Source: Collimonas sp. OK242 (lineage in GTDB: Bacteria; Pseudomonadota; Gammaproteobacteria; Burkholderiales; Burkholderiaceae_D). From it: 64,000 nt of DNA. Location: contig NZ_FNOR01000007.1 of assembly GCF_900107095.1 (NCBI RefSeq), positions 186,001 through 250,000 on the forward strand, given 5' to 3'. The notes under the pieces are model-generated. The model saw only the letters and a list, made by a program, of their open reading frames with translations. It did not search any database and was not told where the DNA came from. Positions 1 to 64,000 of this stretch are shown one piece after another. Made by a program: the position numbers and the translations under genes. The number at the start of each line of letters is the position of its first letter. Within the stretch, counting starts at the first letter, position 1.

Positions 1-477
1 CATCAATACCAATACGCCCAGAGCAATGCCCATGGTGCCGTTCAGGTCGGCGGTCGGTACTACGCGGTGATGGGAAATGACGCCATCCAGACCGACCCAT
101 TTGAAAAGGGTGGAGAACATGTCAACCGGCAGGAAGTCGAGCGAGTTCATCAGGGCAACCCAGATGAATACCGTCAGCGCCAGCGGTGCGATGAAGCTGC
201 GATCGCCGTGGACGATGCCCTTGGCCTGATCGTCGACCATCTCGACCACCATTTCGACGAATGCCTGGAAGCGCCCTGGCACGCCCGCGGTCGCTTTACG
301 CGCGGCGAGATACATCAGCAGGCAGCCGAGCGCGCCGGCAAATACAGACCAGAAAATCGTGTCCATATTGATAATCGAAAAATCGACTATCTTGCTTTGA
401 TGCGCAGTTGAAAAATGTCCAAGGTGATGTTGGATATATTCTGAGGGGGTTAGTGCTTCGCTTGGAGCTACAGTCAT
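1..477 (-). CDS. atpB: ATP synthase F0 subunit a, N-terminal part (cut by window edge)
   Basis: This is the proton-channel subunit a of the membrane F0 sector of ATP synthase. The frame opens with an ATG ending at 477 and stays open to base 1, giving 159 codons. The N-terminus contains LTPSEYIQHHL and then NMDTIFWSVFAG, both typical of betaproteobacterial AtpB. The later stretch FIAPLALTVFIWVALMNSLD is the first conserved core segment. The start codon overlaps the atpI stop as ATGA, so the two genes are translationally coupled. The essential C-terminal arginine helix lies outside the window. A shorter frame from an internal ATG at 366 would lose the conserved N-terminus and is not preferred. 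Confidence 0.95.
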   Translation of the reverse strand, partial: MTVAPSEALTPSEYIQHHLGHFSTAHQSKIVDFSIINMDTIFWSVFAGALGCLLMYLAARKATAGVPGRFQAFVEMVVEMVDDQAKGIVHGDRSFIAPLALTVFIWVALMNSLDFLPVDMFSTLFKWVGLDGVISHHRVVPTADLNGTMGIALGVLVLM

Positions 478-869
478 GATCGATGTCTAAAAAGTAAAAT
501 TATGTAACTTTTGAGTACCACAATGAAGCTGACGATAAATGCCGGCCAATTCAAATCGTGATACAACCATACGACCGCGCCAACCAGCGCAATCGTTGTA
601 GCAATTTTGACAAACTCGCCGATGAAAAAAGACATCGGATTGGCGCCGCCTGGTTTGCGCGCGCTGATGTAAAGACGGAGAGCAAACAGTCCATTGGGAA
701 CCGCGCAGCACACACCACCTAGAAGCGCGGAACAAAATCCGGATACGCCGGCTAGTAAACCTGCCGCAACTGCCAGCACGACCGTAGTAATAAATTGCAT
801 AAGCACGATGCGCAGCATACTGACCCAATATTGTGCGAAAGCTACTCGCCGAACAGAAAGCGGTTGCAA
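474..869 (-). CDS. atpI: ATP synthase protein I
   Basis: AtpI is a small membrane protein that heads atp operons and helps assemble the c-ring. About 131 residues and four hydrophobic segments are visible, with the usual short basic C-terminus (LLFRHRS). The frame has no ATG near its beginning. TTG at 869 is the assumed start, and CTG at 902 would add eleven residues before the upstream stop. The stop overlaps the atpB start. Identification rests on size, topology and position directly before atpB; the family is poorly conserved in sequence. Confidence 0.85.
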   Translation of the reverse strand: MQPLSVRRVAFAQYWVSMLRIVLMQFITTVVLAVAAGLLAGVSGFCSALLGGVCCAVPNGLFALRLYISARKPGGANPMSFFIGEFVKIATTIALVGAVVWLYHDLNWPAFIVSFIVVLKSYIILLFRHRS

Positions 870-1127
870 CGTGGTTGATGCAGCGCTGCTAATTCCATGC
901 AGCTCATCCTAGTCTACGGCTGTTTTAGAAGCCCGAGGATTATAAAGGCTGGCCGCGGCTTTCGTCAAACTTTTGCTGCCGAATCATAAGCTTATGCAAC
1001 ACCTGGACTTGCTTTAAAAGGTCGGCCTTGCGGACCGCACAATCGCATCGGCAGTCAATTCGATTATGATCCGCGCACCAATATTGTGAGACCACCCTAT
1101 TTTTCCCGTTTTGCGTTTCCGCATTTT

Positions 1128-2024
1128 TTACTCTGCGCCTTTGAGGCGAGCAATCAGACCGTCCAGCGTATCCAGATCGGAAAAGTCGATTATCAGCTGA
1201 CCGCGATTCTTGGCCGCGGTCTTGATTGTTACCTGAGTCGCCAGCAAATCCGACAACTCCTCTTCCAGCCGGGCGATATCGCGCGACTTTTCCCTGGTTT
1301 TGGCAGGCCGGCTGGCTGCATCGGCTTCGGTGGTGGTGCGCACCACGAGCTTTTCGGTATCGCGCACCGACATCCGTTTGGCCACTACCTGGTTGGCCAG
1401 CGTGATCTGGGTCGCCGCGTCCACCGCCAGCAGCGCCCGTGCATGGCCCATGTCGATATCGCCCGCCATCAGCATGGTTTGCACCGGCTTGGCCAGGTTC
1501 AGCAGACGCAACAGATTCGAGACCGCACTGCGCGAACGCCCCACCGATACCGCTGCCTGCTCGTGGGTAAAACTGAAATCGGTGATCAGGCGATGAATAC
1601 CCTGCGCTTCTTCCAGCGGATTCAGGTCTTCGCGCTGCATGTTTTCGATCAGCGCCATCGCCGCCGTGGTCTGGTCGTCGACATCCTTGACCAGCACCGG
1701 CACCTCGATCAGGCCGGCCAGCTGAGCTGCACGGAAACGCCGCTCGCCGGCAATGATTTCATAATGCTGGGAGCCGTTGTGCAGGGCGATCGGCCGCACC
1801 AGGATCGGCTGCAGCAGGCCCTGCTCTTTGATCGACGCCGCCAGTTCGGCCAAGGCGCCCTCATCCATGCGCGTACGCGGCTGGTATTTACCAGCCTGCA
1901 TGACGGTGACCGCCAATACCGATGGCGCGCCGGCAATGGTCGGCACGGCTTCGGTGATATCAGTGGAGCCGCCCAGCAGAGCCTCCAGGCCGCGGCCCAG
2001 TCCTTTTGATTTTTTCGTGACCAT
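1128..2024 (-). CDS. parB: Chromosome-partitioning protein ParB
   Basis: ParB is the CTP-dependent clamp that loads at parS and spreads, working with ParA to segregate origins. The protein has 298 residues. It begins with the typical lysine-rich KKSKGLGRGLEALLG. The arginine-rich CTP-binding motif GERRFRAA is at about 93-100, a helix-turn-helix (EQAAVSVGRSRSAVSNLL) is near 155-172, and a C-terminal dimerisation segment ends in LDGLIARLKG. Two parS sites lie about 4.5 kb away, upstream of mnmG. It is separated from parA by 161 bp that carry an unusual repeat array, so it may have its own promoter there. Confidence 0.97.
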   Translation of the reverse strand: MVTKKSKGLGRGLEALLGGSTDITEAVPTIAGAPSVLAVTVMQAGKYQPRTRMDEGALAELAASIKEQGLLQPILVRPIALHNGSQHYEIIAGERRFRAAQLAGLIEVPVLVKDVDDQTTAAMALIENMQREDLNPLEEAQGIHRLITDFSFTHEQAAVSVGRSRSAVSNLLRLLNLAKPVQTMLMAGDIDMGHARALLAVDAATQITLANQVVAKRMSVRDTEKLVVRTTTEADAASRPAKTREKSRDIARLEEELSDLLATQVTIKTAAKNRGQLIIDFSDLDTLDGLIARLKGAE

Positions 2025-2063
2025 CTTTTCCTACCGTAGATTACTGATTACATTACAACGAGC

Positions 2064-2188
2064 TGTGGATAACCTTGTTGATAACCCTGTTTATACCCTG
2101 TTCATAGCTCTGTTCATAACCGTATTAATAAGCTGTTAATGAGTTGCGTATAAGCTTGTGGATAAGCTTGTGAGTAAGCTGTGCATTA
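2064..2188. repeat. Phased array of DnaA-box-like 9-mers between parA and parB
   Basis: Eleven consecutive units related to TGTGGATAA start at 2064, 2076, 2088, 2099, 2111, about 2122, 2134, 2145, 2157, 2169 and 2180, a spacing of 11 or 12 bases throughout. The units at 2064 and 2157 are perfect DnaA boxes. Others are one to three changes away, for example TGTTGATAA, TGTTCATAA, TGCGTATAA and TGTGAGTAA; the unit at 2122 is the weakest. The last unit overlaps the parA stop codon. The period is close to one helical turn, so every unit faces the same side of the DNA. DnaA binding is inferred from the motif only. Confidence 0.8.
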
Positions 2189-2956
2189 CATTGTCTTGAT
2201 GCGTTCCACCATCTCGGCGCCAAAGGCGATATATGCCTGCGCGCCCTTGGACGCGGCGTCAAAAGTGACCCCCGGCATGCCATACGAAGGTGCTTCCGCC
2301 AGACGCACATTGCGCGGAATGACCGTCTTGAACACTTTGTCGCCAAAGTGCTTTTCCAACTCCTCCGACACCTGCTGCGACAAGGTCATGCGCGGATCGA
2401 ACATCACGCGCAGCAAACCGATAATCTTCAGGTCGGGATTCAGATTGGCGTGCACCTTCTTGATGGTGTTGACCAGGTCCGACAAGCCTTCCAGCGCATA
2501 GTATTCGCACTGCATCGGGATGATTACCCCATTCGCTGCGCACAAGCCGTTCAGGGTCAGCATCGAGAGCGCAGGCGGACAGTCGATCAGGATGAAATCG
2601 TAGTCGTCGGCAACGCTGATGAACGCATCTTTCAAACGCTTCTCGCGATTTTCCAGTTCGACCATTTCCACTTCAGCGCCGGCCAGTTCGCGATTTGCCG
2701 GCAGCACGTCAAAACGGCCCGTCTCTGAAGTTTTGCGCACCGATTGGATATCCGACATTCCCAGCAGCACTTCATAGATCGAAGCTGTCAGCGTGCCTTT
2801 GTTGATCCCCGCACCCATGGTTGCATTGCCCTGTGGATCGAGATCGGCCAGCAGGACGCGTTGATTCAGTTGCGCCAGGCCAGCGGCCAGATTGACGGCG
2901 GTGGTGGTTTTGCCGACCCCGCCCTTTTGATTGGCGACACAAAATATTTTTGCCAT
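2186..2956 (-). CDS. parA: Chromosome-partitioning ATPase ParA (Soj)
   Basis: ParA is a Walker-type ATPase that binds DNA non-specifically as an ATP dimer and moves ParB-parS complexes. The deviant Walker A KGGVGKTTT lies at residues 11-19 with both the signature and catalytic lysines. DLDPQGNAT follows at about 38-46, and LIDCPPALS is the Walker B region near 122. Its 256 residues match the chromosomal class; there is no N-terminal helix-turn-helix as in plasmid type Ia ParA. No clear ribosome binding site is seen before the ATG at 2956. It is followed by parB across the repeat array. Confidence 0.97.
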   Translation of the reverse strand: MAKIFCVANQKGGVGKTTTAVNLAAGLAQLNQRVLLADLDPQGNATMGAGINKGTLTASIYEVLLGMSDIQSVRKTSETGRFDVLPANRELAGAEVEMVELENREKRLKDAFISVADDYDFILIDCPPALSMLTLNGLCAANGVIIPMQCEYYALEGLSDLVNTIKKVHANLNPDLKIIGLLRVMFDPRMTLSQQVSEELEKHFGDKVFKTVIPRNVRLAEAPSYGMPGVTFDAASKGAQAYIAFGAEMVERIKTM

Positions 2957-2978
2957 GTATTGGTATAAAGGTCGTAAT

Positions 2979-3614
2979 TTAGTTAGTCGTTAATTTGATG
3001 CCAAAGCCGATCAGGAAAATTCCTGCGGCTTTGGAGGCGAATGCGGCGATACGACGATTGTGTCCCAGGCGTTTGGCAGCAGTGTTACCGAGCAGTACCA
3101 GCAGACTACCGTAAAACAGTGTGCAACTGGAGATGATTGCAGCCATGCTCAGGAATGTGAGGCTGCCGCGCTGCGTCACCGGATCGATGAACAGCGGAAA
3201 AAACGCCATGTAAAACACGATCGCCTTGGGATTGATCAAGGTCACCAGGAAGCCGCGGGAAAAATTACCGGCGCCGGCAAAGCCGACGGCGGCACTGGCG
3301 TCGCCACCCTTCCTGGCAAATAACAACTTGCAGCCGAGGTAGGCCAGATAGGCCGCGCCCAGATACTGCACGCCCTTGAACACCAGAGGATTCGCGGTCA
3401 GCAAGGCAGCTACGCCTATCGCCGCCAAAAACATCAGCACCGCATCGCCCGTCATGACGCCGAACAGCGAAGCATAGCCGCCGCGCACGCCGTGCCGGCC
3501 GGCGCTGGTCAGGATGCAAAAAGTACCCGCACCCGGCAGCATCAGGAACACCATGGTCGCAACGACCAATTGCCAGACATCTGTAATGCCGAGGGTGTGA
3601 AACAAGGCGCTCAT
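2979..3614 (-). CDS. LysE/RhtB family amino-acid exporter
   Basis: This inner-membrane exporter has about 211 residues and the six-helix pattern of the LysE/RhtB superfamily. The N-terminal signature VFLMLPGAGTFCILTSAGRHGVRGGYASLFGVMTG matches the family motif with GP replaced by GA. A central INPKAIVFYMAFFPLFID segment is also typical. An AGGAG ribosome site precedes the ATG by about eight bases. It sits between rsmG and parA, an insertion into a cluster that is contiguous in many relatives. The substrate cannot be read from sequence; homoserine, threonine, leucine or lysine are all possible for the family. Confidence 0.9.
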   Translation of the reverse strand: MSALFHTLGITDVWQLVVATMVFLMLPGAGTFCILTSAGRHGVRGGYASLFGVMTGDAVLMFLAAIGVAALLTANPLVFKGVQYLGAAYLAYLGCKLLFARKGGDASAAVGFAGAGNFSRGFLVTLINPKAIVFYMAFFPLFIDPVTQRGSLTFLSMAAIISSCTLFYGSLLVLLGNTAAKRLGHNRRIAAFASKAAGIFLIGFGIKLTTN

Positions 3615-3690
3615 GATGAATTTACTCCTGTGATGGATCAGGCTGAGAATGGTCCGGCTATCTTACCGTTGCTTGCTACTGCTGCTTGCT

Positions 3691-4368
3691 CTACCCTGCA
3701 CTGCGTTTGATAAAAATCAGGTGGCGCTCCGCATCCATTCCCGGCACCTTCAACGGCCGCACTTCCGTTACCTGCCAACCGGCTGGCAGCCGGGCGATTT
3801 CTTCGTCCGGCTGTATGCCTTTGAGCGCAATGAATTGCCCATTATCCGCCAACAAATGCGCCGACCAGTTAATAAAATCCGCCAGCTCGGCAAATGCCCT
3901 GGAAGTGATCACATCGAATTTTTGCGCTACCTGCAACTGCTCTACTCTTGCGGTATGAATACTGACGTTGCCAAGACCGAGCTCGGCTTTGACCTGTGTC
4001 AGAAATGCCGTTTTCTTGTGCACCGTATCGATCATCGACACCCGCATCGCCGGCTTGGCCTTGCCGGCCCAGATCGCCAGGATCACCCCTGGCAGGCCGC
4101 CGCCGGAGCCGACATCCAGCACATGCTCCGCAGCCGCAAAGGCCGGCACCACCGCCAGAGAGTCCAGCAAATGGTGGGTCATCATCTGCGCCGGTTCGCG
4201 GATCGAGGTCAGGTTATAGGTCCGATTCCACTTCGCCAACAATGCCAGATAAGCCAGCAATTGCTGCTGCTGTTGCTGATCCAGAACAATTCCCAATGCT
4301 TGCGCACCTTGCTGCAGGCTCGCTTCCAGCGCTTGTTGTGCCGCCGGCGCGGTCTGCGTTGAACTCAT
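3691..4368 (-). CDS. rsmG: 16S rRNA (guanine-N7) methyltransferase RsmG
   Basis: RsmG (GidB) methylates G527 of 16S rRNA using S-adenosylmethionine; its loss gives low-level streptomycin resistance. Visible motifs are the NLTSIREP segment, MTHHLLDSL, the SAM-binding glycine loop VLDVGSGGGLPGVILA and the TSRAFAELADFI motif. The length of 225 residues is usual. A GAGGAG ribosome site precedes the ATG at 4368. It lies 81 bases downstream of mnmG on the same strand, the classic mnmG-rsmG-parA-parB order. Confidence 0.97.
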   Translation of the reverse strand: MSSTQTAPAAQQALEASLQQGAQALGIVLDQQQQQQLLAYLALLAKWNRTYNLTSIREPAQMMTHHLLDSLAVVPAFAAAEHVLDVGSGGGLPGVILAIWAGKAKPAMRVSMIDTVHKKTAFLTQVKAELGLGNVSIHTARVEQLQVAQKFDVITSRAFAELADFINWSAHLLADNGQFIALKGIQPDEEIARLPAGWQVTEVRPLKVPGMDAERHLIFIKRSAG

Positions 4369-4449
4369 GGTGCCACTCCTCGATTATCCCGGCAATTACC
4401 TTGATGGTAGTTGATCATTAAACAATTATGCAATTAAACAATGCGGTAA

Positions 4450-6375
4450 TCAGGCAGCTTGATCGTCCGCATCCAGACGCTTCATGCCACCCTTTTTCAG
4501 GTGTACCAGCAACAGCGACAACGCCGCCGGCGTAACGCCGGAAATCCGCGACGCCTGGCCGAACGTTTCTGGCCGGTGCTGATTCAGCTTTTGGCGCACT
4601 TCGATCGACAGGGCTTGCACATCCATGTAATCCAGATCGGCAGGCAGCTTCAGGTGTTCATTGTGTTCATGACGCTCGACTTCCTTCGCCTGGCGGTCGA
4701 TGTAACCGGCGTATTTAACCTGGATCTCGACTTGCTCCTTGACCGTGTCGTCCTGCACGCCCGGACCGCCCAGATCCTGGCCATCGATGCCCTTGAGCGT
4801 CATCAGTTGATCATAAGTAACATTCGGCCGGCGCAGCAAATCCGCCAAGGCATATTCGCGCTCGATGGCCTTGCCGAGCAAACGCTCGGCTTCCGCTTCT
4901 GCCACGATACGTGGATTCACCCAGGTTGAACGCAGGCGCTCCATCTCGAGTGCTACTGCTTCGCGTTTTTTCTCGAACTGCGCCCATTGCGCATCGCCGA
5001 CACAACCAAGCTGGCGGCCAATCTCGGTCAGGCGCAAGTCGGCGTTGTCTTCGCGCAGGCTGAGGCGATACTCGGCGCGGCTGGTGAACATGCGGTAAGG
5101 TTCTTGCACGCCTTGGGTAATCAGGTCGTCGACCAGTACCCCAAGGTAAGCTTCGTCGCGCCGCGGAGTCCAGGCATCGCGTTCCTGTGTTTGCAGTGCG
5201 GCGTTCAAACCGGCCAGCATGCCCTGGGCAGCGGCCTCTTCATAACCTGTGGTGCCATTGATCTGGCCCGCAAAGTACAAACCTTGGATCAATTTGGTTT
5301 CCAGCGAAGCCTTCAAACCGCGTGGATCGAAATAGTCGTATTCGATGGCGTAGCCGGGGCGCAGGATGTGGGCATTCTCCAAACCGCGCATCGAATGCAC
5401 CAGAGCCAGCTGTACGTCGAATGGCAAGCTTGTCGAAATACCATTTGGATAAAACTCGTTAGTGGTCAATCCTTCCGGCTCCAGGAATATCTGGTGCGAA
5501 TCCTTGCCAGCAAAGCGGTGGATCTTGTCCTCGATTGATGGACAGTAGCGCGGCCCTACTCCCTCTATCACGCCGGTATACATCGGGCTGCGATCCAGGC
5601 CGGCACGAATGATGTCATGCGTTTGCTGGTTGGTATGGGTAATCCAGCATGGCAATTGCGCCGGATGCATCGCGGTATTGCCCATCACGGAAAATACCGG
5701 CACCGGATCGAGATCGCCCGGCTGTTCCTGCATCACGGAAAAATCGATGGTGCGGCCGTCGATACGCGGCGGCGTGCCCGTCTTCAGGCGGCCTTGCGGC
5801 AACTTCAATTCTTTCAGTCGCGCCGACAGGGAAATCGCCGGTGGGTCACCGGCACGGCCAGCGGAATAGTTGTTGAGACCGACGTGGATCTTCCCATCCA
5901 GGAAAGTACCCGCGGTCAACACCACTGCCCTGCTACGGAATTGGATGCCGACATGCGTCACGGCGCCGACCACGCGATCGCCCTCTACCAGCAGATCATC
6001 CACGGCTTGCTGGAACAGCCAAAGATTTTCCTGGTTTTCCAGGCGGAAGCGGATTGCTTGCTTATATAAGATGCGGTCGGCTTGCGCGCGGGTTGCGCGT
6101 ACCGCCGGTCCTTTTGAGGAATTCAGGATACGAAACTGGATACCGGCTTCATCGGTGGCGATTGCCATCGCGCCACCCATGGCGTCGACCTCTTTTACCA
6201 GGTGACCCTTGCCTATCCCGCCAATTGAAGGATTGCACGACATCTGGCCCAGGGTCTCGATATTATGGGTCAACAATAAAGTCTTTTGGCCCATGCGAGC
6301 GGACGCCAGCGCGGCTTCGGTGCCGGCATGACCGCCGCCGACGACGATTACATCAAAATGTGTAGGAAAAAGCAT
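4450..6375 (-). CDS. mnmG: tRNA uridine-34 carboxymethylaminomethyl synthase subunit MnmG
   Basis: MnmG (GidA) is the FAD subunit which, with MnmE, makes the cmnm5 modification of wobble uridine in certain tRNAs. The FAD dinucleotide loop [12 protein letters not shown] lies near the N-terminus. Also visible are [17 protein letters not shown] and the C-terminal [20 protein letters not shown]. The length of 641 residues is full for the family. A GAGGCG ribosome site is adjacent to the ATG. Its partner mnmE is at the far end of this window, about 57 kb away. The upstream region holds two parS sites. Confidence 0.98.
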
Positions 6376-6483
6376 AGTGCGCCTCTTAGAGACGATGAAA
6401 AACAGTGAGCAGAGGCGTGATTATAAAGCATGCAGCCTTCACCTACACTTCTGGTGTGGTGCAGTTCGCCACACAACAACAGA

Positions 6484-6499
6484 TGTTTCACGTGAAACA
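6484..6499. promoter_or_regulatory. parS centromere site 1
   Basis: TGTTTCACGTGAAACA is a perfect 16-bp match to the universal bacterial parS palindrome, the loading site for ParB. It is in the gap between mnmG and the TSUP gene, about 4.5 kb from parB and 9 kb from the proposed oriC. The bases outside the 16-mer do not extend the palindrome. Confidence 0.97.
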
Positions 6500-6524
6500 T
6501 TGCAATATCGGATTTTTGAAAACG

Positions 6525-6570
6525 TAAAAACAACAGCGGCGATTGTTTCACGTGAAACAATCGCCGCTGT
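6525..6570 (-). terminator. parS site 2 embedded in a 38-bp palindrome that also looks like a terminator
   Basis: A second perfect parS 16-mer occupies 6544-6559. Here the inverted symmetry continues outward through 6533-6570, so 38 bases form an uninterrupted palindrome with GC-rich arms (ACAGCGGCGAT on the left). Read on the minus strand it lies 26 bases after the TSUP stop codon and is followed by TGTTTTT, the layout of an intrinsic terminator. ParB loading at this site is established for the motif; the terminator role is inferred. Confidence 0.85.
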
Positions 6571-6595
6571 CATAAGCAACTTCCGTATCTAGTAT

Positions 6596-7369
6596 CTATT
6601 TAAGGAAGGCATCGTAACCAGTTTTCAAGATCAATGCCGATACCACCAGCAAAAACAGTTTCCGCACAAAACCGCTGCCATGTTTGAGCGCCAGCCGTGT
6701 ACCGAGCAACGACCCGCCGACATTACAGATAGCCATTATCAATCCAAGCTGCCAGATGATATGTCCGCTATATCCAAACCATAGCAAGGCAGCCAAATTG
6801 GTCGCGACGTTAATAACCTTGGATACTGCTGAAGCGGCCAGGAAATCGAAGCCGAAAAACCGCACAAACAGGAAAATCAGGAAGCTACCAGTACCAGGGC
6901 CAAAAACACCGTCATAAAACCCGATGCCACCACCAATCAATACCGCCAGCAATTTCTCTTTCGATCCGGTATGCAAGGGGGCATGGATGCTGCCGAAATC
7001 CTTCTTCTTCACCGTATATATGGCGACAGCCAGCAAAATGAAAGGCAGAGATTTACGAATCGCCTCGGTCGGTATATGGGTAACGACATAAGCACCGAGG
7101 AAGGAAAGCAGAAATGCCGCTCCCGCAGCGGGCAATGCCGCGCTCCACGCCAGCTTGACCCGCTTGGCAAAATTGATGGCCGCAGCGCTGGTGCCGAATA
7201 TCCCGGCCAGTTTATTGGTCCCGAAGATGGTGGCCGGCGCGGCATTCGGCAGCATCGCGAACAGGGCTGGAATCTGGATCAAGCCCCCTCCCCCAACCAC
7301 GGCATCAATCAAACCTGCAACGAAACTGGCAATGGCCAAAATAAGAAAATCGGGAAATAACTCAGGCAT
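6596..7369 (-). CDS. TSUP/TauE-SafE family permease
   Basis: This is an eight-helix inner-membrane protein of the sulfite exporter TauE/SafE (DUF81) family, which moves small sulfur or organic anions. The N-terminal repeat FVAGLIDAVVGGGGLIQIPALF and the second-half repeat GGGIGFYDGVFGPGTGSFLIF are the two family signatures. The frame could start at 7438, but the ATG at 7369 (MPELFPDFLIL) begins exactly where the family does, giving 257 residues. Neither start has a good ribosome site. The substrate is unknown. The stop codon is followed by the palindromic parS/terminator. Confidence 0.9.
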   Translation of the reverse strand: MPELFPDFLILAIASFVAGLIDAVVGGGGLIQIPALFAMLPNAAPATIFGTNKLAGIFGTSAAAINFAKRVKLAWSAALPAAGAAFLLSFLGAYVVTHIPTEAIRKSLPFILLAVAIYTVKKKDFGSIHAPLHTGSKEKLLAVLIGGGIGFYDGVFGPGTGSFLIFLFVRFFGFDFLAASAVSKVINVATNLAALLWFGYSGHIIWQLGLIMAICNVGGSLLGTRLALKHGSGFVRKLFLLVVSALILKTGYDAFLK

Positions 7370-7577
7370 GGTGGGTAAACAAAGGATTGAGGGATATTGA
7401 AGACATGCAATTTTACGTGCCTGAGCCTGAGTAGACATGGCGAATAGCTATGTTATTTAGTCATAGCTATCCAAGTAATTCGATTGGCTGGATAGGACGG
7501 CAAAGTTCAGATAAGCAACAGACGTCAAGCCCACTCGACGTGCCTGCCTATTATTTAAGCACGAAAAAAGAAGAGAA

Positions 7578-7615
7578 ACAAAAAAGCCCGTACCAGCCAA
7601 GCTGCGTACGGGCTT
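7578..7615 (-). terminator. Intrinsic terminator of the liv operon
   Basis: An 8-bp stem (GCCCGTAC/GTACGGGC at 7586-7593 and 7606-7613) with a 12-base loop is followed on the minus strand by a run of T residues. It lies just downstream of the livM stop and closes the operon. The opposite strand lacks a T-run. Confidence 0.85.
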
Positions 7616-7638
7616 CTCAACAAGCGGTCAGGATTACA

Positions 7639-8625
7639 TCATCTACTTTCAGAAGACCGCTTATTCACCAAAGCAGAAATCTCGCCGACAATTCCGCGCC
7701 GGAACGCCAGCACGCAAACGATGAAAATGAAGCCGGTCACGATGGTCACCGATTCGCCCAGCCCGCTAAACCAGTCGATGTGGGTAACGGATGCGAGCCA
7801 GTTGCCGATATCGCCCAGCTTGTTTTCCAGCATGATGATGATCAAGGCACCGACAATCGGCCCGACGATAGTGCCCAAGCCACCCACCAGCGTCATCAGC
7901 ACCACCAGCCCGGACATGGTCCAATGCACATCGGTCAGCGTTTCAAAGCCCAGTACCAGCGTCTTGGTGGAGCCGGCCAGGCCCGACAACGCCGCCGACA
8001 GCACAAAGGCCAGCAGCTTGTAGCGATTGACGTCGTAGCCCAGCGAGATGGCGCGCGGTTCATTTTCCTTGATGGCTTTGAGTACCTGGCCGAAGGGAGA
8101 ATTCACGGTACGCACGATCAGCGCAAAGCCGGCCACGGCAATCGCCAGCACCACATAGTACAAATTCAAATCATTGCCGAGATCGATGAAGCCCAGCAAA
8201 TGCCCGCGCGGTACGCCTTGCAAGCCATCCTCGCCACCGGTGAACGGCATCTGCAGACAAACGAAATACAGCATCTGCGCCAGCGCCAAGGTGATCATCG
8301 TAAAATAAATCCCCTGGCGGCGGATCGCCAGACTGCCCATCACCAGGCCGATCAAGGCACCTGCGGCAGTTCCGGCAATCAGCCCGATTTCCGTCGGCAA
8401 GCCCAGGGTCTTCAAGGCATAACCGGCAATGTAACCGGCGCCGCCAAAAAACGCAGCATGTCCAAACGACAACAAACCGGTAAAGCCGATCAACAGATTG
8501 AAGGCGCAGGCAAACAGCGCGAAGCAGATGATCTTCATCAGAAACACCGGATAAATGCCGAACGGTGCTGCCAGCAAGGCCACCAACAACAGGCCGTAGC
8601 CGATCTTCTTAGTATTCATGCTCAT
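7639..8625 (-). CDS. livM: Branched-chain amino-acid-type ABC transporter permease LivM
   Basis: This is the second permease of a high-affinity amino-acid-type ABC importer of the HAAT family. About 328 residues hold several membrane helices and the conserved cytoplasmic loop VNSPFGQVLKAIKENEPRAISLGYDV, which contacts the ATPase. The ATG at 8625 is preferred because GGAG ends five bases before it; the ORF could open 15 bases earlier. It follows livH by 11 bases. The C-terminus FRRGIVG is typical. Substrates in this family range over leucine, isoleucine, valine, urea, amides and aromatic acids, so the exact ligand is open. Confidence 0.93.
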   Translation of the reverse strand: MSMNTKKIGYGLLLVALLAAPFGIYPVFLMKIICFALFACAFNLLIGFTGLLSFGHAAFFGGAGYIAGYALKTLGLPTEIGLIAGTAAGALIGLVMGSLAIRRQGIYFTMITLALAQMLYFVCLQMPFTGGEDGLQGVPRGHLLGFIDLGNDLNLYYVVLAIAVAGFALIVRTVNSPFGQVLKAIKENEPRAISLGYDVNRYKLLAFVLSAALSGLAGSTKTLVLGFETLTDVHWTMSGLVVLMTLVGGLGTIVGPIVGALIIIMLENKLGDIGNWLASVTHIDWFSGLGESVTIVTGFIFIVCVLAFRRGIVGEISALVNKRSSESR

Positions 8626-8636
8626 GGTTGCTCCGC

Positions 8637-9521
8637 TCATTTCTCTTTACCGAACAGGCCTGCGGGCCGGATCATCAGCACAATCGCCATCACGATAAAC
8701 ACCACCGTAGCCGACGCTTCCGGATAAAACACGCGGGTCAGTCCTTCAATTACGCCCAGTGCCAGACCGGTAATGATCGATCCCATGATGGAACCCATGC
8801 CACCGATCACCACAACCGCGAATACGACGATAATCAGGTTCGAGCCCATCAGTGGCGAGACCTGGATCACCGGCGCCGCCAGCACCCCGGCAAAGGCCGC
8901 CAAAGCGACGCCGAAGCCGTAAGTCAGGGTCACCATCAGTGGCACGTTGACGCCGAACGCCTCAACCAGCTTCGGATTCTCGGTACCGGCGCGCAGATAG
9001 GCGCCGAGCTTGGTCTTTTCAATCACGAACCAGGTCGAGAAACACACTGTCAGCGATGCCGCCACCACCCAGGCGCGATAGTTCGGCAGCACCATGAAGC
9101 CGAGATCGGTAGCGCCGCTCAACAGCTCAGGAACCGAAAACGGCTGGCCGGAGACGCCATAGAACGAACGGAAGATGCCCTCCACCATCAAGGTGATGCC
9201 GAAGGTCAGCAGCAAGCCGTACAGATGATCCAGCTTGTACAGCCAGCGCAGCATGGTCTTCTCGATGACGACGCCGAACAAGCCCACCAGCAGCGGCGCC
9301 AGAATCAGCATCTCCCAGTAATTCAGATTGAAATAAGTCAGGCCGATCCAGGCCAGGAATGCCCCCATCATGTACAGCGCGCCGTGAGCGAAATTGATCA
9401 CGTTGAGCAGGCCGAAAATCACCGCCAGGCCGAGCGACAGCATGGCGTAAAACGAACCGTTGACGAGTCCCAGCAACAACTGGCTCATCAAGGCTTGAAA
9501 GGGAATGCCGAATATTTCCAT
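8637..9521 (-). CDS. livH: Branched-chain amino-acid-type ABC transporter permease LivH
   Basis: This is the first membrane permease of the HAAT importer, 294 residues. The N-terminal pattern LVNGSFYAMLSLGLAVIFGLLNVINFAHGALYMMGAF is diagnostic, and the coupling loop TKLGAYLRAGTENPKLVEAFGVNV is present. It is encoded between the binding protein and livM in the order G-F-K-H-M. A 14-bp hairpin lies in the gap upstream and may lower livHM expression relative to livK. Confidence 0.94.
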   Translation of the reverse strand: MEIFGIPFQALMSQLLLGLVNGSFYAMLSLGLAVIFGLLNVINFAHGALYMMGAFLAWIGLTYFNLNYWEMLILAPLLVGLFGVVIEKTMLRWLYKLDHLYGLLLTFGITLMVEGIFRSFYGVSGQPFSVPELLSGATDLGFMVLPNYRAWVVAASLTVCFSTWFVIEKTKLGAYLRAGTENPKLVEAFGVNVPLMVTLTYGFGVALAAFAGVLAAPVIQVSPLMGSNLIIVVFAVVVIGGMGSIMGSIITGLALGVIEGLTRVFYPEASATVVFIVMAIVLMIRPAGLFGKEK

Positions 9522-9598
9522 GGCAATGTCATCAAAAAATCACTCGGGCGAGTGAATAACTATCGAACAGCGCGCCTAACAAAATATCAAACAGCGCA

Positions 9599-9634
9599 CC
9601 GGCCTGCACATCGCATAAGGGATGTGCAGGCCGG
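9599..9634 (-). terminator. Intra-operon hairpin between livK and livH
   Basis: A perfect 14-bp stem (CCGGCCTGCACATC at 9599-9612 paired with 9621-9634) encloses an 8-base loop. Read on the minus strand it follows livK and is trailed only by a weak, interrupted T tract. Such hairpins after binding-protein genes usually stabilise the upstream message or partly terminate transcription, so that more binding protein than permease is made. That role is inferred. Confidence 0.7.
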
Positions 9635-9753
9635 CATCACGTTGAGATCAGGTAAACGACGCGCCAGGCATATCTTCGGACCCGCACACAACCCAGGTTC
9701 TCAAGCTTGGCTCACAACTGCAGGTCAAGCGCGGCTACTGCCGAGCTGCTCTA

Positions 9754-10968
9754 TCATTTCCACAATCCGCACTTGCTCTCGGCCTTGGCGGTGAAAGCCT
9801 GTTCGGCTGCAATGGTCTGGATCTTGGTCAGGTAATCCCAAGGATATTTTGAGTCAGCCGGCGCCTTGACCTGAAACAGCGTCATGTCATGCACCACCCG
9901 GCCGTCCGCGCGCAGATAGGCGTTCTTGGTAAACATATCGTTGAACTTGCTGGTGCGCAGGTGGGCCATGACCTTGTCGCCATCATCCGTGCCGATCGCC
10001 TTGACTGCCATCAGGTATTGCATCGCTGCGGAATAATCGGCCGCTTGCAAACTGGACGGTTCTTTTTTCATTTTTTCGAAATAACGCTTGGCCCATTTGC
10101 GCGACTCGTCGTTTTGATCCCAGTACCAGCTGTCGGTCAGGTACATGCCCTGAGTCTGCTTCAGCGTCAGCGAGTGGATGTCGTTGATGAACACCAGCAA
10201 ACCAGCCAGCTTGGCGTTCTTGGTGACACCGAATTCATTGGCGGCCTTGACCGCATTGATCAAATCGCCGCCGGCATTCGCCAGGCCGATGATCTGCGCC
10301 TTGGACGATTGCGCCTGCAGCATGAACGAAGAGAAATCGGAAGCGTTCAGCGGATGCTTGACCGCGCCCAACACGGTGCCGCCGGCAGCTTTTACCACTG
10401 CGGCCGTATCTTTTTCCAGCGAAGCGCCAAACGCATAATCGGCGGTCACGAAATACCAGGTCTTGCCGCCATGATTCACCACGGCCGAGCCGGTGCCTTT
10501 GGCCAAGGCGTAGGTATCGTAAGCATAGTGCACAGTGTAAGGCGTGCATTCTTCATTAGTCAGACGGGTGCTGCCGGCGCCGATTTCAAAGAGCGGCTTC
10601 TTCTTTTCAGCAGCAATCTTTGCCATCGCCAAAGCAGTACCGGAGTTGGTGCCGCCGATCAGCACGTCCAGTCCTTGCTGGTCAAACCATTCGCGCGCCT
10701 TGCTCGATGCGATGTCGGCTTTATTCTGATGATCGGCCGTGACCAGTTCGATTTTCTTGCCGTTGATGCTGCCGCCCATATCGGCAATCGCCATCTTGAT
10801 CGCCTCGGCGCCGCCAGGGCCGTCGATGTCGGAGTAGACGCTCGACATGTCGGTGATGAAGCCGATCCTGACGACATCGCCGGAAATCTGCGCCGACGCC
10901 GGCGCTGCAAAACCGAGAGCGATGGCGCTACTCACCGCGACTGCCAAAGTCTTTAATTTGATATTCAT
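9754..10968 (-). CDS. livK: Periplasmic amino-acid-type binding protein of the liv operon
   Basis: This is the periplasmic type I binding protein (Peripla_BP_6) that delivers ligand to LivHM. The signal peptide MNIKLKTLAVAVSSAIALG...ASAQ is clear. The ATG at 10968 is chosen because GGAG lies seven bases upstream, which makes the longer 10980 start unlikely. The mature protein has 380 residues with VVRIGFITDMSSVYSDIDGPGG as the first strand and loop. The sequence resembles the subfamily annotated for amides, urea or aromatic acids more than classic leucine-binding proteins, but ligand residues cannot be assigned by eye. Confidence 0.9.
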   Translation of the reverse strand: MNIKLKTLAVAVSSAIALGFAAPASAQISGDVVRIGFITDMSSVYSDIDGPGGAEAIKMAIADMGGSINGKKIELVTADHQNKADIASSKAREWFDQQGLDVLIGGTNSGTALAMAKIAAEKKKPLFEIGAGSTRLTNEECTPYTVHYAYDTYALAKGTGSAVVNHGGKTWYFVTADYAFGASLEKDTAAVVKAAGGTVLGAVKHPLNASDFSSFMLQAQSSKAQIIGLANAGGDLINAVKAANEFGVTKNAKLAGLLVFINDIHSLTLKQTQGMYLTDSWYWDQNDESRKWAKRYFEKMKKEPSSLQAADYSAAMQYLMAVKAIGTDDGDKVMAHLRTSKFNDMFTKNAYLRADGRVVHDMTLFQVKAPADSKYPWDYLTKIQTIAAEQAFTAKAESKCGLWK

Positions 10969-11030
10969 TGTCTTCTCCATTTTATGAACGACTCGTCATC
11001 TCGCAATCGCCGAGACTCTCCTGCCTAAAA

Positions 11031-11789
11031 CTACACACCTAATAATGCATTCAATACCGGCATCTTTTCTTCCAGCTGCGAGGACGCAAACGACTCAACG
11101 ATCTGGCCGTGCTCCATCACATAAAAACGATCCGCCAAAGGCGCGGCAAAACGGAAGTTCTGCTCCACCATCACTATCGTGTAGCCCTTGGCTTTCAAGG
11201 TGGTGATCATGCGCGCCAGCGTTTGCACAATGACCGGCGCCAGGCCTTCGGAAATTTCATCCAGCAACAACAAGCGTGCGCCGGTGCGCAGGATGCGCGC
11301 AACCGCCAGCATCTGCTGTTCACCGCCGGACAGCCGCGTGCCCTGGCTATTCCTGCGTTCTTTCAGATTGGGAAACATGTCATAGATTTCGTCGACAGAC
11401 ATGCCCTTTTCGGTGGTCGACAGCGACGGTGGCAACAACAGGTTTTCTTCCGTCGACAAGGAAGAGAATATGCCGCGCTCCTCAGGGCAATAACCGACGC
11501 CGCGATGGGCAATCTTGTGGGTCGGCAGCCCGATCGTCTCGACCCCGCCGATCCTGATCGAGCCCTTGCGTGCGCCGGTCAAGCCCATGATCGCGCGCAT
11601 GGTGGTGGTGCGGCCGGCGCCATTGCGGCCCAGCAGCGTCACCACTTCGCCCTTGTGCACGCTCAGGTTTACATTGTGCAAAATATGCGATTCGCCATAC
11701 CAGGCTTGCAGATTTTCGATATCGAGCGCAGCCGTGCCTTGGGCGGCTGCGCCGACAGATGGAGATGGTGGGGAATCAACTGCAGACAT
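11031..11789 (-). CDS. livF: ABC transporter ATP-binding protein LivF (Walker A Lys replaced by Arg)
   Basis: This is one of the two ATPases of the HAAT importer. Q-loop, signature (LSGGEQQML) and Walker B (LLLLDEISEGL) are intact. The Walker A reads GRNGAGRTTT, so the lysine that normally binds the beta/gamma phosphates is arginine; the CGC codon at this place was checked on the minus strand. The ATG at 11789 has GGAG seven bases upstream and overlaps the livG stop as TGATG. An N-terminal extension of about 20 residues (SAVDSPPSPSVGAAAQGT) precedes the domain. The Arg variant may be normal for this subfamily. Confidence 0.93.
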   Translation of the reverse strand: MSAVDSPPSPSVGAAAQGTAALDIENLQAWYGESHILHNVNLSVHKGEVVTLLGRNGAGRTTTMRAIMGLTGARKGSIRIGGVETIGLPTHKIAHRGVGYCPEERGIFSSLSTEENLLLPPSLSTTEKGMSVDEIYDMFPNLKERRNSQGTRLSGGEQQMLAVARILRTGARLLLLDEISEGLAPVIVQTLARMITTLKAKGYTIVMVEQNFRFAAPLADRFYVMEHGQIVESFASSQLEEKMPVLNALLGV

Positions 11790-12559
11790 CAATGTGCTCC
11801 TGCCAGTACCTCGGTAGTGGTGCCCATATAGGCTTCCATTACCAACGGGTTCTTCGAGACTTCTTCATAGCGGCCTTCCGCCAGCATCGCACCGCGCTGC
11901 AGCACGCTGATCTTGTCGCAAATGCCTGACACCACATTCATGTTGTGTTCCACCATCAGGATGGTGCGGCCGACCGATACCTTCTTGATCAGTGCCGTGA
12001 CCCGATCGACGTCTTCGTGCCCCATGCCTTGCGTGGGTTCATCCAGCAGCATCAGTTCCGGCTCCATGCCCAGGGTAGTGGCAATCTCCAACGCCCGCTT
12101 GCGGCCGTAAGGTAAATCGACGGTCAGGGTATCGGCAAACTCGGTCAGGTCGACTTCCGCCAGCAATTCCATCGCACGCTGGTTCAATTGCGCCAGCGAC
12201 TTACCGCTTTTCCAGAAATGGTAAGAAGTCCCCAGCGTCCGCTGCAATCCTATGCGAACGTTCTCCATCACGCTCAAATGCGGGAAAACGGCAGAAATCT
12301 GGAAAGAACGGATGATCCCCTGGCGGGCGATCTGGGCTGGCGCATCGGTGGTGATGTCCCGGCCGTTGAACAGAATCTGGCCGGAAGTCGGCACCAGGAA
12401 TTTAGTCAGCAGATTGAAGCAAGTCGTCTTCCCTGCCCCGTTTGGACCGATCAGTGCGTGGATATGGCCGCGCTCGACCTGCAGGTTAACGCCATTGACG
12501 GCGGTAAACCCCCTGAACTCCTTGGTCAGGTTTTTTGTCTCCAAGATGATGTCGGTCAT
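11789..12559 (-). CDS. livG: ABC transporter ATP-binding protein LivG
   Basis: This is the first gene of the liv operon and the second ATPase of the importer, with 256 residues. It has a canonical Walker A (GPNGAGKTTCFNLLT) and Walker B (MLLDEPTQGMGHEDV). The signature region is the family's degenerate form, DLPYGRKRALEIA rather than LSGGQ. The C-terminus AYMGTTTE is typical of LivG (YLG). Together with LivF it would form a heterodimer with one fully canonical P-loop. The operon promoter should lie in the 224 bases upstream. Confidence 0.94.
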   Translation of the reverse strand: MTDIILETKNLTKEFRGFTAVNGVNLQVERGHIHALIGPNGAGKTTCFNLLTKFLVPTSGQILFNGRDITTDAPAQIARQGIIRSFQISAVFPHLSVMENVRIGLQRTLGTSYHFWKSGKSLAQLNQRAMELLAEVDLTEFADTLTVDLPYGRKRALEIATTLGMEPELMLLDEPTQGMGHEDVDRVTALIKKVSVGRTILMVEHNMNVVSGICDKISVLQRGAMLAEGRYEEVSKNPLVMEAYMGTTTEVLAGAH

Positions 12560-12783
12560 CTGGTCTCCTATTGATATTACTTGTTCGGAATATCGCTACC
12601 TCAAAGATGATATGGCAATCACCTTATCAGCCTTATATTTTTTTATGGATACTACCGTTGCCACTGTGCTGGAGCAATACGTAGAAATACTATACAAAAA
12701 CTTTACAGAAATTAACTACGCCTGAAAAAATAGTTTGATCAATACTTGAGCCAAAAAGCCAGGTTTTGCTTATTCTTTACTTG

Positions 12784-14406
12784 TCAGCGGCCTTCCTTTA
12801 TGAATTTTGCTGCCATTTCTGCAATCATCAAGGTCGGCGAATTGGTGTTGCCGGAAGTGATAGTCGGCATCACGGAGGCGTCAACCACGCGCAATCCGGC
12901 TACGCCTTTCACCCGCAGCTGGCTATCCACCACCGCCATCGGATCGTCGCCACGGCCCATCTTGCAGGTCCCTACCGGATGAAAAATCGTGGTGCCGATC
13001 TCGCCGGCGGCCTTGATCAATTCCTCTTCGGTCCGGTATTGCATGCCAGGCTTGAATTCTTCCGGCGCATACTTTTGCAGCGCCGGCGCAGCGATGATCT
13101 TGCGGGTCAGCAGCAGCGAAGCCGCCGCCACCTTGCGGTCTTCCTCGGTATCCAGATAATTCAGCGTGATTTTCGGCGCTCCCTCCGCCGCACCAGAGCC
13201 AATCCGCACATGGCCGCGCGAGGTCGGGCGCAAATTACAGACGCTGGCGGTGAAGGCTGGAAACGCATGCAAAGGATCGCCGAATTTCTCCAGCGATAAA
13301 GGCTGCACGTGATATTCCAGATTGGCGCTCGCCTGCATCGCATCGGATTTGGCGAACGCTCCCAGTTGCGAAGGCGCCATCGACATCGGGCCGCTCTGCC
13401 TCAGCAGATACTCCATGCCGATTTTCGCTTTGCCAAACCAGTTGTTACTCATCGTATTCAGGGTCTTGACGCCGCTCACCTTGAACGCCATCCTGATCTG
13501 CAAATGATCTTGCAGATTCTCGCCCACACCTGGCGTATCCTGCATGACCGGAATCTGATGTTGTTGCAATAGCGCCGCCGGACCGATGCCGGACAATTGC
13601 AAAATATGCGGAGAGCCTACAGCGCCCGCACTCAATAAGGTTTCGCGGCTGGCCTCGGCATGCCACTCCTTGCCGCCGCCGGAAAACTCAACTCCTTTAC
13701 ATACCAGCCCCTGCTCGCCGCGCTCCAGCAACAGGCGCTTGACCTGGCAACCGGTCATGATCGTCAGGTTGCCGCGGCCGCTGGCTGAACGCAAAAACGC
13801 CTTGGCTGCGTTCCAGCGAATACCGCGTTTCTGGTTGACGTCAAAATAACCGGATCCTTCGTTGTCGCCGCGATTAAAGTCGTCAACCTTGGGGATGCCG
13901 ACTTCAGCCGCAGCATCCCGAAAAGCATCCAGGATTTTCCAGGACAAACGCTGTTTTTCAACCCGCCACTCGCCGCCTGCGCCGTGGAATTCATTCGCGC
14001 CGCCGTAGTGATCTTCACTCTTTTTAAACAGTGGCAGCACCTGCTCCCAGCGCCATGCCGGATCGCCGCTCAGCTGCGCCCATTGGTCATAATCACGGGC
14101 CTGGCCGCGCATGTAAATCATGCCGTTGATCGATGAGCTTCCACCCAGCACTTTACCGCGCGGATAGATCAGGCTACGGCCATTCAAACCGGCATCAGGT
14201 TCAGTCCGGTACATCCAGTCGGTGCGAGGATTATTGATGCAATACAGGTAGCCGACAGGAATGTGGATCCAGATGTAATCGTCTTTCGCACCTGCTTCAA
14301 TCAGCAGCACCTTGACCGAACTGTCCTGTGTCAAACGATTCGCCAACACACAGCCGGCGGTCCCCGCGCCGATCACGATGTAGTCGTACTTGCCTGCTGT
14401 TTCCAT
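12784..14406 (-). CDS. GMC-family FAD oxidoreductase (choline/alcohol dehydrogenase-like)
   Basis: This is a 540-residue flavoprotein of the glucose-methanol-choline family. The FAD loop [18 protein letters not shown] is at 8-25, GMC signature 1 ([20 protein letters not shown]) is near 80, and the active-site histidine lies in [11 protein letters not shown] near 472. The C-terminal [22 protein letters not shown] is typical of choline dehydrogenase-like members. It has no signal peptide. Upstream lies a remnant of a methylmalonate-semialdehyde dehydrogenase gene and then a decayed LysR gene. It was therefore probably part of a catabolic operon and has lost its partners. The substrate is unknown. 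Confidence 0.9.
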
Positions 14407-14439
14407 GCGTCTCTTTCTGTTTTTAATTATTTATACTAT

Positions 14440-14559
14440 TTATTTTGCAACCGGCATGGTGAATTCCACACCTTTCGAAATCGTCTGCGGCCAACGCTGC
14501 ATGATCGATTTGTAACGCGTATAAAAACGCAACCCTTCCTCGCCATACGCGTGCGTAAC
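14440..14559 (-). pseudogene. mmsA: 3' remnant of a CoA-acylating methylmalonate-semialdehyde dehydrogenase gene
   Basis: On the minus strand, about 39 codons in one frame read [20 protein letters not shown], then [17 protein letters not shown] and a TAA stop at 14440-14442. This matches the usual C-terminus of MmsA-type aldehyde dehydrogenases of Burkholderiales. Nothing homologous continues beyond 14559, where a run of A residues begins. Hence about 90 percent of the gene has been deleted. The fragment ends 33 bases before the GMC gene. Family assignment is from recognition of this tail and should be confirmed by alignment. Confidence 0.65.
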
Positions 14560-14614
14560 GCAAAAAAAAATGGAACGGCTGATAATTAGATCACCCTGAT
14601 GAAAAATTAATCAA

Positions 14615-15434
14615 ATGGATATTACCCAACTTTACGCCTTCGTCACCGTCGCCAGAGAAGGGAACCTGAGCCGCGCTGCCGCATTACTGCATGTCGCGCA
14701 ACCGGCTGTCAGCCTGCAAATCAAGTCGTTGCAGAGCAGCTTGAATCTGCAATTATTTACACGCATCCCCAGCAACATGACGTTGACCGACGATAGCATC
14801 AAGTTACCACCATTTGCCGAACGTACAACCGCTGCCGTATCACAGTTACGTCAACAAGCAGACAGCCTGCATTCCAACAGCTCGTAAATACTGAGCGAAA
14901 AAAACTCGCAATCGGTACGATTCTCGATCCTGAATTCATCCGGCCCGGCGTTTTCCTCCAGCGTTTGGCAGAAAGTTATCCCCAGCTTTCTGCACTTTGC
15001 AACACAGCATGCCTGACGATGTACAGCGGTTGATCAGATCAGGCCATCTCGATGTCGGCTACTACCTCGGTACGCCAAACAAAACTTTCCATCGGCTCAC
15101 ACTGACACAATTTACTTACTGCGTGCTTGCACCATCCGCTTGGAACAGCCGTGTTTCCGGAAAAGACTGGCCGGCTTTGGCTAAATTGCCGTGGATCTGG
15201 ACTCCGCCGGAGTCGGCCCATCACCGTTTATTCGGTAAAACCTTTGCTCAATGCAAAGCTACTCCAAATAAAGTTGCGTCAGTTGCCTTACCCGAAGCAC
15301 ATGCTCATTGCCTGGTCATTTCAGATACGGTCGATTTATCGACCCAACTTTCATTTATTACCCTGGATAAACGTAAAAACGAAGCAGTTACCGTTGCCGT
15401 ACTTGCCATATTGAAGACGATTTGGGGAAATTAA
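14615..15434 (+). pseudogene. Decayed LysR-type regulator
   Basis: The first 90 codons encode an intact LysR DNA-binding domain (MDITQLYAFVTVAREGNLSRAA and so on, then a degraded linker) that ends at a stop at 14885-14887. A second frame around 14900-15010 still encodes LAIGTILDPEFIRPGVFLQRL, the start of an effector domain. From 14997 another frame gives DVQRLIRSGHLDVGYYLGTP and continues to the family C-terminus at 15434. At least two frameshifts therefore interrupt one ancestral gene of about 300 residues. It is divergent from the mmsA remnant, the usual layout for a LysR regulator and its target. Confidence 0.85.
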
Positions 15435-15496
15435 TGCCTTAAAAGCATTTTTTAGAGAGGAAATTCCCCATTTTTTGGAAAACCGGTTTCTTCAGC

Positions 15497-15616
15497 TTTG
15501 TATTTAAAGATTTATATATATAAATAGTAGTAGTAGTTAACCACCTGCTTTTCTGTGGATAACACTAAATTTGACTATTCATTCAAGCACTTATGACTTG
15601 GATAAAGGCTGAGTAA
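15497..15616 (+). repeat. Origin direct repeat, left copy
   Basis: This 120-bp copy differs from the right copy (15889-16008) at only two positions (15542 C against T, 15594 T against C). It includes the AT tract, TAG x4 at 15525-15536 and the DnaA box at 15554-15562. Beyond 15616 similarity continues in a weaker form to about 15722, ending with a DnaA box at 15712-15720. Confidence 0.95.
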
Positions 15617-15888
15617 ACCTTGTATCTGGAAAGAACATTTCTTGGATAAAAAATAGGGTGTGGATATCTAACTCAATTATTCACAATGGATTCCAGTAGT
15701 TATCCAAAGACTTATCCACAGTTGCTTTCCTACATCTCCTTCTTTTCTACTTTCGAAGTAGATGTCTTTTGTAAACTCCCAAAAAAAGAACATGAACAAA
15801 AAACCGAATTTTTTTGAAAAATTGGTTTTTTAACTTCTTTTTGTTAATTATTTTTTTAAAGCAACTTCAAAAGAAAAAGCTTTTCGGT

Positions 15889-16008
15889 TTTGTATTTAAA
15901 GATTTATATATATAAATAGTAGTAGTAGTTAACTACCTGCTTTTCTGTGGATAACACTAAATTTGACTATTCATTCAAGCACTTACGACTTGGATAAAGG
16001 CTGAGTAA
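15889..16008 (+). repeat. Origin direct repeat, right copy
   Basis: This is the second copy of the 120-bp unit, 118 of 120 bases identical to the left copy. TAG x4 is at 15917-15928 and the DnaA box at 15946-15954. The diverged continuation holds the boxes at 16051, 16069, 16091 and 16103. The 166-base spacer between the two modules is A/T-rich, with long A and T runs and a small palindrome around 15747-15761. Confidence 0.95.
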
Positions 16009-16277
16009 TCGGTGTATCCCTGAAGAATAGTTCTTGGATAAAAAGACAGCTGTGGAAAACTATCTCAGATATCCACAATTGAAAAACACGATATCCACAG
16101 CTTTATCCACAAATTCGAAAAATTTGCCGGTTTACCGATGTTTTTGAGCCCAGGCCGACAATTTTTAAGAAAAATTTTCTTCTGCCTAAATAATGAGCAG
16201 CACCTAAGAAAAGAAAAATCTGGACAAGCGAAATTCAAAGCTTTAATGTACGCATAGCGTAGATAACGGAGATGCGA

Positions 16278-17579
16278 ATGAGCGATCAACAGACTTTTCT
16301 CCGCGATGCCATGCGTCGCATGAACCTTACCAGGGACCTTTTCTCCGACCGTATCGGTGTTCGCAAACGCGCACTGGATACTTGGTTGCTCCCGGAAACA
16401 TCTGGGGAATTCCGGGTCATGCCCGACATTGTCAGCAAATTCGTCAACGAAATTCTGGCGAGCGGATTGCTGCAACCGGTCTTAACGCAGAGCGTATATA
16501 TGCATCAAGCAGGTGCGCCGCTACGCGAGCAGATTTCCCATAACGGCAAACCGCAACTCCTGTCGGTAGACCAGTTTTCACGCGACTCGCTCGAACAGCT
16601 GTTCCGCGTGACGGACATCATGCAGCCCATTGCAAGGCGCCAGAAGGTGTCGCGCATCCTTGAGGGTGCCGTGCTAGCCAATTTGTTCTTTGAAGCCAGC
16701 ACGCGCACGCGTATCAGCTTTGGAGCGGCTTTTTGCCGGCTAGGCGGCTCGGTATGCGATACCACCGGCTTTACCTTCTCTTCCATGACCAAGGGCGAGT
16801 CGATTTATGACACCAGCCGCGTCATCAGCGGTTATGTCGACGCGCTGGTGGTCAGGCATCCGGAACAAGGAGCGGTCGACGAATTCGCCCGCGCTACGAA
16901 TATCCCGGTGATCAATGGCGGTGACGGCCCTGGCGAGCACCCGAGCCAGGCGATTCTCGACCTGTACACCATACAGCGCGAATTCTCGCGGCTGGGGAAG
17001 CTGATCGATGGCGCTCACATCGTCATGGCCGGCGATTTGAAGTACGGCCGCACCGTGCATTCGCTGATCAAGCTGCTGGCGCTGTATCGCGGCCTGAAGT
17101 TCACCCTGATCGCACCGCCCGCGCTGGAGATGCCCGCCCATATCCTGAACCGCATTGCACGCGGCGGCCACGTGGTGGAACAATCAACGTCCTTGGCGCA
17201 GGGGTTGAAAGGAGCCGACATCGTGTATGCCACACGGATCCAGAAGGAGCGCTTTGCCGATGAGGCAATAGAAGGCTATACCCCGGATTTCCAGATCAAC
17301 CAGGCGCTGATCGACGCCACCTGCGGCGCCGACACTATCGTCATGCATCCCTTGCCGCGCGACGGCCGGCCCGGCGCCAACGACCTCAGCACGGATCTCA
17401 ACCACGATCCGCGCCTGGCGATCTTCCGCCAGACCGACAATGGCATACCGGTAAGAATGGCGATCTTCGCCACTTTGCTGGGCGTGGAGAACCAGGTGCA
17501 GCATTCGATGCGCGATGTCAGCTGGCGTTCGCCGCACCATGTCGGGCCGGACGATGCAGTGTTTGACGGATTGGAATGA
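16278..17579 (+). CDS. pyrB: Aspartate carbamoyltransferase with N-terminal helix-turn-helix-like extension
   Basis: This enzyme condenses carbamoyl phosphate and aspartate, the committed step of pyrimidine synthesis. The catalytic part shows the carbamoyl-phosphate motif FFEASTRTRISF, TKGESIYDT, GDGPGEHPSQAILDLYTI, HPLPRDG and a C-terminal GIPVRMAIFATLLG. About 92 extra residues precede it (433 in total against about 310 for usual PyrB). Their first 60, RRMNLTRDLFSDRIGVRKRALDTWLLP, look like a small DNA-binding-type helical domain. The ATG at 16278 is chosen because GGAG lies six bases upstream; the ATG at 16272 is too close. The gene starts about 165 bases from the last DnaA box. Confidence 0.9.
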   Translation: MSDQQTFLRDAMRRMNLTRDLFSDRIGVRKRALDTWLLPETSGEFRVMPDIVSKFVNEILASGLLQPVLTQSVYMHQAGAPLREQISHNGKPQLLSVDQFSRDSLEQLFRVTDIMQPIARRQKVSRILEGAVLANLFFEASTRTRISFGAAFCRLGGSVCDTTGFTFSSMTKGESIYDTSRVISGYVDALVVRHPEQGAVDEFARATNIPVINGGDGPGEHPSQAILDLYTIQREFSRLGKLIDGAHIVMAGDLKYGRTVHSLIKLLALYRGLKFTLIAPPALEMPAHILNRIARGGHVVEQSTSLAQGLKGADIVYATRIQKERFADEAIEGYTPDFQINQALIDATCGADTIVMHPLPRDGRPGANDLSTDLNHDPRLAIFRQTDNGIPVRMAIFATLLGVENQVQHSMRDVSWRSPHHVGPDDAVFDGLE

Positions 17580-17596
17580 AGGGGGATTGAACATCG

Positions 17597-17629
17597 GCTG
17601 CCGGACTACGGTTCAGGTAATCCGGCAGC
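17597..17629 (+). terminator. Hairpin after pyrB
   Basis: A 9-bp stem, GCTGCCGGA/TCCGGCAGC, with a 15-base loop lies 18 bases after the pyrB stop and before the convergent asmA-like gene. No T-run follows on either strand, so it is a weak or factor-dependent terminator at best. Confidence 0.45.
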
Positions 17630-17663
17630 TTGCGGCTGGATAAATCAGCTGTAGTGCGCCGCC

Positions 17664-19697
17664 CTAGTGCGCTTTCGCTTTCTTTTGCGGCATAGTCTTG
17701 CCGGCCGGAGGCGCTACCGGTTTCTGCCTGGCTTCCGCCAGCAAACCGGCGCAATCGCTCTGTTGATCCGGGCTGATATTAATCAAAGGCAGCACAGCCG
17801 TCACCGGCGCCAGCACAGCCAGCGCAACCGCGCCGCCAGCCTTCAACGCCAGTACGCCCTTGTCCACCCCTACGTCGGGGTTCTTGAAGCTGCCTGTGAC
17901 GTGTATCGGCGTTCTCAGCGTGAAAATCCGCAACCCCTTGGATTTCGGATGAATGATCAGCGCCAGCGACTCCTGGGCCAGATTGATCTGGCCATCAACG
18001 TTGATGACCGCATCGTCGGTATCCATCACGAAGGTGCGGGTGTCCATGACGCCATTGGTCACGGCAAAATCGCTGGCCAGGCAATTCAGCTTGACCTGCT
18101 TGTCGCCGAACAGCTTGGTAATCACTATATTGCCGATATTCAGGCCGGCCGCTTCCAGCACGAACTTGCTGATGGAGCCTTGGTTGATGACGGTTTTCAG
18201 CTCGCCGTTCGCGCTGCCCAGCAGGCTGGCGACGGAATTGCCGACTGCCGATAGCGAGGCATCGCCGTTTATTTCGCCCAGGCTGGCCTGGGCCGATTCC
18301 AGAGTAGGGAACAGCTGCTTGATTTTCAGATGCCGTGCCGAAACCTTCATCTCAGCCTTGATCAATTTATTGCCGCCATCGAGCTTGATGGTGGAAATCA
18401 GGTTACCGCCCGCCACGCCGAAATTCAAAGGCGTCAACGACAGCACGCTATCTTTCAAATGCAGGTCCGCCACCAGATCCTGGATCGGCAGCTCTTTGTC
18501 GCGGATAATTTTGCGGCCGGTGAATTTGACATCGGCATCGATGCTGCCCCAGCGCGCGGTGTCGAACTGCTCGACCGGCAACACCTTGTTGCCAGGCTGA
18601 GCCACGCCGTCGCCGCGATTGGCTTTGCTGGCATTCGAGTCGGCGCCGATCAGCGGCGCCAGATCCTGCAGCCTGAGCTGGTTGGATAGCAATGTGCCTT
18701 TCAACAACGGCCGCGGTTTCCGGGCGATATATTCGAATGTGCCGGACAAATCGCTGGAACCGACATGGCCGCTGAACTTATCGTAGGTCCAGTCGCCGCC
18801 GGCACGGCTGATCTTGCCGATCAGCCGTCCTTCGGTGGCAAATGGCGGCGTCGCCGGCAGCACGATGCCGGTCAACGGGTACAGGTTAGACATGCTGGCG
18901 CCGGACAGCTTCAGGCGCAGGTCGAGCGCCGCCAGGTCGCTCGGTTTGGTCAGGGTTCCCTGTATAGCAATCGCGGTCTTGCCGACATGGACGCTGGCTT
19001 GCAGCGGATACGGCTTGCTGGAATTTTGCAACGACAGCACGGCGCCGGCTTTACCCTCGCCGCTGACAGCGGCCTGGTTAAACGTGCCGCCGACTTTCCA
19101 GCCGATGCCGTAACCCTCTGCGCTGATGGCCGGCAGACTGTCGATATCGGCCTTGATGTCGATCTTGCTGACCGGATCCAGCAATCTCACCGTGCCCTTG
19201 GCCAACACCAGTTTCTGCAGTTCCAGCTGCCATGCCGACGGCTCGCTCGATTTGAAAGTCCAGTTATTGGCGCCATCCGGCTTGCGCTCCAATGCGATGA
19301 CCGGTGCGTTCAGCTCCAGCGAAGGCAATACGATATGGTGGGCCAGCAAGGGCAAGGGGCTCAATGAAAATGTCAGCTGGCCGATCTCTGCCATATGCGG
19401 GCCGGTCTTGGCCCAATCGGGATTGTCGAGCACGATATCGTTGGCGCTAAGACGCGGCCAGGGCACCCAGCGGCGCCAGCTATCCTGGCCGGTTTGCGAT
19501 TTTTCCCAGGTCAACGACAGATCGCCGCGAATCGCAAAGTTGCGTCCGATGGCCTCGCTGACACGTTCGTTGAGCCATGGCTTGGCGCGGTTCCAGTCAA
19601 ACGTGAGCAGCAATGCCGTACACAGCGCAATCAAACCAGTCAGCGCGGCAATCGACCATAACAGTAGCCGCGCGGGCCGAAATGTAGGGGTAGTCAT
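17664..19697 (-). CDS. AsmA family envelope protein
   Basis: This 677-residue protein has one N-terminal membrane helix (LLLWSIAALTGLIALCTALLLTF) and a large periplasmic beta-rich body, the AsmA layout. The N-terminal AsmA part shows NRAKPWLNERVSEAIGRNFAIRGDLSLTW, and the C-terminal part shows GTFNQAAVSGEGKAG and DTRTFVMDTDDAVINVDGQINLAQESLALIIHPKSKGLRI. AsmA-type proteins are thought to carry phospholipid between membranes. The tail ends in a lysine-rich KKAKAH. It is monocistronic, convergent with pyrB and divergent from the DUF3300 gene. Confidence 0.88.
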   Translation of the reverse strand: MTTPTFRPARLLLWSIAALTGLIALCTALLLTFDWNRAKPWLNERVSEAIGRNFAIRGDLSLTWEKSQTGQDSWRRWVPWPRLSANDIVLDNPDWAKTGPHMAEIGQLTFSLSPLPLLAHHIVLPSLELNAPVIALERKPDGANNWTFKSSEPSAWQLELQKLVLAKGTVRLLDPVSKIDIKADIDSLPAISAEGYGIGWKVGGTFNQAAVSGEGKAGAVLSLQNSSKPYPLQASVHVGKTAIAIQGTLTKPSDLAALDLRLKLSGASMSNLYPLTGIVLPATPPFATEGRLIGKISRAGGDWTYDKFSGHVGSSDLSGTFEYIARKPRPLLKGTLLSNQLRLQDLAPLIGADSNASKANRGDGVAQPGNKVLPVEQFDTARWGSIDADVKFTGRKIIRDKELPIQDLVADLHLKDSVLSLTPLNFGVAGGNLISTIKLDGGNKLIKAEMKVSARHLKIKQLFPTLESAQASLGEINGDASLSAVGNSVASLLGSANGELKTVINQGSISKFVLEAAGLNIGNIVITKLFGDKQVKLNCLASDFAVTNGVMDTRTFVMDTDDAVINVDGQINLAQESLALIIHPKSKGLRIFTLRTPIHVTGSFKNPDVGVDKGVLALKAGGAVALAVLAPVTAVLPLINISPDQQSDCAGLLAEARQKPVAPPAGKTMPQKKAKAH

Positions 19698-19996
19698 GGA
19701 TTTGTGATCGGCATCGCGATGGAAAAGTTCAATTTGGCAAGTATCCTGTTTGTAATGTTTGCTGTTTCGGCAATATTAAATCGATAAATGATTGTATGCC
19801 ATCGTCCGTGTCAGCGAGACCTGATGAAGAAACGTTAACTGAAGATACAGGCAGATTCGGCCCGATCATTGGCAGAGTGTGAGTAAAGAGTGTGAGACAT
19901 GCAAGAGTTTGTAACCCCTTGTTGCATGGACAATCCGCCGTGCTAGCTTGTAACTACTAACCATCTACTATTTATTCCTCGCTGTCGGGAGCAAAA

Positions 19997-22003
19997 ATGC
20001 AAAACAATAAAACCCCATTGGTGCTGATGCTGAGCGCGTGCGTAGCATTGCTGCCGCTCGCGGGTTGCGATAAAAAAGCCGACACCGCACCAGCGGCGTC
20101 GGCGCCGCAAGTGCCGCAAGCACAAGCGGCTCCAGCGTATGTTCCGCCAACCGCCGAGCAGCTATACCAGCTGGTCGGCCCGATCGCCTTGTTCCCTGAC
20201 AAGCTGGTGGCGCAAGTACTGGCAGCATCCAGCTATCCCGACCAGGTGACGGCTGCCGACAACTGGCTGGCGCAGAACCGGAATCTGAAAGGCAGCCGGC
20301 TGCAGGACGCCGCCAATCAACAACCCTGGGACGTCAGCGTAAAAGGCCTGACCCAATTTCCTAGCGTGCTGGATCAGATGGCCCGCAACATCCCCTGGAC
20401 CTCCGCTCTCGGCGACGCCTATGTCAACGATCCTGTCGATGTGATGAACGCGATTCAGGTGATGCGTCAGCGCGCCGCCAGCAGCGGCAACCTGAAAAAC
20501 ACTAAACAGCTGCGTATCGCCGTGAGGCCGCGCGCCGAACCGGCGCCGGCTTACGACTATGCGCAAGCACCCGGTGAGCCGCAGGTGTACGACGGCCCGG
20601 AAATGATTCCGCCGCCGCCGGAAACCATCGTGATTGAACCGGCCGAACCGGACGTAGTGTATGTACCGGCCTACAATCCCGGCGTGGTCTACGGCGAGCC
20701 GCTGCCGGTCTATCCCGGCTATGCCTACGAACCCGCTCCTGTGTATTACCCGCCTGGCGAAATTGTGACTGCCGGCGTGATTACGTTTGGGCTGGGGATT
20801 GCAGTCGGCGCCGTTATCAGCCATCACGACTGGGGCTGGAATTCCTGGGACGTGCATTGGGGCGGCCGCCCTGGCGGCGACGGTGGCGGCGGCAACTGGA
20901 ATGGCGGCCACTGGCACCGGCCTGCGGTTGTGTATAACGACAATACTTACGTGTCGCGTTCCACCACGATCGTCAACCGCGTCACCAATAACGTTACGAA
21001 TAACAATACGGTGATCAATAACAATAGTAATAACAACAATAACAACCGCTTCAACAATAACAATAATAACAACAACCGCAATAATTTTGGCGGTCCTGCC
21101 AACAATCCCGCGTTAGCCAATGGCGGGCGCCCTGGCCAGCCAGGCGGTGGCGCTCTCAATTTCAATGCTGCCCGGCCTAACTTCGGTGCGCAGGGAAATC
21201 CTGTACAACCGCAGATGAATCCACAGATGAATCAGAATGCTGCGCCGTTTGCCGGCAATCCCCGGCCGAACCATCCACAGCCGGATTTCAACCACATGAC
21301 CAAGCCTAATTTCGGCAAGGTTCCGCCAGGCGCAAACGGTGTCGACGCTGCGCCAAATCTGAATCAATTGGCGCGCCCGGGATTTGTCCGGCCGGCGCCA
21401 AACCAGCCGCAAGCCGGCGAACAGGGCCATCCGGCGTTCGGCCAGCCTGGGCAAAACGCAAGGCCGATGCCGAATCAGCTACAGCAAAACGCGCAGAATC
21501 TGCACCCGGCTCCGCCCAGGAATCTGGAAGCACAAAAACCCGCGAACCTGAACCAGCACCCTTTCGGCGGCAATACGCAAAGGCCGAACATCAACCGCCC
21601 TGCCGCGCCAGAGATGGCAAGGCCGCAGCCGCAGCCATTTCAGCCGCCGCAGAATGTGCAGAATCGGCAGCCGGAACAGTTCCAGAACAGGCCTAACGGC
21701 GGCCAGCAAATGCATCAGGAAATGAATCGGCCGCCGGCAAATCCTGCTCCTCAGGTATCGAATCGCCCGGAACCGCGGCCACAACCACAACCGCAGATAC
21801 AAGTGCGACCGCAGCCTCAGCCTCAGCCTCAGCCGCAAATGCAACCACGCCCGCAGCCTCAACCTCAGCCGCAAATGCAACCACGTCCGCAGCCTCAACC
21901 TCAGCCGCAGGTCCAGCAGCCACATCCGCAGCAGAAAAATCACGAGCAGGAGCATAACAATGGCGGTATCCATCTCCAAAAGAAGGAAGACGATCACAAA
22001 TGA
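19997..22003 (+). CDS. DUF3300 protein with Asn- and Pro/Gln-rich low-complexity tail
   Basis: The function is unknown. The N-terminus is a lipoprotein-like signal (LMLSACVALLPLAGCDKKAD). Residues about 50-230 are the DUF3300 domain (QLYQLVGPIALFPDKLVAQVLAASSYPDQV, then VYVPAYNPGVVYG). A short hydrophobic GVITFGLGIAVGAVISHHDWGW segment follows. The rest is low complexity: an asparagine-rich stretch near 335-372, then Pro/Gln/Asn-rich sequence and (RPQPQPQPQMQP)-type repeats to the His/Lys-rich end. A GGGAG site precedes the ATG. Such tails suggest an extended surface or envelope-anchored protein. Confidence 0.85.
   Translation: MQNNKTPLVLMLSACVALLPLAGCDKKADTAPAASAPQVPQAQAAPAYVPPTAEQLYQLVGPIALFPDKLVAQVLAASSYPDQVTAADNWLAQNRNLKGSRLQDAANQQPWDVSVKGLTQFPSVLDQMARNIPWTSALGDAYVNDPVDVMNAIQVMRQRAASSGNLKNTKQLRIAVRPRAEPAPAYDYAQAPGEPQVYDGPEMIPPPPETIVIEPAEPDVVYVPAYNPGVVYGEPLPVYPGYAYEPAPVYYPPGEIVTAGVITFGLGIAVGAVISHHDWGWNSWDVHWGGRPGGDGGGGNWNGGHWHRPAVVYNDNTYVSRSTTIVNRVTNNVTNNNTVINNNSNNNNNNRFNNNNNNNNRNNFGGPANNPALANGGRPGQPGGGALNFNAARPNFGAQGNPVQPQMNPQMNQNAAPFAGNPRPNHPQPDFNHMTKPNFGKVPPGANGVDAAPNLNQLARPGFVRPAPNQPQAGEQGHPAFGQPGQNARPMPNQLQQNAQNLHPAPPRNLEAQKPANLNQHPFGGNTQRPNINRPAAPEMARPQPQPFQPPQNVQNRQPEQFQNRPNGGQQMHQEMNRPPANPAPQVSNRPEPRPQPQPQIQVRPQPQPQPQPQMQPRPQPQPQPQMQPRPQPQPQPQVQQPHPQQKNHEQEHNNGGIHLQKKEDDHK
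21806..21910 (+). repeat. 36-bp in-frame minisatellite in the DUF3300 gene
   Basis: Three head-to-tail units near 36 bases encode RPQPQPQPQMQP; the first unit has one extra CAGCCT. The copies at about 21848 and 21884 differ by a single base. The unit length is a multiple of three, so copy-number change would keep the frame. Confidence 0.85.
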
Positions 22004-22065
22004 GCGCACTGAAAAAATGTAATCGGAACGGCCGGAGCAGCCAGGCATAAACCGTCGTTCAACAA

Positions 22066-22102
22066 AAAAGGCTGGCTGAACACGCGGTTCAGCCAGCCTT
22101 TT
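22066..22102. terminator. Bidirectional intrinsic terminator
   Basis: A perfect 16-bp stem, AAAAGGCTGGCTGAAC with its complement at 22087-22102, encloses a 5-base loop. T-runs on both strands allow it to end the DUF3300 message and the convergent putA message. Confidence 0.93.
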
Positions 22103-22141
22103 CACCAGTCGCTATGCGATTTTTATTCGACCTCCATTCGC

Positions 22142-25100
22142 CTAAGCCTGCAAAGTCATCAGGCTGGCGTTACCGCCGGCAGCGGTAGTGTTGACGCAAA
22201 CGGCGCGTTCGGCCAGCAAACGCCACAATGGAATCGAGGCGTATTCCGAAGTCTCCAGCAAAGGCACCAGCGCCCCGCTTTGTTCACTGAGCGCAGTCAG
22301 CAAAGGGCGCAAGCGCGCGGTGCCTGCGCCGTCGACCAGAGCCAGTTGCAGACGCGTGGCATGGTCGTCGCCGGCGAGCTGATCGACTACCCGGATCGCG
22401 GCACGCACTGTACGCGGCAAACCTTCCGGGATCATCGCGGACGAAGCTGTTTCGACCACCGGTAAATTGCCGGTGGCGAAAACCGCCGCCAGTTGATTCA
22501 ACATGGCGCCGACGTTATCCGCACTGCACAGTATCGCGCCGCGCGGTGCGAACGACAGGCTGTTGCGCTCGCCGGTCGGACCCGGCAGCACCAGCGAAGT
22601 ACCGAGCCAGCTGGCATGCATGTATTCCTCGCCTAGCGCCGCTATGCGTTGATGGCCGTGGGTCCGGGCCCAGCTCAGCAAGGATTGCAGCACCGGCGTC
22701 GCGCTCGCCGCGTCGGCGTTCGGTGCGTGTATCGTGTGCGCACCCAAGGAGACGGCAGAATTACGTTGCAGGCGTTTCAGATACAAAGGACCGCCGGCCT
22801 TCGGCCCGGTGCCGGATTTTCCTTCGCCGCCAAACGGCTGCACGCCGACTACCGCGCCGACGATATTGCGGTTGACGTAGATATTGCCGACGTGCGCGTG
22901 AGCGACGATGAAATCGATGGTTTCGTCGATACGCGAATGGATGCCCAGGGTCAGGCCGTAACCGCTGCCGTTGATGGCATCGATCAATTGCGGCAGCTCG
23001 TTGCGCGCATAACGCAGCACATGCAATACCGGGCCGAATACTTCGCGTTTCAACTCGGACATGGCGCCGATTTCGATCAGCGTAGGCGCCACGAAAGTGC
23101 CGTTGCTTTGTTCGGCTGGCAGCGGCAACTGATAGAAATCTTTCGCTGTGGCGCGCATCTTCTCGATATGCGCCAGCAACTGCCCCTGCGCTTCGGCGTC
23201 GATCACCGGCCCGATGTCCGTACTCAGACGATCGGGATTGCCAATCCGCAGTTCCTGCATGGCGCCCTTCAGCATGTGCAGGGTGCGGTCGGCGATATCG
23301 TTTTGCAGGCACAGCACGCGCAAGGCGGAACAGCGCTGGCCGGCGCTGTCGAAAGCCGAACTCAGGACGTCCTGCACCACCTGCTCCGGCAATGCGCTGG
23401 AGTCGACGATCAAGGCATTCTGGCCGCCGGTTTCGGCGATCAGCGGCAAGTCGATCGATTCCGCCAGCGAACGTTTGGCCAAGGTGCGATTGATGATTTG
23501 CGCGACTTCGGTCGAGCCGGTAAAAATCACGCCCTTGACGCGTGCGTCGGCGGTCAATGTGGCGCCAACGGTATCGCCCTGGCCTGGCAAGAATTGCAAG
23601 GCTGCATGCGGCACGCCGGCCCCATGCATCAGCTGCACTGCGCGCGCGGCGATCAGCGGCGTCTGTTCGGCCGGCTTGGCCAACACCACGTTCCCGGCCG
23701 CCAGCGCAGCGCTGACTTCGCCGATGAAAATCGCCAGCGGGAAATTCCACGGGCTGATACACACTACCGGCCCCAGCGCCAGCGCATTCTGCGCATGCCG
23801 CACCTGTGCCGAGTAGTAGCGCAGGAAGTCGACCGCTTCGCGTACTTCGGCGATAGCGTTAGGCAGCGATTTTCCTGCTTCGCGGATCGCCAGGGCGATC
23901 AATTCCAGCTGGTTCTCTTCGAACAGAACTGCGGCGCGATCCAGTTTGTCGGCCCGTTCCGCCGGCGGCAGGGTTTGCCAATCCATGGCGTAGATGCTGG
24001 CGGCATGCAAGGCCTTGTCCACATCGGCCACGCTGGCTTCGATCACGCTGCCGACCACGTCGCGCTGGTCGGCCGGATTCAATACCGGACGCGCAGCCTG
24101 GCTAAAGATTTGCGGCTCGGCCAGCAGCGGCGCGACATGCCATTGCTGCTTGCCGAAAACGCCGAAAGCGCTATCGATCTGGCGCAATACTTCTTCGTTG
24201 CTCAAGTCCAGGCCCGCCGAATTCTTGCGCTCCGCGCCGTACATGGCCGCCGGCAATGCAATCTGCGGATGCGGCTCTCCCTCTAGTTCCCAGGCGGTTT
24301 GCAGCGGATCGGCAATCAGCGAATCAATCGACACATTCTCATCGACGATCTGGTTCACGAAAGAAGAATTGGCGCCGTTTTCGAGCAAGCGCCGCACCAG
24401 GTAAGCCAGCAAAGTCTGGTGCGAACCGACCGGTGCGTAGATCCGGCAAGGCTTGTCCAGCATGTCCTTGCCGACCACCTGGTCGTACAAGGTTTCGCCC
24501 ATGCCGTGCAGGCACTGGAACTCATAATCGGTGATATTTTTTTCCTGCGCCCAGCTGTAGATGGTGGCCAGCGTATGCGCATTATGCGTAGCGAATTGCG
24601 GATAAATGACAGCGGTCGCCGCCAGCAATTTCTGCGCGCAGGTCAGGTACGAAACATCGGTGTACACCTTGCGGGTATATACCGGGAAGCCGGACAAGCC
24701 GTCGACTTGGGCGCGTTTGATTTCAGAATCCCAATACGCGCCCTTGACCAGCCGCACCATGAATTTACGGCCGCTGCGATGCGCCAGGTCGATCAGGTAA
24801 TCGATCACGAAAGGACAACGCTTTTGATAGCCCTGCACCACAAAACCTATGCCGTCGAAACCGGCCAGATCAGGATCGAACGCCAGTGCTTCCATCAAAT
24901 CCAGCGACAATTCCAGGCGATCGGCTTCTTCGGCGTCGATATTGAGGCCGATGTCGTACTGTTTAGCCAGCAGCAGCAGCTGTTTTAAACGCGGCAGCAA
25001 TTCTTCCATCGTACGCTGCCGTTGCGCGCGCGAATAACGCGGATGCAGCGCCGACAATTTGACCGAGATCCCCGGCCCCTGCTTGATGCCGCGCCCGGCC

Positions 25101-25876
25101 GAAGCCTTGCCGATGGCATGGATCGCATCTTCATACGAGCGGTAATAGGCTGCCGCATCTTCTTCCGTCAACGCCGCTTCGCCCAGCATATCGTAGGAAT
25201 AACGGTAGCCGCGTTTTTCATTGTCGCGGCTGTTGTCGAGTGCTTCAGCGATGGTCTGGCCGGTCACGAATTGATTGCCCAGCATGCGCATGGCGACGTC
25301 GACGCCCTTGCGGATCAGCGGTTCGCCGCCGCGGCCTATCAATTTAGTCAGCGCCGAGCCCAGTCCACGCTCGCTATTGGTGGCGACCAGCTTGCCGGTA
25401 ATCAGCAAGCCCCAGGTGGCGGCATTGACGAACATCGACGGCGATTCGCCCAGATGGCTGCGCCAGTCGCCTTTGCTGATCTTGTCGGCGATCAGGCGAT
25501 CGGCAGTCTGGTGATCCGGAATCCGCAACAGCGCCTCCGCCAGGCACATCAGCGCCACGCCTTCTTCCGAAGACAGCGAGAATTCATGCATCAAAGCGTC
25601 GACGCCGGAGGCGCGCGTGCGTTTTTCCCGCACCGCCTGCACCAGCTTACGCGCCAGCGTCTGGCTGGCGGCATGCGAGTCGGCGCTGGTCTGCACCTGT
25701 GTCAGCAGCCATTGCACGGCCAGCGCTTCATCGCGCCGGTAAGCAGCGGTGATGGCGGCGCGCAATGGCGTCGGATCGGTCATGACTTCGTGGTGAAAAG
25801 CGGTGAATGCAGTGCTGGACATGGTGGCGGAAGGAGTGTTGCTGGATGGCAGGGATGACGGCGGTAGCGGCGGCAT
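22142..25876 (-). CDS. putA: Bifunctional proline dehydrogenase / glutamate-semialdehyde dehydrogenase PutA
   Basis: PutA oxidises proline to glutamate in two steps with FAD and NAD, passing the intermediate through a channel. The proline dehydrogenase barrel spans roughly 150-530, with RLVKGAYWDSEIKRAQ and YAPVGSH. The aldehyde dehydrogenase follows, with SPWNFPLAIF, ETGGQNALIVDSSALPEQ and the catalytic cysteine in SAGQRCSALRVL. A C-terminal conserved domain is also present (to about 1240). The N-terminal ribbon-helix-helix repressor domain of enterobacterial PutA is absent, so this is the non-DNA-binding long form. The start is uncertain: 25876, 25822 (MSSTAFTAF) or 25783 are possible and none has a strong ribosome site. 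Regulation is likely by the divergent Lrp-type gene. Confidence 0.96.
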   Translation of the reverse strand: MPPLPPSSLPSSNTPSATMSSTAFTAFHHEVMTDPTPLRAAITAAYRRDEALAVQWLLTQVQTSADSHAASQTLARKLVQAVREKRTRASGVDALMHEFSLSSEEGVALMCLAEALLRIPDHQTADRLIADKISKGDWRSHLGESPSMFVNAATWGLLITGKLVATNSERGLGSALTKLIGRGGEPLIRKGVDVAMRMLGNQFVTGQTIAEALDNSRDNEKRGYRYSYDMLGEAALTEEDAAAYYRSYEDAIHAIGKASAGRGIKQGPGISVKLSALHPRYSRAQRQRTMEELLPRLKQLLLLAKQYDIGLNIDAEEADRLELSLDLMEALAFDPDLAGFDGIGFVVQGYQKRCPFVIDYLIDLAHRSGRKFMVRLVKGAYWDSEIKRAQVDGLSGFPVYTRKVYTDVSYLTCAQKLLAATAVIYPQFATHNAHTLATIYSWAQEKNITDYEFQCLHGMGETLYDQVVGKDMLDKPCRIYAPVGSHQTLLAYLVRRLLENGANSSFVNQIVDENVSIDSLIADPLQTAWELEGEPHPQIALPAAMYGAERKNSAGLDLSNEEVLRQIDSAFGVFGKQQWHVAPLLAEPQIFSQAARPVLNPADQRDVVGSVIEASVADVDKALHAASIYAMDWQTLPPAERADKLDRAAVLFEENQLELIALAIREAGKSLPNAIAEVREAVDFLRYYSAQVRHAQNALALGPVVCISPWNFPLAIFIGEVSAALAAGNVVLAKPAEQTPLIAARAVQLMHGAGVPHAALQFLPGQGDTVGATLTADARVKGVIFTGSTEVAQIINRTLAKRSLAESIDLPLIAETGGQNALIVDSSALPEQVVQDVLSSAFDSAGQRCSALRVLCLQNDIADRTLHMLKGAMQELRIGNPDRLSTDIGPVIDAEAQGQLLAHIEKMRATAKDFYQLPLPAEQSNGTFVAPTLIEIGAMSELKREVFGPVLHVLRYARNELPQLIDAINGSGYGLTLGIHSRIDETIDFIVAHAHVGNIYVNRNIVGAVVGVQPFGGEGKSGTGPKAGGPLYLKRLQRNSAVSLGAHTIHAPNADAASATPVLQSLLSWARTHGHQRIAALGEEYMHASWLGTSLVLPGPTGERNSLSFAPRGAILCSADNVGAMLNQLAAVFATGNLPVVETASSAMIPEGLPRTVRAAIRVVDQLAGDDHATRLQLALVDGAGTARLRPLLTALSEQSGALVPLLETSEYASIPLWRLLAERAVCVNTTAAGGNASLMTLQA

Positions 25877-25916
25877 GGCGATTGTCTCGGTCTCGGTAAG
25901 GATATTATGGTGTCAA

Positions 25917-26003
25917 CTTGTGGTTGCTCCCACAAGCCGTAAGCAAACCGCTGCCGGGCGACAATGCTGACTCCGCCTGCAGTTAATATTGCAGGAATTG
26001 CAA
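25917..26003. promoter_or_regulatory. Candidate PutR operators in the putA-putR gap
   Basis: The 305-base divergent gap holds two inverted repeats. The first is CTTGTGG-N6-CCACAAG at 25917-25936. The second is TTGCAGGAATTGCAA at 25989-26003, whose 15-bp length and AT-rich centre resemble Lrp/AsnC-family sites. Binding by the neighbouring regulator is inferred from position and symmetry only. Confidence 0.4.
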
Positions 26004-26181
26004 CATCGCCGCCCAGCCGCAGATTTGCTCGCTGGCATTGTTGTTTTAGTTTCGGTAGAAATCTAAGTTGTTCGATTGTAGGCGGCATCGGCATGGATTA
26101 ATTCTGGTAATAATGGCTGCTATCAAAATTTTGTTATTGGTGAGAAAATTTAACCGAATAAAATTTTTCAGAAAACAAGCC

Positions 26182-26640
26182 ATGCTAGACAAGATTAGTA
26201 AGAAAATTCTGGCCGAATTGCAAAATGATGGTCGTATCAGCAATGTTGATCTCTCGGCCCGCGTCAACCTGTCGCCCGCCGCCTGCCTGGAGCGCGTGCG
26301 CAAATTGCAGGAGGCCGGCTATATCTTGCACTACACCGCCCAGCTCAATCCGCAGCTGCTGGATGTGGCTTTACTGGTGTTTATCGAAGTGGTGCTGGAC
26401 CGCACCACGCCGGAAGTATTCGAAGCATTCAGCCAAAGCGTGCAAATCATCCCGGAAGTGCTGGAATGCCACATGGTGGCCGGCGGCTTCGATTATCTGG
26501 TCAAGGCGCGCGTCAAGGACATGAACGCCTACCGCGAGTTTCTCGGCAAATCGCTGTTGCAGCTCAAGGGTGTGCGCGAGACGCACACTTATGCGGTGAT
26601 GGAAGAGGTCAAGCACACCACCAAATTGCCGATACGCTGA
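26182..26640 (+). CDS. putR: Lrp/AsnC-family regulator, probable proline-responsive putA activator
   Basis: This is a 152-residue feast/famine regulator. An N-terminal helix-turn-helix (DKISKKILAELQNDGRISNVDLSARVNLSPAACLERVRKL) is followed by an effector domain containing VLECHMVAGGFDYLVKARVKDMNAY. The ATG at 26182 begins exactly at the family N-terminus, so upstream in-frame ATGs are disregarded. It is divergent from putA, which lacks its own repressor domain. By analogy with PutR/BkdR-type regulators it probably activates putA in the presence of proline. The ligand assignment rests on context. Confidence 0.88.
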   Translation: MLDKISKKILAELQNDGRISNVDLSARVNLSPAACLERVRKLQEAGYILHYTAQLNPQLLDVALLVFIEVVLDRTTPEVFEAFSQSVQIIPEVLECHMVAGGFDYLVKARVKDMNAYREFLGKSLLQLKGVRETHTYAVMEEVKHTTKLPIR

Positions 26641-26678
26641 CATATTGCGGAAAATCCACTGAACTGCGATTAAAGAAA

Positions 26679-26819
26679 ATGACCATGAATCGACTGATAT
26701 CAGCCGCGGCATTTTTCGCCGCTCTGCAAGGATGTAGCGCCATGGATGAGCCGGCGCCAACCCCGCAAACCGAAACGCATGCGGGCAATTCGTCATCGGG
26801 CCGTGCGTCATTTTCCTGA
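26679..26819 (+). CDS. Small putative lipoprotein
   Basis: A 46-residue frame starts MTMNRLISAAAFFAALQGCSAM, a short basic N-terminus, a hydrophobic stretch and a lipobox-like LQGC. It ends in a Pro/Thr/Ser-rich polar tail. The ATG at 26679 or 26685 may be used; the ribosome site is weak (AAAGAAAA). It lies 39 bases after putR. No family is recognised. The signal-peptide shape is the main support. Confidence 0.45.
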   Translation: MTMNRLISAAAFFAALQGCSAMDEPAPTPQTETHAGNSSSGRASFS

Positions 26820-27162
26820 GCATGACGCCCGTGCTCGCTCCTGAACAACACGCGAAGCAATTCCCGCTTAACAATCTCCTCCGTACCAACACATAGTGTT
26901 TCTACAAAAGCAGTAGCTGGCATTTCGACAAATGCAATCGGCGTTGTCGCCAGCGCCTAGCGCTTCAGAAAAAATCCAAATCACGCATCAATTATCAATT
27001 CCCTCTCCTTGCAAAGAGACTGGGGGTCACCCCGAGCTGCATTCCTGACCTCCGTTCAAAAATATGGCCGCACGTAATTATCCGGTCATATATGAACCTT
27101 ATGCTGGATATCTGCTTTCTCAATTCCCGTCTTTCTCACTATTTCACTATAGGAAAAGAACC
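26820..27162. other. Gap without a recognised gene
   Basis: This 343-base stretch lies between the small lipoprotein and the phosphodiesterase. Only short unconvincing frames are seen. It should contain the phosphodiesterase promoter. An in-frame upstream ATG at 27064 is not used, since AGGAAAAGAACC directly precedes the ATG at 27163. Confidence 0.6.
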
Positions 27163-28893
27163 ATGCGAACCCCGAAAAAACTCACCTTGGCGGCACTGCT
27201 ATCTTTGCTCGCCTGTGCAACGACGTTTAGTCATGCCGAAGAGACGGACGCTGGGAAACAGCCGGCTAAACCAGCCAAACATGTACTGCTTATTTCAGTC
27301 GATGGCATGCACCAGGCCGATCTTGACTGGTTCGTTAGCGCGTATCCGCACTCCACCATCGCGCGCATGGTGCGTGAAGGCGTCAACTACACCAACGCCA
27401 GAACTCCTTTTCCTTCTGATTCATTTCCAGGCATGGTCGGCCAAGTCACTGGCGGCAATCCAAAAACCACGGGCATTTATTACGATGACGCCTACAGCCG
27501 AGGGCTGCTGCCTGCGGGAACGACCGGCTGTGCAGGAGCGCAACCGGGAGCGGAAGTTTACTATGCGGAAGTTGACGCAAAGGACATGAACCGCCTGGAC
27601 AGCGGCCAACAGATTCCCGGCTTATATACCGACCTTACAAAAATTTCTCAGTTGACCGGCCATGCACAAGATTTGATAGATCCCAAAACATTGCCGGTAG
27701 ATCCAAAAACATGTTCGCCTGTGTATCCACACCAGTATCTTCAAGTGAATACGATTTTTGAGGTGGCGCAGCAGCATCATTTACGTACAGCGTGGTCGGA
27801 CAAGCACGCAGCGTATGAAATTCTCAACGGCCCATCCGGCAAGGGAATCGACGACTTGTTCGCACCTGAAATCAACAGTTCGGTTACCGATCCATCGGCA
27901 CCTGCGGGTGCCGGCGCCGACTGGACTAAAGACAACGTTAACACGCAAAAATATGATGCCTTCAAAGTAAAGGCTGTCGTGAACTGGATCAAGGGTTTCG
28001 ATCATGCCGGCAATAACGCATTGGGCACGCCAGCTATTTTCGGCATGAACTTCCAGTCTGTCTCCACCGCGCAGAAACTCAACAAATCAGGCTACTACAC
28101 AGATCCGAAAGACCCCAACACCATCATGACCAACGGCTTGGGCGGCTACACCTTGAATGGCGCGGTGCCAGGACCGGTATTGCAAAGCGCATTGACTTTT
28201 GTGGATGAGCAACTCAAGACCATGGTCGGCGCGCTTGATCTCAAAAACACGGTGGTGATTCTCTCCGCAAAGCATGGCCAGTCGCCACAAAACCGCACGG
28301 CACTGACGATAATCAACGATGGCGACATGATTGACGCATTGAACTGCGCATGGGAAAACAATAGTGCAAGCTGCAAGGATCCCGCCCAGACCCATCTGGT
28401 GGCCCATGCAATCGACGACGACGGCATTCTGATGTGGCTCACCGACCGCTCGACCAAAGCAACGCGCTTTGCGAAGAAATTTCTGCTTGCTTATTCGGGA
28501 ACCGGCATCGGCTCGGATGCTTTGGGTAGCGCCGTCTCCAAGCCATTCACGCAAGCCGGCGTCACCAAAATCTATGCGGGTGAAGAGGCCGAAGATTTGT
28601 TCGGTACCAAGCGCGGCGATGAGCGCGTTCCCGATGTAGTCGGTATCGCCCAACAAGGAGTCGTCTGGGCCGGCGGCAAGCTGTCCAAGATTGCCGAACA
28701 CGGCGGCAATGCACGGCAGGATAGACATGTGCCTATCGTGGTATGGGGCGCCGGTATCGCACACCAATCAAATGACGATCATGTCGAGACTACGCAGATT
28801 GCGCCGACAATTCTCTCCTTGCTGGCGCTCGATCCGAGGGAGTTGCGGGCGGTGCAGATTGAGCATACCAAGGCTTTGCCGGATTTGCATTAA
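27163..28893 (+). CDS. Secreted alkaline-phosphatase-superfamily phosphodiesterase
   Basis: This is a 576-residue protein of the type I phosphodiesterase/nucleotide pyrophosphatase family. The start at 27163 has AGGA in front and opens with a signal peptide (LTLAALLSLLACATTFSHAEE). The first metal-binding segment is HVLLISVDGMHQADLDWF. The predicted nucleophile region TPFPSDSFPGMVGQVTGGNP has Ser where many members have Thr. Later segments VVILSAKHGQSPQNR and AEHGGNARQDRHVPIVVWG hold the His/Asp metal ligands. It probably hydrolyses phosphodiesters or nucleotides in the periplasm or outside the cell. It is monocistronic with its own terminator. Confidence 0.87.
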   Translation: MRTPKKLTLAALLSLLACATTFSHAEETDAGKQPAKPAKHVLLISVDGMHQADLDWFVSAYPHSTIARMVREGVNYTNARTPFPSDSFPGMVGQVTGGNPKTTGIYYDDAYSRGLLPAGTTGCAGAQPGAEVYYAEVDAKDMNRLDSGQQIPGLYTDLTKISQLTGHAQDLIDPKTLPVDPKTCSPVYPHQYLQVNTIFEVAQQHHLRTAWSDKHAAYEILNGPSGKGIDDLFAPEINSSVTDPSAPAGAGADWTKDNVNTQKYDAFKVKAVVNWIKGFDHAGNNALGTPAIFGMNFQSVSTAQKLNKSGYYTDPKDPNTIMTNGLGGYTLNGAVPGPVLQSALTFVDEQLKTMVGALDLKNTVVILSAKHGQSPQNRTALTIINDGDMIDALNCAWENNSASCKDPAQTHLVAHAIDDDGILMWLTDRSTKATRFAKKFLLAYSGTGIGSDALGSAVSKPFTQAGVTKIYAGEEAEDLFGTKRGDERVPDVVGIAQQGVVWAGGKLSKIAEHGGNARQDRHVPIVVWGAGIAHQSNDDHVETTQIAPTILSLLALDPRELRAVQIEHTKALPDLH

Positions 28894-28906
28894 CCGGTAC
28901 TTCGAT

Positions 28907-28934
28907 AGCTTGGGCTGAAAAGCCCAAGCTTTAA
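28907..28934 (+). terminator. Intrinsic terminator after the phosphodiesterase
   Basis: AGCTTGGGCT and AGCCCAAGCT form a 10-bp stem around a GAAA tetraloop, followed by TTTAATC. It ends 28 bases before the convergent LacI-family gene. Confidence 0.75.
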
Positions 28935-28961
28935 TCTCGGGCTTGCGAGCCTGGCGTCAAT

Positions 28962-29996
28962 TCAGGTACTGCTCCGTATCGCCAACCGGAAACCGAGATC
29001 GACGCAGGTTGTTTCCAGCGCCTCGCGCCTGAGGATTTTAATCAGCAGCTGGGCGGCGGTAAAACCGATGTCGTAACGCGGCGTGACGATCGTGGTGATA
29101 CCGGGATTGGCGTAGGCCGACCACGGCAAATCGTTGAAGCCGGCAATCGCCATCTGGCCGGGAACCGAGAGGCCGCGCCGCTGGCACTCAAACAAGACGC
29201 CAAGCGCCAGATCGTCGTTGCAGCAGAATACCGCATCGCAGGAGGGTGTTTGCTGCAACATCTGGCCCAGCATCCTGGTGCCGAGCTCCACCGTCGACGG
29301 CGCCGGCGTCAGCACTTCGATGTCAGCCGCTATGCCGGCTTCGGACAGCGCCTTGCGAAAGCCGTGCCGGCGTTTCATCATGCGCGGATCGAGCTGGGCG
29401 CCGAGGAAGCCGGGTTGGCGGTAGCCGCGCTCGATCAAATGGCGGGCGATGCTGTAGCCCGCATCTTCATGCGAAAAACCGACCGTGACATCGCTGCAGT
29501 CGGGATTCAGGTCGAACATGCGCACCGCAGGCACATTGTGCGCCGCCAGCTGGTCGCGCAGCTCATCCTGCTGTTCTATGCCGCTCAGCAAAAAGCCGTC
29601 CGGCGCGTGCGCCAGGTACGTGCTGATCAGCTGGCTTTCCTTGTCCGGCGAGTAGCTGCTTTCACCGATCAGGAATTTGTAGCCGTGCTGATTCAGGCTG
29701 TCGCGGATTCCGGTCAGGGTTTCCACGAATACCGAGTTGCTGAGCGACGGCACAATCACGCCGATCACCTGCGATTTGGCCGAGGCCAGCGTGCTGGCAG
29801 CCTGATTCGGCACATAGCCGAGTTGTTTGATCGCCGCCGCAATCCGTTCGCGCGCTTCCAGCTGCACCAGCGCTGGTGTTTTCAGTGCGCGCGATACCGT
29901 CATTGGGCTGACACGGGCTAGCCGGGCGACGTCGACGATAGTTACCCTGCCGCTGGCGCGGCTATGGCGTTGTTGCTTGAGTTCCGGGCTGCTCAT
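28962..29996 (-). CDS. gntR: LacI-family regulator, probable gluconate repressor
   Basis: This 344-residue protein has the LacI helix-turn-helix VTIVDVARLARVSPMTVSRALK near 18-39 and the hinge AASTLASAKSQVIGVIVPSLSN. A periplasmic-binding-like effector domain ends with AIRSST. It is divergent from the gluconokinase gene across 419 bases. That pairing and the sequence style match GntR-type repressors of gluconate genes. The ligand is inferred to be gluconate or 6-phosphogluconate. Confidence 0.88.
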   Translation of the reverse strand: MSSPELKQQRHSRASGRVTIVDVARLARVSPMTVSRALKTPALVQLEARERIAAAIKQLGYVPNQAASTLASAKSQVIGVIVPSLSNSVFVETLTGIRDSLNQHGYKFLIGESSYSPDKESQLISTYLAHAPDGFLLSGIEQQDELRDQLAAHNVPAVRMFDLNPDCSDVTVGFSHEDAGYSIARHLIERGYRQPGFLGAQLDPRMMKRRHGFRKALSEAGIAADIEVLTPAPSTVELGTRMLGQMLQQTPSCDAVFCCNDDLALGVLFECQRRGLSVPGQMAIAGFNDLPWSAYANPGITTIVTPRYDIGFTAAQLLIKILRREALETTCVDLGFRLAIRSST

Positions 29997-30121
29997 GGTT
30001 GCAATGGCATTCTCATGGTCTCGTTGTACGGTGTACTTTGTCTTTAACTGGCTGCTGTTTGTTGTACGTATTATCCGGTCAAGCCGCAGATATGTGTACG
30101 CGGCAACGGAATCTTGTTCAT

Positions 30122-30138
30122 TTGGCTAGCGCAGCCAA
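30122..30138. promoter_or_regulatory. Candidate GntR operator
   Basis: TTGGCTAGCGCAGCCAA is an inverted repeat (TTGGCT/AGCCAA) around AGCGC in the gntR-gntK gap. A second CTAGCGC occurs at 30190-30196. LacI-family operators are palindromes of this size. The rest of the 419-base gap (29997-30415) holds TGTACG repeats near 30024, 30062 and 30095 but no gene. Confidence 0.45.
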
Positions 30139-30415
30139 TGTTACACGCAAGCTGTGGCACATTGATATGATTTCCTTAGGGTAATGATACTAGCGCGTCG
30201 CATTAGTGCATCCGGCCTTCCCGGGAGGCCTTATGTCTGCACCGGCATTGGGTGATTCATTGCAGCCCTTTATCGCTATCCGCTATCATTACGCAGCCGC
30301 TAACAAGCACTACAATGTGGCAATGCACTTGGCAGCTAGCCAAATCCGGTATAGCCGTCCGCTCCGCTCATTTCGGCCACTTGCTCCATCTATACAATTC
30401 GTCACAAGGAAGTTC

Positions 30416-31972
30416 ATGCATCACCAGCCAGAATATATGCTCGGCGTAGATATCGGCACCACCAGCACCAAGGCGGTGCTGTTCACCACCCAGGGACAGG
30501 TCGTGGCGCAGCACGCGGTGGAATATCCCTTGTTGTGCACCACGCCGGGCATGGCTGAGCAAGATCCGCTGCAGATTTACGCGGCGGTGCTTAGCGCGAT
30601 CCAGAACGCAGTCAGCAACAGCAAAGCAGCTGCCGATCAGATTGCCCTGGTGTCCTTCAGCGCCGCCATGCATAGCGTGATTGCGGTGGATCAGGACGGC
30701 GCGTTATTGAGCAACAGTATCACCTGGGCCGACAACCGCGCGGGTGAATGGTCCAACCGGATTCGCGACGAGCTGGACGGCCATGCGATCTATTTGCGTA
30801 CCGGCACGCCGATTCATCCGATGTCGCCGCTCTGCAAAATCATGTGGCTGCGGCACGATCAGCCGCAGCTGTTCGGACGCACCGCAAGGTTTGTCGGCGT
30901 AAAGGAATATGTGTTGTTTCGCCTGTTTGGCGAATGGCTGGTCGATCACTCGATCGCCTCCGCCACCGGCATGTTCAATTTGCAGCAGCTGGATTGGGAT
31001 CAGGGCGCGTTGGCGATGCTCGGCATCAGCCCGCAACAGCTTTCGCGGCTGGTGCCGACTACCCATTGCCTGAACGGCCTGGCGCCGGCCATGGCGCAGC
31101 AACTGGGATTGTCGCCGGCCACGCCGTTTGTGATCGGCGCCAACGATGGCGTGCTATCCAATCTCGGCGTCAACGCCATCGCCCCGGGCCAGGTTGCCGT
31201 CACCATCGGCACTTCGGGGGCGATGCGGACGGTGATCGACAAGCCGATGACCGATCCCTCCGGCCGTACTTTTTGTTATGCGCTGACCGCCAAACATTGG
31301 GTAGTCGGCGGCCCTACCAACAATGGCGGCAGCATCTTCCGCTGGGTGCGCGATGAGCTGGCCACCGCCGAGTCCGCCGCCGCCAGGCAAGCGGGACTCG
31401 ATCCGTATGAAGCGTTGACCAAGATTGCCGAGGCCGTGCCTGCCGGCGCCGAAGGATTGCTGTTCCATCCCTATCTGGCCGGCGAGCGCGCGCCGCTGTG
31501 GAATGCCGATGCGCGTGGATCGTATTTCGGCCTGGCGATGCACCACGGCAAACCGCATATGATCCGGGCCGCGCTGGAAGGCGTGATTTTCAGCCTGTAC
31601 AGTATTTTGCCGGCCGTCGAAGAGCTGATCGGACCGACCACGCATATGATGGCAACTGGCGGCTTCGCCCGTTCGGCCTTGTGGCGGCAAATGATGGCGG
31701 ATATTTTCGAGCGCGAAGTGGTGGTGCCGGAAAGCGTCGAATCGTCCTGTCTCGGCGCTGCCGTGCTGGGTTTGTACGCACTCGGGAAAATCGATGCGCT
31801 CGATGCAATCGGCGGCATGGTCGGCGCGACGCACCGGCACCTGCCGATTCCCGAGAACGTTGCGCTGTACCGCCGCTTGTGGCCGATCTATGCGGCGCTT
31901 CCTAAGCAGCTGGAACAGCAGTATCGGCAGTTGTCGCAGTTTCAGCGCGAGACGGCCGCGACGGTTTCTTAA
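30416..31972 (+). CDS. gntK: FGGY-family gluconokinase
   Basis: This is a 518-residue sugar kinase of the FGGY fold that phosphorylates gluconate to 6-phosphogluconate. Visible are the N-terminal phosphate loop LGVDIGTTSTKAVLFTTQG, the substrate region SFSAAMHSVIAVDQDG and SITWADNRA, FVIGANDGVLSNLG, and the ATP-site TGGFARSALWRQMMADI. It resembles the Bacillus-type GntK rather than the small P-loop GntK of enterobacteria. The ATG at 30416 has AAGGA seven bases upstream; the longer frame from 30206 is spurious. Its TAA overlaps the stop of the convergent LysR gene. Confidence 0.9.
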   Translation: MHHQPEYMLGVDIGTTSTKAVLFTTQGQVVAQHAVEYPLLCTTPGMAEQDPLQIYAAVLSAIQNAVSNSKAAADQIALVSFSAAMHSVIAVDQDGALLSNSITWADNRAGEWSNRIRDELDGHAIYLRTGTPIHPMSPLCKIMWLRHDQPQLFGRTARFVGVKEYVLFRLFGEWLVDHSIASATGMFNLQQLDWDQGALAMLGISPQQLSRLVPTTHCLNGLAPAMAQQLGLSPATPFVIGANDGVLSNLGVNAIAPGQVAVTIGTSGAMRTVIDKPMTDPSGRTFCYALTAKHWVVGGPTNNGGSIFRWVRDELATAESAAARQAGLDPYEALTKIAEAVPAGAEGLLFHPYLAGERAPLWNADARGSYFGLAMHHGKPHMIRAALEGVIFSLYSILPAVEELIGPTTHMMATGGFARSALWRQMMADIFEREVVVPESVESSCLGAAVLGLYALGKIDALDAIGGMVGATHRHLPIPENVALYRRLWPIYAALPKQLEQQYRQLSQFQRETAATVS

Positions 31973-32934
31973 TCCTCGTCTTCCGGATCGATCAGGCTGA
32001 ATTTCTCGTGCGCGGTTTCACTCAGGTGCGCGCGTAGCCATTTGTGCGCCGGATTGCGGGAGTCGCGCTCGTGCCACAGCATGTCGACATGGACCGCCGG
32101 TGTCGGGAACGGCAGTTCGCGCGCCACCAGTTCTTCGGTCATGCCGGTCGCGCCGATCAGGTGACGCGGCAAGACTGTCAGCAGATCGGAACTGGCGACC
32201 ACGCGGCCGGCCGTGAAGAATTGATTGACGGTCAGCAGGATGCGCCGCTCGCGCCCCATCGCCGCCAGGGTTTCATCGATCAAGCCATGCGCCCGGCCGG
32301 AAAAACTCACCAGCAAATGATGCGATGCGCAGTAATTGTCCAGGGTCAGCACCTGATTCGCCAGCGGGTGTTTCTTGTGCATCACGCACACATATTCGCC
32401 GGTGTAGAGCCGTTCATGATGGATCGGCGAAGCGCTGGTAGTCTGGCCGCCGGCCAGCTGGGCTGCGACGCCGGGGAAAAAGCCCACCGCCAGGTCGACA
32501 TCGCCGCGCAGCAGCATTTGGCGCGGGTCGCGGGTGGTCAGCGGCACCATGCGCAGATTCAGTTGCGGTGCGTCGCGTTCGATAGTGCGCACCAGCCCCG
32601 GCAGCCATAGCGCTGCGGTGGCGTCGGCCATGGCCATCTGGAAGGTGGTGTGGGCGCGCGAGACATCGAAAGTTTCCGGCGTGATCGCGGTTTCCAGGTC
32701 GGTCAGTGCGCGTCTTACCACCGGCCACAATTCTTCGGCGTGCTGGGTCGGCTTGACCCCGTGTGCGGTGCGGATCAGCAGCTCGTCGTTGAGCGTATCG
32801 CGCAATCGTTTCAAGGCATTCGACACTGCCGGCTGGGTCATTGCCAGGCGGCTGGCGGCGCGCGTCAGGTTTTGCTCGGTCATGACGGCATCGAAGACAC
32901 GCAGCAGATTTAAATCAAGCGTTAAAAAGCTCAT
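31969..32934 (-). CDS. LysR-family transcriptional regulator
   Basis: This 321-residue regulator has the N-terminal winged helix DLNLLRVFDAVMTEQNLTRAASRLAMTQPAVSNALKRLR and an effector domain starting at about residue 95 (HTTFQMAMADATAALWLPGLVR). The sequence resembles the NodD/NahR-like branch of the family. It ends with an acidic DPEDED tail. It is convergent with gntK, and the two stop codons interlock in TTAA (31969-31972). No divergent target gene lies next to its start. Confidence 0.9.
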   Translation of the reverse strand: MSFLTLDLNLLRVFDAVMTEQNLTRAASRLAMTQPAVSNALKRLRDTLNDELLIRTAHGVKPTQHAEELWPVVRRALTDLETAITPETFDVSRAHTTFQMAMADATAALWLPGLVRTIERDAPQLNLRMVPLTTRDPRQMLLRGDVDLAVGFFPGVAAQLAGGQTTSASPIHHERLYTGEYVCVMHKKHPLANQVLTLDNYCASHHLLVSFSGRAHGLIDETLAAMGRERRILLTVNQFFTAGRVVASSDLLTVLPRHLIGATGMTEELVARELPFPTPAVHVDMLWHERDSRNPAHKWLRAHLSETAHEKFSLIDPEDED

Positions 32935-33358
32935 GGTCGGATCTATCGTTAATTATTTTGGACTGGATTTGTACGGAAAACGCTGTTGAAAATTTTGGCT
33001 TGGATGCAATATTCACAGATTTTATAACTGTTATATGAAAGCGCAATGACAGATTTCAAGTGCCGTGAAAATATTGCACAACAACATAAACTCAACATGA
33101 AGCGGCTATCAGCTGAGATTATGTCTGATAACTGTAATAATTACTTGCAAGAAACTAATCGAAGCCAAAATAATGTGATCTCGCCCCGTCAGGCTTTATG
33201 TTACAGGTATTGCCTAATTGATGTGCACTGCGGATTTTTCGACAGATACCGAACATTATTCGTTGAACACATAACTGATATCCAAAATCAGAATTGGATA
33301 GCTCGCCAAGTAGTGAATATACTGCAATGCAACATCATCATCATTGAAAAGTAGTCGT
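32935..33358. other. AT-rich gap without a recognised gene
   Basis: These 424 bases are clearly more AT-rich than the flanks. A frame of 102 codons opens at 33046, with GAAAG in front, but its product (rich in Asn, Ile and Cys) resembles nothing recognised and the base use is unlike the neighbouring genes. It is not called as a gene. The region must hold the promoters of the LysR gene and of the small-protein pair. Confidence 0.6.
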
Positions 33359-33676
33359 ATGTCTTTATTCGCTCTTGCCCTGCCTGCTGAAACAGCTTTG
33401 TTCAACGCATCGGCGCTGCTCGCCGCCGCTGCCGCCGCAGTGCGGCCATTGCTGGGCCTGGGAGCGCTGGCGACTTTGATGGTGTATTTCAAACCGCTTT
33501 GGATGGGGGTCTTGCGCGCCGCATTGATGTTGGTCAAGCCGCGCAAATCGCTGGACCAGCGGATTGCCCGCAGCAAGTTCAACGGGCAGCAATTAGTGCG
33601 CCGCATGGCAAACGACCAGGCACTCAGCCAGCCAAGCCTGGCAGCTGAACTGCGATTGCTGGCCGGTCGCGATTAA
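33359..33676 (+). CDS. Hypothetical small membrane-associated protein
   Basis: A 105-residue frame begins at MSLFALALPAETALF. It shows an alanine-rich hydrophobic region (ASALLAAAAAAVRPLLGLGALATLMVYF, residues about 18-45) that could span the membrane, then a basic cytoplasmic-type half with RIARSKFNGQQLVRRMAND. No family is recognised. Codon use fits the GC-rich genome. It is followed 15 bases later by a 37-residue gene with a strong ribosome site, so the two likely form an operon ending at the terminator at 33865. Confidence 0.65.
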   Translation: MSLFALALPAETALFNASALLAAAAAAVRPLLGLGALATLMVYFKPLWMGVLRAALMLVKPRKSLDQRIARSKFNGQQLVRRMANDQALSQPSLAAELRLLAGRD

Positions 33677-33691
33677 CCACAAGGAGTTGTT

Positions 33692-33805
33692 ATGCACCAA
33701 TACATCTATTATGACGAAGACGGCTTCCCTACTTTCGCCGTGCTGAAATGGCTGCGTGCCGCTGCAACTCGGGTTGCGGCCTGGATGGGTCTGAACGGCC
33801 TGTAA
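33692..33805 (+). CDS. 37-residue hypothetical protein
   Basis: AAGGAGTTGTT places a consensus ribosome site at ideal distance before the ATG at 33692. The product starts MHQYIYYDEDGFPTFAVLKW and ends in an amphipathic helix RAAATRVAAWMGLNGL. It follows the 105-residue gene by 15 bases and precedes a strong terminator, which supports a real two-gene operon. No function is recognised; a small membrane-binding peptide is one possibility. Confidence 0.65.
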   Translation: MHQYIYYDEDGFPTFAVLKWLRAAATRVAAWMGLNGL

Positions 33806-33864
33806 CAAGCCATCTTCACTATTGAATTTCTGACGTCTCCTCTTTCCTGCGATGGAAGGATTCA

Positions 33865-33897
33865 CCCTGCCGGCTAACCGTCGGCAGGGGTTTTTTT
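33865..33897 (+). terminator. Intrinsic terminator of the small-protein operon
   Basis: An 8-bp stem, CCCTGCCG/CGGCAGGG, with a 9-base loop is followed by GTTTTTTT on the plus strand. Confidence 0.93.
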
Positions 33898-33914
33898 GAC
33901 TGCAGAGCCGCATA

Positions 33915-33950
33915 AAAAACGCCCGCCAGCTTGCGCTGCGGGCGTTTTTA
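33915..33950. terminator. Bidirectional terminator between the small-protein operon and pckG
   Basis: AAAAACGCCCGC and GCGGGCGTTTTT pair around an 11-base loop, with T-runs on both strands. It serves pckG on the minus strand and backs up the preceding terminator on the plus strand. Confidence 0.92.
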
Positions 33951-34004
33951 TTTGTTGCTTGATAACGCTGGTAACCGGATTAGCTACCAGCCTTATTTGC
34001 GGCT

Positions 34005-35891
<1,887 letters not shown>

Positions 35892-36280
35892 GAAAAACTA
35901 CCTCCAATACCAATAAAGAAATCTTTTTCTTGCCAGCTGCCTGTGGTCGGCTGGCTTGCCATGTCGGCTGGCTGAATTCGGGTGCGCTTGTCGCTGGCTA
36001 TCTGACTGGTTAGCGTTATCATTTGCCGGTCGATAAACATCGCGCTGGTTTTACTGCAGGCCTTGCTGTGATGCAGGCCGCACACCATTGAGCGATGTTG
36101 TCCGCTTTATCCGGGAAGTAGCCGTCATCCTGGAAAAAGTGGGCCGATTGTACACCCGATTTGTAGTGAAAATGCCCAACTATTGTAGTAAGGTATTTCT
36201 CGTTTTCCGGATGCTGTTGCTTTATTACGTGACAGCCGGTTTTCTTTGTTTTTATGCAATTTAAATATCAAAAGACCCCT
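35892..36280. other. Divergent promoter region, no gene seen
   Basis: This 389-base gap separates pckG and the divergent hydroxyacid dehydrogenase. Only shadow frames are present. Direct partial repeats of GGCTGGCT around 35949-35970 and a TA-rich stretch near 36150-36260 are visible; the promoters of both genes should lie here. Confidence 0.6.
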
Positions 36281-37270
36281 ATGAAAATTGCCGTACTGGA
36301 TGATTATCAAGACTGTGTCCGCAGTCTCGACTGTTTCAAGATGTTGGAGGGCCACGAGGTCAAAGTGTTCAACAATTCTGCGCGCGGCGCAGGTCAATTG
36401 GCAATCCGCCTGGCCGCTTTCGACGCGCTGGTACTGATACGCGAGCGCAGCAGTTTTTCCAAAGCCTTGCTGCAAAAATTGCCCAAGCTGAAATTGATAT
36501 CGCAGACCGGAAAAGTCAGCGGCCATATCGATGTCGAGGCAGCCACGGAATGCGGCATCGCCATCGTCGAAGGCGTCGGCGATCCGACCGCACCTGCCGA
36601 GCTGACCTGGGCCCTGATCATGGCGGCCAGCCGCCGTATTCCGCGTTATGTCAGCAATCTGCAGCAGGGGCAATGGCAATCGGTCTCGGCGACGCCGCAC
36701 AACAATGTGCTGGGTACCGTGCTCAAGGGGCGGACGCTGGCGATCTGGAGCTATGGAAAAATCGGCCGCATGATTGCGGGGTACGGCAAGGCGTTCGGCA
36801 TGCGCGTGCTGGTCTGGGGCCGCGACGCGAGCCGTGCCGCGGCGTTAAAGGATGGCTATCATGCTGCCGAGTCGAAACAACAGTTCTTTGCTGAAGCCGA
36901 TGTTTTGACGCTGCATCTGCGCTTGAATGACGCTACCCGCGGCATCGTCGAGGCGGCCGATCTGGCTTTGATGAAAGCCAGCGCCATTTTCGTCAACACC
37001 AGCCGCGCCGAGCTGGTTGCCGACGGTGCGCTGCTGCCGGCCTTGCAACAAGGCCGGCCCGGTTATGCCGCGCTGGATGTGTACGAAACCGAGCCGTTGC
37101 CGCCGGACTCGCCGCTGCTGCGGATGGAGAATGTGTTGGCTTCTCCGCATCTGGGCTATGTCGAAAAAGATAGCTACGAGCTGTACTTCCGCGCCGCATT
37201 CCAGAACGTTTTGGAATTCGCCAACGGCACGCCGAAGAATGTCCTGAATCCGGACGCGTTGCTGCCGTAG
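36281..37270 (+). CDS. D-2-hydroxyacid dehydrogenase family protein
   Basis: This 329-residue NAD(P)-dependent dehydrogenase belongs to the phosphoglycerate-dehydrogenase-like family. The catalytic arginine lies in VNTSRAELV, the glutamate in DVYETEPLP and the histidine in ASPHLGYVEKDSYELYF. The nucleotide loop reads WSYGKIGRMIAGYG, so the first glycine of the usual G-x-G-x-x-G is serine (codon AGC, one base from GGC). The ATG at 36281 fits the family start MKIAVLDDYQD. The substrate is unknown; 2-ketogluconate or glyoxylate reduction would fit the gluconate genes nearby but is speculative. Confidence 0.88.
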   Translation: MKIAVLDDYQDCVRSLDCFKMLEGHEVKVFNNSARGAGQLAIRLAAFDALVLIRERSSFSKALLQKLPKLKLISQTGKVSGHIDVEAATECGIAIVEGVGDPTAPAELTWALIMAASRRIPRYVSNLQQGQWQSVSATPHNNVLGTVLKGRTLAIWSYGKIGRMIAGYGKAFGMRVLVWGRDASRAAALKDGYHAAESKQQFFAEADVLTLHLRLNDATRGIVEAADLALMKASAIFVNTSRAELVADGALLPALQQGRPGYAALDVYETEPLPPDSPLLRMENVLASPHLGYVEKDSYELYFRAAFQNVLEFANGTPKNVLNPDALLP

Positions 37271-37303
37271 GGTGGGCATGTAATGCCCACGCGGAGAAGG
37301 CAA

Positions 37304-38056
37304 TCAGTCGTCGCCGGCGCCGCTGGGCAGAATCAATTTGTTGAGCCGGGCTGCCGGCGCGGCTAGCGTTGTGTCATGCCACATGTTGTTCCAGCCCGGC
37401 GGCCACGGCAATGGCGGGCCGCTATATTCAGGCACGTTGTTGCGCAAGGGGATCACCGGCAAGTTGTGCGGCATGGCGCCCTCGCTCCAGCCCAGGCTGA
37501 AGGCATAATCCGGCAGCAAGGCATCGCACACCTTGGCAAACCAGATGCTATGGTCTTCATCGTTTCCCAAGGCTTGCGCCAGGCCGTGCGGATCGAACTG
37601 CGCCAGCGCGCTCGCCAGTTCCGGTATCGAAGCGCCGGGCTGGTCGCCCCAGCCCAGGATAGGATTGAAATTGTAATCGGCGCCAGACCCGTACCAGCCT
37701 TCGCGCCGGGGCCTTTCCATCCAGCTGCGGCGTCCGCAAAACAGATGCCAGCGCCAGTGCAAGCCGGACGGTTTGGGCCAGCTGTACAGATACAGCCGCT
37801 GATAGCCGGCGCGATGCAATTCGCGCACCAGCGCCATCAGGCGCGCATGCGGCATGCGGTCTGGCGGTGCGCGACGGAACAGGATGGGTTCGCCATCCGC
37901 ATGCTGCACTTCGTCGGAAGACAGATTCAAATCCAGCGTCCGCTTCTCACTGCCGAAACGCGCAGCTATCCAGCCGGTCAGCAGGTTAACCGAGGTGATT
38001 ACGCCGTAGCCGCGAAAGCGATGGAAAATAACGGTGCCGGGAGCGATCGGTTTCAT
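37304..38056 (-). CDS. Hypothetical protein
   Basis: A 250-residue soluble protein that is not recognised. The first 45 residues (GTVIFHRFRGYGVITSVNLLTGWIAARFGSEKRTLDL) look like a small beta-barrel of the CarD/Tudor-like type. The remainder is rich in Trp, Pro and Arg (YSWPKPSGLHWRWHLFCGRRSWM and LPWPPGWNNMWHDTT). No signal peptide or membrane segment is seen. Coding character is supported by the GC-rich third positions and by compact spacing, 33 bases from the convergent hydroxyacid dehydrogenase. Confidence 0.75.
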   Translation of the reverse strand: MKPIAPGTVIFHRFRGYGVITSVNLLTGWIAARFGSEKRTLDLNLSSDEVQHADGEPILFRRAPPDRMPHARLMALVRELHRAGYQRLYLYSWPKPSGLHWRWHLFCGRRSWMERPRREGWYGSGADYNFNPILGWGDQPGASIPELASALAQFDPHGLAQALGNDEDHSIWFAKVCDALLPDYAFSLGWSEGAMPHNLPVIPLRNNVPEYSGPPLPWPPGWNNMWHDTTLAAPAARLNKLILPSGAGDD

Positions 38057-38210
38057 GAGTCGGAATTCTTAAAAAAAGTGCACGCCTGAGGCAAATGTTA
38101 CCAGTGTAGCCGCTGCGCCGCGTTTTCATAGGGTAGGTAAACGGCGCAACATCGATTTGCTTACCTCAGTATAATCAAGCCACCCCCCCAAGGCAGAAAG
38201 GACTAGCCAT

Positions 38211-38852
38211 ATGAAGCAAGGTCCATCAGTTGTAGACGAGCGATCAAGCGACCCGCCCATCACAGCAGCCACCGATAGCGGCGTGTTTGCCGCCGGCAGG
38301 CGCAAGCTCATGTTACTGGGCGGTGTCAGTTTCGCGATGATGAGCATCCCGCACTGGCTGCGGCAGGCCTCGGCCCAGACCGCCGCTCCTGCCTCCGCCA
38401 CCTCCAGTTCTGCCAGTTCCCCTCCCGCCGCAAGCAACCGGCAGCAAACTGATTTCATGGCCCTGTCGGCATTGCTGACAGGCGCGCCGAAACTCAATCC
38501 GCGCATAGGCGCAAGACTGTATGGCGCATTGAGCGCACAAGCGATCGAGTTTGAGAAACAAGCTGCGGCGCTATGGCAGTACAGCATCGAAAAAAATATC
38601 AAGGACGTAGATAACCTGGCTGCCGCAGTCGGCAACGATAGTGCGCTGGCGCTGGTCTTGCACCGGATTATCAGTGCCTGGTATCTGGGCGTAGCCGGCG
38701 ATGGAGGCGTCGCCGGCGGCGCCAAGGTGATCGCATTCGAGCAGGCATTGATGTTCGACCAGGTGCGCGATGCCGTCGTGGTGCCGACCTATTGCCGCGC
38801 CGCCCCCGGTTACTGGATTACCCAACCGGCAGTCTTGAAAGCGAGGGTTTGA
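38211..38852 (+). CDS. Periplasmic sugar/gluconate dehydrogenase small (gamma) subunit with Tat signal
   Basis: This is the small subunit of a membrane-bound FAD dehydrogenase of the gluconate-2-dehydrogenase/sorbitol-dehydrogenase type. Residues about 25-58 (AAGRRKLMLLGGVSFAMM and so on to ASAQ) form a twin-arginine signal peptide preceded by a polar extension. The mature part has FMALSALLTGAPKLNPRIGARLYGAL and a C-terminal CRAAPGYWITQPAV typical of the family. In such complexes the flavoprotein has no signal of its own and is exported together with this subunit. The flavoprotein gene follows after two bases. Confidence 0.88.
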   Translation: MKQGPSVVDERSSDPPITAATDSGVFAAGRRKLMLLGGVSFAMMSIPHWLRQASAQTAAPASATSSSASSPPAASNRQQTDFMALSALLTGAPKLNPRIGARLYGALSAQAIEFEKQAAALWQYSIEKNIKDVDNLAAAVGNDSALALVLHRIISAWYLGVAGDGGVAGGAKVIAFEQALMFDQVRDAVVVPTYCRAAPGYWITQPAVLKARV

Positions 38853-38854
38853 GC

Positions 38855-40456
38855 ATGGCTGAAAACTTGTCCGCAGATGTGGTGATTGTCGGTTCCGGCG
38901 TCGCCGGCGCCCTGGTGGCGCATCAACTGGCTCTGTCCGGCGCTTCGGTGCTGGTACTGGAGGCGGGGCCGCGGCTGGAACGCTGGCGCATCGTCGAAAA
39001 TTATCGGAATACGCCGAGCAAAGACGATTTCATGGCGCCCTACCCGTCCACCAAATACGCGCCGCATCCCGAGTACACGCCGGAAAATAATTACCTGATC
39101 CTCAAGGGCACGCATAAATACAATTCGCAATACATCCGCGCGGTCGGCGGCACTACCTGGCACTGGGCCGCTGCCGCCTGGCGCTTCCTGCCCAACGATT
39201 TCAAGATGAAAACGCTGTACGGCGTCGGCCGCGACTGGCCCATCGGTTACGATGAACTGGAGCCTTACTACTACCGGGCTGAAGTCGAGCTGGGCGTATC
39301 CGGCCCCAACGACGGCACCGACCTCGGCTCGCCGCGCAAGCAACCCTATCCGATGGACCATCTGCCGCTATCCTGGAACGACCAGCGCTTCAGCGCCGTG
39401 GTCAACGGCAACGGCCACAAAGTCGTGTCGGAACCGGTGGCGCGCAACAGCCGCGCCTACGATCAGCGGCCTAACTGCTGCGGCAACAATAACTGCATGC
39501 CGATCTGTCCGATCGCTGCCATGTATAGCGGCATCATCCACGTCGAGAAAGCTGAAAAAGCCGGCGCCAGGGTGCTGGCCGACGCCGTGGTGTACCGGCT
39601 AGAAGTCGACGCCAGGGAACGCATCAGCGCCGTGCATTACAAAGATCCGCAGGGCGTCACCCACAGAGTCACCGGCAAGTATTTCGTGCTGGCGGCGAAC
39701 GGCATCGAGATTCCCAAGCTGATGCTGATGTCTACCGACGACAAGCATGGCAACGGCGTCGGCAACAGTTCGGACCAGGTCGGCCGCAACCTGATGGACC
39801 ATCCCGGCACCGGCGTCACCTTCCTCGCCAATGAAGATCTGTGGCCCGGACGCGGCCCGATAGAAATGACTTCCATCGTCGATATGCGCGACGGTGCTTT
39901 CCGTGCCGAATATGCCGCCAAGAAGCTGCATTTGAATAATATGGCGCAAACCAATCATGCGGGCCAGACCGCCTTGAAAGACGGTTTGGTCGGGCTCAAA
40001 CTGAATCAGGAAATCCGCCGCCGCGCGGCGCGCACCGTGAACATCAACAGCTTCCACGATATCCTGCCGGATCCTGAAAACCGTATCCGGCCCAGCATGG
40101 AAAAGCGCGATGCGCTCGGCATCCCGCAGCCGGAGATTACCTATTCGATCAACGATTACGTCAAGAAAAGCGCCGTGCTGACGCACCAGGCCTATGCCAG
40201 CATCGCCGCCATGTTCGGCGGCACGGAAATCAAGTTCGACGACGATTTCGCGCCGAACAACCACATCATGGGCGCCACCATCATGGGCGGCGATCCGCGC
40301 AATTCGGTGGTCGATGCCCATTGCCGTTCGCACGATCACGAAAACCTGTTTATCGCCAGCGGTTCGGTGATGCCGGTGGCCGGTACGGTGAATTGCACCT
40401 TGACGATCGCGGCGCTGTCCTTGCGCATTGCGGATACTTTGAGGACAGTGCTATGA
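38855..40456 (+). CDS. GMC flavoprotein subunit of a periplasmic gluconate/sugar-acid dehydrogenase
   Basis: This is the 533-residue catalytic FAD subunit. The FAD loop VVIVGSGVAGALVAHQL is at about 9-25, RAVGGTTWHWAAAAWRFLP follows, and a cysteine-rich RPNCCGNNNCMPICPIAAMY is typical of the large subunits, where it can hold an iron-sulfur cluster. The C-terminus has NHIMGATIMGGDPRNSVVDAH and SGSVMPVAGTVNCTLTIAALSLR. It lacks a signal peptide, consistent with Tat export piggy-backed on the small subunit. Its stop overlaps the cytochrome start as ATGA. Gluconate to 2-ketogluconate is the likely reaction, since gluconate genes are nearby; other polyols are possible. Confidence 0.9.
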   Translation: MAENLSADVVIVGSGVAGALVAHQLALSGASVLVLEAGPRLERWRIVENYRNTPSKDDFMAPYPSTKYAPHPEYTPENNYLILKGTHKYNSQYIRAVGGTTWHWAAAAWRFLPNDFKMKTLYGVGRDWPIGYDELEPYYYRAEVELGVSGPNDGTDLGSPRKQPYPMDHLPLSWNDQRFSAVVNGNGHKVVSEPVARNSRAYDQRPNCCGNNNCMPICPIAAMYSGIIHVEKAEKAGARVLADAVVYRLEVDARERISAVHYKDPQGVTHRVTGKYFVLAANGIEIPKLMLMSTDDKHGNGVGNSSDQVGRNLMDHPGTGVTFLANEDLWPGRGPIEMTSIVDMRDGAFRAEYAAKKLHLNNMAQTNHAGQTALKDGLVGLKLNQEIRRRAARTVNINSFHDILPDPENRIRPSMEKRDALGIPQPEITYSINDYVKKSAVLTHQAYASIAAMFGGTEIKFDDDFAPNNHIMGATIMGGDPRNSVVDAHCRSHDHENLFIASGSVMPVAGTVNCTLTIAALSLRIADTLRTVL

Positions 40457-41907
40457 CGGCCCGCTCTCGATTCACCTGCCGGCTCTTGCGTTGGGTCGGC
40501 GCCATGGCCCTGGCCGCCGGCATGGCGCACGGCGCCGCTGCTGCGGATATCGCTCCGGCTACACCCGCCGCCCCTGCCAATGCTGACCAGATCACACGTG
40601 GCGCTTACCTGGCCAAAGCCGCCGACTGTATCGCCTGTCACACGATCGACCCGGCCAAGCCGTTCGCCGGCGGTTATCCGCTGGCGACGCCGTTCGGCAC
40701 CATCTATGGCCCCAACATCACGGCCGACAAAGAGAGCGGCATCGGCAACTGGAGCGATGAAGATTTCATTCGTGCGTTACACAATGGCATCGATGACAAA
40801 GGTAGGCACCTGTATCCAGCGTTCCCCTACGCTTCCTTCACCAAGCTGTCGCGCGACGACGTGCTGGCGATCAAGGCCTATCTGTTCAGCCTGCCGCCGA
40901 TACAGCAAAAAAACCTGAAAAACGATTTGCCCTTCCCGCTCAATCAGCGCTGGATCCTGGCCGGCTGGAAGCTGTTCAATTTCAAGCCGGGCGAATGGCA
41001 GGACGATGCAGGCAAGAGTCCGGAATGGAATCGCGGCGCGTACCTGGTGGAGGGACTGGCCCACTGCCAGGAGTGCCATACGCCGCGTAACCTGACCATG
41101 GGCGTCGACCTCAAGCGTTCTTTCGGTGGTGCGCAATTAGGCGGCTGGACGGCGTTCAACATCACGCCTGATCCGGTCAGCGGCATCGGCGGCTGGAAAG
41201 ACGAAGAAGTGGCCCAGTATATGAAAACCGGCCTGGTGCCGGGCAAGGCTTCCGCTGCCGGCGGTATGGCGGAAGCGATCGAGCATAGCCTGCAATATCT
41301 GAGCGATGCCGATTTGAAGGCGATTGTCGCTTATATGCGCAGCGTGCCGGCCATCAGCGATGCGGCCGACAAGAAGCCGCGTTATGCCTGGGGTCAGGCG
41401 GCAGACGACGATGCCGATTTGCGCGGCGTAGCCGCGGTATCGGTCAGCAGCAATGCTGCGGGCGGTGCAGAGTTATTCAGCGGGAACTGCGCCAGCTGCC
41501 ACTCGGCCAGCGGCAGTGGCGTAGTCGGCGGTTATTATCCGTCGCTGTTCAGCAACAGCGTGGTGGGTGCGCGCGAACCGGGCAATCTGCTGATGGTGAT
41601 ACTGAACGGCGTGCAGCGCCGCGGCAAGGATGACGAAGCTTTCATGCCCGGCTTCGCAGATCATCTGAACGACGTCCAGATTGCAACGCTGACCAACTAC
41701 ATTCTGAAGCAATACGGCCAAGCGGACGCGCCAGCCGTCACGCCTGCAATGGTCAAAACCCAGCGTCAAGGGGGACCGGTTTCCCCCATGCTATCTTTAT
41801 TGCCCTGGGGGCTGGCGGCGGCAGCGCTGATCGTGGTATTTATACTGTTTTCGTTGTTCGCGCGTCGTCGCTCGGTTCCGCATACTCCGCGCAATCCGCC
41901 GAAATGA
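40453..41907 (+). CDS. Triheme cytochrome c subunit of the periplasmic dehydrogenase
   Basis: This is the 484-residue electron-transfer subunit. It has a signal peptide (AMALAAGMAHGAAAA) and three heme c motifs: CIACH near residue 58, CQECH near 205 and CASCH near 350. A C-terminal membrane anchor (LLPWGLAAAALIVVFILFSLFA) is followed by a basic tail. It passes electrons from the flavoprotein to ubiquinone. The gene overlaps the flavoprotein gene by four bases, and the three genes form one operon. Confidence 0.93.
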   Translation: MTARSRFTCRLLRWVGAMALAAGMAHGAAAADIAPATPAAPANADQITRGAYLAKAADCIACHTIDPAKPFAGGYPLATPFGTIYGPNITADKESGIGNWSDEDFIRALHNGIDDKGRHLYPAFPYASFTKLSRDDVLAIKAYLFSLPPIQQKNLKNDLPFPLNQRWILAGWKLFNFKPGEWQDDAGKSPEWNRGAYLVEGLAHCQECHTPRNLTMGVDLKRSFGGAQLGGWTAFNITPDPVSGIGGWKDEEVAQYMKTGLVPGKASAAGGMAEAIEHSLQYLSDADLKAIVAYMRSVPAISDAADKKPRYAWGQAADDDADLRGVAAVSVSSNAAGGAELFSGNCASCHSASGSGVVGGYYPSLFSNSVVGAREPGNLLMVILNGVQRRGKDDEAFMPGFADHLNDVQIATLTNYILKQYGQADAPAVTPAMVKTQRQGGPVSPMLSLLPWGLAAAALIVVFILFSLFARRRSVPHTPRNPPK

Positions 41908-41947
41908 CCGCGAGCAACCATAATTATTGAAAAGGAAACGGATTCCC

Positions 41948-42433
41948 ATGGCTTTACGTATCATCGCCACCGGCGGCACATTCGACAAGCATTACGACGA
42001 GATCGCCGGCAAATTGACTTTTGCCGCCAGCCACCTGCCGCAAGTGATCCAGCGCGCGCGCATCACCACCGAGATCGCGCTGGAAGAATTGCCTTTGCTG
42101 GATTCGCTCGACATGCAGGACATAGACCGCCGCCGCGTGCTGGCCTCTTGCACGCATGCTGCGGAACAGTCGATAGTGATCATCCACGGCACCGACACCA
42201 TGCGCGAGACCGCCGCCGTGCTGGGTGCTGCCGCGCTGGACAAGACGATCGTGGTGACCGGCGCGATGATTCCCTACGCCATCGCCAATTCCGACGCGCT
42301 GTTCAATTTCGGCTTTGCTTGCGGCGTTGCGCAAGCCTTGCCGCCTGGCGTGTATGTCGCGATGAACGGCAAGATTTTTGCGTGGGATAAAGTCGAGAAA
42401 AACCGGGCGGCGGGAGTGTTTGAACCGCTGTAA
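41948..42433 (+). CDS. Single-domain asparaginase-like protein
   Basis: This 161-residue protein carries only the N-terminal catalytic half of L-asparaginase. The first threonine motif is IIATGGTFDKHYDE and the second is IIHGTDTMRETAAVLG. VVTGAMIPYAIANSDALFN also belongs to the family. Classical enzymes have about 330 residues with a second domain that completes the active site; here the frame ends cleanly at FEPL followed by a terminator, so this is a real short form rather than a cut gene. It lies 40 bases after the cytochrome gene and may share its transcript. Activity is uncertain. Confidence 0.85.
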   Translation: MALRIIATGGTFDKHYDEIAGKLTFAASHLPQVIQRARITTEIALEELPLLDSLDMQDIDRRRVLASCTHAAEQSIVIIHGTDTMRETAAVLGAAALDKTIVVTGAMIPYAIANSDALFNFGFACGVAQALPPGVYVAMNGKIFAWDKVEKNRAAGVFEPL

Positions 42434-42467
42434 TATCGCATCGTAATACCGATTCGCAAGACGAAAA

Positions 42468-42498
42468 AAAACGGGGCAGATTTTCTGCCCCGTTTTCA
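42468..42498. terminator. Bidirectional terminator
   Basis: AACGGGGCAGA and TCTGCCCCGTT pair as an 11-bp stem with a 3-base loop, flanked by A-run and T-run on both strands. It separates the dehydrogenase/asparaginase operon from the convergent oligopeptidase. Confidence 0.93.
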
Positions 42499-42510
42499 TG
42501 TTCATTCAGA

Positions 42511-44712
42511 TTATTTAGCGGCCTCCGTCAAACCGCGTGCCTCCAGCAACGGGCCGACTTCCGGCCCGCGTCCGTAGAAATCCTTGAACAAGGCGCTCGG
42601 ATCGGCGCTGAAGCCGCGCGACAGCACCTTGGAGCGCAGCAGGTCGCCATTGGCGCGTTTCAAGCCGCCGTGGATATTCATCCAATGCTCGGTATCCTTG
42701 GCCAGCACATCGCTCCAGATATACGCGTAATAACCGGCCGAGTAACCGCTGGCGAAGATGTGCTGGAAATACGCTGTGTGGTAGCGCGGCGGCACTACAT
42801 AACCGTCGCCGCCCGCTGCCGTCTGCAACGCCTTCGCTTCAAACGCCATTACGTCCTTGGCTGCGGGAGTCTGGTCAGCCGGCAGCTGGTGCCAGGCCTG
42901 GTCCAGCATCGACGCTGACAGATACTCGGAGCTTTCGAATCCGGCATTGAACTTACGTGCAGCCAGGACCTTGTTGACCAGCGCCTTCGGCATCGGCTTG
43001 CCGCTCTTGTAGTGCTTGGCATAGTGCGCCAGGACTTGCGGATTGTGCGACCACATTTCATTGAATTGCGACGGATATTCGACAAAATCAGGCGGCACTT
43101 CGGTACCTGCGAAACGCGGATACTGGACATTGGAGAACATGCCGTGCAAGGCATGGCCGAACTCGTGGAACATGGTGTTGACTTCGTCGAAACTGAGCAA
43201 CACGGGTTTGCCGGCCGGCGGTTTGACGATGTTGATATTGTTGGCCACTACCGGTTTGGTCCCGAGCAGCCGCGATTGCGCGACATAGCTGTTCATCCAG
43301 GCGCCGCCCTGCTTGTTTTCGCGCGCGAAAGGATCGAACAGGAACAAGGCCAATGGCGAACCATCCTGGTTGAACACCTCGAACACGCGTACGTCTTGCT
43401 GGTAGACCGGCAGATCGGTGCGTTCCTTGAAGCTCAAGCCATATAGCTCGTGGGCCGCGTAGAACACGCCGTCCTGCAGCACATGGTTCAATTCGAAGTA
43501 AGGCTTGATCTGGGATTCGTCGAAGCTGTAGCGCGCCTTGCGCACCTGCTCAGCATAAAACGCCCAGTCCCACGGCTGCAACTTGAATGGCTTGGTATGG
43601 CTGGCTTTAGCCTGGCGGTCGATCAGCTGTTGCATCACTGCCGCTTCCTTACGGGCGTTGGCTGCCGCCGCCGGCGCCAGTTGCGCCAGCATGCGGTTGA
43701 CGGCGTCGGGCGTGCCGGCGGTTTCGTCTTCCAGCACATAGGCTGCGTGGCTAGGGTAACCCAGCAATGCGGCACGCTGGGCGCGCAGTTTGACGATCTG
43801 GGCGACAGCCGCGACATTATCGTCGCTGCCGCCATTGGCACGGGTGATCGAGGCGGTATAGATGCGTTCGCGCAGCTGGCGGTTCTTGAGCTGGGCCAGC
43901 AGCGGCTGGTCGGTCGTGTTCTGCAGCGCGATCAGCCACTTGCCGTCGAGCTTGCGGCTGCTTGCGGCCTGTGCGGCGGCGGCGATGGACTCGGGCGACA
44001 AGCCGTCCAGATCGGCCAGTTGGTCGACCACCACCGCGCCGTCGTTAGTCGCTTTCAGCACGGTTTGCTGGAATTGCGTGGTGAGCGTGGAGATCTGTTG
44101 GTTCAGCTTGCGCAGCTGGTCCTTGTCGGCGGCCGACAAACGGGCGCCGGCGCGGACGAATTCGGTGCGATAGCGCTCCAGCAGCCGCAGCGCTTCGGGA
44201 TCGAGGCCAAGGGTGTTGCGTTGCTGATATAGCTGTTCCACGCGGGTGAATAGCTGCGGATCCAGGAAGATGGCGTCTTTGTGCGCAGCCAGCTGCGGCG
44301 CAACATCTTGTTGGGTCTGGTCCAGCTCAGGGCTGGTATTGGCGCTGACCAGGTTGAAAAACACATCCGCGACGCGTGTCAGCATCTGGCCGGAACGCTC
44401 CAGCGCGAGGATCGTATTGTCGAAACTCGGCGCCGCCGGATTGGCTGCGATCGCGTTGACTTCCTGGCGTTGCTGCGCCATGCCGGCATCGAATGACGGT
44501 TTGTAGTCGGAGTCCTTGATCTTGTCGAACGGCGGCAGGTTGTAAGGCAGGGAACTGATCTGGGCGAAGGGCGAATTTGCAGCGAGCGCCGCAGCGGTGG
44601 CGGTTTGCGACGCCTTGGTTGGCGTATTGCCAACGGCAGTGCATCCCATCATTCCTGCAGCCGCGGTCAACATCAATCCGCATAGCGAGATACGTCGTGT
44701 AGAAATTTGCAT
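42511..44712 (-). CDS. M3-family zinc oligopeptidase (Dcp/ThimetOP type), exported
   Basis: This 733-residue metallopeptidase cleaves short peptides. The zinc motif HEFGH is at 516-520, with the third ligand region EYPSQFNEMWSHN downstream. The N-terminus has a signal with a lipobox-like MMGC at about 22-25, so it is likely a lipoprotein facing the periplasm, unlike cytoplasmic OpdA. The ATG at 44712 is preferred, since GGAG ends five bases before it; the codon just upstream is TTG. It is followed by a bidirectional terminator. Confidence 0.92.
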   Translation of the reverse strand: MQISTRRISLCGLMLTAAAGMMGCTAVGNTPTKASQTATAAALAANSPFAQISSLPYNLPPFDKIKDSDYKPSFDAGMAQQRQEVNAIAANPAAPSFDNTILALERSGQMLTRVADVFFNLVSANTSPELDQTQQDVAPQLAAHKDAIFLDPQLFTRVEQLYQQRNTLGLDPEALRLLERYRTEFVRAGARLSAADKDQLRKLNQQISTLTTQFQQTVLKATNDGAVVVDQLADLDGLSPESIAAAAQAASSRKLDGKWLIALQNTTDQPLLAQLKNRQLRERIYTASITRANGGSDDNVAAVAQIVKLRAQRAALLGYPSHAAYVLEDETAGTPDAVNRMLAQLAPAAAANARKEAAVMQQLIDRQAKASHTKPFKLQPWDWAFYAEQVRKARYSFDESQIKPYFELNHVLQDGVFYAAHELYGLSFKERTDLPVYQQDVRVFEVFNQDGSPLALFLFDPFARENKQGGAWMNSYVAQSRLLGTKPVVANNINIVKPPAGKPVLLSFDEVNTMFHEFGHALHGMFSNVQYPRFAGTEVPPDFVEYPSQFNEMWSHNPQVLAHYAKHYKSGKPMPKALVNKVLAARKFNAGFESSEYLSASMLDQAWHQLPADQTPAAKDVMAFEAKALQTAAGGDGYVVPPRYHTAYFQHIFASGYSAGYYAYIWSDVLAKDTEHWMNIHGGLKRANGDLLRSKVLSRGFSADPSALFKDFYGRGPEVGPLLEARGLTEAAK

Positions 44713-44826
44713 CAATTCTCCTTATATATTGGTTCTGGGAATTATTTTTTTGACGAAACATTCTACGCCAGCATTCCGGGTCAGGGGAATGACGGATTTT
44801 TTTGATAAAAGCCGGAATCGTAAAAG

Positions 44827-44864
44827 CACGAAAGACATGGAAAAATACCCCCATGTCTTTCGTG
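44827..44864 (-). terminator. Terminator of the porin gene
   Basis: A 14-bp stem CACGAAAGACATGG/CCATGTCTTTCGTG with a 10-base loop is followed on the minus strand by CTTTTACG. It lies downstream of the porin and upstream of the oligopeptidase gene. Confidence 0.7.
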
Positions 44865-44927
44865 AAAAAAAGCAGCGCAGCGAAGGCGCGATGTGTACTG
44901 CCCCTCGCCAGGCTTTAATAACGGTCT

Positions 44928-46001
44928 TTAGAAGCGGTGCTGAATCCCGCCGATGACGCCGGTCTGGCTGCCGCCGTAGGCAACATCGTCACGCGACACG
45001 CCAACCAGCTGCTGGTTCTTGGCTCTGGCGTAGGCCGCGCTCAGATACAGGTCGGTGCGTTTCGAGAGTGCGTACTTGCCGCGTACCGAATACATGATCG
45101 GATCGGCATCCTTGCCGCTGGCCACGTTCTTGATGTTCTGATAGTAGACAGCGCCGATCAGCGTCACTACCGGCGTCACCTTATAGCTGGCGCCGCCCCA
45201 GAAGAAATCGCTGCGCAAATCGGCCGCATTCGATGCCAGCGTCTTCTTGTAGTTGCGATAACCCAGGTTCAGATCCAGATTGCTGCCGATCTGGTAGTCG
45301 CCGGCCAGGTGGATGCTGGTGGCTTTGTCGTAAGCGCCGCCGGCGGCTGCCGCAGTGCCGTTGACCCGGTCAAATGTCGCTGCAACCCGGAACGGTCCGT
45401 TTTCGTAAGCGGCGCCCAGCGCGTATTTCGCCGTGTCGCCGGTGCTGCCGGCAACTTCACCGAAGCCGTAGGTTGCGCCCAGCTTGAAGCTGCCGAATTT
45501 CCCCGTGTACTTGAGCATGTTCGGCAGATTGGTCAGCATGCCGTCTTTGCGGCCGCCGGTAGCGCCGGCCGAAGTCACCCATGAATACTGGCCGGAATAC
45601 CCCATAGGGTCGAACGGCAAGATGAAATCATAGGTGGTGGAATAGGAGCGGCCCGCAACGATGCGTCCGAAGCTGCCTTCCAGGCCCACATTGGCTTGGC
45701 GCCCGAACAGCAGGCCGGCGCTGTCGAATTCGCCGGTATCGGTCTTGAAGCCGTTCTCCAGCTGGAATACCGCCTTCAGCCCGCCGCCCAGATCCTCGAC
45801 GCCGCGGAAGCCGATACGCGAGGTATTCATGGCCCCGGAACTCAAGCGGACTACGCCATCCTTGCTGGCATTGGCGTTATTCACATATTCGACGCCGGTA
45901 TCGACGATACCGTAGACGGTGACGCTGGACTGGGCATAAGCGCCGGATGCCAGCAGGCCGAGTGCGGCGAGGGTTGCCGCCGCCAGGTGTTTTCTTTTCA
46001 T
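44928..46001 (-). CDS. Burkholderiales-type general porin
   Basis: This 357-residue trimeric outer-membrane porin starts at the ATG at 46001 with the signal peptide MKRKHLAAATLAALGLLASG and AYAQ cleavage. The mature N-terminus SSVTVYGIVDTGVEYVNN and the C-terminal phenylalanine (IGGIQHRF) are diagnostic of the family. The alternation of polar and hydrophobic residues fits 16 beta strands. It lies downstream of an iron(III)-type ABC operon on the same strand and close to a TctDE system. In related clusters the porin admits the transported ligand. Confidence 0.95.
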   Translation of the reverse strand: MKRKHLAAATLAALGLLASGAYAQSSVTVYGIVDTGVEYVNNANASKDGVVRLSSGAMNTSRIGFRGVEDLGGGLKAVFQLENGFKTDTGEFDSAGLLFGRQANVGLEGSFGRIVAGRSYSTTYDFILPFDPMGYSGQYSWVTSAGATGGRKDGMLTNLPNMLKYTGKFGSFKLGATYGFGEVAGSTGDTAKYALGAAYENGPFRVAATFDRVNGTAAAAGGAYDKATSIHLAGDYQIGSNLDLNLGYRNYKKTLASNAADLRSDFFWGGASYKVTPVVTLIGAVYYQNIKNVASGKDADPIMYSVRGKYALSKRTDLYLSAAYARAKNQQLVGVSRDDVAYGGSQTGVIGGIQHRF

Positions 46002-46166
46002 TGTTGTGACTCCGTTGTGTAATATTTTTCTGTGGATTGCGTCTTCTTTGTTGACTGTGCGGTGATAGTTAAGCTGCACAAAGGCTGTTGTCGGATATCG
46101 ATAGAGCTCCCCTTTTATAACTCCCCCCTTTCCTGTTTCTATATCTCTACATCTATACATCTCTGG

Positions 46167-47258
46167 CTAGAAGGCCCACAGCGAGACTTGCGGCAATTGC
46201 AGCCAGTACTCGCCCGGCGCCAGCCTTTGCCTTGCATAGGCGCGCAAGACGGTGCCGTCGGCGCCGCTTGCGGCGGTGTCGCGGAACACGCATTCCCAAC
46301 GGTCACCCAGGTACATGCAGGCCGCCAGCGGCAGCTTGATGGCGTTGTCCACAGGCGTGTCCGAGATGTGGACTTGCTCGACGCGGATAATCGCGACCGC
46401 AGCCTTGCCGTCCTTATCGATGGCCTGGCCACGCAGCGTCGCCTTCACATTGCCGCCCTCGACCTGCAGCAAGGCTAGCTCGCCGTCGCGCTGCAGCACC
46501 TTGGCCCGCAGGCGGTTGTTGCTGCCCATGAACTCTGCTGTAAACAGCGTGTCCGGCGTTTCATACATGCGTTGCGGCGTGCCCTGCTGTTCTATCTTGC
46601 CGTTGTTGAGCAACAGGATGCGATCCGAAATCGCCATCGCCTCGGCCTGGTCGTGCGTCACCATCAACGCCGACAGACCTAGCCGCACGATCAGTTCACG
46701 CAGGAAGGCGCGCGCTTCTTCGCGCAGCTTGGCGTCCAGGTTGGATAAAGGTTCGTCCAGCAGGATTACCGGCGGGTTGTACACCAGCGCGCGGGCAATG
46801 GCGACGCGCTGTTGCTGGCCGCCGGATAACTGATGCGGGAAACGGTCGCCCAGATGGCCGAGGCCGAGCTGGTTCAACACCGTTTTGACGCGCTCGGCAA
46901 TGTCGCTGCCGTTCATTTTCCGCAGCTTCAAACCGTAGCCGACATTGTCGAACACGGTCTTGTGCGGCCACAGCGCGTAGGACTGGAACACCAGGCCCAG
47001 ATTGCGTTCTTCCGCCGGGATTTCCAGCTTGCGCTGGCCGTCAAACATGGCGCGTTCGCCGATTTGTATGTTGCCTGACTTCGGCGATTCCAGGCCGGCT
47101 ACCGCGCGCAGCAAAGTGGTCTTGCCGCTGCCGGATGGCCCCAGCAGCGCAACCACTTCGCCGCGCTGCAAATCCATCGACACACCTTTGAGAATCGGAT
47201 TGGCGCTGGCGCCGCTGCCGTAGTCGAGATGCAAGTTATTGACGCTTAATTCGCTCAT
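46167..47258 (-). CDS. Iron(III)-type ABC transporter ATP-binding protein
   Basis: This 363-residue ATPase has Walker A LLGPSGSGKTTLLRAVAG near 37-54, signature LSGGQQQRVAIARAL, Walker B PPVILLDEPLSNLDAKLRE and the switch histidine in LMVTHDQAEA. A C-terminal TOBE-like region (VEQVHISDTPVDNAIKLPLAACMYLGDRWE) follows. It belongs to the FbpC/AfuC/spermidine-type class. It is the last gene of the operon binding protein-permease-ATPase, 28 bases after the permease. Iron(III), but also thiosulfate, phosphonate or organic acids, are transported by close relatives. Confidence 0.92.
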   Translation of the reverse strand: MSELSVNNLHLDYGSGASANPILKGVSMDLQRGEVVALLGPSGSGKTTLLRAVAGLESPKSGNIQIGERAMFDGQRKLEIPAEERNLGLVFQSYALWPHKTVFDNVGYGLKLRKMNGSDIAERVKTVLNQLGLGHLGDRFPHQLSGGQQQRVAIARALVYNPPVILLDEPLSNLDAKLREEARAFLRELIVRLGLSALMVTHDQAEAMAISDRILLLNNGKIEQQGTPQRMYETPDTLFTAEFMGSNNRLRAKVLQRDGELALLQVEGGNVKATLRGQAIDKDGKAAVAIIRVEQVHISDTPVDNAIKLPLAACMYLGDRWECVFRDTAASGADGTVLRAYARQRLAPGEYWLQLPQVSLWAF

Positions 47259-47285
47259 GATGATTTCCTGATTGTGTGTTGCAGC

Positions 47286-49106
47286 TTAGTCGTGCAACTT
47301 GACGCCAAAGCGCAGTGCGATGCCAAGGCCGATGGCCACCAGCGTGATGTTGATAAAGGAGAGAGTGGCTACCAGATCGACCGAGCCCGAGGCCCACAGC
47401 GAAACGATCAGGGCGCCGATGACTTCAGTGCCGGGCGATAGCAGGTAGACGCCGGTCGAATATTCGCGTTCGAAAATCAGGAACACCATCAGCCACGCAC
47501 CGAGTACGCCGTAGCGCACCAGCGGCAAGGTGACATCGCGCGTCACCTGCGAACGGCGCGCGCCGACCGCACGTGCCGCCTCTTCCAGTTCCGGACCGAC
47601 CTGCAGCAGCGCCGTGGTGATCAGGCGCAGGCCGTATGCCAGCCACACCACCGAGTACGCCAGCCACACCGAGAAAATGGTGGAACGCAGTTCACGCAAT
47701 TGCGGAATGAAATTCTGCACCAGCCATTGCGCCGCTACGTTGTCGTAACCCTTCAACATGCTGTCGAGGAAGGACGGCACGAACAGGAACACCCACAGGA
47801 ACGACAGGCCGGCCAGCAAGCCAGGTACCGCACGCGGGATCAGCACGCTGTAATCGAGGAAACGGGTGATGCCATCCGATTTGCGATGCATGGCCAGCGC
47901 AATACAGCAATAGCAAGCCACCGCAAGCGCACCGCCGATGACGCCGATCATGACGGTGTTGACGATGCCGCGCACCAGCGCCGGCTGGTCCCAGATATCG
48001 CGGAAGTGCTGCAAGGTCAAGGTATCCAGCAGCGATACGCCGTATCCCCAATGCGAGACAAACGCACGCAAGGCGATGCCGGATAAGGGAATCGCGATTG
48101 TGAAAATCAGCCAGGCTGCGATCAGGCTGAACGCCAGCCATTTCCATTTACCCAGCGGCAGCGCTTTCTGGCGTGCGCCCTTGCCCTTGATCGATACATA
48201 CTTGTTGGCCGAACGCAGCAGCCAGCGCTGGATCATCACCAGCGGCAAAGTGACCGCCACCAGGCACACCGCAACCGCAGCCATCAGATGATAGGAAGGC
48301 GTGCCAAGCTTGTTGGTCAGCTTGTACAAATAAGTCGGCAGCACCAGATGGCCTTCCGGATCGCCCAGCACCAGCACCAGGCCGAATACTTCGAAACCCA
48401 GGAAAAACACCAGCACGCCGGCATACGCCAGCGCCGGCATGATCATCGGCAGCGAGACATTCAGCGCTACTTGCAACGGCGAAGCGCCGGCCACGCGGGC
48501 AGCTTCTTCGACGTCGGCGCCCAGGCTCTTCAGCGCCGCCGAGGCGTACAGATAAACGTGCGGGACATGGGTCAGGCCGGCGATGACGATGATGCTGGGG
48601 AAAGCGTACACATTCCACGGCGTCGCTTCGATGCCGATCATCCGCAGCAGGTCTTGCACCCACACCGTATAGAAACCGACCGGGCCCATAGCTACCACAT
48701 AGCCGAAAGCGATCACCATCGGCGATACGAAAATCGGCAGCAGCAGCATCGGCGCAATCCAGTTGCGGCCAGGCAGGTCGGTGCGCACCATCAGGAACGC
48801 CAGCGTGCCGCCTAGCGGTACGGCAATAAAGGCCAGGCCGCTGGCCAGCAGCAAGCCGTTAATGAAGGCCTGGCGGAAATCCGGATCGTCGAAGATGAAG
48901 CGATACGGTTCCAGGCTCAGGGTTTTGACCGGTGCGAAAAACGGCGCGGACAAAAAGCTTTGATAAAAAATCAGCGCCAGCGGCAGAAAAATGGCTATCG
49001 CCGCCAGCGTAACCACCAGTCCGCGCGGCCAGTTAAGGTGCGGCCGGCGCAGGCGCGCCAGCCGGGAACGGCCGGCCAGCGGATGGGGAGGAGAAATGGA
49101 TGACAT
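47286..49106 (-). CDS. Fused two-domain ABC permease (FbpB/AfuB type)
   Basis: This 606-residue inner-membrane protein has two homologous permease halves with about 12 membrane helices. Each half carries an EAA coupling loop: LKSLGADVEEAARVAGASPLQVALNVSLPM in the first and LLQVGPELEEAARAVGARRSQVTRDVTLPL in the second. The fused layout is characteristic of iron(III) permeases. It lies between the binding-protein and ATPase genes. The long cytoplasmic linker region contains RSANKYVSIKGKGARQKALPLG. Confidence 0.92.
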   Translation of the reverse strand: MSSISPPHPLAGRSRLARLRRPHLNWPRGLVVTLAAIAIFLPLALIFYQSFLSAPFFAPVKTLSLEPYRFIFDDPDFRQAFINGLLLASGLAFIAVPLGGTLAFLMVRTDLPGRNWIAPMLLLPIFVSPMVIAFGYVVAMGPVGFYTVWVQDLLRMIGIEATPWNVYAFPSIIVIAGLTHVPHVYLYASAALKSLGADVEEAARVAGASPLQVALNVSLPMIMPALAYAGVLVFFLGFEVFGLVLVLGDPEGHLVLPTYLYKLTNKLGTPSYHLMAAVAVCLVAVTLPLVMIQRWLLRSANKYVSIKGKGARQKALPLGKWKWLAFSLIAAWLIFTIAIPLSGIALRAFVSHWGYGVSLLDTLTLQHFRDIWDQPALVRGIVNTVMIGVIGGALAVACYCCIALAMHRKSDGITRFLDYSVLIPRAVPGLLAGLSFLWVFLFVPSFLDSMLKGYDNVAAQWLVQNFIPQLRELRSTIFSVWLAYSVVWLAYGLRLITTALLQVGPELEEAARAVGARRSQVTRDVTLPLVRYGVLGAWLMVFLIFEREYSTGVYLLSPGTEVIGALIVSLWASGSVDLVATLSFINITLVAIGLGIALRFGVKLHD

Positions 49107-49142
49107 AGTTGTACCTTGCAGAAAACCCGGGTCTTGAAAATC

Positions 49143-49171
49143 CGTCCTCCCCCGCTTATGCGGGGAGGACG
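49143..49171 (-). terminator. Intra-operon hairpin after the binding-protein gene
   Basis: CGTCCTCCCC and its complement form a very GC-rich stem around a TTAT loop with one bulged C (49143-49171). On the minus strand it lies between the binding-protein stop and the permease start and is followed by GATTTTC. As in the liv operon it probably lowers permease expression relative to the binding protein. Confidence 0.65.
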
Positions 49172-49179
49172 TTGTTGAG

Positions 49180-50280
49180 CTATTTTTTCCCTGCCGCGGC
49201 TTTCCATTGCTTCAGGAACGCCAGGCGCTTGGTCTGGTCCAGGTATTGCAGCAAGGCTGGTGTAATCGCGATTGGCTTGAGGGCGCCGCCGAGTTGGGCA
49301 GTCAGGCTCGCCAGCGTCGCATGGCCGCTGACGTCCGAACGCAATGAATACAATTGGGATTCATTCGAAATGATGCTCTGGCCGCGCTTGGACAGCAGAT
49401 AGTCGATCCACAACTTGGCCGCATTCATGTTCTTTGCAGACTTGTTGATGAACGCCACGCGCGACAGCACCAGGTTGTAATCCTTGGTGAAAGCGACGCC
49501 GATCGACGGGTCCTTTGCAGCGCGGGCCTGGGCGTAAGAGCCGATCACGTTGTAGCCGATCAGGTTCTCGCCGGACGAAATTCTCTCCAGCATGGTGCCG
49601 GTGGACGATTGCACCCGGATGCCGACATCGCCGAAGGTCCTTGCCAGATCCCAGAATTGCGGATTGATTTGCGCATCTTCGGTAATGAAGGAAAAGCCGA
49701 CGCCCGATTTTTCGATATCGTAGGTGGTGACCTTGTTGCGGAACTTGTCAGCCTTGGTGCTCAGCAGCTTGACCAGCTCGGCATGGCTTGCCGGCACTTC
49801 GTCGGCGCCGACCAGCCGTTTGTTATAGACGATTGCCAGCGGCTCGAAAGTTGTGCCGTACGCGCTATCCTTGTAATTGGCCCAGGCGGGAATCGCAGCG
49901 GCTTCCGGCGATTTGTACACCGCGCCATAACCTTCGCTGACCAGCTTGAATTGCAAATCCATCGCCGACGACCACAACACGTCGGCGGTGGCGCCGCCGG
50001 CAGCGGCTTCCGAGATGAAGCGGTTGTATACCTCGGTCGAATTCATGTCGTTGAATTCAACTTTAACGCCCGGATAAAGCGCGCTGAAATCCTTGATCAA
50101 AGGTTCTGCCGCCTTGGAATCGGTGGCGCTGTAAATCACCAGCTTGCCTTCCTTCCTGGCGCTGTCGACGATCTTGGCATAGTCGGCCGGGTAGCCGGCC
50201 GGCGTCTGCGCCGAAGCATTCAATGCCAAGCTCAAGGACAGGACGGCAAGTGCGCTTGCCAGAGTTTTTTTGATCAGCAT
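49180..50280 (-). CDS. Periplasmic iron(III)-type binding protein
   Basis: This 366-residue type 2 binding protein has a signal peptide LASALAVLSLSLALNASAQ. The first strand GKLVIYSATDSKAAEPLIKDFSALYPGVKVEF and the hinge segment GATADVLWSSAMDLQF match the Fbp/Afu family. The tyrosine pair that coordinates iron in true ferric-binding proteins is not evident; IGYNVIGSYAQAR sits where a ligand loop is expected, so an organic anion is also possible. The ATG at 50280 is preferred, because AAGGAA lies too close to the ATG at 50289. Confidence 0.88.
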   Translation of the reverse strand: MLIKKTLASALAVLSLSLALNASAQTPAGYPADYAKIVDSARKEGKLVIYSATDSKAAEPLIKDFSALYPGVKVEFNDMNSTEVYNRFISEAAAGGATADVLWSSAMDLQFKLVSEGYGAVYKSPEAAAIPAWANYKDSAYGTTFEPLAIVYNKRLVGADEVPASHAELVKLLSTKADKFRNKVTTYDIEKSGVGFSFITEDAQINPQFWDLARTFGDVGIRVQSSTGTMLERISSGENLIGYNVIGSYAQARAAKDPSIGVAFTKDYNLVLSRVAFINKSAKNMNAAKLWIDYLLSKRGQSIISNESQLYSLRSDVSGHATLASLTAQLGGALKPIAITPALLQYLDQTKRLAFLKQWKAAAGKK

Positions 50281-50437
50281 GGGTGTCATTTCCTTGTAGT
50301 TATGAGTACTGCAAAAGGGTTGAGTAAAAAAGTCGGATCATTCAAAAGGCGCAGGCGAGCAGAAGCCAGCCATGTGATGGCTGTCATTTGGCATTGCTTG
50401 CGGGATTTTTTGCCGGACCTGTAAGCCGCGGCCGGAT

Positions 50438-51409
50438 TTATCTAATCAAGCCGAGCTGGATCGATTGCCTGCGGTAGTCATCAACGGTTTTTCTGATATA
50501 TGCAGTGAGCTTGTCGCCGCTCATCGCGAATGGATACAAGCCATTGCCGGCGCGCAGGCGGTCGAATTCGGGAGTCGCCGTCATTTTGTCGAAAGTGCCG
50601 ACCCAGCGTTGATAGTCGGCATCGCTGACTTGCGGACCGACGTAGACGCCGCGTATGATCGGCCAGCTGACCGGCATGCCCTGCTCGCGCGCAGTCGGCA
50701 CGTGGGCCAGCGCGCCCGGCAGGCGCTGATCGGATAACACCGCCAGCACGCGGATCTCACCGTCCAGAGAATGCAGGGTGGCTTCTGACGCATCGCCGGA
50801 AACCACTTGCACATGGCCAGCGTGCAGAGCCGTAAATGCCTCGCCGCCGCCTTCCAACGCCACAAAGCGCAGAATCTTGGGATCAATCCGCTTCTGTTTG
50901 ACCAGCATGGAAATCTTCAACCAGTCCTGGCTGCCGACGGTGCCGGCAGCGCCGATGGTGATCTGGCCCGGATTTTTCTTGAGCGCGTCCAGCAAATCCT
51001 GCAAGGTTTTATACGGTGAATCGGCGCGCACCGCGATCATGCCGTAGTCGACGCCGACCGCCGCTACCCAGCGCACATTGCCGACATCGGCGTCGCCATA
51101 TTTTCCTTGCGCCAGGTTCATCAGGGAGCCGCCGGAAAACACCACCAGCGTATCGGCTTCGGCACGCCGTTGCGTGACGATGGAATTCCAGGCCACGGCG
51201 CCTATGCCGCCCGGCAAGTAACTGATCTTGACGGGAGTATCCCGGGCCGCGCCCGCAGCCGGCAGTTGCAAGCCTTTCTGGATCAGCTTGCAAGTCAGGG
51301 CCATGCCGCCGCCGGGCTTGGCGGGAGCGATGCACTGCACCGGCGCTGCGTAAGCGCCGAGCGTGACACATGCACCGAGTGCACCAATCCAGTTGATAAC
51401 GGAAGTCAT
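50438..51409 (-). CDS. tctC: TctC/Bug-family periplasmic binding protein
   Basis: This 323-residue protein of the Bordetella uptake gene (Bug) family binds citrate-like or other carboxylates. The signal peptide ends near AYAAP. The ligand loops IAPAKPGGGMALTC and SYLPGGIGAVAWNSIV, and the TIGAAGTVGSQDWL segment, are typical. No TctA or TctB permease gene lies beside it. It is divergent from tctDE. Orphan Bug proteins commonly serve as sensing partners of TctE-like kinases, which would fit here. Confidence 0.9.
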   Translation of the reverse strand: MTSVINWIGALGACVTLGAYAAPVQCIAPAKPGGGMALTCKLIQKGLQLPAAGAARDTPVKISYLPGGIGAVAWNSIVTQRRAEADTLVVFSGGSLMNLAQGKYGDADVGNVRWVAAVGVDYGMIAVRADSPYKTLQDLLDALKKNPGQITIGAAGTVGSQDWLKISMLVKQKRIDPKILRFVALEGGGEAFTALHAGHVQVVSGDASEATLHSLDGEIRVLAVLSDQRLPGALAHVPTAREQGMPVSWPIIRGVYVGPQVSDADYQRWVGTFDKMTATPEFDRLRAGNGLYPFAMSGDKLTAYIRKTVDDYRRQSIQLGLIR

Positions 51410-51510
51410 TGTCTCCTACCCATTCTGTTGTTGTTTCAGCCGCCAGTGTGTCTGCGAGCGAATGCGAAACCAGGGCTTTATTCATTTTTTTACATCATAA
51501 CGGCCGCAGT

Positions 51511-51527
51511 CTTTCATTTTCCTTTCA
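51511..51527. promoter_or_regulatory. Candidate TctD binding site
   Basis: CTTTCA-N5-CTTTCA is a direct repeat with an 11-base period at 51511-51516 and 51522-51527, in the divergent gap between tctC and tctD. Tandem half-sites of one helical turn are the rule for OmpR-class regulators. Use by TctD is inferred. Confidence 0.4.
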
Positions 51528-51606
51528 CTCGGATTTTGCCAAGTGCGGCTTTCTGTGTGAGTATTGACGGCCGTTTTTGAATTTTAGCCACTACTCGCCT
51601 ACAGCC

Positions 51607-52296
51607 ATGCGGATTTTACTGATTGAAGACCATGTCGAGTTATCGCGCTGGCTGGCCAAGGCGCTGCGGGATGCGCATTGGTCGGTGGAGTGCGCCATGA
51701 ACGGCGCCGATGCCGACAGTTTGCTGCACACCCAGCAATATGCCTTGGTGATACTGGACCTGAGCTTGCCGAAAATGGACGGACTGGAAGTCTTGAAGCG
51801 TCTGCGCGCCCGCGGCAGCAAAACGCCGGTACTGATCCTGACTGCGCGCGGCGGCTTGCAAGAGCGGGTGCAGGGCCTCAATCTCGGCGCCGACGATTAC
51901 CTGGCCAAGCCGTTCGAGCTGGTTGAACTGGAGGCGCGCGTCAAGGCGTTGCTGCGCCGTGCGCAAGGCGGCGAGGCGCCGATCTATAGCTGTGGCGCCT
52001 TGCGGTTCGATACGGTATCGCGCATGTTCAGTTATGGCAATGCAGTACTGGCGCTGACGCCGCGCGAGCACGCGGTGCTGGAGGTGCTGATCAGCCGCAG
52101 CGGCCGTGTAGTATCCAAGGAAAAATTGTTCGACGAAGTATTTTCGCTGGTCGATGACGCCAATCCCGACGCGATTGAAATCTATATCCATCGATTGCGC
52201 AAGAAATTGCAGCGTACCGATACCGATACCGAAGCCGTCGCCATCACCACCCTGCGCGGCCTCGGTTATTTGCTGGAAGTTGTCGCGGAAAAATGA
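51607..52296 (+). CDS. tctD: OmpR-class response regulator TctD
   Basis: This 229-residue regulator has a receiver domain (RILLIEDHVELSRWLAKAL, phosphorylatable aspartate in LVILDLSLPKMDG, lysine in YLAKPFEL) and a winged-helix domain (LTPREHAVLEVLISRSGRVVSKEKLFDEVF and IEIYIHRLRKKL). The ATG at 51607 matches the family start; the frame upstream is extra. It overlaps tctE by four bases. It probably controls tctC and the neighbouring ABC/porin genes in response to carboxylates. Confidence 0.92.
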   Translation: MRILLIEDHVELSRWLAKALRDAHWSVECAMNGADADSLLHTQQYALVILDLSLPKMDGLEVLKRLRARGSKTPVLILTARGGLQERVQGLNLGADDYLAKPFELVELEARVKALLRRAQGGEAPIYSCGALRFDTVSRMFSYGNAVLALTPREHAVLEVLISRSGRVVSKEKLFDEVFSLVDDANPDAIEIYIHRLRKKLQRTDTDTEAVAITTLRGLGYLLEVVAEK

Positions 52297-53807
52297 CGGC
52301 GCCGCCAGTCCATCCAGCCGCAACCGAACTTAAGCCCAAGCTCAAGCCGGCAAGATCCTTGGGCAGCTTGCGCAGCCAGCTGTTGAGCTGGCTTCTGATT
52401 CCCTTGTTGCTGCTGGTAGCGCTGGATGCATTTTCCGTCTATCGCAACGCACTCGATGTCGCCGACCTGGCGTATGACCGCGCCCTGCTCGCGTCGACCC
52501 GGGCGCTTGCCGAGCGGGTCTCGGTGGTCGATGGCAAAGTGGTCGCCGATGTGCCATATGTGGCGCTGGACAGTTTCGAGACCGATACCCTGGGACGTAT
52601 CTATTACAAGGTCACCGGCACCCACGGAGAATTTGTTTCAGGCTATGAGGATTTGCCGGCGTTGCCGCCGGACGTGCCGCGCTCGGAAATGTATCCGGCG
52701 CTGGTGCGCTTTTACCACGCCAGCTATCACCAGCAGCCGGTGCGCATCGCCGCCCTGTATCAACCGGTGTACGACGATTCGATGCGCGGCATCGCCCTGA
52801 TCCAGGTCGGCGAAACCGTGGACGCACGCAGCGACCTGACCCGTAACATCCTCTTCAGCACCATGTGGCGCCAAGGTTTGCTGGTGACAGTGGCCGCTTT
52901 GCTGGTGTGGTTTGCGGTGCGCTTCGTATTGCGTCCGCTGATGCAATTGAAAGCAGCGGTGGAAGCACGCGCCACCACCGATCTGGTCGATTTCGAAGTC
53001 AACCAGGTACACCGGGAAGTGCGGCCGCTGGTGGTTGCCATGAACGGTTATATGGGACGGCTGCAGGCGCTGATCACCGGCCAGCGCCGTTTCATCGCCG
53101 ATGCCTCGCATCAGCTGCGCACCCCGCTCACCGTACTCAAGACGCAAGCCGAACTGGCCCTGCGCGAATTCGACCGCAATCCCGACGACCCGCGCGCCTG
53201 GCAAGACCTGCGTGAAATCGTCGCCGGCATCGCCGGCACCACCGACGCCACCGTCCATCTGGCAAATCGGCTGCTGACGCTGGCGCGCGCCGAGCACGGC
53301 GCAGCCGAGAGCGGCGTCGAACCGGTGTCGCTGACCGACATTACACGCCAGGTCGGACTGGAGCAGGCGCGCAGCGCGGTGAAAAAGCAGATCGATCTGG
53401 CGTTTGACGCCACCGAGCAGTTGATCGTCAACGGCAATGCGCTGCTGCTGCATGAATTGATCAGCAATTTGCTGGACAATGCGATTCACTACACGCCGGC
53501 CGGCGGCAAGATCGTCTTGAGGCTGCGCCGCGACAACCTGGCGCAGCGCGCCATACTGGAAGTCGAAGACAGCGGCATGGGCATCGCGGAAGAAGATCGC
53601 GAGCGTGTGTTTTCCGCCTTCTATCGGGCGCCGTCGGCGCAGCAGCAAAACCCCGGCGGCGCCGGTCTCGGCTTATCGATCGTGCGCGATATCGCCTTCA
53701 TGCATCAGGCGCAGATTGCGCTTTCTGCGGCAGAAGACATCAAGGATCAGGCGCCCGGCCTGAAGGTTACGCTTGATTTCCCCTTGCCTTTATTGTTGAA
53801 TTCCTGA
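52293..53807 (+). CDS. tctE: Sensor histidine kinase TctE
   Basis: This 504-residue sensor begins with a cytoplasmic tail and a first membrane helix (LLSWLLIPLLLLVALDAFSVY). A periplasmic domain of about 140 residues and a second helix (GLLVTVAALLVWFAVRFVL) follow. The kinase core has the phosphorylated histidine in FIADASHQLRTPLTVLKTQ, an N box (LLHELISNLLDNAIHYTPAGG) and G boxes (VEDSGMGIAEEDRERVF, GGAGLGLSIVRDIA). Start and tctD stop overlap as ATGA. Relatives sense tricarboxylates, often through a Bug protein. Confidence 0.93.
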   Translation: MTAPPVHPAATELKPKLKPARSLGSLRSQLLSWLLIPLLLLVALDAFSVYRNALDVADLAYDRALLASTRALAERVSVVDGKVVADVPYVALDSFETDTLGRIYYKVTGTHGEFVSGYEDLPALPPDVPRSEMYPALVRFYHASYHQQPVRIAALYQPVYDDSMRGIALIQVGETVDARSDLTRNILFSTMWRQGLLVTVAALLVWFAVRFVLRPLMQLKAAVEARATTDLVDFEVNQVHREVRPLVVAMNGYMGRLQALITGQRRFIADASHQLRTPLTVLKTQAELALREFDRNPDDPRAWQDLREIVAGIAGTTDATVHLANRLLTLARAEHGAAESGVEPVSLTDITRQVGLEQARSAVKKQIDLAFDATEQLIVNGNALLLHELISNLLDNAIHYTPAGGKIVLRLRRDNLAQRAILEVEDSGMGIAEEDRERVFSAFYRAPSAQQQNPGGAGLGLSIVRDIAFMHQAQIALSAAEDIKDQAPGLKVTLDFPLPLLLNS

Positions 53808-53899
53808 TGATGTCAGGTATATTCGTCAGGCAAGATTAAAATCTTGCCCCAGCTGGATAAGCTATTCTGCAGAATATGGTTGGATCACGGAGGTTGGCT

Positions 53900-54211
53900 T
53901 TGAGCGATACCCCTATAAAAATCGTGCACGGCACAGCGCTGACGGATGTGCAGAAAAAGGATTTATTGCACCGTCTGGCGCGGGTCGAAGGCCAGATTCG
54001 CGGTGTGCAGAAACTGATTGCCAATGCCGCGGTGCCTGCCGATTGCGATGGCGTCGCCCAGCAACTGGCCGCCGCCCGCAAGGCGCTGGACCGGGCATTC
54101 ATCACCCTGCTGACCGATGCCATCGTCACCCACACCGCCGCTGCAGCCGACCCTGAGCAAGCACAGCAAAGCGCCAGGCATCTGGCTGCTCTGCTGGATA
54201 AATTTGCCTGA
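53900..54211 (+). CDS. FrmR/RcnR/CsoR-family repressor
   Basis: This small all-helical repressor carries the family core HRLARVEGQIRGVQKLI. A single cysteine in PADCDGVAQQL sits where FrmR and RcnR place their reactive or metal-binding cysteine; a histidine follows in DAIVTHTA. A TTG at 53900 is the likely start, because GGAGG lies six bases upstream; the ATG at 53876 would put the ribosome site inside the gene. The product has 103 residues. No transporter or formaldehyde dehydrogenase gene is adjacent, so the inducer (formaldehyde, nickel, cobalt or copper) is open. Confidence 0.85.
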   Translation: MSDTPIKIVHGTALTDVQKKDLLHRLARVEGQIRGVQKLIANAAVPADCDGVAQQLAAARKALDRAFITLLTDAIVTHTAAAADPEQAQQSARHLAALLDKFA

Positions 54212-54334
54212 AGTTCAGCTTGAAGTTTAGTTAGGTACTGCCTGCCGCCAACTTAGGCGCATAAGCTATTCCCTCGCCGACCTGCCGTTCCTATAATTCT
54301 TTTCAGAAGAGCTTGGACTGAAAGGAGGAAAGGC

Positions 54335-54877
54335 ATGAGCTTGGCCCGCAATCACAGCGCCACGCAATCGGGGATTGGCATGATAGAAGTGCTGGTGGCG
54401 ATCGTCATCATGGTCTGCGCCGTGTTCGCCTTGATCAGCATGCAGATCGTCGCATTGCGCTATCAGAAGGCGGCTCACCAGCGTTCCATGGCCAGCCAGT
54501 TCAGCGCCGACCTGGCCGATCGCATGCGGGCCAATATCCGCGGCGTCCATGACGGCGCCTACAATCTGCCGCAGCAGAAATATCCCGCGCTTGGCGAGCC
54601 TGCACCGTCCTGCGCTGATCCCGGGAGCTGTACTCCACGGGAACTGGCGGCAAAAGATATCCATGAATGGCGCACCGGCCTCAGCCATGCAATGGTCGGC
54701 GGCTGGGGCGAGATCGCCGGTTCGGTGGCCGACGGTTTTACGGTCAAGGTATATTTCCTGGATAAGCTTGCCGTGGCCGCCGGCGCCGCTCCGGCCGCGG
54801 GAAATTGCCAGCCCGCGGCAGCCGATCCGGCATTGTATCCAGACGTGTCTTGCTACGCCGCGGCGGTTTCCCCATGA
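54335..54877 (+). CDS. pilV: Type IV pilus minor pilin PilV
   Basis: This 180-residue prepilin has the class III signal (QSGIGMIEVLVAIVIMVCAVFAL), with cleavage after glycine and glutamate at position 5. The helix continues to DLADRMRANIRG, a PilV hallmark. The C-terminal part has paired cysteines (SCADPGSC). AAGGAGG precedes the ATG. It is the first gene of a minor-pilin operon and overlaps pilX as ATGA. PilV helps prime pilus assembly and is involved in adhesion. Confidence 0.9.
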   Translation: MSLARNHSATQSGIGMIEVLVAIVIMVCAVFALISMQIVALRYQKAAHQRSMASQFSADLADRMRANIRGVHDGAYNLPQQKYPALGEPAPSCADPGSCTPRELAAKDIHEWRTGLSHAMVGGWGEIAGSVADGFTVKVYFLDKLAVAAGAAPAAGNCQPAAADPALYPDVSCYAAAVSP

Positions 54878-55392
54878 AGAATTGTCGTCGGCAATGGCAT
54901 CCACAATCCGGTGTGGTCTTGCCCATGGTCTTGATTTGCCTGATGGTCATGATGTTTCTCGGCTTCACCGCATTGCGTGCTGCGCTGCTCGAAGAAAAAA
55001 TGGCCGCCAATGCCGGCAGCCAGCAGATGGCATTCCAGGCCGCCGAACACGCCCTGCGTTTTTGCGCAAACCAGCTGCAGCTATCGCCGGTTGCCATCCC
55101 GCAGCTCAAGCAAGGACCGGTTCCGGCCGGTGAGGCCAATAGCAAAGCCTATTGGGAAATCGCAGATAGCTGGAGTAACAGCAATGTCTCGGTGGTCGTG
55201 CCGCGCATGGGCAGCGAAGGCGCGGCGGCTGCGCTGCCAGCGCGTTGCATGGTTGAGAAATTGCAGTTCGACGGCGATCTGCAATACCGGCAGCACCTTC
55301 CGCAACGACGGCCGGCGTACAGGATTACTGCACGCGGGATAGGCGCGAGCACCGCGGCAGTCGTGGTGCTGCAAAGTTATTTGCTCATGTAG
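54874..55392 (+). CDS. pilX: Type IV pilus minor pilin PilX
   Basis: This 172-residue protein has the PilX N-terminal domain: QSGVVLPMVLICLMVMMFLGFTALRAALLEEKMAANAG, then QQMAFQAAEHALRFC. Position 5 of the mature helix is not glutamate, as is common in PilX. The ATG at 54874 overlaps the pilV stop. In most clusters pilW lies between pilV and pilX; here they are directly joined. Confidence 0.88.
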   Translation: MKNCRRQWHPQSGVVLPMVLICLMVMMFLGFTALRAALLEEKMAANAGSQQMAFQAAEHALRFCANQLQLSPVAIPQLKQGPVPAGEANSKAYWEIADSWSNSNVSVVVPRMGSEGAAAALPARCMVEKLQFDGDLQYRQHLPQRRPAYRITARGIGASTAAVVVLQSYLLM

Positions 55393-55440
55393 TGCTGGTC
55401 AGCTTGATTCACGTTGTTCCTCATGGAGAAGGCGCCAAAC

Positions 55441-57309
55441 ATGCAAGCTGTCTTTCCCGGCATCTGCGCCGCCATGCTGATGTCTGTCGCTGCCCTGGCC
55501 GCAAATACGCCGGATGAGCAGCCGTTCATCTATACCAGCAGCTACCAAACCGCCACATGGCAAGGTCATGTCAAAGCCTATCCGGTCGGTAAAAACGGCG
55601 TTTCCGAAACGGCGCAATGGGATGCCGCCGACCTGATTCCGCCATGGCAGGCGCGCCGCATCCTGACCGCAGACGACGGCGCCGCTGCTCAAATGCTGCC
55701 ATTTGAATGGCAGCATTTGAACGAGATGCAAAAATCCGTCTTGTCCTCGGAGGATGTCCTGCAATACCTGAGAGGGAATGACGCGCTGGAAACAAGGCAT
55801 GGCGTCGGCCAGTTCCGCAATCGCAAGGGCAAGCTGGGCGACATCATCCATTCGTCGCCCTTGTATGTCGGCGTCTCCGATTCGGCTTATCAGCGGCTGC
55901 CTGCAACAGAAGGCGGCGGCAGTTACCGGCAGTTTGTCGACAGCAAGAGGCAGCGCCGCGCCATGCTTTACGTGGGCGCCAACGATGGCATGCTGCATGG
56001 TTTCGATGCGATCAGCGGCATCGAAAAGACCGCCTTCATTCCACGCGCCATCTTTGAACATTTACCCTTATTGAGCGGCGTCGACTATGTACACCGTCTA
56101 TTCGTCGATGGCCAGATCACCGCCGGCGACGCCTATCTCGGCAAGAGCGGAAGCGCTGCATGGAAAACCATCCTGCTGGCTTCAACCGGCGCCGCTGCGA
56201 AGAGCCTGTTTGCGATCGATGTCAGCGATCCGGAAGCGCAGACGTCGACTCTCCTATGGCAAAACAGCGCGGAAGACGACGGCCAGGGAGTACCTGATGG
56301 CGACATGGGCTACCTGCCGGGCGAGGCCTTCGCGATTCGCTTGCGCAACGGCAGCTGGGCCGCGCTGTACGGCAATGGCTATCAGAGCGAGAAGCAACGC
56401 GCCGTCTTGGTTCTGGCCGACCTGGCTAGCGGCAGATCGATAAGAAAGCTGGCGGCGGGCGCCGTTGACTCCGTGCTTCCAAACGGCTTGGGGACGCCGG
56501 CCCTGGTCTTTAGCCAGCAGCGTGAAGCAATCACCGCCTATGCCGGCGACTTGCTGGGCAGTCTTTGGAAATTCGACCTCGGCGCAAGCGAGCCGGAGCG
56601 CTGGCAAGTCGCCTTCGACGGCCGCCCCCTGTTTGTGGCTGCCGATAGCGGCGGCAAGATGCAATCCCTGATGCAGCAAGCCCTGCTTGAACATCATCCC
56701 CAAGGCGGCGCCATGATCATGTTTGGCGCAGGTAACATGGAGAACGACGCGGAAGACGAGGCCAGGAGCAAGCCGCAAACTGCAAGCTTGTACGGCATCC
56801 TGGAAAAGCCAGGCGCTGCTCCTGCTGCGGACAGAAGCCAGTTGCAGAAACAAACCCTGACAGAAACGGCAGGGGACGCTGGAAAATGGCAATTGAGCAG
56901 CAATACCGTCAACTGGAGCAGGCAGCGCGGCTGGTACATCGACCTGCCCGCCAAAGTCGGCCAGGTAGTCGGAAAATTACAGATCGTCGATGGCGTGTTG
57001 TGGGCGCTGACCTACTCTTCCAGCACGGAAAAATCGTATCTGATCGCAATCGACTACACCACAGGCGGCGCTACAGCCGCAGCGGCGCTCGCCGATTTCC
57101 CGCAAGCTGTTTCAATGCTGGAAGTGGCCGGTTCAGCCGCGACGCCCGCCTTCATCACGTTGCCGGACGGCCGCCGGCAACTCGCCATAAGAGGCCGCGA
57201 CGGCGGGCTGCAAACGCTGGCTCTGAATCCGGCCACGCGGCGCCCGGTAAGAACCTGGCGTCAATTGCCGCTGCCATCAGGCAGATCAGGTAGCGTCGAT
57301 CCCGGCTAG
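55441..57309 (+). CDS. pilY1: Short PilY1/PilC-type pilus tip protein
   Basis: This 622-residue secreted protein has the PilY1 beta-propeller domain: GKLGDIIHSSPLYVGV, RAMLYVGANDGMLHGFDA and LYGNGYQSEKQRAVLVL are typical blades. The signal peptide is AVFPGICAAMLMSVAALAAN. The ATG at 55441 is chosen because AAGG lies eight bases upstream. Usual PilY1 proteins exceed 1000 residues and carry a von Willebrand-like N-terminal domain; here that part is missing and the propeller begins near residue 130. It sits between pilX and pilE and probably caps the pilus and promotes extension. Confidence 0.88.
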   Translation: MQAVFPGICAAMLMSVAALAANTPDEQPFIYTSSYQTATWQGHVKAYPVGKNGVSETAQWDAADLIPPWQARRILTADDGAAAQMLPFEWQHLNEMQKSVLSSEDVLQYLRGNDALETRHGVGQFRNRKGKLGDIIHSSPLYVGVSDSAYQRLPATEGGGSYRQFVDSKRQRRAMLYVGANDGMLHGFDAISGIEKTAFIPRAIFEHLPLLSGVDYVHRLFVDGQITAGDAYLGKSGSAAWKTILLASTGAAAKSLFAIDVSDPEAQTSTLLWQNSAEDDGQGVPDGDMGYLPGEAFAIRLRNGSWAALYGNGYQSEKQRAVLVLADLASGRSIRKLAAGAVDSVLPNGLGTPALVFSQQREAITAYAGDLLGSLWKFDLGASEPERWQVAFDGRPLFVAADSGGKMQSLMQQALLEHHPQGGAMIMFGAGNMENDAEDEARSKPQTASLYGILEKPGAAPAADRSQLQKQTLTETAGDAGKWQLSSNTVNWSRQRGWYIDLPAKVGQVVGKLQIVDGVLWALTYSSSTEKSYLIAIDYTTGGATAAAALADFPQAVSMLEVAGSAATPAFITLPDGRRQLAIRGRDGGLQTLALNPATRRPVRTWRQLPLPSGRSGSVDPG

Positions 57310-57320
57310 GAATGAAGAGC

Positions 57321-57743
57321 ATGGACAAGCAAACAGGCTACACCCTGGTCGAAATCATGATCGTGGCGGCCATCGCCGCTATCCTGAGCAGCGTAGCCTT
57401 AGCCAGTTATAGCGAGCATGTCCGGCGCAGCCAGCGCCTGGCCGCGCGGGCAGTCATGCTGGAAGCCGCTAACTGGATGGAGCGCCGTTTCTCCGTGCAT
57501 CACAACTATCTCGGCAGCGACAAGCAGCCCCCTGTCCTGCCGGACGGCTTGAATCGTTCGCCGCCAAGCGGTACGGCCAAGTATGCGATCAGTCTGGCGA
57601 CCGGGCAAACCCATGCCACGGCCTATCAGCTGCAAGCGGCGCCGCTGCTTGCCGACAAATGCGGCACATTCACTTTGGACCATACCGGCGCACGCGGATT
57701 GATCGGCAATACGGCCTCATTGGCGGAATGCTGGGGACGTTAA
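57321..57743 (+). CDS. pilE: Type IV minor pilin PilE
   Basis: This 140-residue prepilin has the signal QTGYTLVEIMIVAAIAAILSSVALASY. The C-terminal half contains the GTAKYAISLATGQTHATAYQLQAAP and CGTFTLDHTGARG segments usual for PilE minor pilins, with two cysteines (DKCG and ECWG). The ATG at 57321 has AGGA nine bases upstream; the ATG at 57312 is too close to it. It is the last gene of the pilV-pilX-pilY1-pilE operon. Confidence 0.9.
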   Translation: MDKQTGYTLVEIMIVAAIAAILSSVALASYSEHVRRSQRLAARAVMLEAANWMERRFSVHHNYLGSDKQPPVLPDGLNRSPPSGTAKYAISLATGQTHATAYQLQAAPLLADKCGTFTLDHTGARGLIGNTASLAECWGR

Positions 57744-57763
57744 AAAGCCCGCTGGCAGCGGGC
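57741..57763 (-). terminator. Terminator between pilE and the convergent gene
   Basis: GCCCGCT/AGCGGGC forms a 7-bp stem with a 3-base loop. On the minus strand it is followed by TTTTTAAC, which ends the transcript of the gene at 57799. On the plus strand it overlaps the end of pilE and has only a weak T tract. Confidence 0.8.
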
Positions 57764-57798
57764 CGGGTTCTACAGGATGGAATTGACGAGATGTAATC

Positions 57799-58116
57799 TC
57801 AATCGTCATCATCGTGATGACGGTGGTGTTCACGCCATCCTTCACGACGCCGCCATTCTTCGCGGCGCCACTCGTCGTCGCGACGCTCCCGCCATTCGCG
57901 GTGCTCGCGCCAGCCGGGCTCCACATAGACCGGCTGCGGAGGGTAGTATGCCGGCGCAGGAACATAACGCGGCTCGTATTGCACCACGGGCGGGTAATAT
58001 GGCTGCGGCGGCGGCTGGACAAAAATGCCAAGGCCCACATCCACGCGGGCTGCAGCGCTGCCGCAAGCACTTGCGGCGATGGCGCCAAACGCCAGACATG
58101 CTAAAAGTTTTTTCAT
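57799..58116 (-). CDS. Small secreted Pro/Tyr- and Arg/His-rich protein
   Basis: This 105-residue protein starts with a clear signal peptide (MKKLLACLAFGAIAASACGS). A Pro/Tyr-rich stretch (QPPPQPYYPPVVQYEPRYVPAPAYYPPQPVYVEP) resembles PXPV-repeat envelope proteins. A charged tail rich in Trp, Arg, Glu, His and Asp (WREHREWRERRDDEWRREEW) ends in DDDD. No function is known. Metal or surface binding is conceivable from the His/Asp tail. It is monocistronic. Confidence 0.75.
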   Translation of the reverse strand: MKKLLACLAFGAIAASACGSAAARVDVGLGIFVQPPPQPYYPPVVQYEPRYVPAPAYYPPQPVYVEPGWREHREWRERRDDEWRREEWRRREGWREHHRHHDDDD

Positions 58117-58369
58117 TTTATTTCCTGTTTACCTGCACACCATTTGGCGACTTCGCCGTTTCATGATTTCAGTGTACGGACAATAATGAGTCGATGTTGT
58201 TCGTAGGGGCAACAAGTGTAACTTTAAGTAAATGAATGAAGCAAAATCAGAATGCAAAATCGCCTTCTCTTTTTCATTTGGCATGCTTATCCGTTCAAAA
58301 TTCGGATTTATGCAACAGAATCTTAGAGAATAGATAATCAAGCCCTAGCTGTATGAAAGGAAATCTTGT

Positions 58370-58945
58370 ATGGGAAAGAGCCGGCTGGAAGCATTCAGCG
58401 ATGGCGTCATCGCTATCATCATCACCATCATGGTGCTTGAAATGAAAGTGCCGCACGAACCTAGCCTGGCTGCGCTGTGGCTGACACTGCCGGTGTTCAT
58501 CAGCTACGTACTCAGCTTCGTGTATACAGGCATCTACTGGAACAACCATCATCACATGCTGCATACGGTGCAAAAGATCAATGGTGCGGTGTTGTGGGCC
58601 AATCTGCATCTGCTGTTCTGGCTCTCGCTGATTCCGTTCGCCACCGGCTGGATGGGTGAAAACCATTTTTCCGAAGTACCGGTAGCGCTGTATGGCGTGG
58701 TGCTGCTGATGGCCGGCGCCGCTTATAACATCTTGAGCCGCACGCTGATCAAGCTGCATGGGAAGGATTCGACCCTGGCGCAGGCGGTCGGCAATGACTT
58801 CAAGGGCAAGATTTCGGTGATTGCCTACGCGATCGCGATTCCATTCTCTTTCGTCAACCGCTGGCTGGCGCTAGCGCTGTATGTGCTGGTTGCGATCCTG
58901 TGGTTAATCCCTGATCGCCGTATCGAGCAAGTCATTAACAACTGA
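58370..58945 (+). CDS. TMEM175/DUF1211 family membrane protein (putative K+ channel)
   Basis: This 191-residue protein has six hydrophobic segments and the family N-terminus KSRLEAFSDGVIAIIITIMVLEMKVP, whose FSDG motif lies in the pore helix of bacterial TMEM175 channels. TGIYWNNHHHMLH and ANLHLLFWLSLIPFATGWMG are also typical. Bacterial members form tetramers that conduct potassium. A GGAAAT precedes the ATG, with a better AAAGGAAATC pattern just upstream. It is monocistronic. Confidence 0.88.
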   Translation: MGKSRLEAFSDGVIAIIITIMVLEMKVPHEPSLAALWLTLPVFISYVLSFVYTGIYWNNHHHMLHTVQKINGAVLWANLHLLFWLSLIPFATGWMGENHFSEVPVALYGVVLLMAGAAYNILSRTLIKLHGKDSTLAQAVGNDFKGKISVIAYAIAIPFSFVNRWLALALYVLVAILWLIPDRRIEQVINN

Positions 58946-59108
58946 GGCAGGCAGTTGCAATCGGCGCTTTGTATTTTTGGCAATGAATGTATAAGATGTA
59001 CCATAGGCAACACAAACAGCATCTCTTGCACGAACAGTAAGAACAAAACCGGCTTCCGGCTCTCTAACAGGAAGCTTCGCCTGCTTGATTACATCAGAGG
59101 GTGTCAAA

Positions 59109-59546
59109 ATGAAAAATACATATCGCCTGCCTGCCAGGGTGGACCAAGGTTTCACGCTGATAGAGTTGATGCTGGTTGTCGCGATCATTGGCATTTTGGC
59201 AGCGGTTATCATACCGGCCTATCAAAACCACCTGAAGAAACAAAAATTTGCAGAAGTGATTGCGGCTAGCGTAGCGGCTAAATCTGCTGTCGAGGCTTGC
59301 ATACAGCATTTGAACAGCAGCGCAGGCTGCGACGGCGGCAGCAACGGCATTCCCGCCGACGCCGCTGGCGATCCCGGCAGTCGCGTGGCTACGGTCAGCA
59401 CCAAGAACGGCGTCGTCACAGTTGTTCCAAAAGAAAAAGACGGCATTCTTGCCACAGATACGTACGTGTTGACGCCGACCCCCGGCAATCCGGTCCAATG
59501 GTCGACTAGCGCAAGCGGCTGTCTCGCCACAGTGCTGTGCAATTAA
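59109..59546 (+). CDS. pilA: Type IV pilin (PilA-like)
   Basis: This 145-residue major-type pilin precursor has the signal KNTYRLPARVDQGFTLIELMLVVAIIGILAAVIIPAY with glutamate at position 5. A C-terminal disulfide region SGCLATVLC closes the protein. The ATG at 59109 follows AGAGGG by eight bases. It is separate from the minor-pilin operon, as usual for the major subunit. The long leader of 14 residues before the cleavage glycine is slightly unusual for type IVa pilins. Confidence 0.9.
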   Translation: MKNTYRLPARVDQGFTLIELMLVVAIIGILAAVIIPAYQNHLKKQKFAEVIAASVAAKSAVEACIQHLNSSAGCDGGSNGIPADAAGDPGSRVATVSTKNGVVTVVPKEKDGILATDTYVLTPTPGNPVQWSTSASGCLATVLCN

Positions 59547-59685
59547 CGGAACGGGTCAAGCGATACGCCTGTCCAAATTTTTGTACTGTTTTTTATTCTG
59601 TTTAAGTATCTGGTTTCTATAATGAAAATTATAGGCATTACCGCTTCAAGATATGTATTTTGTAGCTGAACAGCAAGAGGCAAGC

Positions 59686-59886
59686 ATGTACGGCGATATT
59701 GACTGGAGGCATGCGCCAGAGGGCGCGCATTGGTGGGCAATGGATGCAAGCGGTCATGCCCATTGGTTCATGGAGCCGAGATATAAACCCAGGACACATT
59801 TCTGGTACTCGCAGGCAATCCATGCGCCGACTTTCGCCTATTCCGGCGACTGGCGCGAGAGCCTGACCGAACGGCCAGCCCAATAG
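59686..59886 (+). CDS. Small hypothetical protein
   Basis: A 66-residue frame starts MYGDIDWRHAPEGAHWWAMD and continues with a Trp/His/Tyr-rich sequence (GHAHWFMEPRYKPRTHFWYS). AAGAGG precedes the ATG at 59686. The opening YGDIDWxxAPEGAxxW resembles a motif seen in small phage and hypothetical proteins. No other phage gene is nearby. The function is unknown. Confidence 0.55.
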   Translation: MYGDIDWRHAPEGAHWWAMDASGHAHWFMEPRYKPRTHFWYSQAIHAPTFAYSGDWRESLTERPAQ

Positions 59887-59985
59887 CCGTTTCCTTTCCA
59901 TATCGGGCCGGTTATCTCGGGCGGAGTGAACGATACGCGCATTCAAGCGTCGAAATGGATATCCCTGAATAGTCTGGAATACATC

Positions 59986-60153
59986 ATGAAACGTCTTGCT
60001 ATCTTGTTTGGTTTGGCCGTGCTGCTCAGCGGCTGCGTAGTCGCTCCATACGGTCCGAGAGAGGGTGGTTACAGAGATGGCGGCGACCGGCACGAGCATC
60101 ACGATGATCGAGGCGACGACCGTCGCAGGGATGACAACCCCTACCGCTATTAA
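59986..60153 (+). CDS. Small lipoprotein with Asp/His/Arg-rich tail
   Basis: A 55-residue protein begins MKRLAILFGLAVLLSGCVVAP, a classic lipoprotein signal with lipobox LLSGC. The mature part is only about 38 residues and is dominated by Gly, Asp, Arg and His (DGGDRHEHHDDRGDDRRRDD). It resembles many small YgdI-like or hypothetical lipoproteins of betaproteobacteria. The composition echoes the tail of the secreted protein at 57799. Confidence 0.75.
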   Translation: MKRLAILFGLAVLLSGCVVAPYGPREGGYRDGGDRHEHHDDRGDDRRRDDNPYRY

Positions 60154-60242
60154 TCACTGATCGCAGGTGGCGGGCGCCAATTCCGTCAATCGCGCCGGAC
60201 CTTGCTCATCGATATCGAGGGCGCGCGCGGCGCCTTGCTTTG

Positions 60243-60479
60243 TTATTTCCCAACGCAAATCTGGTACAGGTTTTTCGCCATATGGATGATCAAGGCAGCC
60301 ATATGCGTCATCTTCAGCGTCAGGAAAAGAGCTATGACGGCAATGCCGATCTTAAGCGCCACGCTATCGACATGGGCGATGCCAAATGCGCTGCCTTTTA
60401 AAATGGCAAACATCATGGGTATGCACAACAGGCCCAGGTAGAGGTTCTCGTCGCGCAGCAGCCTGGAGAGGTGTTTCAT
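60243..60479 (-). CDS. Small two-helix membrane protein
   Basis: A 78-residue protein has two or three hydrophobic segments (LYLGLLCIPMMFAIL and VALKIGIAVIALFLTLKMTHMAALIIHMA). AAAGGG is well placed before the ATG at 60479. No family is recognised. It is divergent from the AI-2E-like gene. A small inner-membrane protein is the only supportable description. Confidence 0.65.
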   Translation of the reverse strand: MKHLSRLLRDENLYLGLLCIPMMFAILKGSAFGIAHVDSVALKIGIAVIALFLTLKMTHMAALIIHMAKNLYQICVGK

Positions 60480-60580
60480 AGATCCCTTTGTTAGGCGGTA
60501 TATGGAATGTACACGTTTCAGTTACCATTGGAAACGGCTGCGGCAGGCCGGTACGCATATCAACTAAAAAAAACACCTCT

Positions 60581-61075
60581 ATGATCCAACGCAAGTCTGG
60601 CGAGACCGAACCCGGCAACAGGAAAATCCAGCAAGCTGCATCAACCGCGCTCTACGCGGTGCTCGTCATACTCGCGCTGTGGGTGCTGCGCGATTTCATC
60701 CCGGCAGTTGTCTGGGCCGCCGTGATCGCGATAGCGTTGTGGCCCCTGTTGCTGCGCCTGGAGCTGTCACATGGATCGCGAGCCCGCACAACTCTCGTTG
60801 CATTATCGCTCACAGCCGCGGTCGCGTTGTTCGTCGTGCTGCCTTTCATACTCGTCATTACTCAGGCCGCGCACGAGACGCACGATTTCCTCGCCTGGTT
60901 CAAGCAGGCCGAGGCCAACGGCATCCCGCTGCCCGACCTGATCGGGCGCCTGCCTTTCCTGCTGGTCCTGTTCGGCATCCTCGGCGGCGCACAGACGTTC
61001 GGACTGCTGGGCCTGTTCATCGGCCCCGCGTTGATGACGGTGCTGATGGTGTTGTGGCGCGATTGGGTGAGGTAA
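60581..61075 (+). pseudogene. AI-2E family transporter with large internal in-frame deletion
   Basis: The frame encodes 164 residues. Residues about 20-125 match the N-terminal helices of AI-2E/PerM/YdiK transporters (FIPAVVWAAVIAIALWPLLLRL and FVVLPFILVITQAAHETHDFLAWF, ending GIPLPDLIGRLPF). They are followed without a break by the family's C-terminal signature FGILGGAQTFGLLGLFIGPALMTVLMVLWRDW. The normal protein has about 350-370 residues; the central periplasmic loop and several helices are gone. The join falls at an LPF that occurs in both halves of the parent. Frame and start are intact, so a short product may still be made, but transport is unlikely. Confidence 0.8.
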
Positions 61076-61108
61076 CTGCGTTACTTCCCGGTAATCCGTG
61101 AAGAAGCC

Positions 61109-61180
61109 AAAAAAAAGCCCGCCAGCCTTGCGGCAGCGGGCTAAGTCCAAAACTTAGGGAGATTTGGAGGAGACCAGGAC
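61109..61180 (-). ncRNA. Putative small RNA with anti-Shine-Dalgarno motifs, copy 1
   Basis: On the minus strand TTGAAA (61208-61203) and CAATAT (61187-61182), 15 bases apart, form a promoter-like block. An RNA body follows with UCUCCUCC (61173-61166) and UCUCCC (61162-61157), both complementary to Shine-Dalgarno sequences. A small stem-loop CUAAGU-UUUGG-ACUUAG comes next. A GC-rich terminator with GCAA tetraloop (61141-61117) then runs into eight U residues. The same arrangement recurs at 61557-61628. It lies 65 bases after the dodecin stop. The exact 5' end is a guess. Confidence 0.7.
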
Positions 61181-61245
61181 AATATTGTGCCCCTCGACCA
61201 ATTTTCAAGACCGTTATTTACTATTTATATATGGCAATCGCCCGC

Positions 61246-61464
61246 TCAGGACGCGCTATCCAAAAGTCTGAAACCGACTTTGAGCGAGACCTGATAGTGA
61301 GCGACCTTGCCGTCCGTTATATGCCCCCGGGTTGCAATGACTTCAAACCAGTCCATGTGTTTTACCGTAAGTGCTGCCTTGGAAATCGCGTTCTGGATTG
61401 CGTCGTCAGTACCAGTCGTGGACGATCCGACGAGTTCGACCACCTTGTAAGTATGTGCGGACAT
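61246..61464 (-). CDS. Dodecin
   Basis: Dodecin is a 72-residue flavin-storing protein that forms hollow dodecamers. The sequence YKVVELVGSSTTGTDDAIQNAISKAALTVKHMDWFEVIATRGH and the C-terminal VAHYQVSLKVGFRL are nearly canonical, with the flavin-stacking tryptophan in DWFEV. A consensus AAAGGAG precedes the ATG by eight bases. The gene is flanked on both sides, in the same orientation, by copies of a small-RNA-like element. Confidence 0.96.
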   Translation of the reverse strand: MSAHTYKVVELVGSSTTGTDDAIQNAISKAALTVKHMDWFEVIATRGHITDGKVAHYQVSLKVGFRLLDSAS

Positions 61465-61556
61465 ACGAATCTCCTTTGTTAATTGCTGTTTTAAGGAAGA
61501 TGCACGTGCTCGTTCACTTTACTCCTGCTGCGCGCTAAAGCAATCCGCGATGAAGC

Positions 61557-61628
61557 AAAAAAAGCCCGCCAACCTTGCGGTTGCGGGCTAAGTCCAAAAC
61601 TTAGGGAGAATTGGAGGAGAGCGAATCC
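61557..61628 (-). ncRNA. Putative small RNA with anti-Shine-Dalgarno motifs, copy 2
   Basis: This is the second copy, upstream of dodecin. The body differs from copy 1 at four of about 64 positions. TTGAAA (61655-61650) and CAATAT (61634-61629) keep the same 15-base spacing, UCUCCUCC (61620-61613) and UCUCCC (61609-61604) are unchanged, and the terminator (61588-61564) keeps the GCAA loop. One inner terminator pair changes from G-C to A-U, a compensatory change that argues for RNA structure. The short block just after the promoter, where transcription would begin, is not conserved. The rest of the 61465-61773 gap holds no gene. Confidence 0.7.
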
Positions 61629-61773
61629 ATATTGTGCCCCTCAAGTAATTTTCAATACTCTTTTTTTAAGTTATTTATATCGGCGCAATAAATAGGCTTC
61701 CAACCAAATAAGGCAAAATTGGTCAGTCGCTTAAATTAGGGAGAAAAAAAGCGGAACTGTATGGGCGGAACAA

Positions 61774-63039
61774 TCATTTGCTCAGGATATCCAACCTGCA
61801 CTTTACTAAAGCGCACTCCCTTTCGCTAGCCATTAAATTGTAGTCCTCCAGTCTTTTTCGCCCGTCGCCCTGGTCATTCGTATATATAAAACGCATATTC
61901 GATTGATACGGAAAATACGGAAGTGCCGCCTCATTAAGCAAAGGTTTAACTAATGCCACGATGCTCAGTGCGAAAATCGCCGCCAGCTGGACCGCTCTAT
62001 GCAATGGCCTTATTGTTTCCCATGTTTTGTATAACAAGATTGCCTGGGCAATTACTACAAAGTAGTGGGCCCGGACCCAGAGCACCGGGAATTGCCAGAA
62101 AACCGCTTCCAAAATGATTGTTAAAAGGATCGAAAGCATCAACGATTTTTCTAATCGAGAGCTGATATTTGCAATTTTTGAAAAATACAAAAAACTAAAA
62201 ATGTTAATTAACAAATATATTGTTGTCCCTATACTTTTGGGAGATGGTCCAAGGCTGAAATAGTGTTGGAATTTTTCTGCCACGAATCTGAAGTGGGCAT
62301 GCTCGGCGGCGAATCCGAGCATATCAAACACGCTAATTCCCGAAAGATAAAACGCTACTAACGCTAATAAAATCGGGATCTCGAATGCAATAATCTTCTT
62401 GTAAACTTTGGTGAGAAATATCGGCAGGAACATCAGCACTGAAGACTGGAAGCCAATTGCGATAAAGAAGAGAGCAAGCGCTGACGAATGCTTTGACTTA
62501 TCGAGCCGGATTAGTGAAAGCATTAAGAACGACAAGGCAATTGATTGTCGGATAAGTGCCATCTGAGCCAATAAATATACCCAGCAAAAATAGATGGCAA
62601 AGACAAAAATAACGCTCGCTCTACAGTGCCTTACGAAAATATAGAACGCGATTCCATTGAAAAGCGCAACAATCAAATAAAGCGCTTGCATCGTGCCGCC
62701 AAATGTCTTTATTGTTGAAAGCAAAATGACGAATAAAGGCTCCATTGGCTTGACGGCATCTGGCAAATGCGTAAAGGACAAATGTAAAAGCGAGGGCGCG
62801 GCTGTAAGCGCTTGCTCGTAAGCTATCCAATCATATCCCGTCTCCCACCGAAAACCCGCGAGCATCACAAAAGCAATGATGACAGCGGCGACCAGTAATT
62901 GATGCAGATCTTTGCGATGCTCAGCGATAAGAACAAAAGCCCAAAAAATAAGCGCAAGAGATAAATAAAAGATCAAAATTTCACCAGGCTCCCAGAATCG
63001 AAGCGATATTGAGTCGGATTGTGTTCTATAGTGGATCAA
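61774..63039 (-). CDS. EpsG-like polysaccharide polymerase family membrane protein
   Basis: This protein of about 421 residues has ten or more hydrophobic segments, resembling EpsG/Wzy-type polymerases. Supporting features are the early GFRWETGYDWIAYEQ motif (EpsG proteins have R-x-x-G-x-D-W/Y-x-x-Y) and the later MALIRQSIALSFLMLSL helix with its arginine. No glycosyltransferase genes surround it. The gene is more AT-rich than its neighbours, suggesting transfer. The beginning of the frame has no ATG (TTG at 63039), and a start nearer the first helix is possible. The stop is clear. Confidence 0.75.
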   Translation of the reverse strand: MIHYRTQSDSISLRFWEPGEILIFYLSLALIFWAFVLIAEHRKDLHQLLVAAVIIAFVMLAGFRWETGYDWIAYEQALTAAPSLLHLSFTHLPDAVKPMEPLFVILLSTIKTFGGTMQALYLIVALFNGIAFYIFVRHCRASVIFVFAIYFCWVYLLAQMALIRQSIALSFLMLSLIRLDKSKHSSALALFFIAIGFQSSVLMFLPIFLTKVYKKIIAFEIPILLALVAFYLSGISVFDMLGFAAEHAHFRFVAEKFQHYFSLGPSPKSIGTTIYLLINIFSFLYFSKIANISSRLEKSLMLSILLTIILEAVFWQFPVLWVRAHYFVVIAQAILLYKTWETIRPLHRAVQLAAIFALSIVALVKPLLNEAALPYFPYQSNMRFIYTNDQGDGRKRLEDYNLMASERECALVKCRLDILSK

Positions 63040-63096
63040 TTTTCGATGTAATTGTCCAGCTAAGTGGGGCAGCTTCAGATGGAAATCAACGGATGT

Positions 63097-64000
63097 TTAT
63101 TTTCCGATACAAAACCGCGAAAAAATCACCCCCAGCAAATCGTCCGGCGTAAATGCCCCGGTAATGCTGCTGAGCCTGTCCTGCGCCAGCCGCAACTCTT
63201 CCGCAAACAAATCAAGCGACTGATCGTTGACGCGGTTGTCGAGCGAGGCGTGCTGATCGGCAATCTCCAGGTGATCGCGCGCCGCCTTGAGCGCAATCAG
63301 ATGCCGTTCACGGGCCAGGTAACGCGATTCGCCGGTTTGCTGCCAGCCGGCGATGCGCAGCAGTTCCGCGCGCAGCAGGTCGATGCCGAGGTGGTCGGTG
63401 GCCGACAGGTAGATATGGGTGGCGTCGTTCATCACATCGACTGCGGGCCGGTGGCCGGACTGGTCGATCTTGTTCCAGATGCGGATGATAGGCGCGCTGC
63501 TCGGGAAGCGGGCGACGATTTTTTCATCCGCCAGCGATGGGCCGTGATTGGCGTCCAGCATGTGCAGGATCACGTCGGCGCTGGCCACCGCGGCCCAGGT
63601 GCGCTCGATGCCTATCCTTTCCACTTCGTCATTGGCGTCTTCGGCATCGCGGATGCCGGCGGTGTCGATGATGTTGAGCGGGATGCCTTCCAGCTGGATG
63701 GTTTCGGTCACCTTGTCGCGCGTGGTGCCGGCGATCGGTGTAACGATGGCGACATCGGATCCGGCCAGCACGTTCAGCAGGGATGATTTGCCGACATTCG
63801 GCTGGCCCGCCAGCACGATGTTCAAGCCGTCGCGCAGCAAAGCGCCTTGCGCGGCCTGGCTGAACACGTTGTCCAGCGTACTGCGGATAGCCGCCAGCTG
63901 GCCGCGCGCATCGGATTTCTCCAGGAAGTCGATTTCCTCTTCCGGAAAATCCAGCGTCGCTTCAACCAGCATGCGCAGATTGGTGACCTGCTCCACCAGC
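63097..64000 (-). CDS. mnmE: tRNA modification GTPase MnmE, C-terminal part (cut by window edge)
   Basis: MnmE (TrmE) is the GTPase partner of MnmG in wobble-uridine modification. The frame is open from 64000 to the stop at 63097, about 300 codons, covering the end of the helical domain, the G domain and the C-terminal helices. The P-loop [14 protein letters not shown]2/G3 region [11 protein letters not shown] and DTAGIRD, and G4 NKID are visible. The C-terminal FCIGK with its essential cysteine is intact. The N-terminal folate-binding domain lies outside the window. mnmE is usually followed upstream by yidC, rnpA, rpmH and dnaA. Confidence 0.97.

Follow-up and report, generated by a model that had tools for sequence, protein, structure and literature searches.

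Two tandem oriC-like units form a probable chromosomal origin in Collimonas and recur in its family

The locus described here is probably the chromosomal oriC of a Collimonas strain and consists of two complete, tandem, DnaA-dependent units, each of which would be kept as an unwinding module, with either or both opening. It lies in the window, by which we mean the whole 64-kb stretch that was analyzed (positions 186001-250000 of the 275-kb contig 15 in a 4.98-Mb draft genome), where the two units are offset by 392 bases and flanked by a lysR gene and a pyrB-like gene. A sequence-only reading of the same DNA had also called the locus a chromosomal origin, and this assignment is supported by the polarity of the DnaA-trios, the layout of DnaA boxes and IHF-like sites, the conservation of two copies in the genus, the multiplicity of the units in the family and their position at the GC-skew minimum of a Janthinobacterium genome, all of which were read from sequence. 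Chromosome replication in this soil bacterium, and in the majority of the relatives sampled, appears to initiate at a site with two or three complete start signals, compared with one in a bacterium such as E. coli.

Each unit revealed the same order of elements (Table 1): an AT tract, four TAG triplets, GTTAAC, an inverted perfect DnaA box at the R1 position and an IHF-like site, followed by two weak boxes (CTTGGATAA), three one-mismatch boxes and a perfect forward box at the R4 position. The sequence-only reading had described two units 392 bases apart, each with an AT tract, four TAG repeats and an inverted perfect box, together with a near-identical core and a weaker homology ending in another perfect box, and we confirmed this description. 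Units A and B differed at 2 positions over the left 118 aligned bases and at 35 positions over the right part, which ends in the forward boxes at 15712 and 16103. Six perfect DnaA boxes were present in the window, four within the units and two at 2064 and 2157. The combined pattern of trios and box, TAGTAGTAG...TGTGGATAA, was found only in units A and B across the whole assembly, and the same pattern read backwards had no occurrence there. A unit profile run against the 275-kb contig scored 139.0 and 136.3 bits at the units and 9.6 bits at the next-best place. The genes parB, parA and mnmG are all within 15 kb of the units, and about 52 kb downstream of the units the contig carries dnaA.

Table 1. 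Features of the origin locus and of associated genes. Positions are those of the window unless a contig is named.
Feature	Position	Strand	Remark
Origin unit A (complete oriC-like unit)	15500-15720	+	profile score, layout, conservation
Unit A AT tract (putative DNA unwinding element)	15511-15524	+	
Unit A four DnaA-trios (TAG)	15525-15536	+	polarity as in BUS, as described in PMC8287927
Unit A GTTAAC (GTWWAC motif between trios and R1)	15536-15541	+	first base is the final base of the last TAG
Unit A perfect DnaA box, R1 position	15554-15562	-	
Unit A IHF-like site	15581-15593	+	1 mismatch, 18 bases after R1
Unit A weak DnaA box CTTGGATAA	15597-15605	-	2 mismatches
Unit A second weak box CTTGGATAA	15641-15649	-	
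Unit A one-mismatch box	15659-15667	-	
Unit A one-mismatch box	15677-15685	+	
Unit A one-mismatch box	15700-15708	+	
Unit A perfect forward box, R4 position	15712-15720	+	
Inter-unit spacer	15721-15891	.	poorly conserved, 0.65 over 15721-15880
Origin unit B (complete oriC-like unit)	15892-16111	+	profile score, layout, conservation
Unit B AT tract	15903-15916	+	
Unit B four DnaA-trios	15917-15928	+	
Unit B GTTAAC	15928-15933	+	
Unit B perfect DnaA box, R1 position	15946-15954	-	
Unit B IHF-like site	15973-15985	+	1 mismatch
Unit B weak box CTTGGATAA	15989-15997	-	
Unit B second weak box CTTGGATAA	16033-16041	-	
Unit B one-mismatch box	16051-16059	-	
Unit B one-mismatch box	16069-16077	+	
Unit B one-mismatch box	16091-16099	+	
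Unit B perfect forward box, R4 position	16103-16111	+	
pyrB-like gene (aspartate/ornithine carbamoyltransferase domains)	16272-17579	+	right neighbour
parB (1128-2024) and parA (2186-2956)	1128-2956	-	segregation genes of origin region
mnmG (gidA)	4450-6375	-	neighbour of oriC in E. coli
Lone N6-adenine-type methyltransferase gene (L330)	contig 35: 129048-129707		between hisD and hisB homologues

The overall arrangement of each unit resembled that of the E. coli oriC, in which an inverted R1 box also lies by an AT-rich element, with an IHF site at +18 on the same strand and a perfect forward box at a distance. By sequence, R1 in each unit adjoins the unwinding element, an IHF-like site follows and the R4 box faces R1 from the far end. 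A family model (R2) scored 19.6 bits against the E. coli oriC, in an alignment that starts shortly ahead of R1. The IHF consensus used for scoring was WATCAANNNNTTR. In a set of 136 units, 26 from the genus and 110 from 50 loci of the family, the best WATCAANNNNTTR match within 55 bases after R1 had at most one mismatch in 122, a level reached by 9.6% of 2720 dinucleotide shuffles, and an IHF-like site was located exactly at +18 from R1, on the same strand, in 117. The same scoring placed the best match of the E. coli oriC at +18 as well, with two mismatches to WATCAANNNNTTR. Both IHF subunits are encoded in the Collimonas genome. The consensus printed in the accessible part of PMC8407004 is WATCARnnnnTTR. 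Among the 110 family units, the R1 box was perfect in 98 and had at most one mismatch in 109, the end box was perfect in 98 and at least three trio-like triplets were present in 101; AT tracts were seen, uncounted, in printed sequences of these units. The distance from R1 to the end box was 157 or 158 bases in 71 of the 110, compared with 180 in E. coli.

The TAG triplets run in the polarity of the DnaA-trio, as had been noticed from the sequence alone, and match the basal unwinding system (BUS) as described for B. subtilis incC and other origins in PMC8287927, where a DnaA box lies by middle-A trios of matching strand polarity. The BUS calls for at least three such trios of the right polarity near a DnaA box, and each unit contained four. 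Unlike the described BUS, the element is present two or three times in the family, an IHF-like site follows R1, and a 17-base spacer separates the trios from the perfect box in both window units; the search rule published in PMC8287927 allows at most 16 bases between the trios and the first DnaA box. This spacer measured 13-14 bases in 24 of the 110 family units and at least 17 in the rest. A 9-mer with two mismatches to the box is present at 15537, inside the spacer, but it faces the other way. A DnaA-box cluster combined with an AT-rich unwinding element, which is the mark of an oriC, occurs twice in the window, whereas an E. coli-type origin has one unit (a 119-base piece of the E. coli oriC was found at 5376 places in 5374 matching genomes). 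The bipartite origins of B. subtilis and H. pylori also have two DnaA-box clusters within a few kb, but their unwinding element lies in one subregion according to the portion of PMC4285127 available, while here each cluster has its own AT tract, trios and R1. The sequence-only reading had proposed a duplicated unwinding module; the module is indeed present twice, but each unit, judged by its elements, has the parts of a complete origin and not the module alone.

Within the genus, 13 of 15 genomes matched the locus over 612-651 of its 651 bases, and all 13 contained exactly two units, 371-393 bases apart. The named records that carry two copies at a distance of 390-393 bases, five in number, all belong to Collimonas. 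The mean pairwise identity among these 13 loci was 0.91 and 0.86 for the left and right halves of unit A and 0.89 and 0.86 for those of unit B, compared with 0.65 for the DNA between the units, 0.65 and 0.68 for the flanks, 0.83 for the lysR end and 0.78 for the pyrB start. The higher conservation of both copies relative to the intervening DNA supports strong selection, one of the explanations that had been offered for their near-identity. Fixed differences between A and B occupied 18 alignment columns, all within the right halves. From this comparison the duplication is older than the genus; the recent duplication that had been suggested was rejected, as the copy-specific right halves are common to all 13 genomes. 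An assembly artefact was likewise rejected, as both copies were present in single-contig genomes (e.g., G002, G004, G005 and G008). No unit match was found in two genomes of the genus, G011 (1.7 Mb) and G006 (86% complete). G011 is a reduced genome, and neither origin-unit model matches it.

Gene conversion, the third explanation that had been put forward, was tested in four genera and was clear in one only. In g23, probably Herminiimonas, it was supported, as only 167 of 20000 shuffles reached the observed value for the left half and 147 of 20000 for the right half, and all 10 units of the 5 genomes were nearest to their own partner copy. Genus-wide conversion in Collimonas was unsupported (1684 of 20000 shuffles reached the observed value, and 1993 of 20000 for the right half), as it was by the same permutation test in g27 and g6. 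Two bases directly after R1 are common to both window copies and unlike the nearest relative, which suggests a local conversion event in this genome.

The comparison with relatives that had been called for was extended to 294 family genomes at least 95% complete, of which 289 matched: 257 had at least two matches among those listed, some of the extra ones being partial (e.g., in G018), 32 had one and 5 had none. As 37 of the 294 have one match or none, two copies are not indispensable everywhere. Of the 50 loci studied closely, 47 had two or three full units (three units in 13) and 3 had a single unit; these loci were chosen among the better-scoring matches, so the rate of 47 in 50 is biased upward and the 294-genome count is fairer. 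The spacing of units in the multi-copy loci ranged from 330 to 3572 bases. The units were all on one strand in 38 of these 47 loci, and opposite-facing copies were found in 9, namely all five of g23 and four others. In a tree of 91 units, two of the three Janthinobacterium (g6) positions grouped with g40 copies with full support, and Collimonas unit B joined g15 copies weakly (83/54).

Outside the family, searches of the order and the class scored the best 6-10 first-look candidates per genome with strict filters. The order sample gave 249 matching genomes, 235 of them outside the family, and 81 of these 235 had at least two listed matches, many of which were weak, far apart or on overlapping strands; the multi-unit origin is therefore not strictly a family trait. 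In the class-wide sample, 80 of 232 genomes matched; besides the Collimonas genome, 69 had one match and 10 had two. As a separate observation, paired origin-like units were seen in some other families of the order (L144, L145, L149 and L150). Adjacent pairs were among the listed matches of G409, G563, G480, G539 and G568, with one in G505 across contig ends; the G409 pair (L145) is about 3.2 kb apart on opposite strands, and the G539 pair (L150) is about 275 bases apart.

The clearest skew signal came from Janthinobacterium genome G132 (6,288,464 bases), in which dnaA matched at 1,076 and three units lie at 354,907-356,064. Over the 1-400 kb examined, its cumulative-skew minimum fell at 353,712, 1.2 kb from the units and about 352 kb from dnaA, which contradicts a minimum only near dnaA, the finding that had been named as refuting the origin. 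The skew was negative in 54 of 71 5-kb windows before 355 kb and in 1 of 8 after 360 kb; spot samples were positive at 420, 480 and 560 kb and gave -0.004 at 6.21 Mb and -0.061 at 6.25 Mb. From the minimum and the spot samples, we consider the origin of this genome to be marked by the units and not by dnaA. The separation from dnaA noticed from the sequence alone therefore held both in the window's contig and in G132, where it is about 353 kb, and the units can help to locate origins in such genomes. At the units of the complete relative G005, the 20-kb skew changed sign, from -0.043 to +0.002; it reverted between 2.44 and 2.70 Mb, and the first 20 kb, which hold dnaA, had a skew of -0.051. 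The cumulative minimum of G005 was at 21,680, about 70 kb from the units, and that of the window's contig at 263,794, 62 kb from the units. Both minima lie on the dnaA side of a plateau (70 kb in G005), so that skew places the origin unsharply in these two sequences, and the skew check that had been recommended favoured the units in G132 only.

Around dnaA in the Collimonas genome there is a single perfect box upstream of the gene and another in the dnaA-dnaN gap, and the profile search of the 275-kb contig revealed no unit match there. An origin at dnaA is disfavoured in this genome by that result, although skew alone would be compatible with it. In Herbaspirillum (g27), the units are 5-7 kb from dnaA; the consulted part of the H. 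seropedicae genome paper (PMC3093359) placed the origin by skew and dnaA and suggested the dnaA-dnaN gap or the region upstream of dnaA. The origin of Herminiimonas arsenitoxidans was placed by skew in the consulted part of its genome paper. An origin apart from dnaA has a precedent in the same order, since the skew transition of Cupriavidus metallidurans chromosome 1 is about 90 kb from dnaA and adjoins 213 bases that contain 3 perfect DnaA boxes (PMC2864759). The accessible text of that paper differs from our case in describing one box cluster, with trios and a repeated unit unmentioned.

The hexamer GTWWAC was enriched in the units, with 335 sites in the 136 units (2.46 per unit vs 0.38 in shuffles). 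Its density there was 10 per kb, compared with 86 sites in the 275-kb contig, or 0.31 per kb, and counts for seven other hexamers of like shape were 10-109. Of the 136 units, 131 had a GTWWAC site between the trios and R1 (GTTAAC in 99, GTAAAC in 32) and five had none there, but this fixed position is partly forced because the motif overlaps the last TAG. PF01555 had one match in the Collimonas genome, a 279-residue protein encoded between hisD and hisB homologues, which shares 68% identity over 243 residues with a B. cenocepacia protein whose gene is flanked by a PALP-domain (trpB-type) gene on one side and trpA on the other. Both proteins match PDB entry 8urk, which is named only 'Methyltransferase'. 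As described in the available part of PMC7364216, the B. cenocepacia orphan enzyme BCAM0992, encoded between trpB and trpA, methylates GTWWAC, and GTWWAC sites lie near the GTWWAC/CACAG-methylated origins. The present units resemble those origins in this respect, with the difference that here the site is fixed between the trios and R1. We infer that the motif of the Collimonas methyltransferase is GTWWAC. The GATC clusters and SeqA of an E. coli-type origin were both missing: GATC occurred 0 times in the window units, compared with 11 times in 250 bases of the E. coli oriC, and 48 times in the 136 units vs 113 expected by composition, and no SeqA match was found in the Collimonas genome in a search with E. 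coli as positive control. Adenine methylation at GTWWAC may mark newly replicated units in place of GATC and SeqA, and the fixed site is a candidate, amenable to testing, through which methylation could control initiation in bacteria that lack SeqA.

Our proposed mechanism is modelled on E. coli and B. subtilis as described in the available parts of PMC8287927 and PMC13220808, and it predicts DnaA binding, IHF binding, melting and the opening of both copies. DnaA would bind the perfect R1 box in each unit, IHF would bend the DNA 18 bases past R1, and DnaA would fill the weak boxes and the far forward box, building an oligomer. The trios would guide this oligomer onto one strand, the AT tract would open, and opening at either unit, or at both, would load helicases for a single origin locus. 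Opening at either unit may suffice for helicase loading, since selection appears to keep both as unwinding modules; each unit may also be an autonomous opening module, because the trios and R1 are near-universal while strand and spacing are variable. More tentatively, and as a possibility that we would not yet favour, the family as a whole may use a multi-unit origin with two or three oriC units within a few kb, each self-opening and in any orientation, their number kept by selection and their activity synchronised through GTWWAC methylation in the spacer that separates the trios from R1, as a counterpart to GATC and SeqA. If this is true, the rule of one unwinding element per bacterial origin fails for the family.

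The 18 fixed columns in the right halves would also fit unequal roles of the two units. The main alternative, a functionally bipartite origin in which one unit opens and the other is a DnaA-loading partner acting through a DNA loop, comparable with the upstream oriC subregion of B. subtilis or with oriC1 of H. pylori, would agree with the confinement of these differences to the halves assigned to the DnaA oligomer and with the variation of copy orientation and distance across the family. We nevertheless regard it as rather unlikely: a loop partner needs boxes only, yet the left half of B is conserved like that of A in the genus, 109 of 110 family units keep R1 with at most one mismatch, 101 keep at least three trio-like triplets, and the bipartite origins described in PMC4285127 have the unwinding element in one subregion only. 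It is quite improbable that the units divide the labour of bidirectional replication, with one helicase loaded at each. Two is the commonest match number and the copies are opposed in 9 of 47 multi-copy loci, but in the other 38 the units share a strand, so that the helicases would be loaded on the same strand, and 13 of 50 loci have three units.

We give very little weight to the view that one copy is a drifting relic of duplication. Single copies in 3 of 50 loci and 32 of 294 genomes indicate that copies can be lost; against this view, both copies exceed the neighbouring DNA in conservation in 13 genomes, two of the three g6 positional lineages are common to g40, and a unit without a near-perfect R1 is rare (1 of 110). 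Hardly any weight at all is left for the alternative that the locus serves DnaA-dependent control of pyrB, or titration of DnaA, instead of replication initiation. The units are directly upstream of pyrB in this window, as the sequence-only reading had pointed out, but pyrB adjoins them in only 1 of the 50 loci of other genera (L103), and the units at the skew minimum of G132 speak against regulation and titration alike. We know of no role of an AT tract plus trios in titration, which we count against that possibility.

The model origins in the literature consulted have one unwinding element each. Repeated complete oriC units in this family were not described in the open-licence literature that was consulted in part, and a description may exist elsewhere. 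The putative double origins of Gao 2015 (PMC4403523) also comprise more than one oriC on a chromosome, but those cases concern single species, with origins that either flank dnaA or lie far from one another (up to 882 kb); neither this family nor any conserved repeated unit is mentioned. With two or three whole units as the norm, free in spacing and strand, the family offers a natural test of which origin parts have to act in cis, and it raises the question of how firing stays once per cycle when several units could fire.

Some minor features of the surroundings were also observed. The perfect boxes at 2064 and 2157 are both inverted and sited between parB and parA. The lysR-type gene by the origin (window 14615-15434) consists of two open frames here, and in L096, L094 and L026 of a single one, 293-295 codons long. 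Additionally, a three-box motif (a forward box with inverted boxes at +14 and +26) was found twice on contig 15, at 158800-158834 and 159254-159288 (L014). The surrounding stretch, 27 kb left of the window start and about 42 kb away from the origin, has no open frame of 180 codons. We take this motif to resemble the DnaA-reactivating DARS cores of E. coli, duplicated here; BLAST of the motif against E. coli gave no useful match. A search for the three-box motif returned 5 hits at its own spacing and 0 at five other spacings, and elsewhere the motif was present as a pair in G005 and as a single copy in G132.
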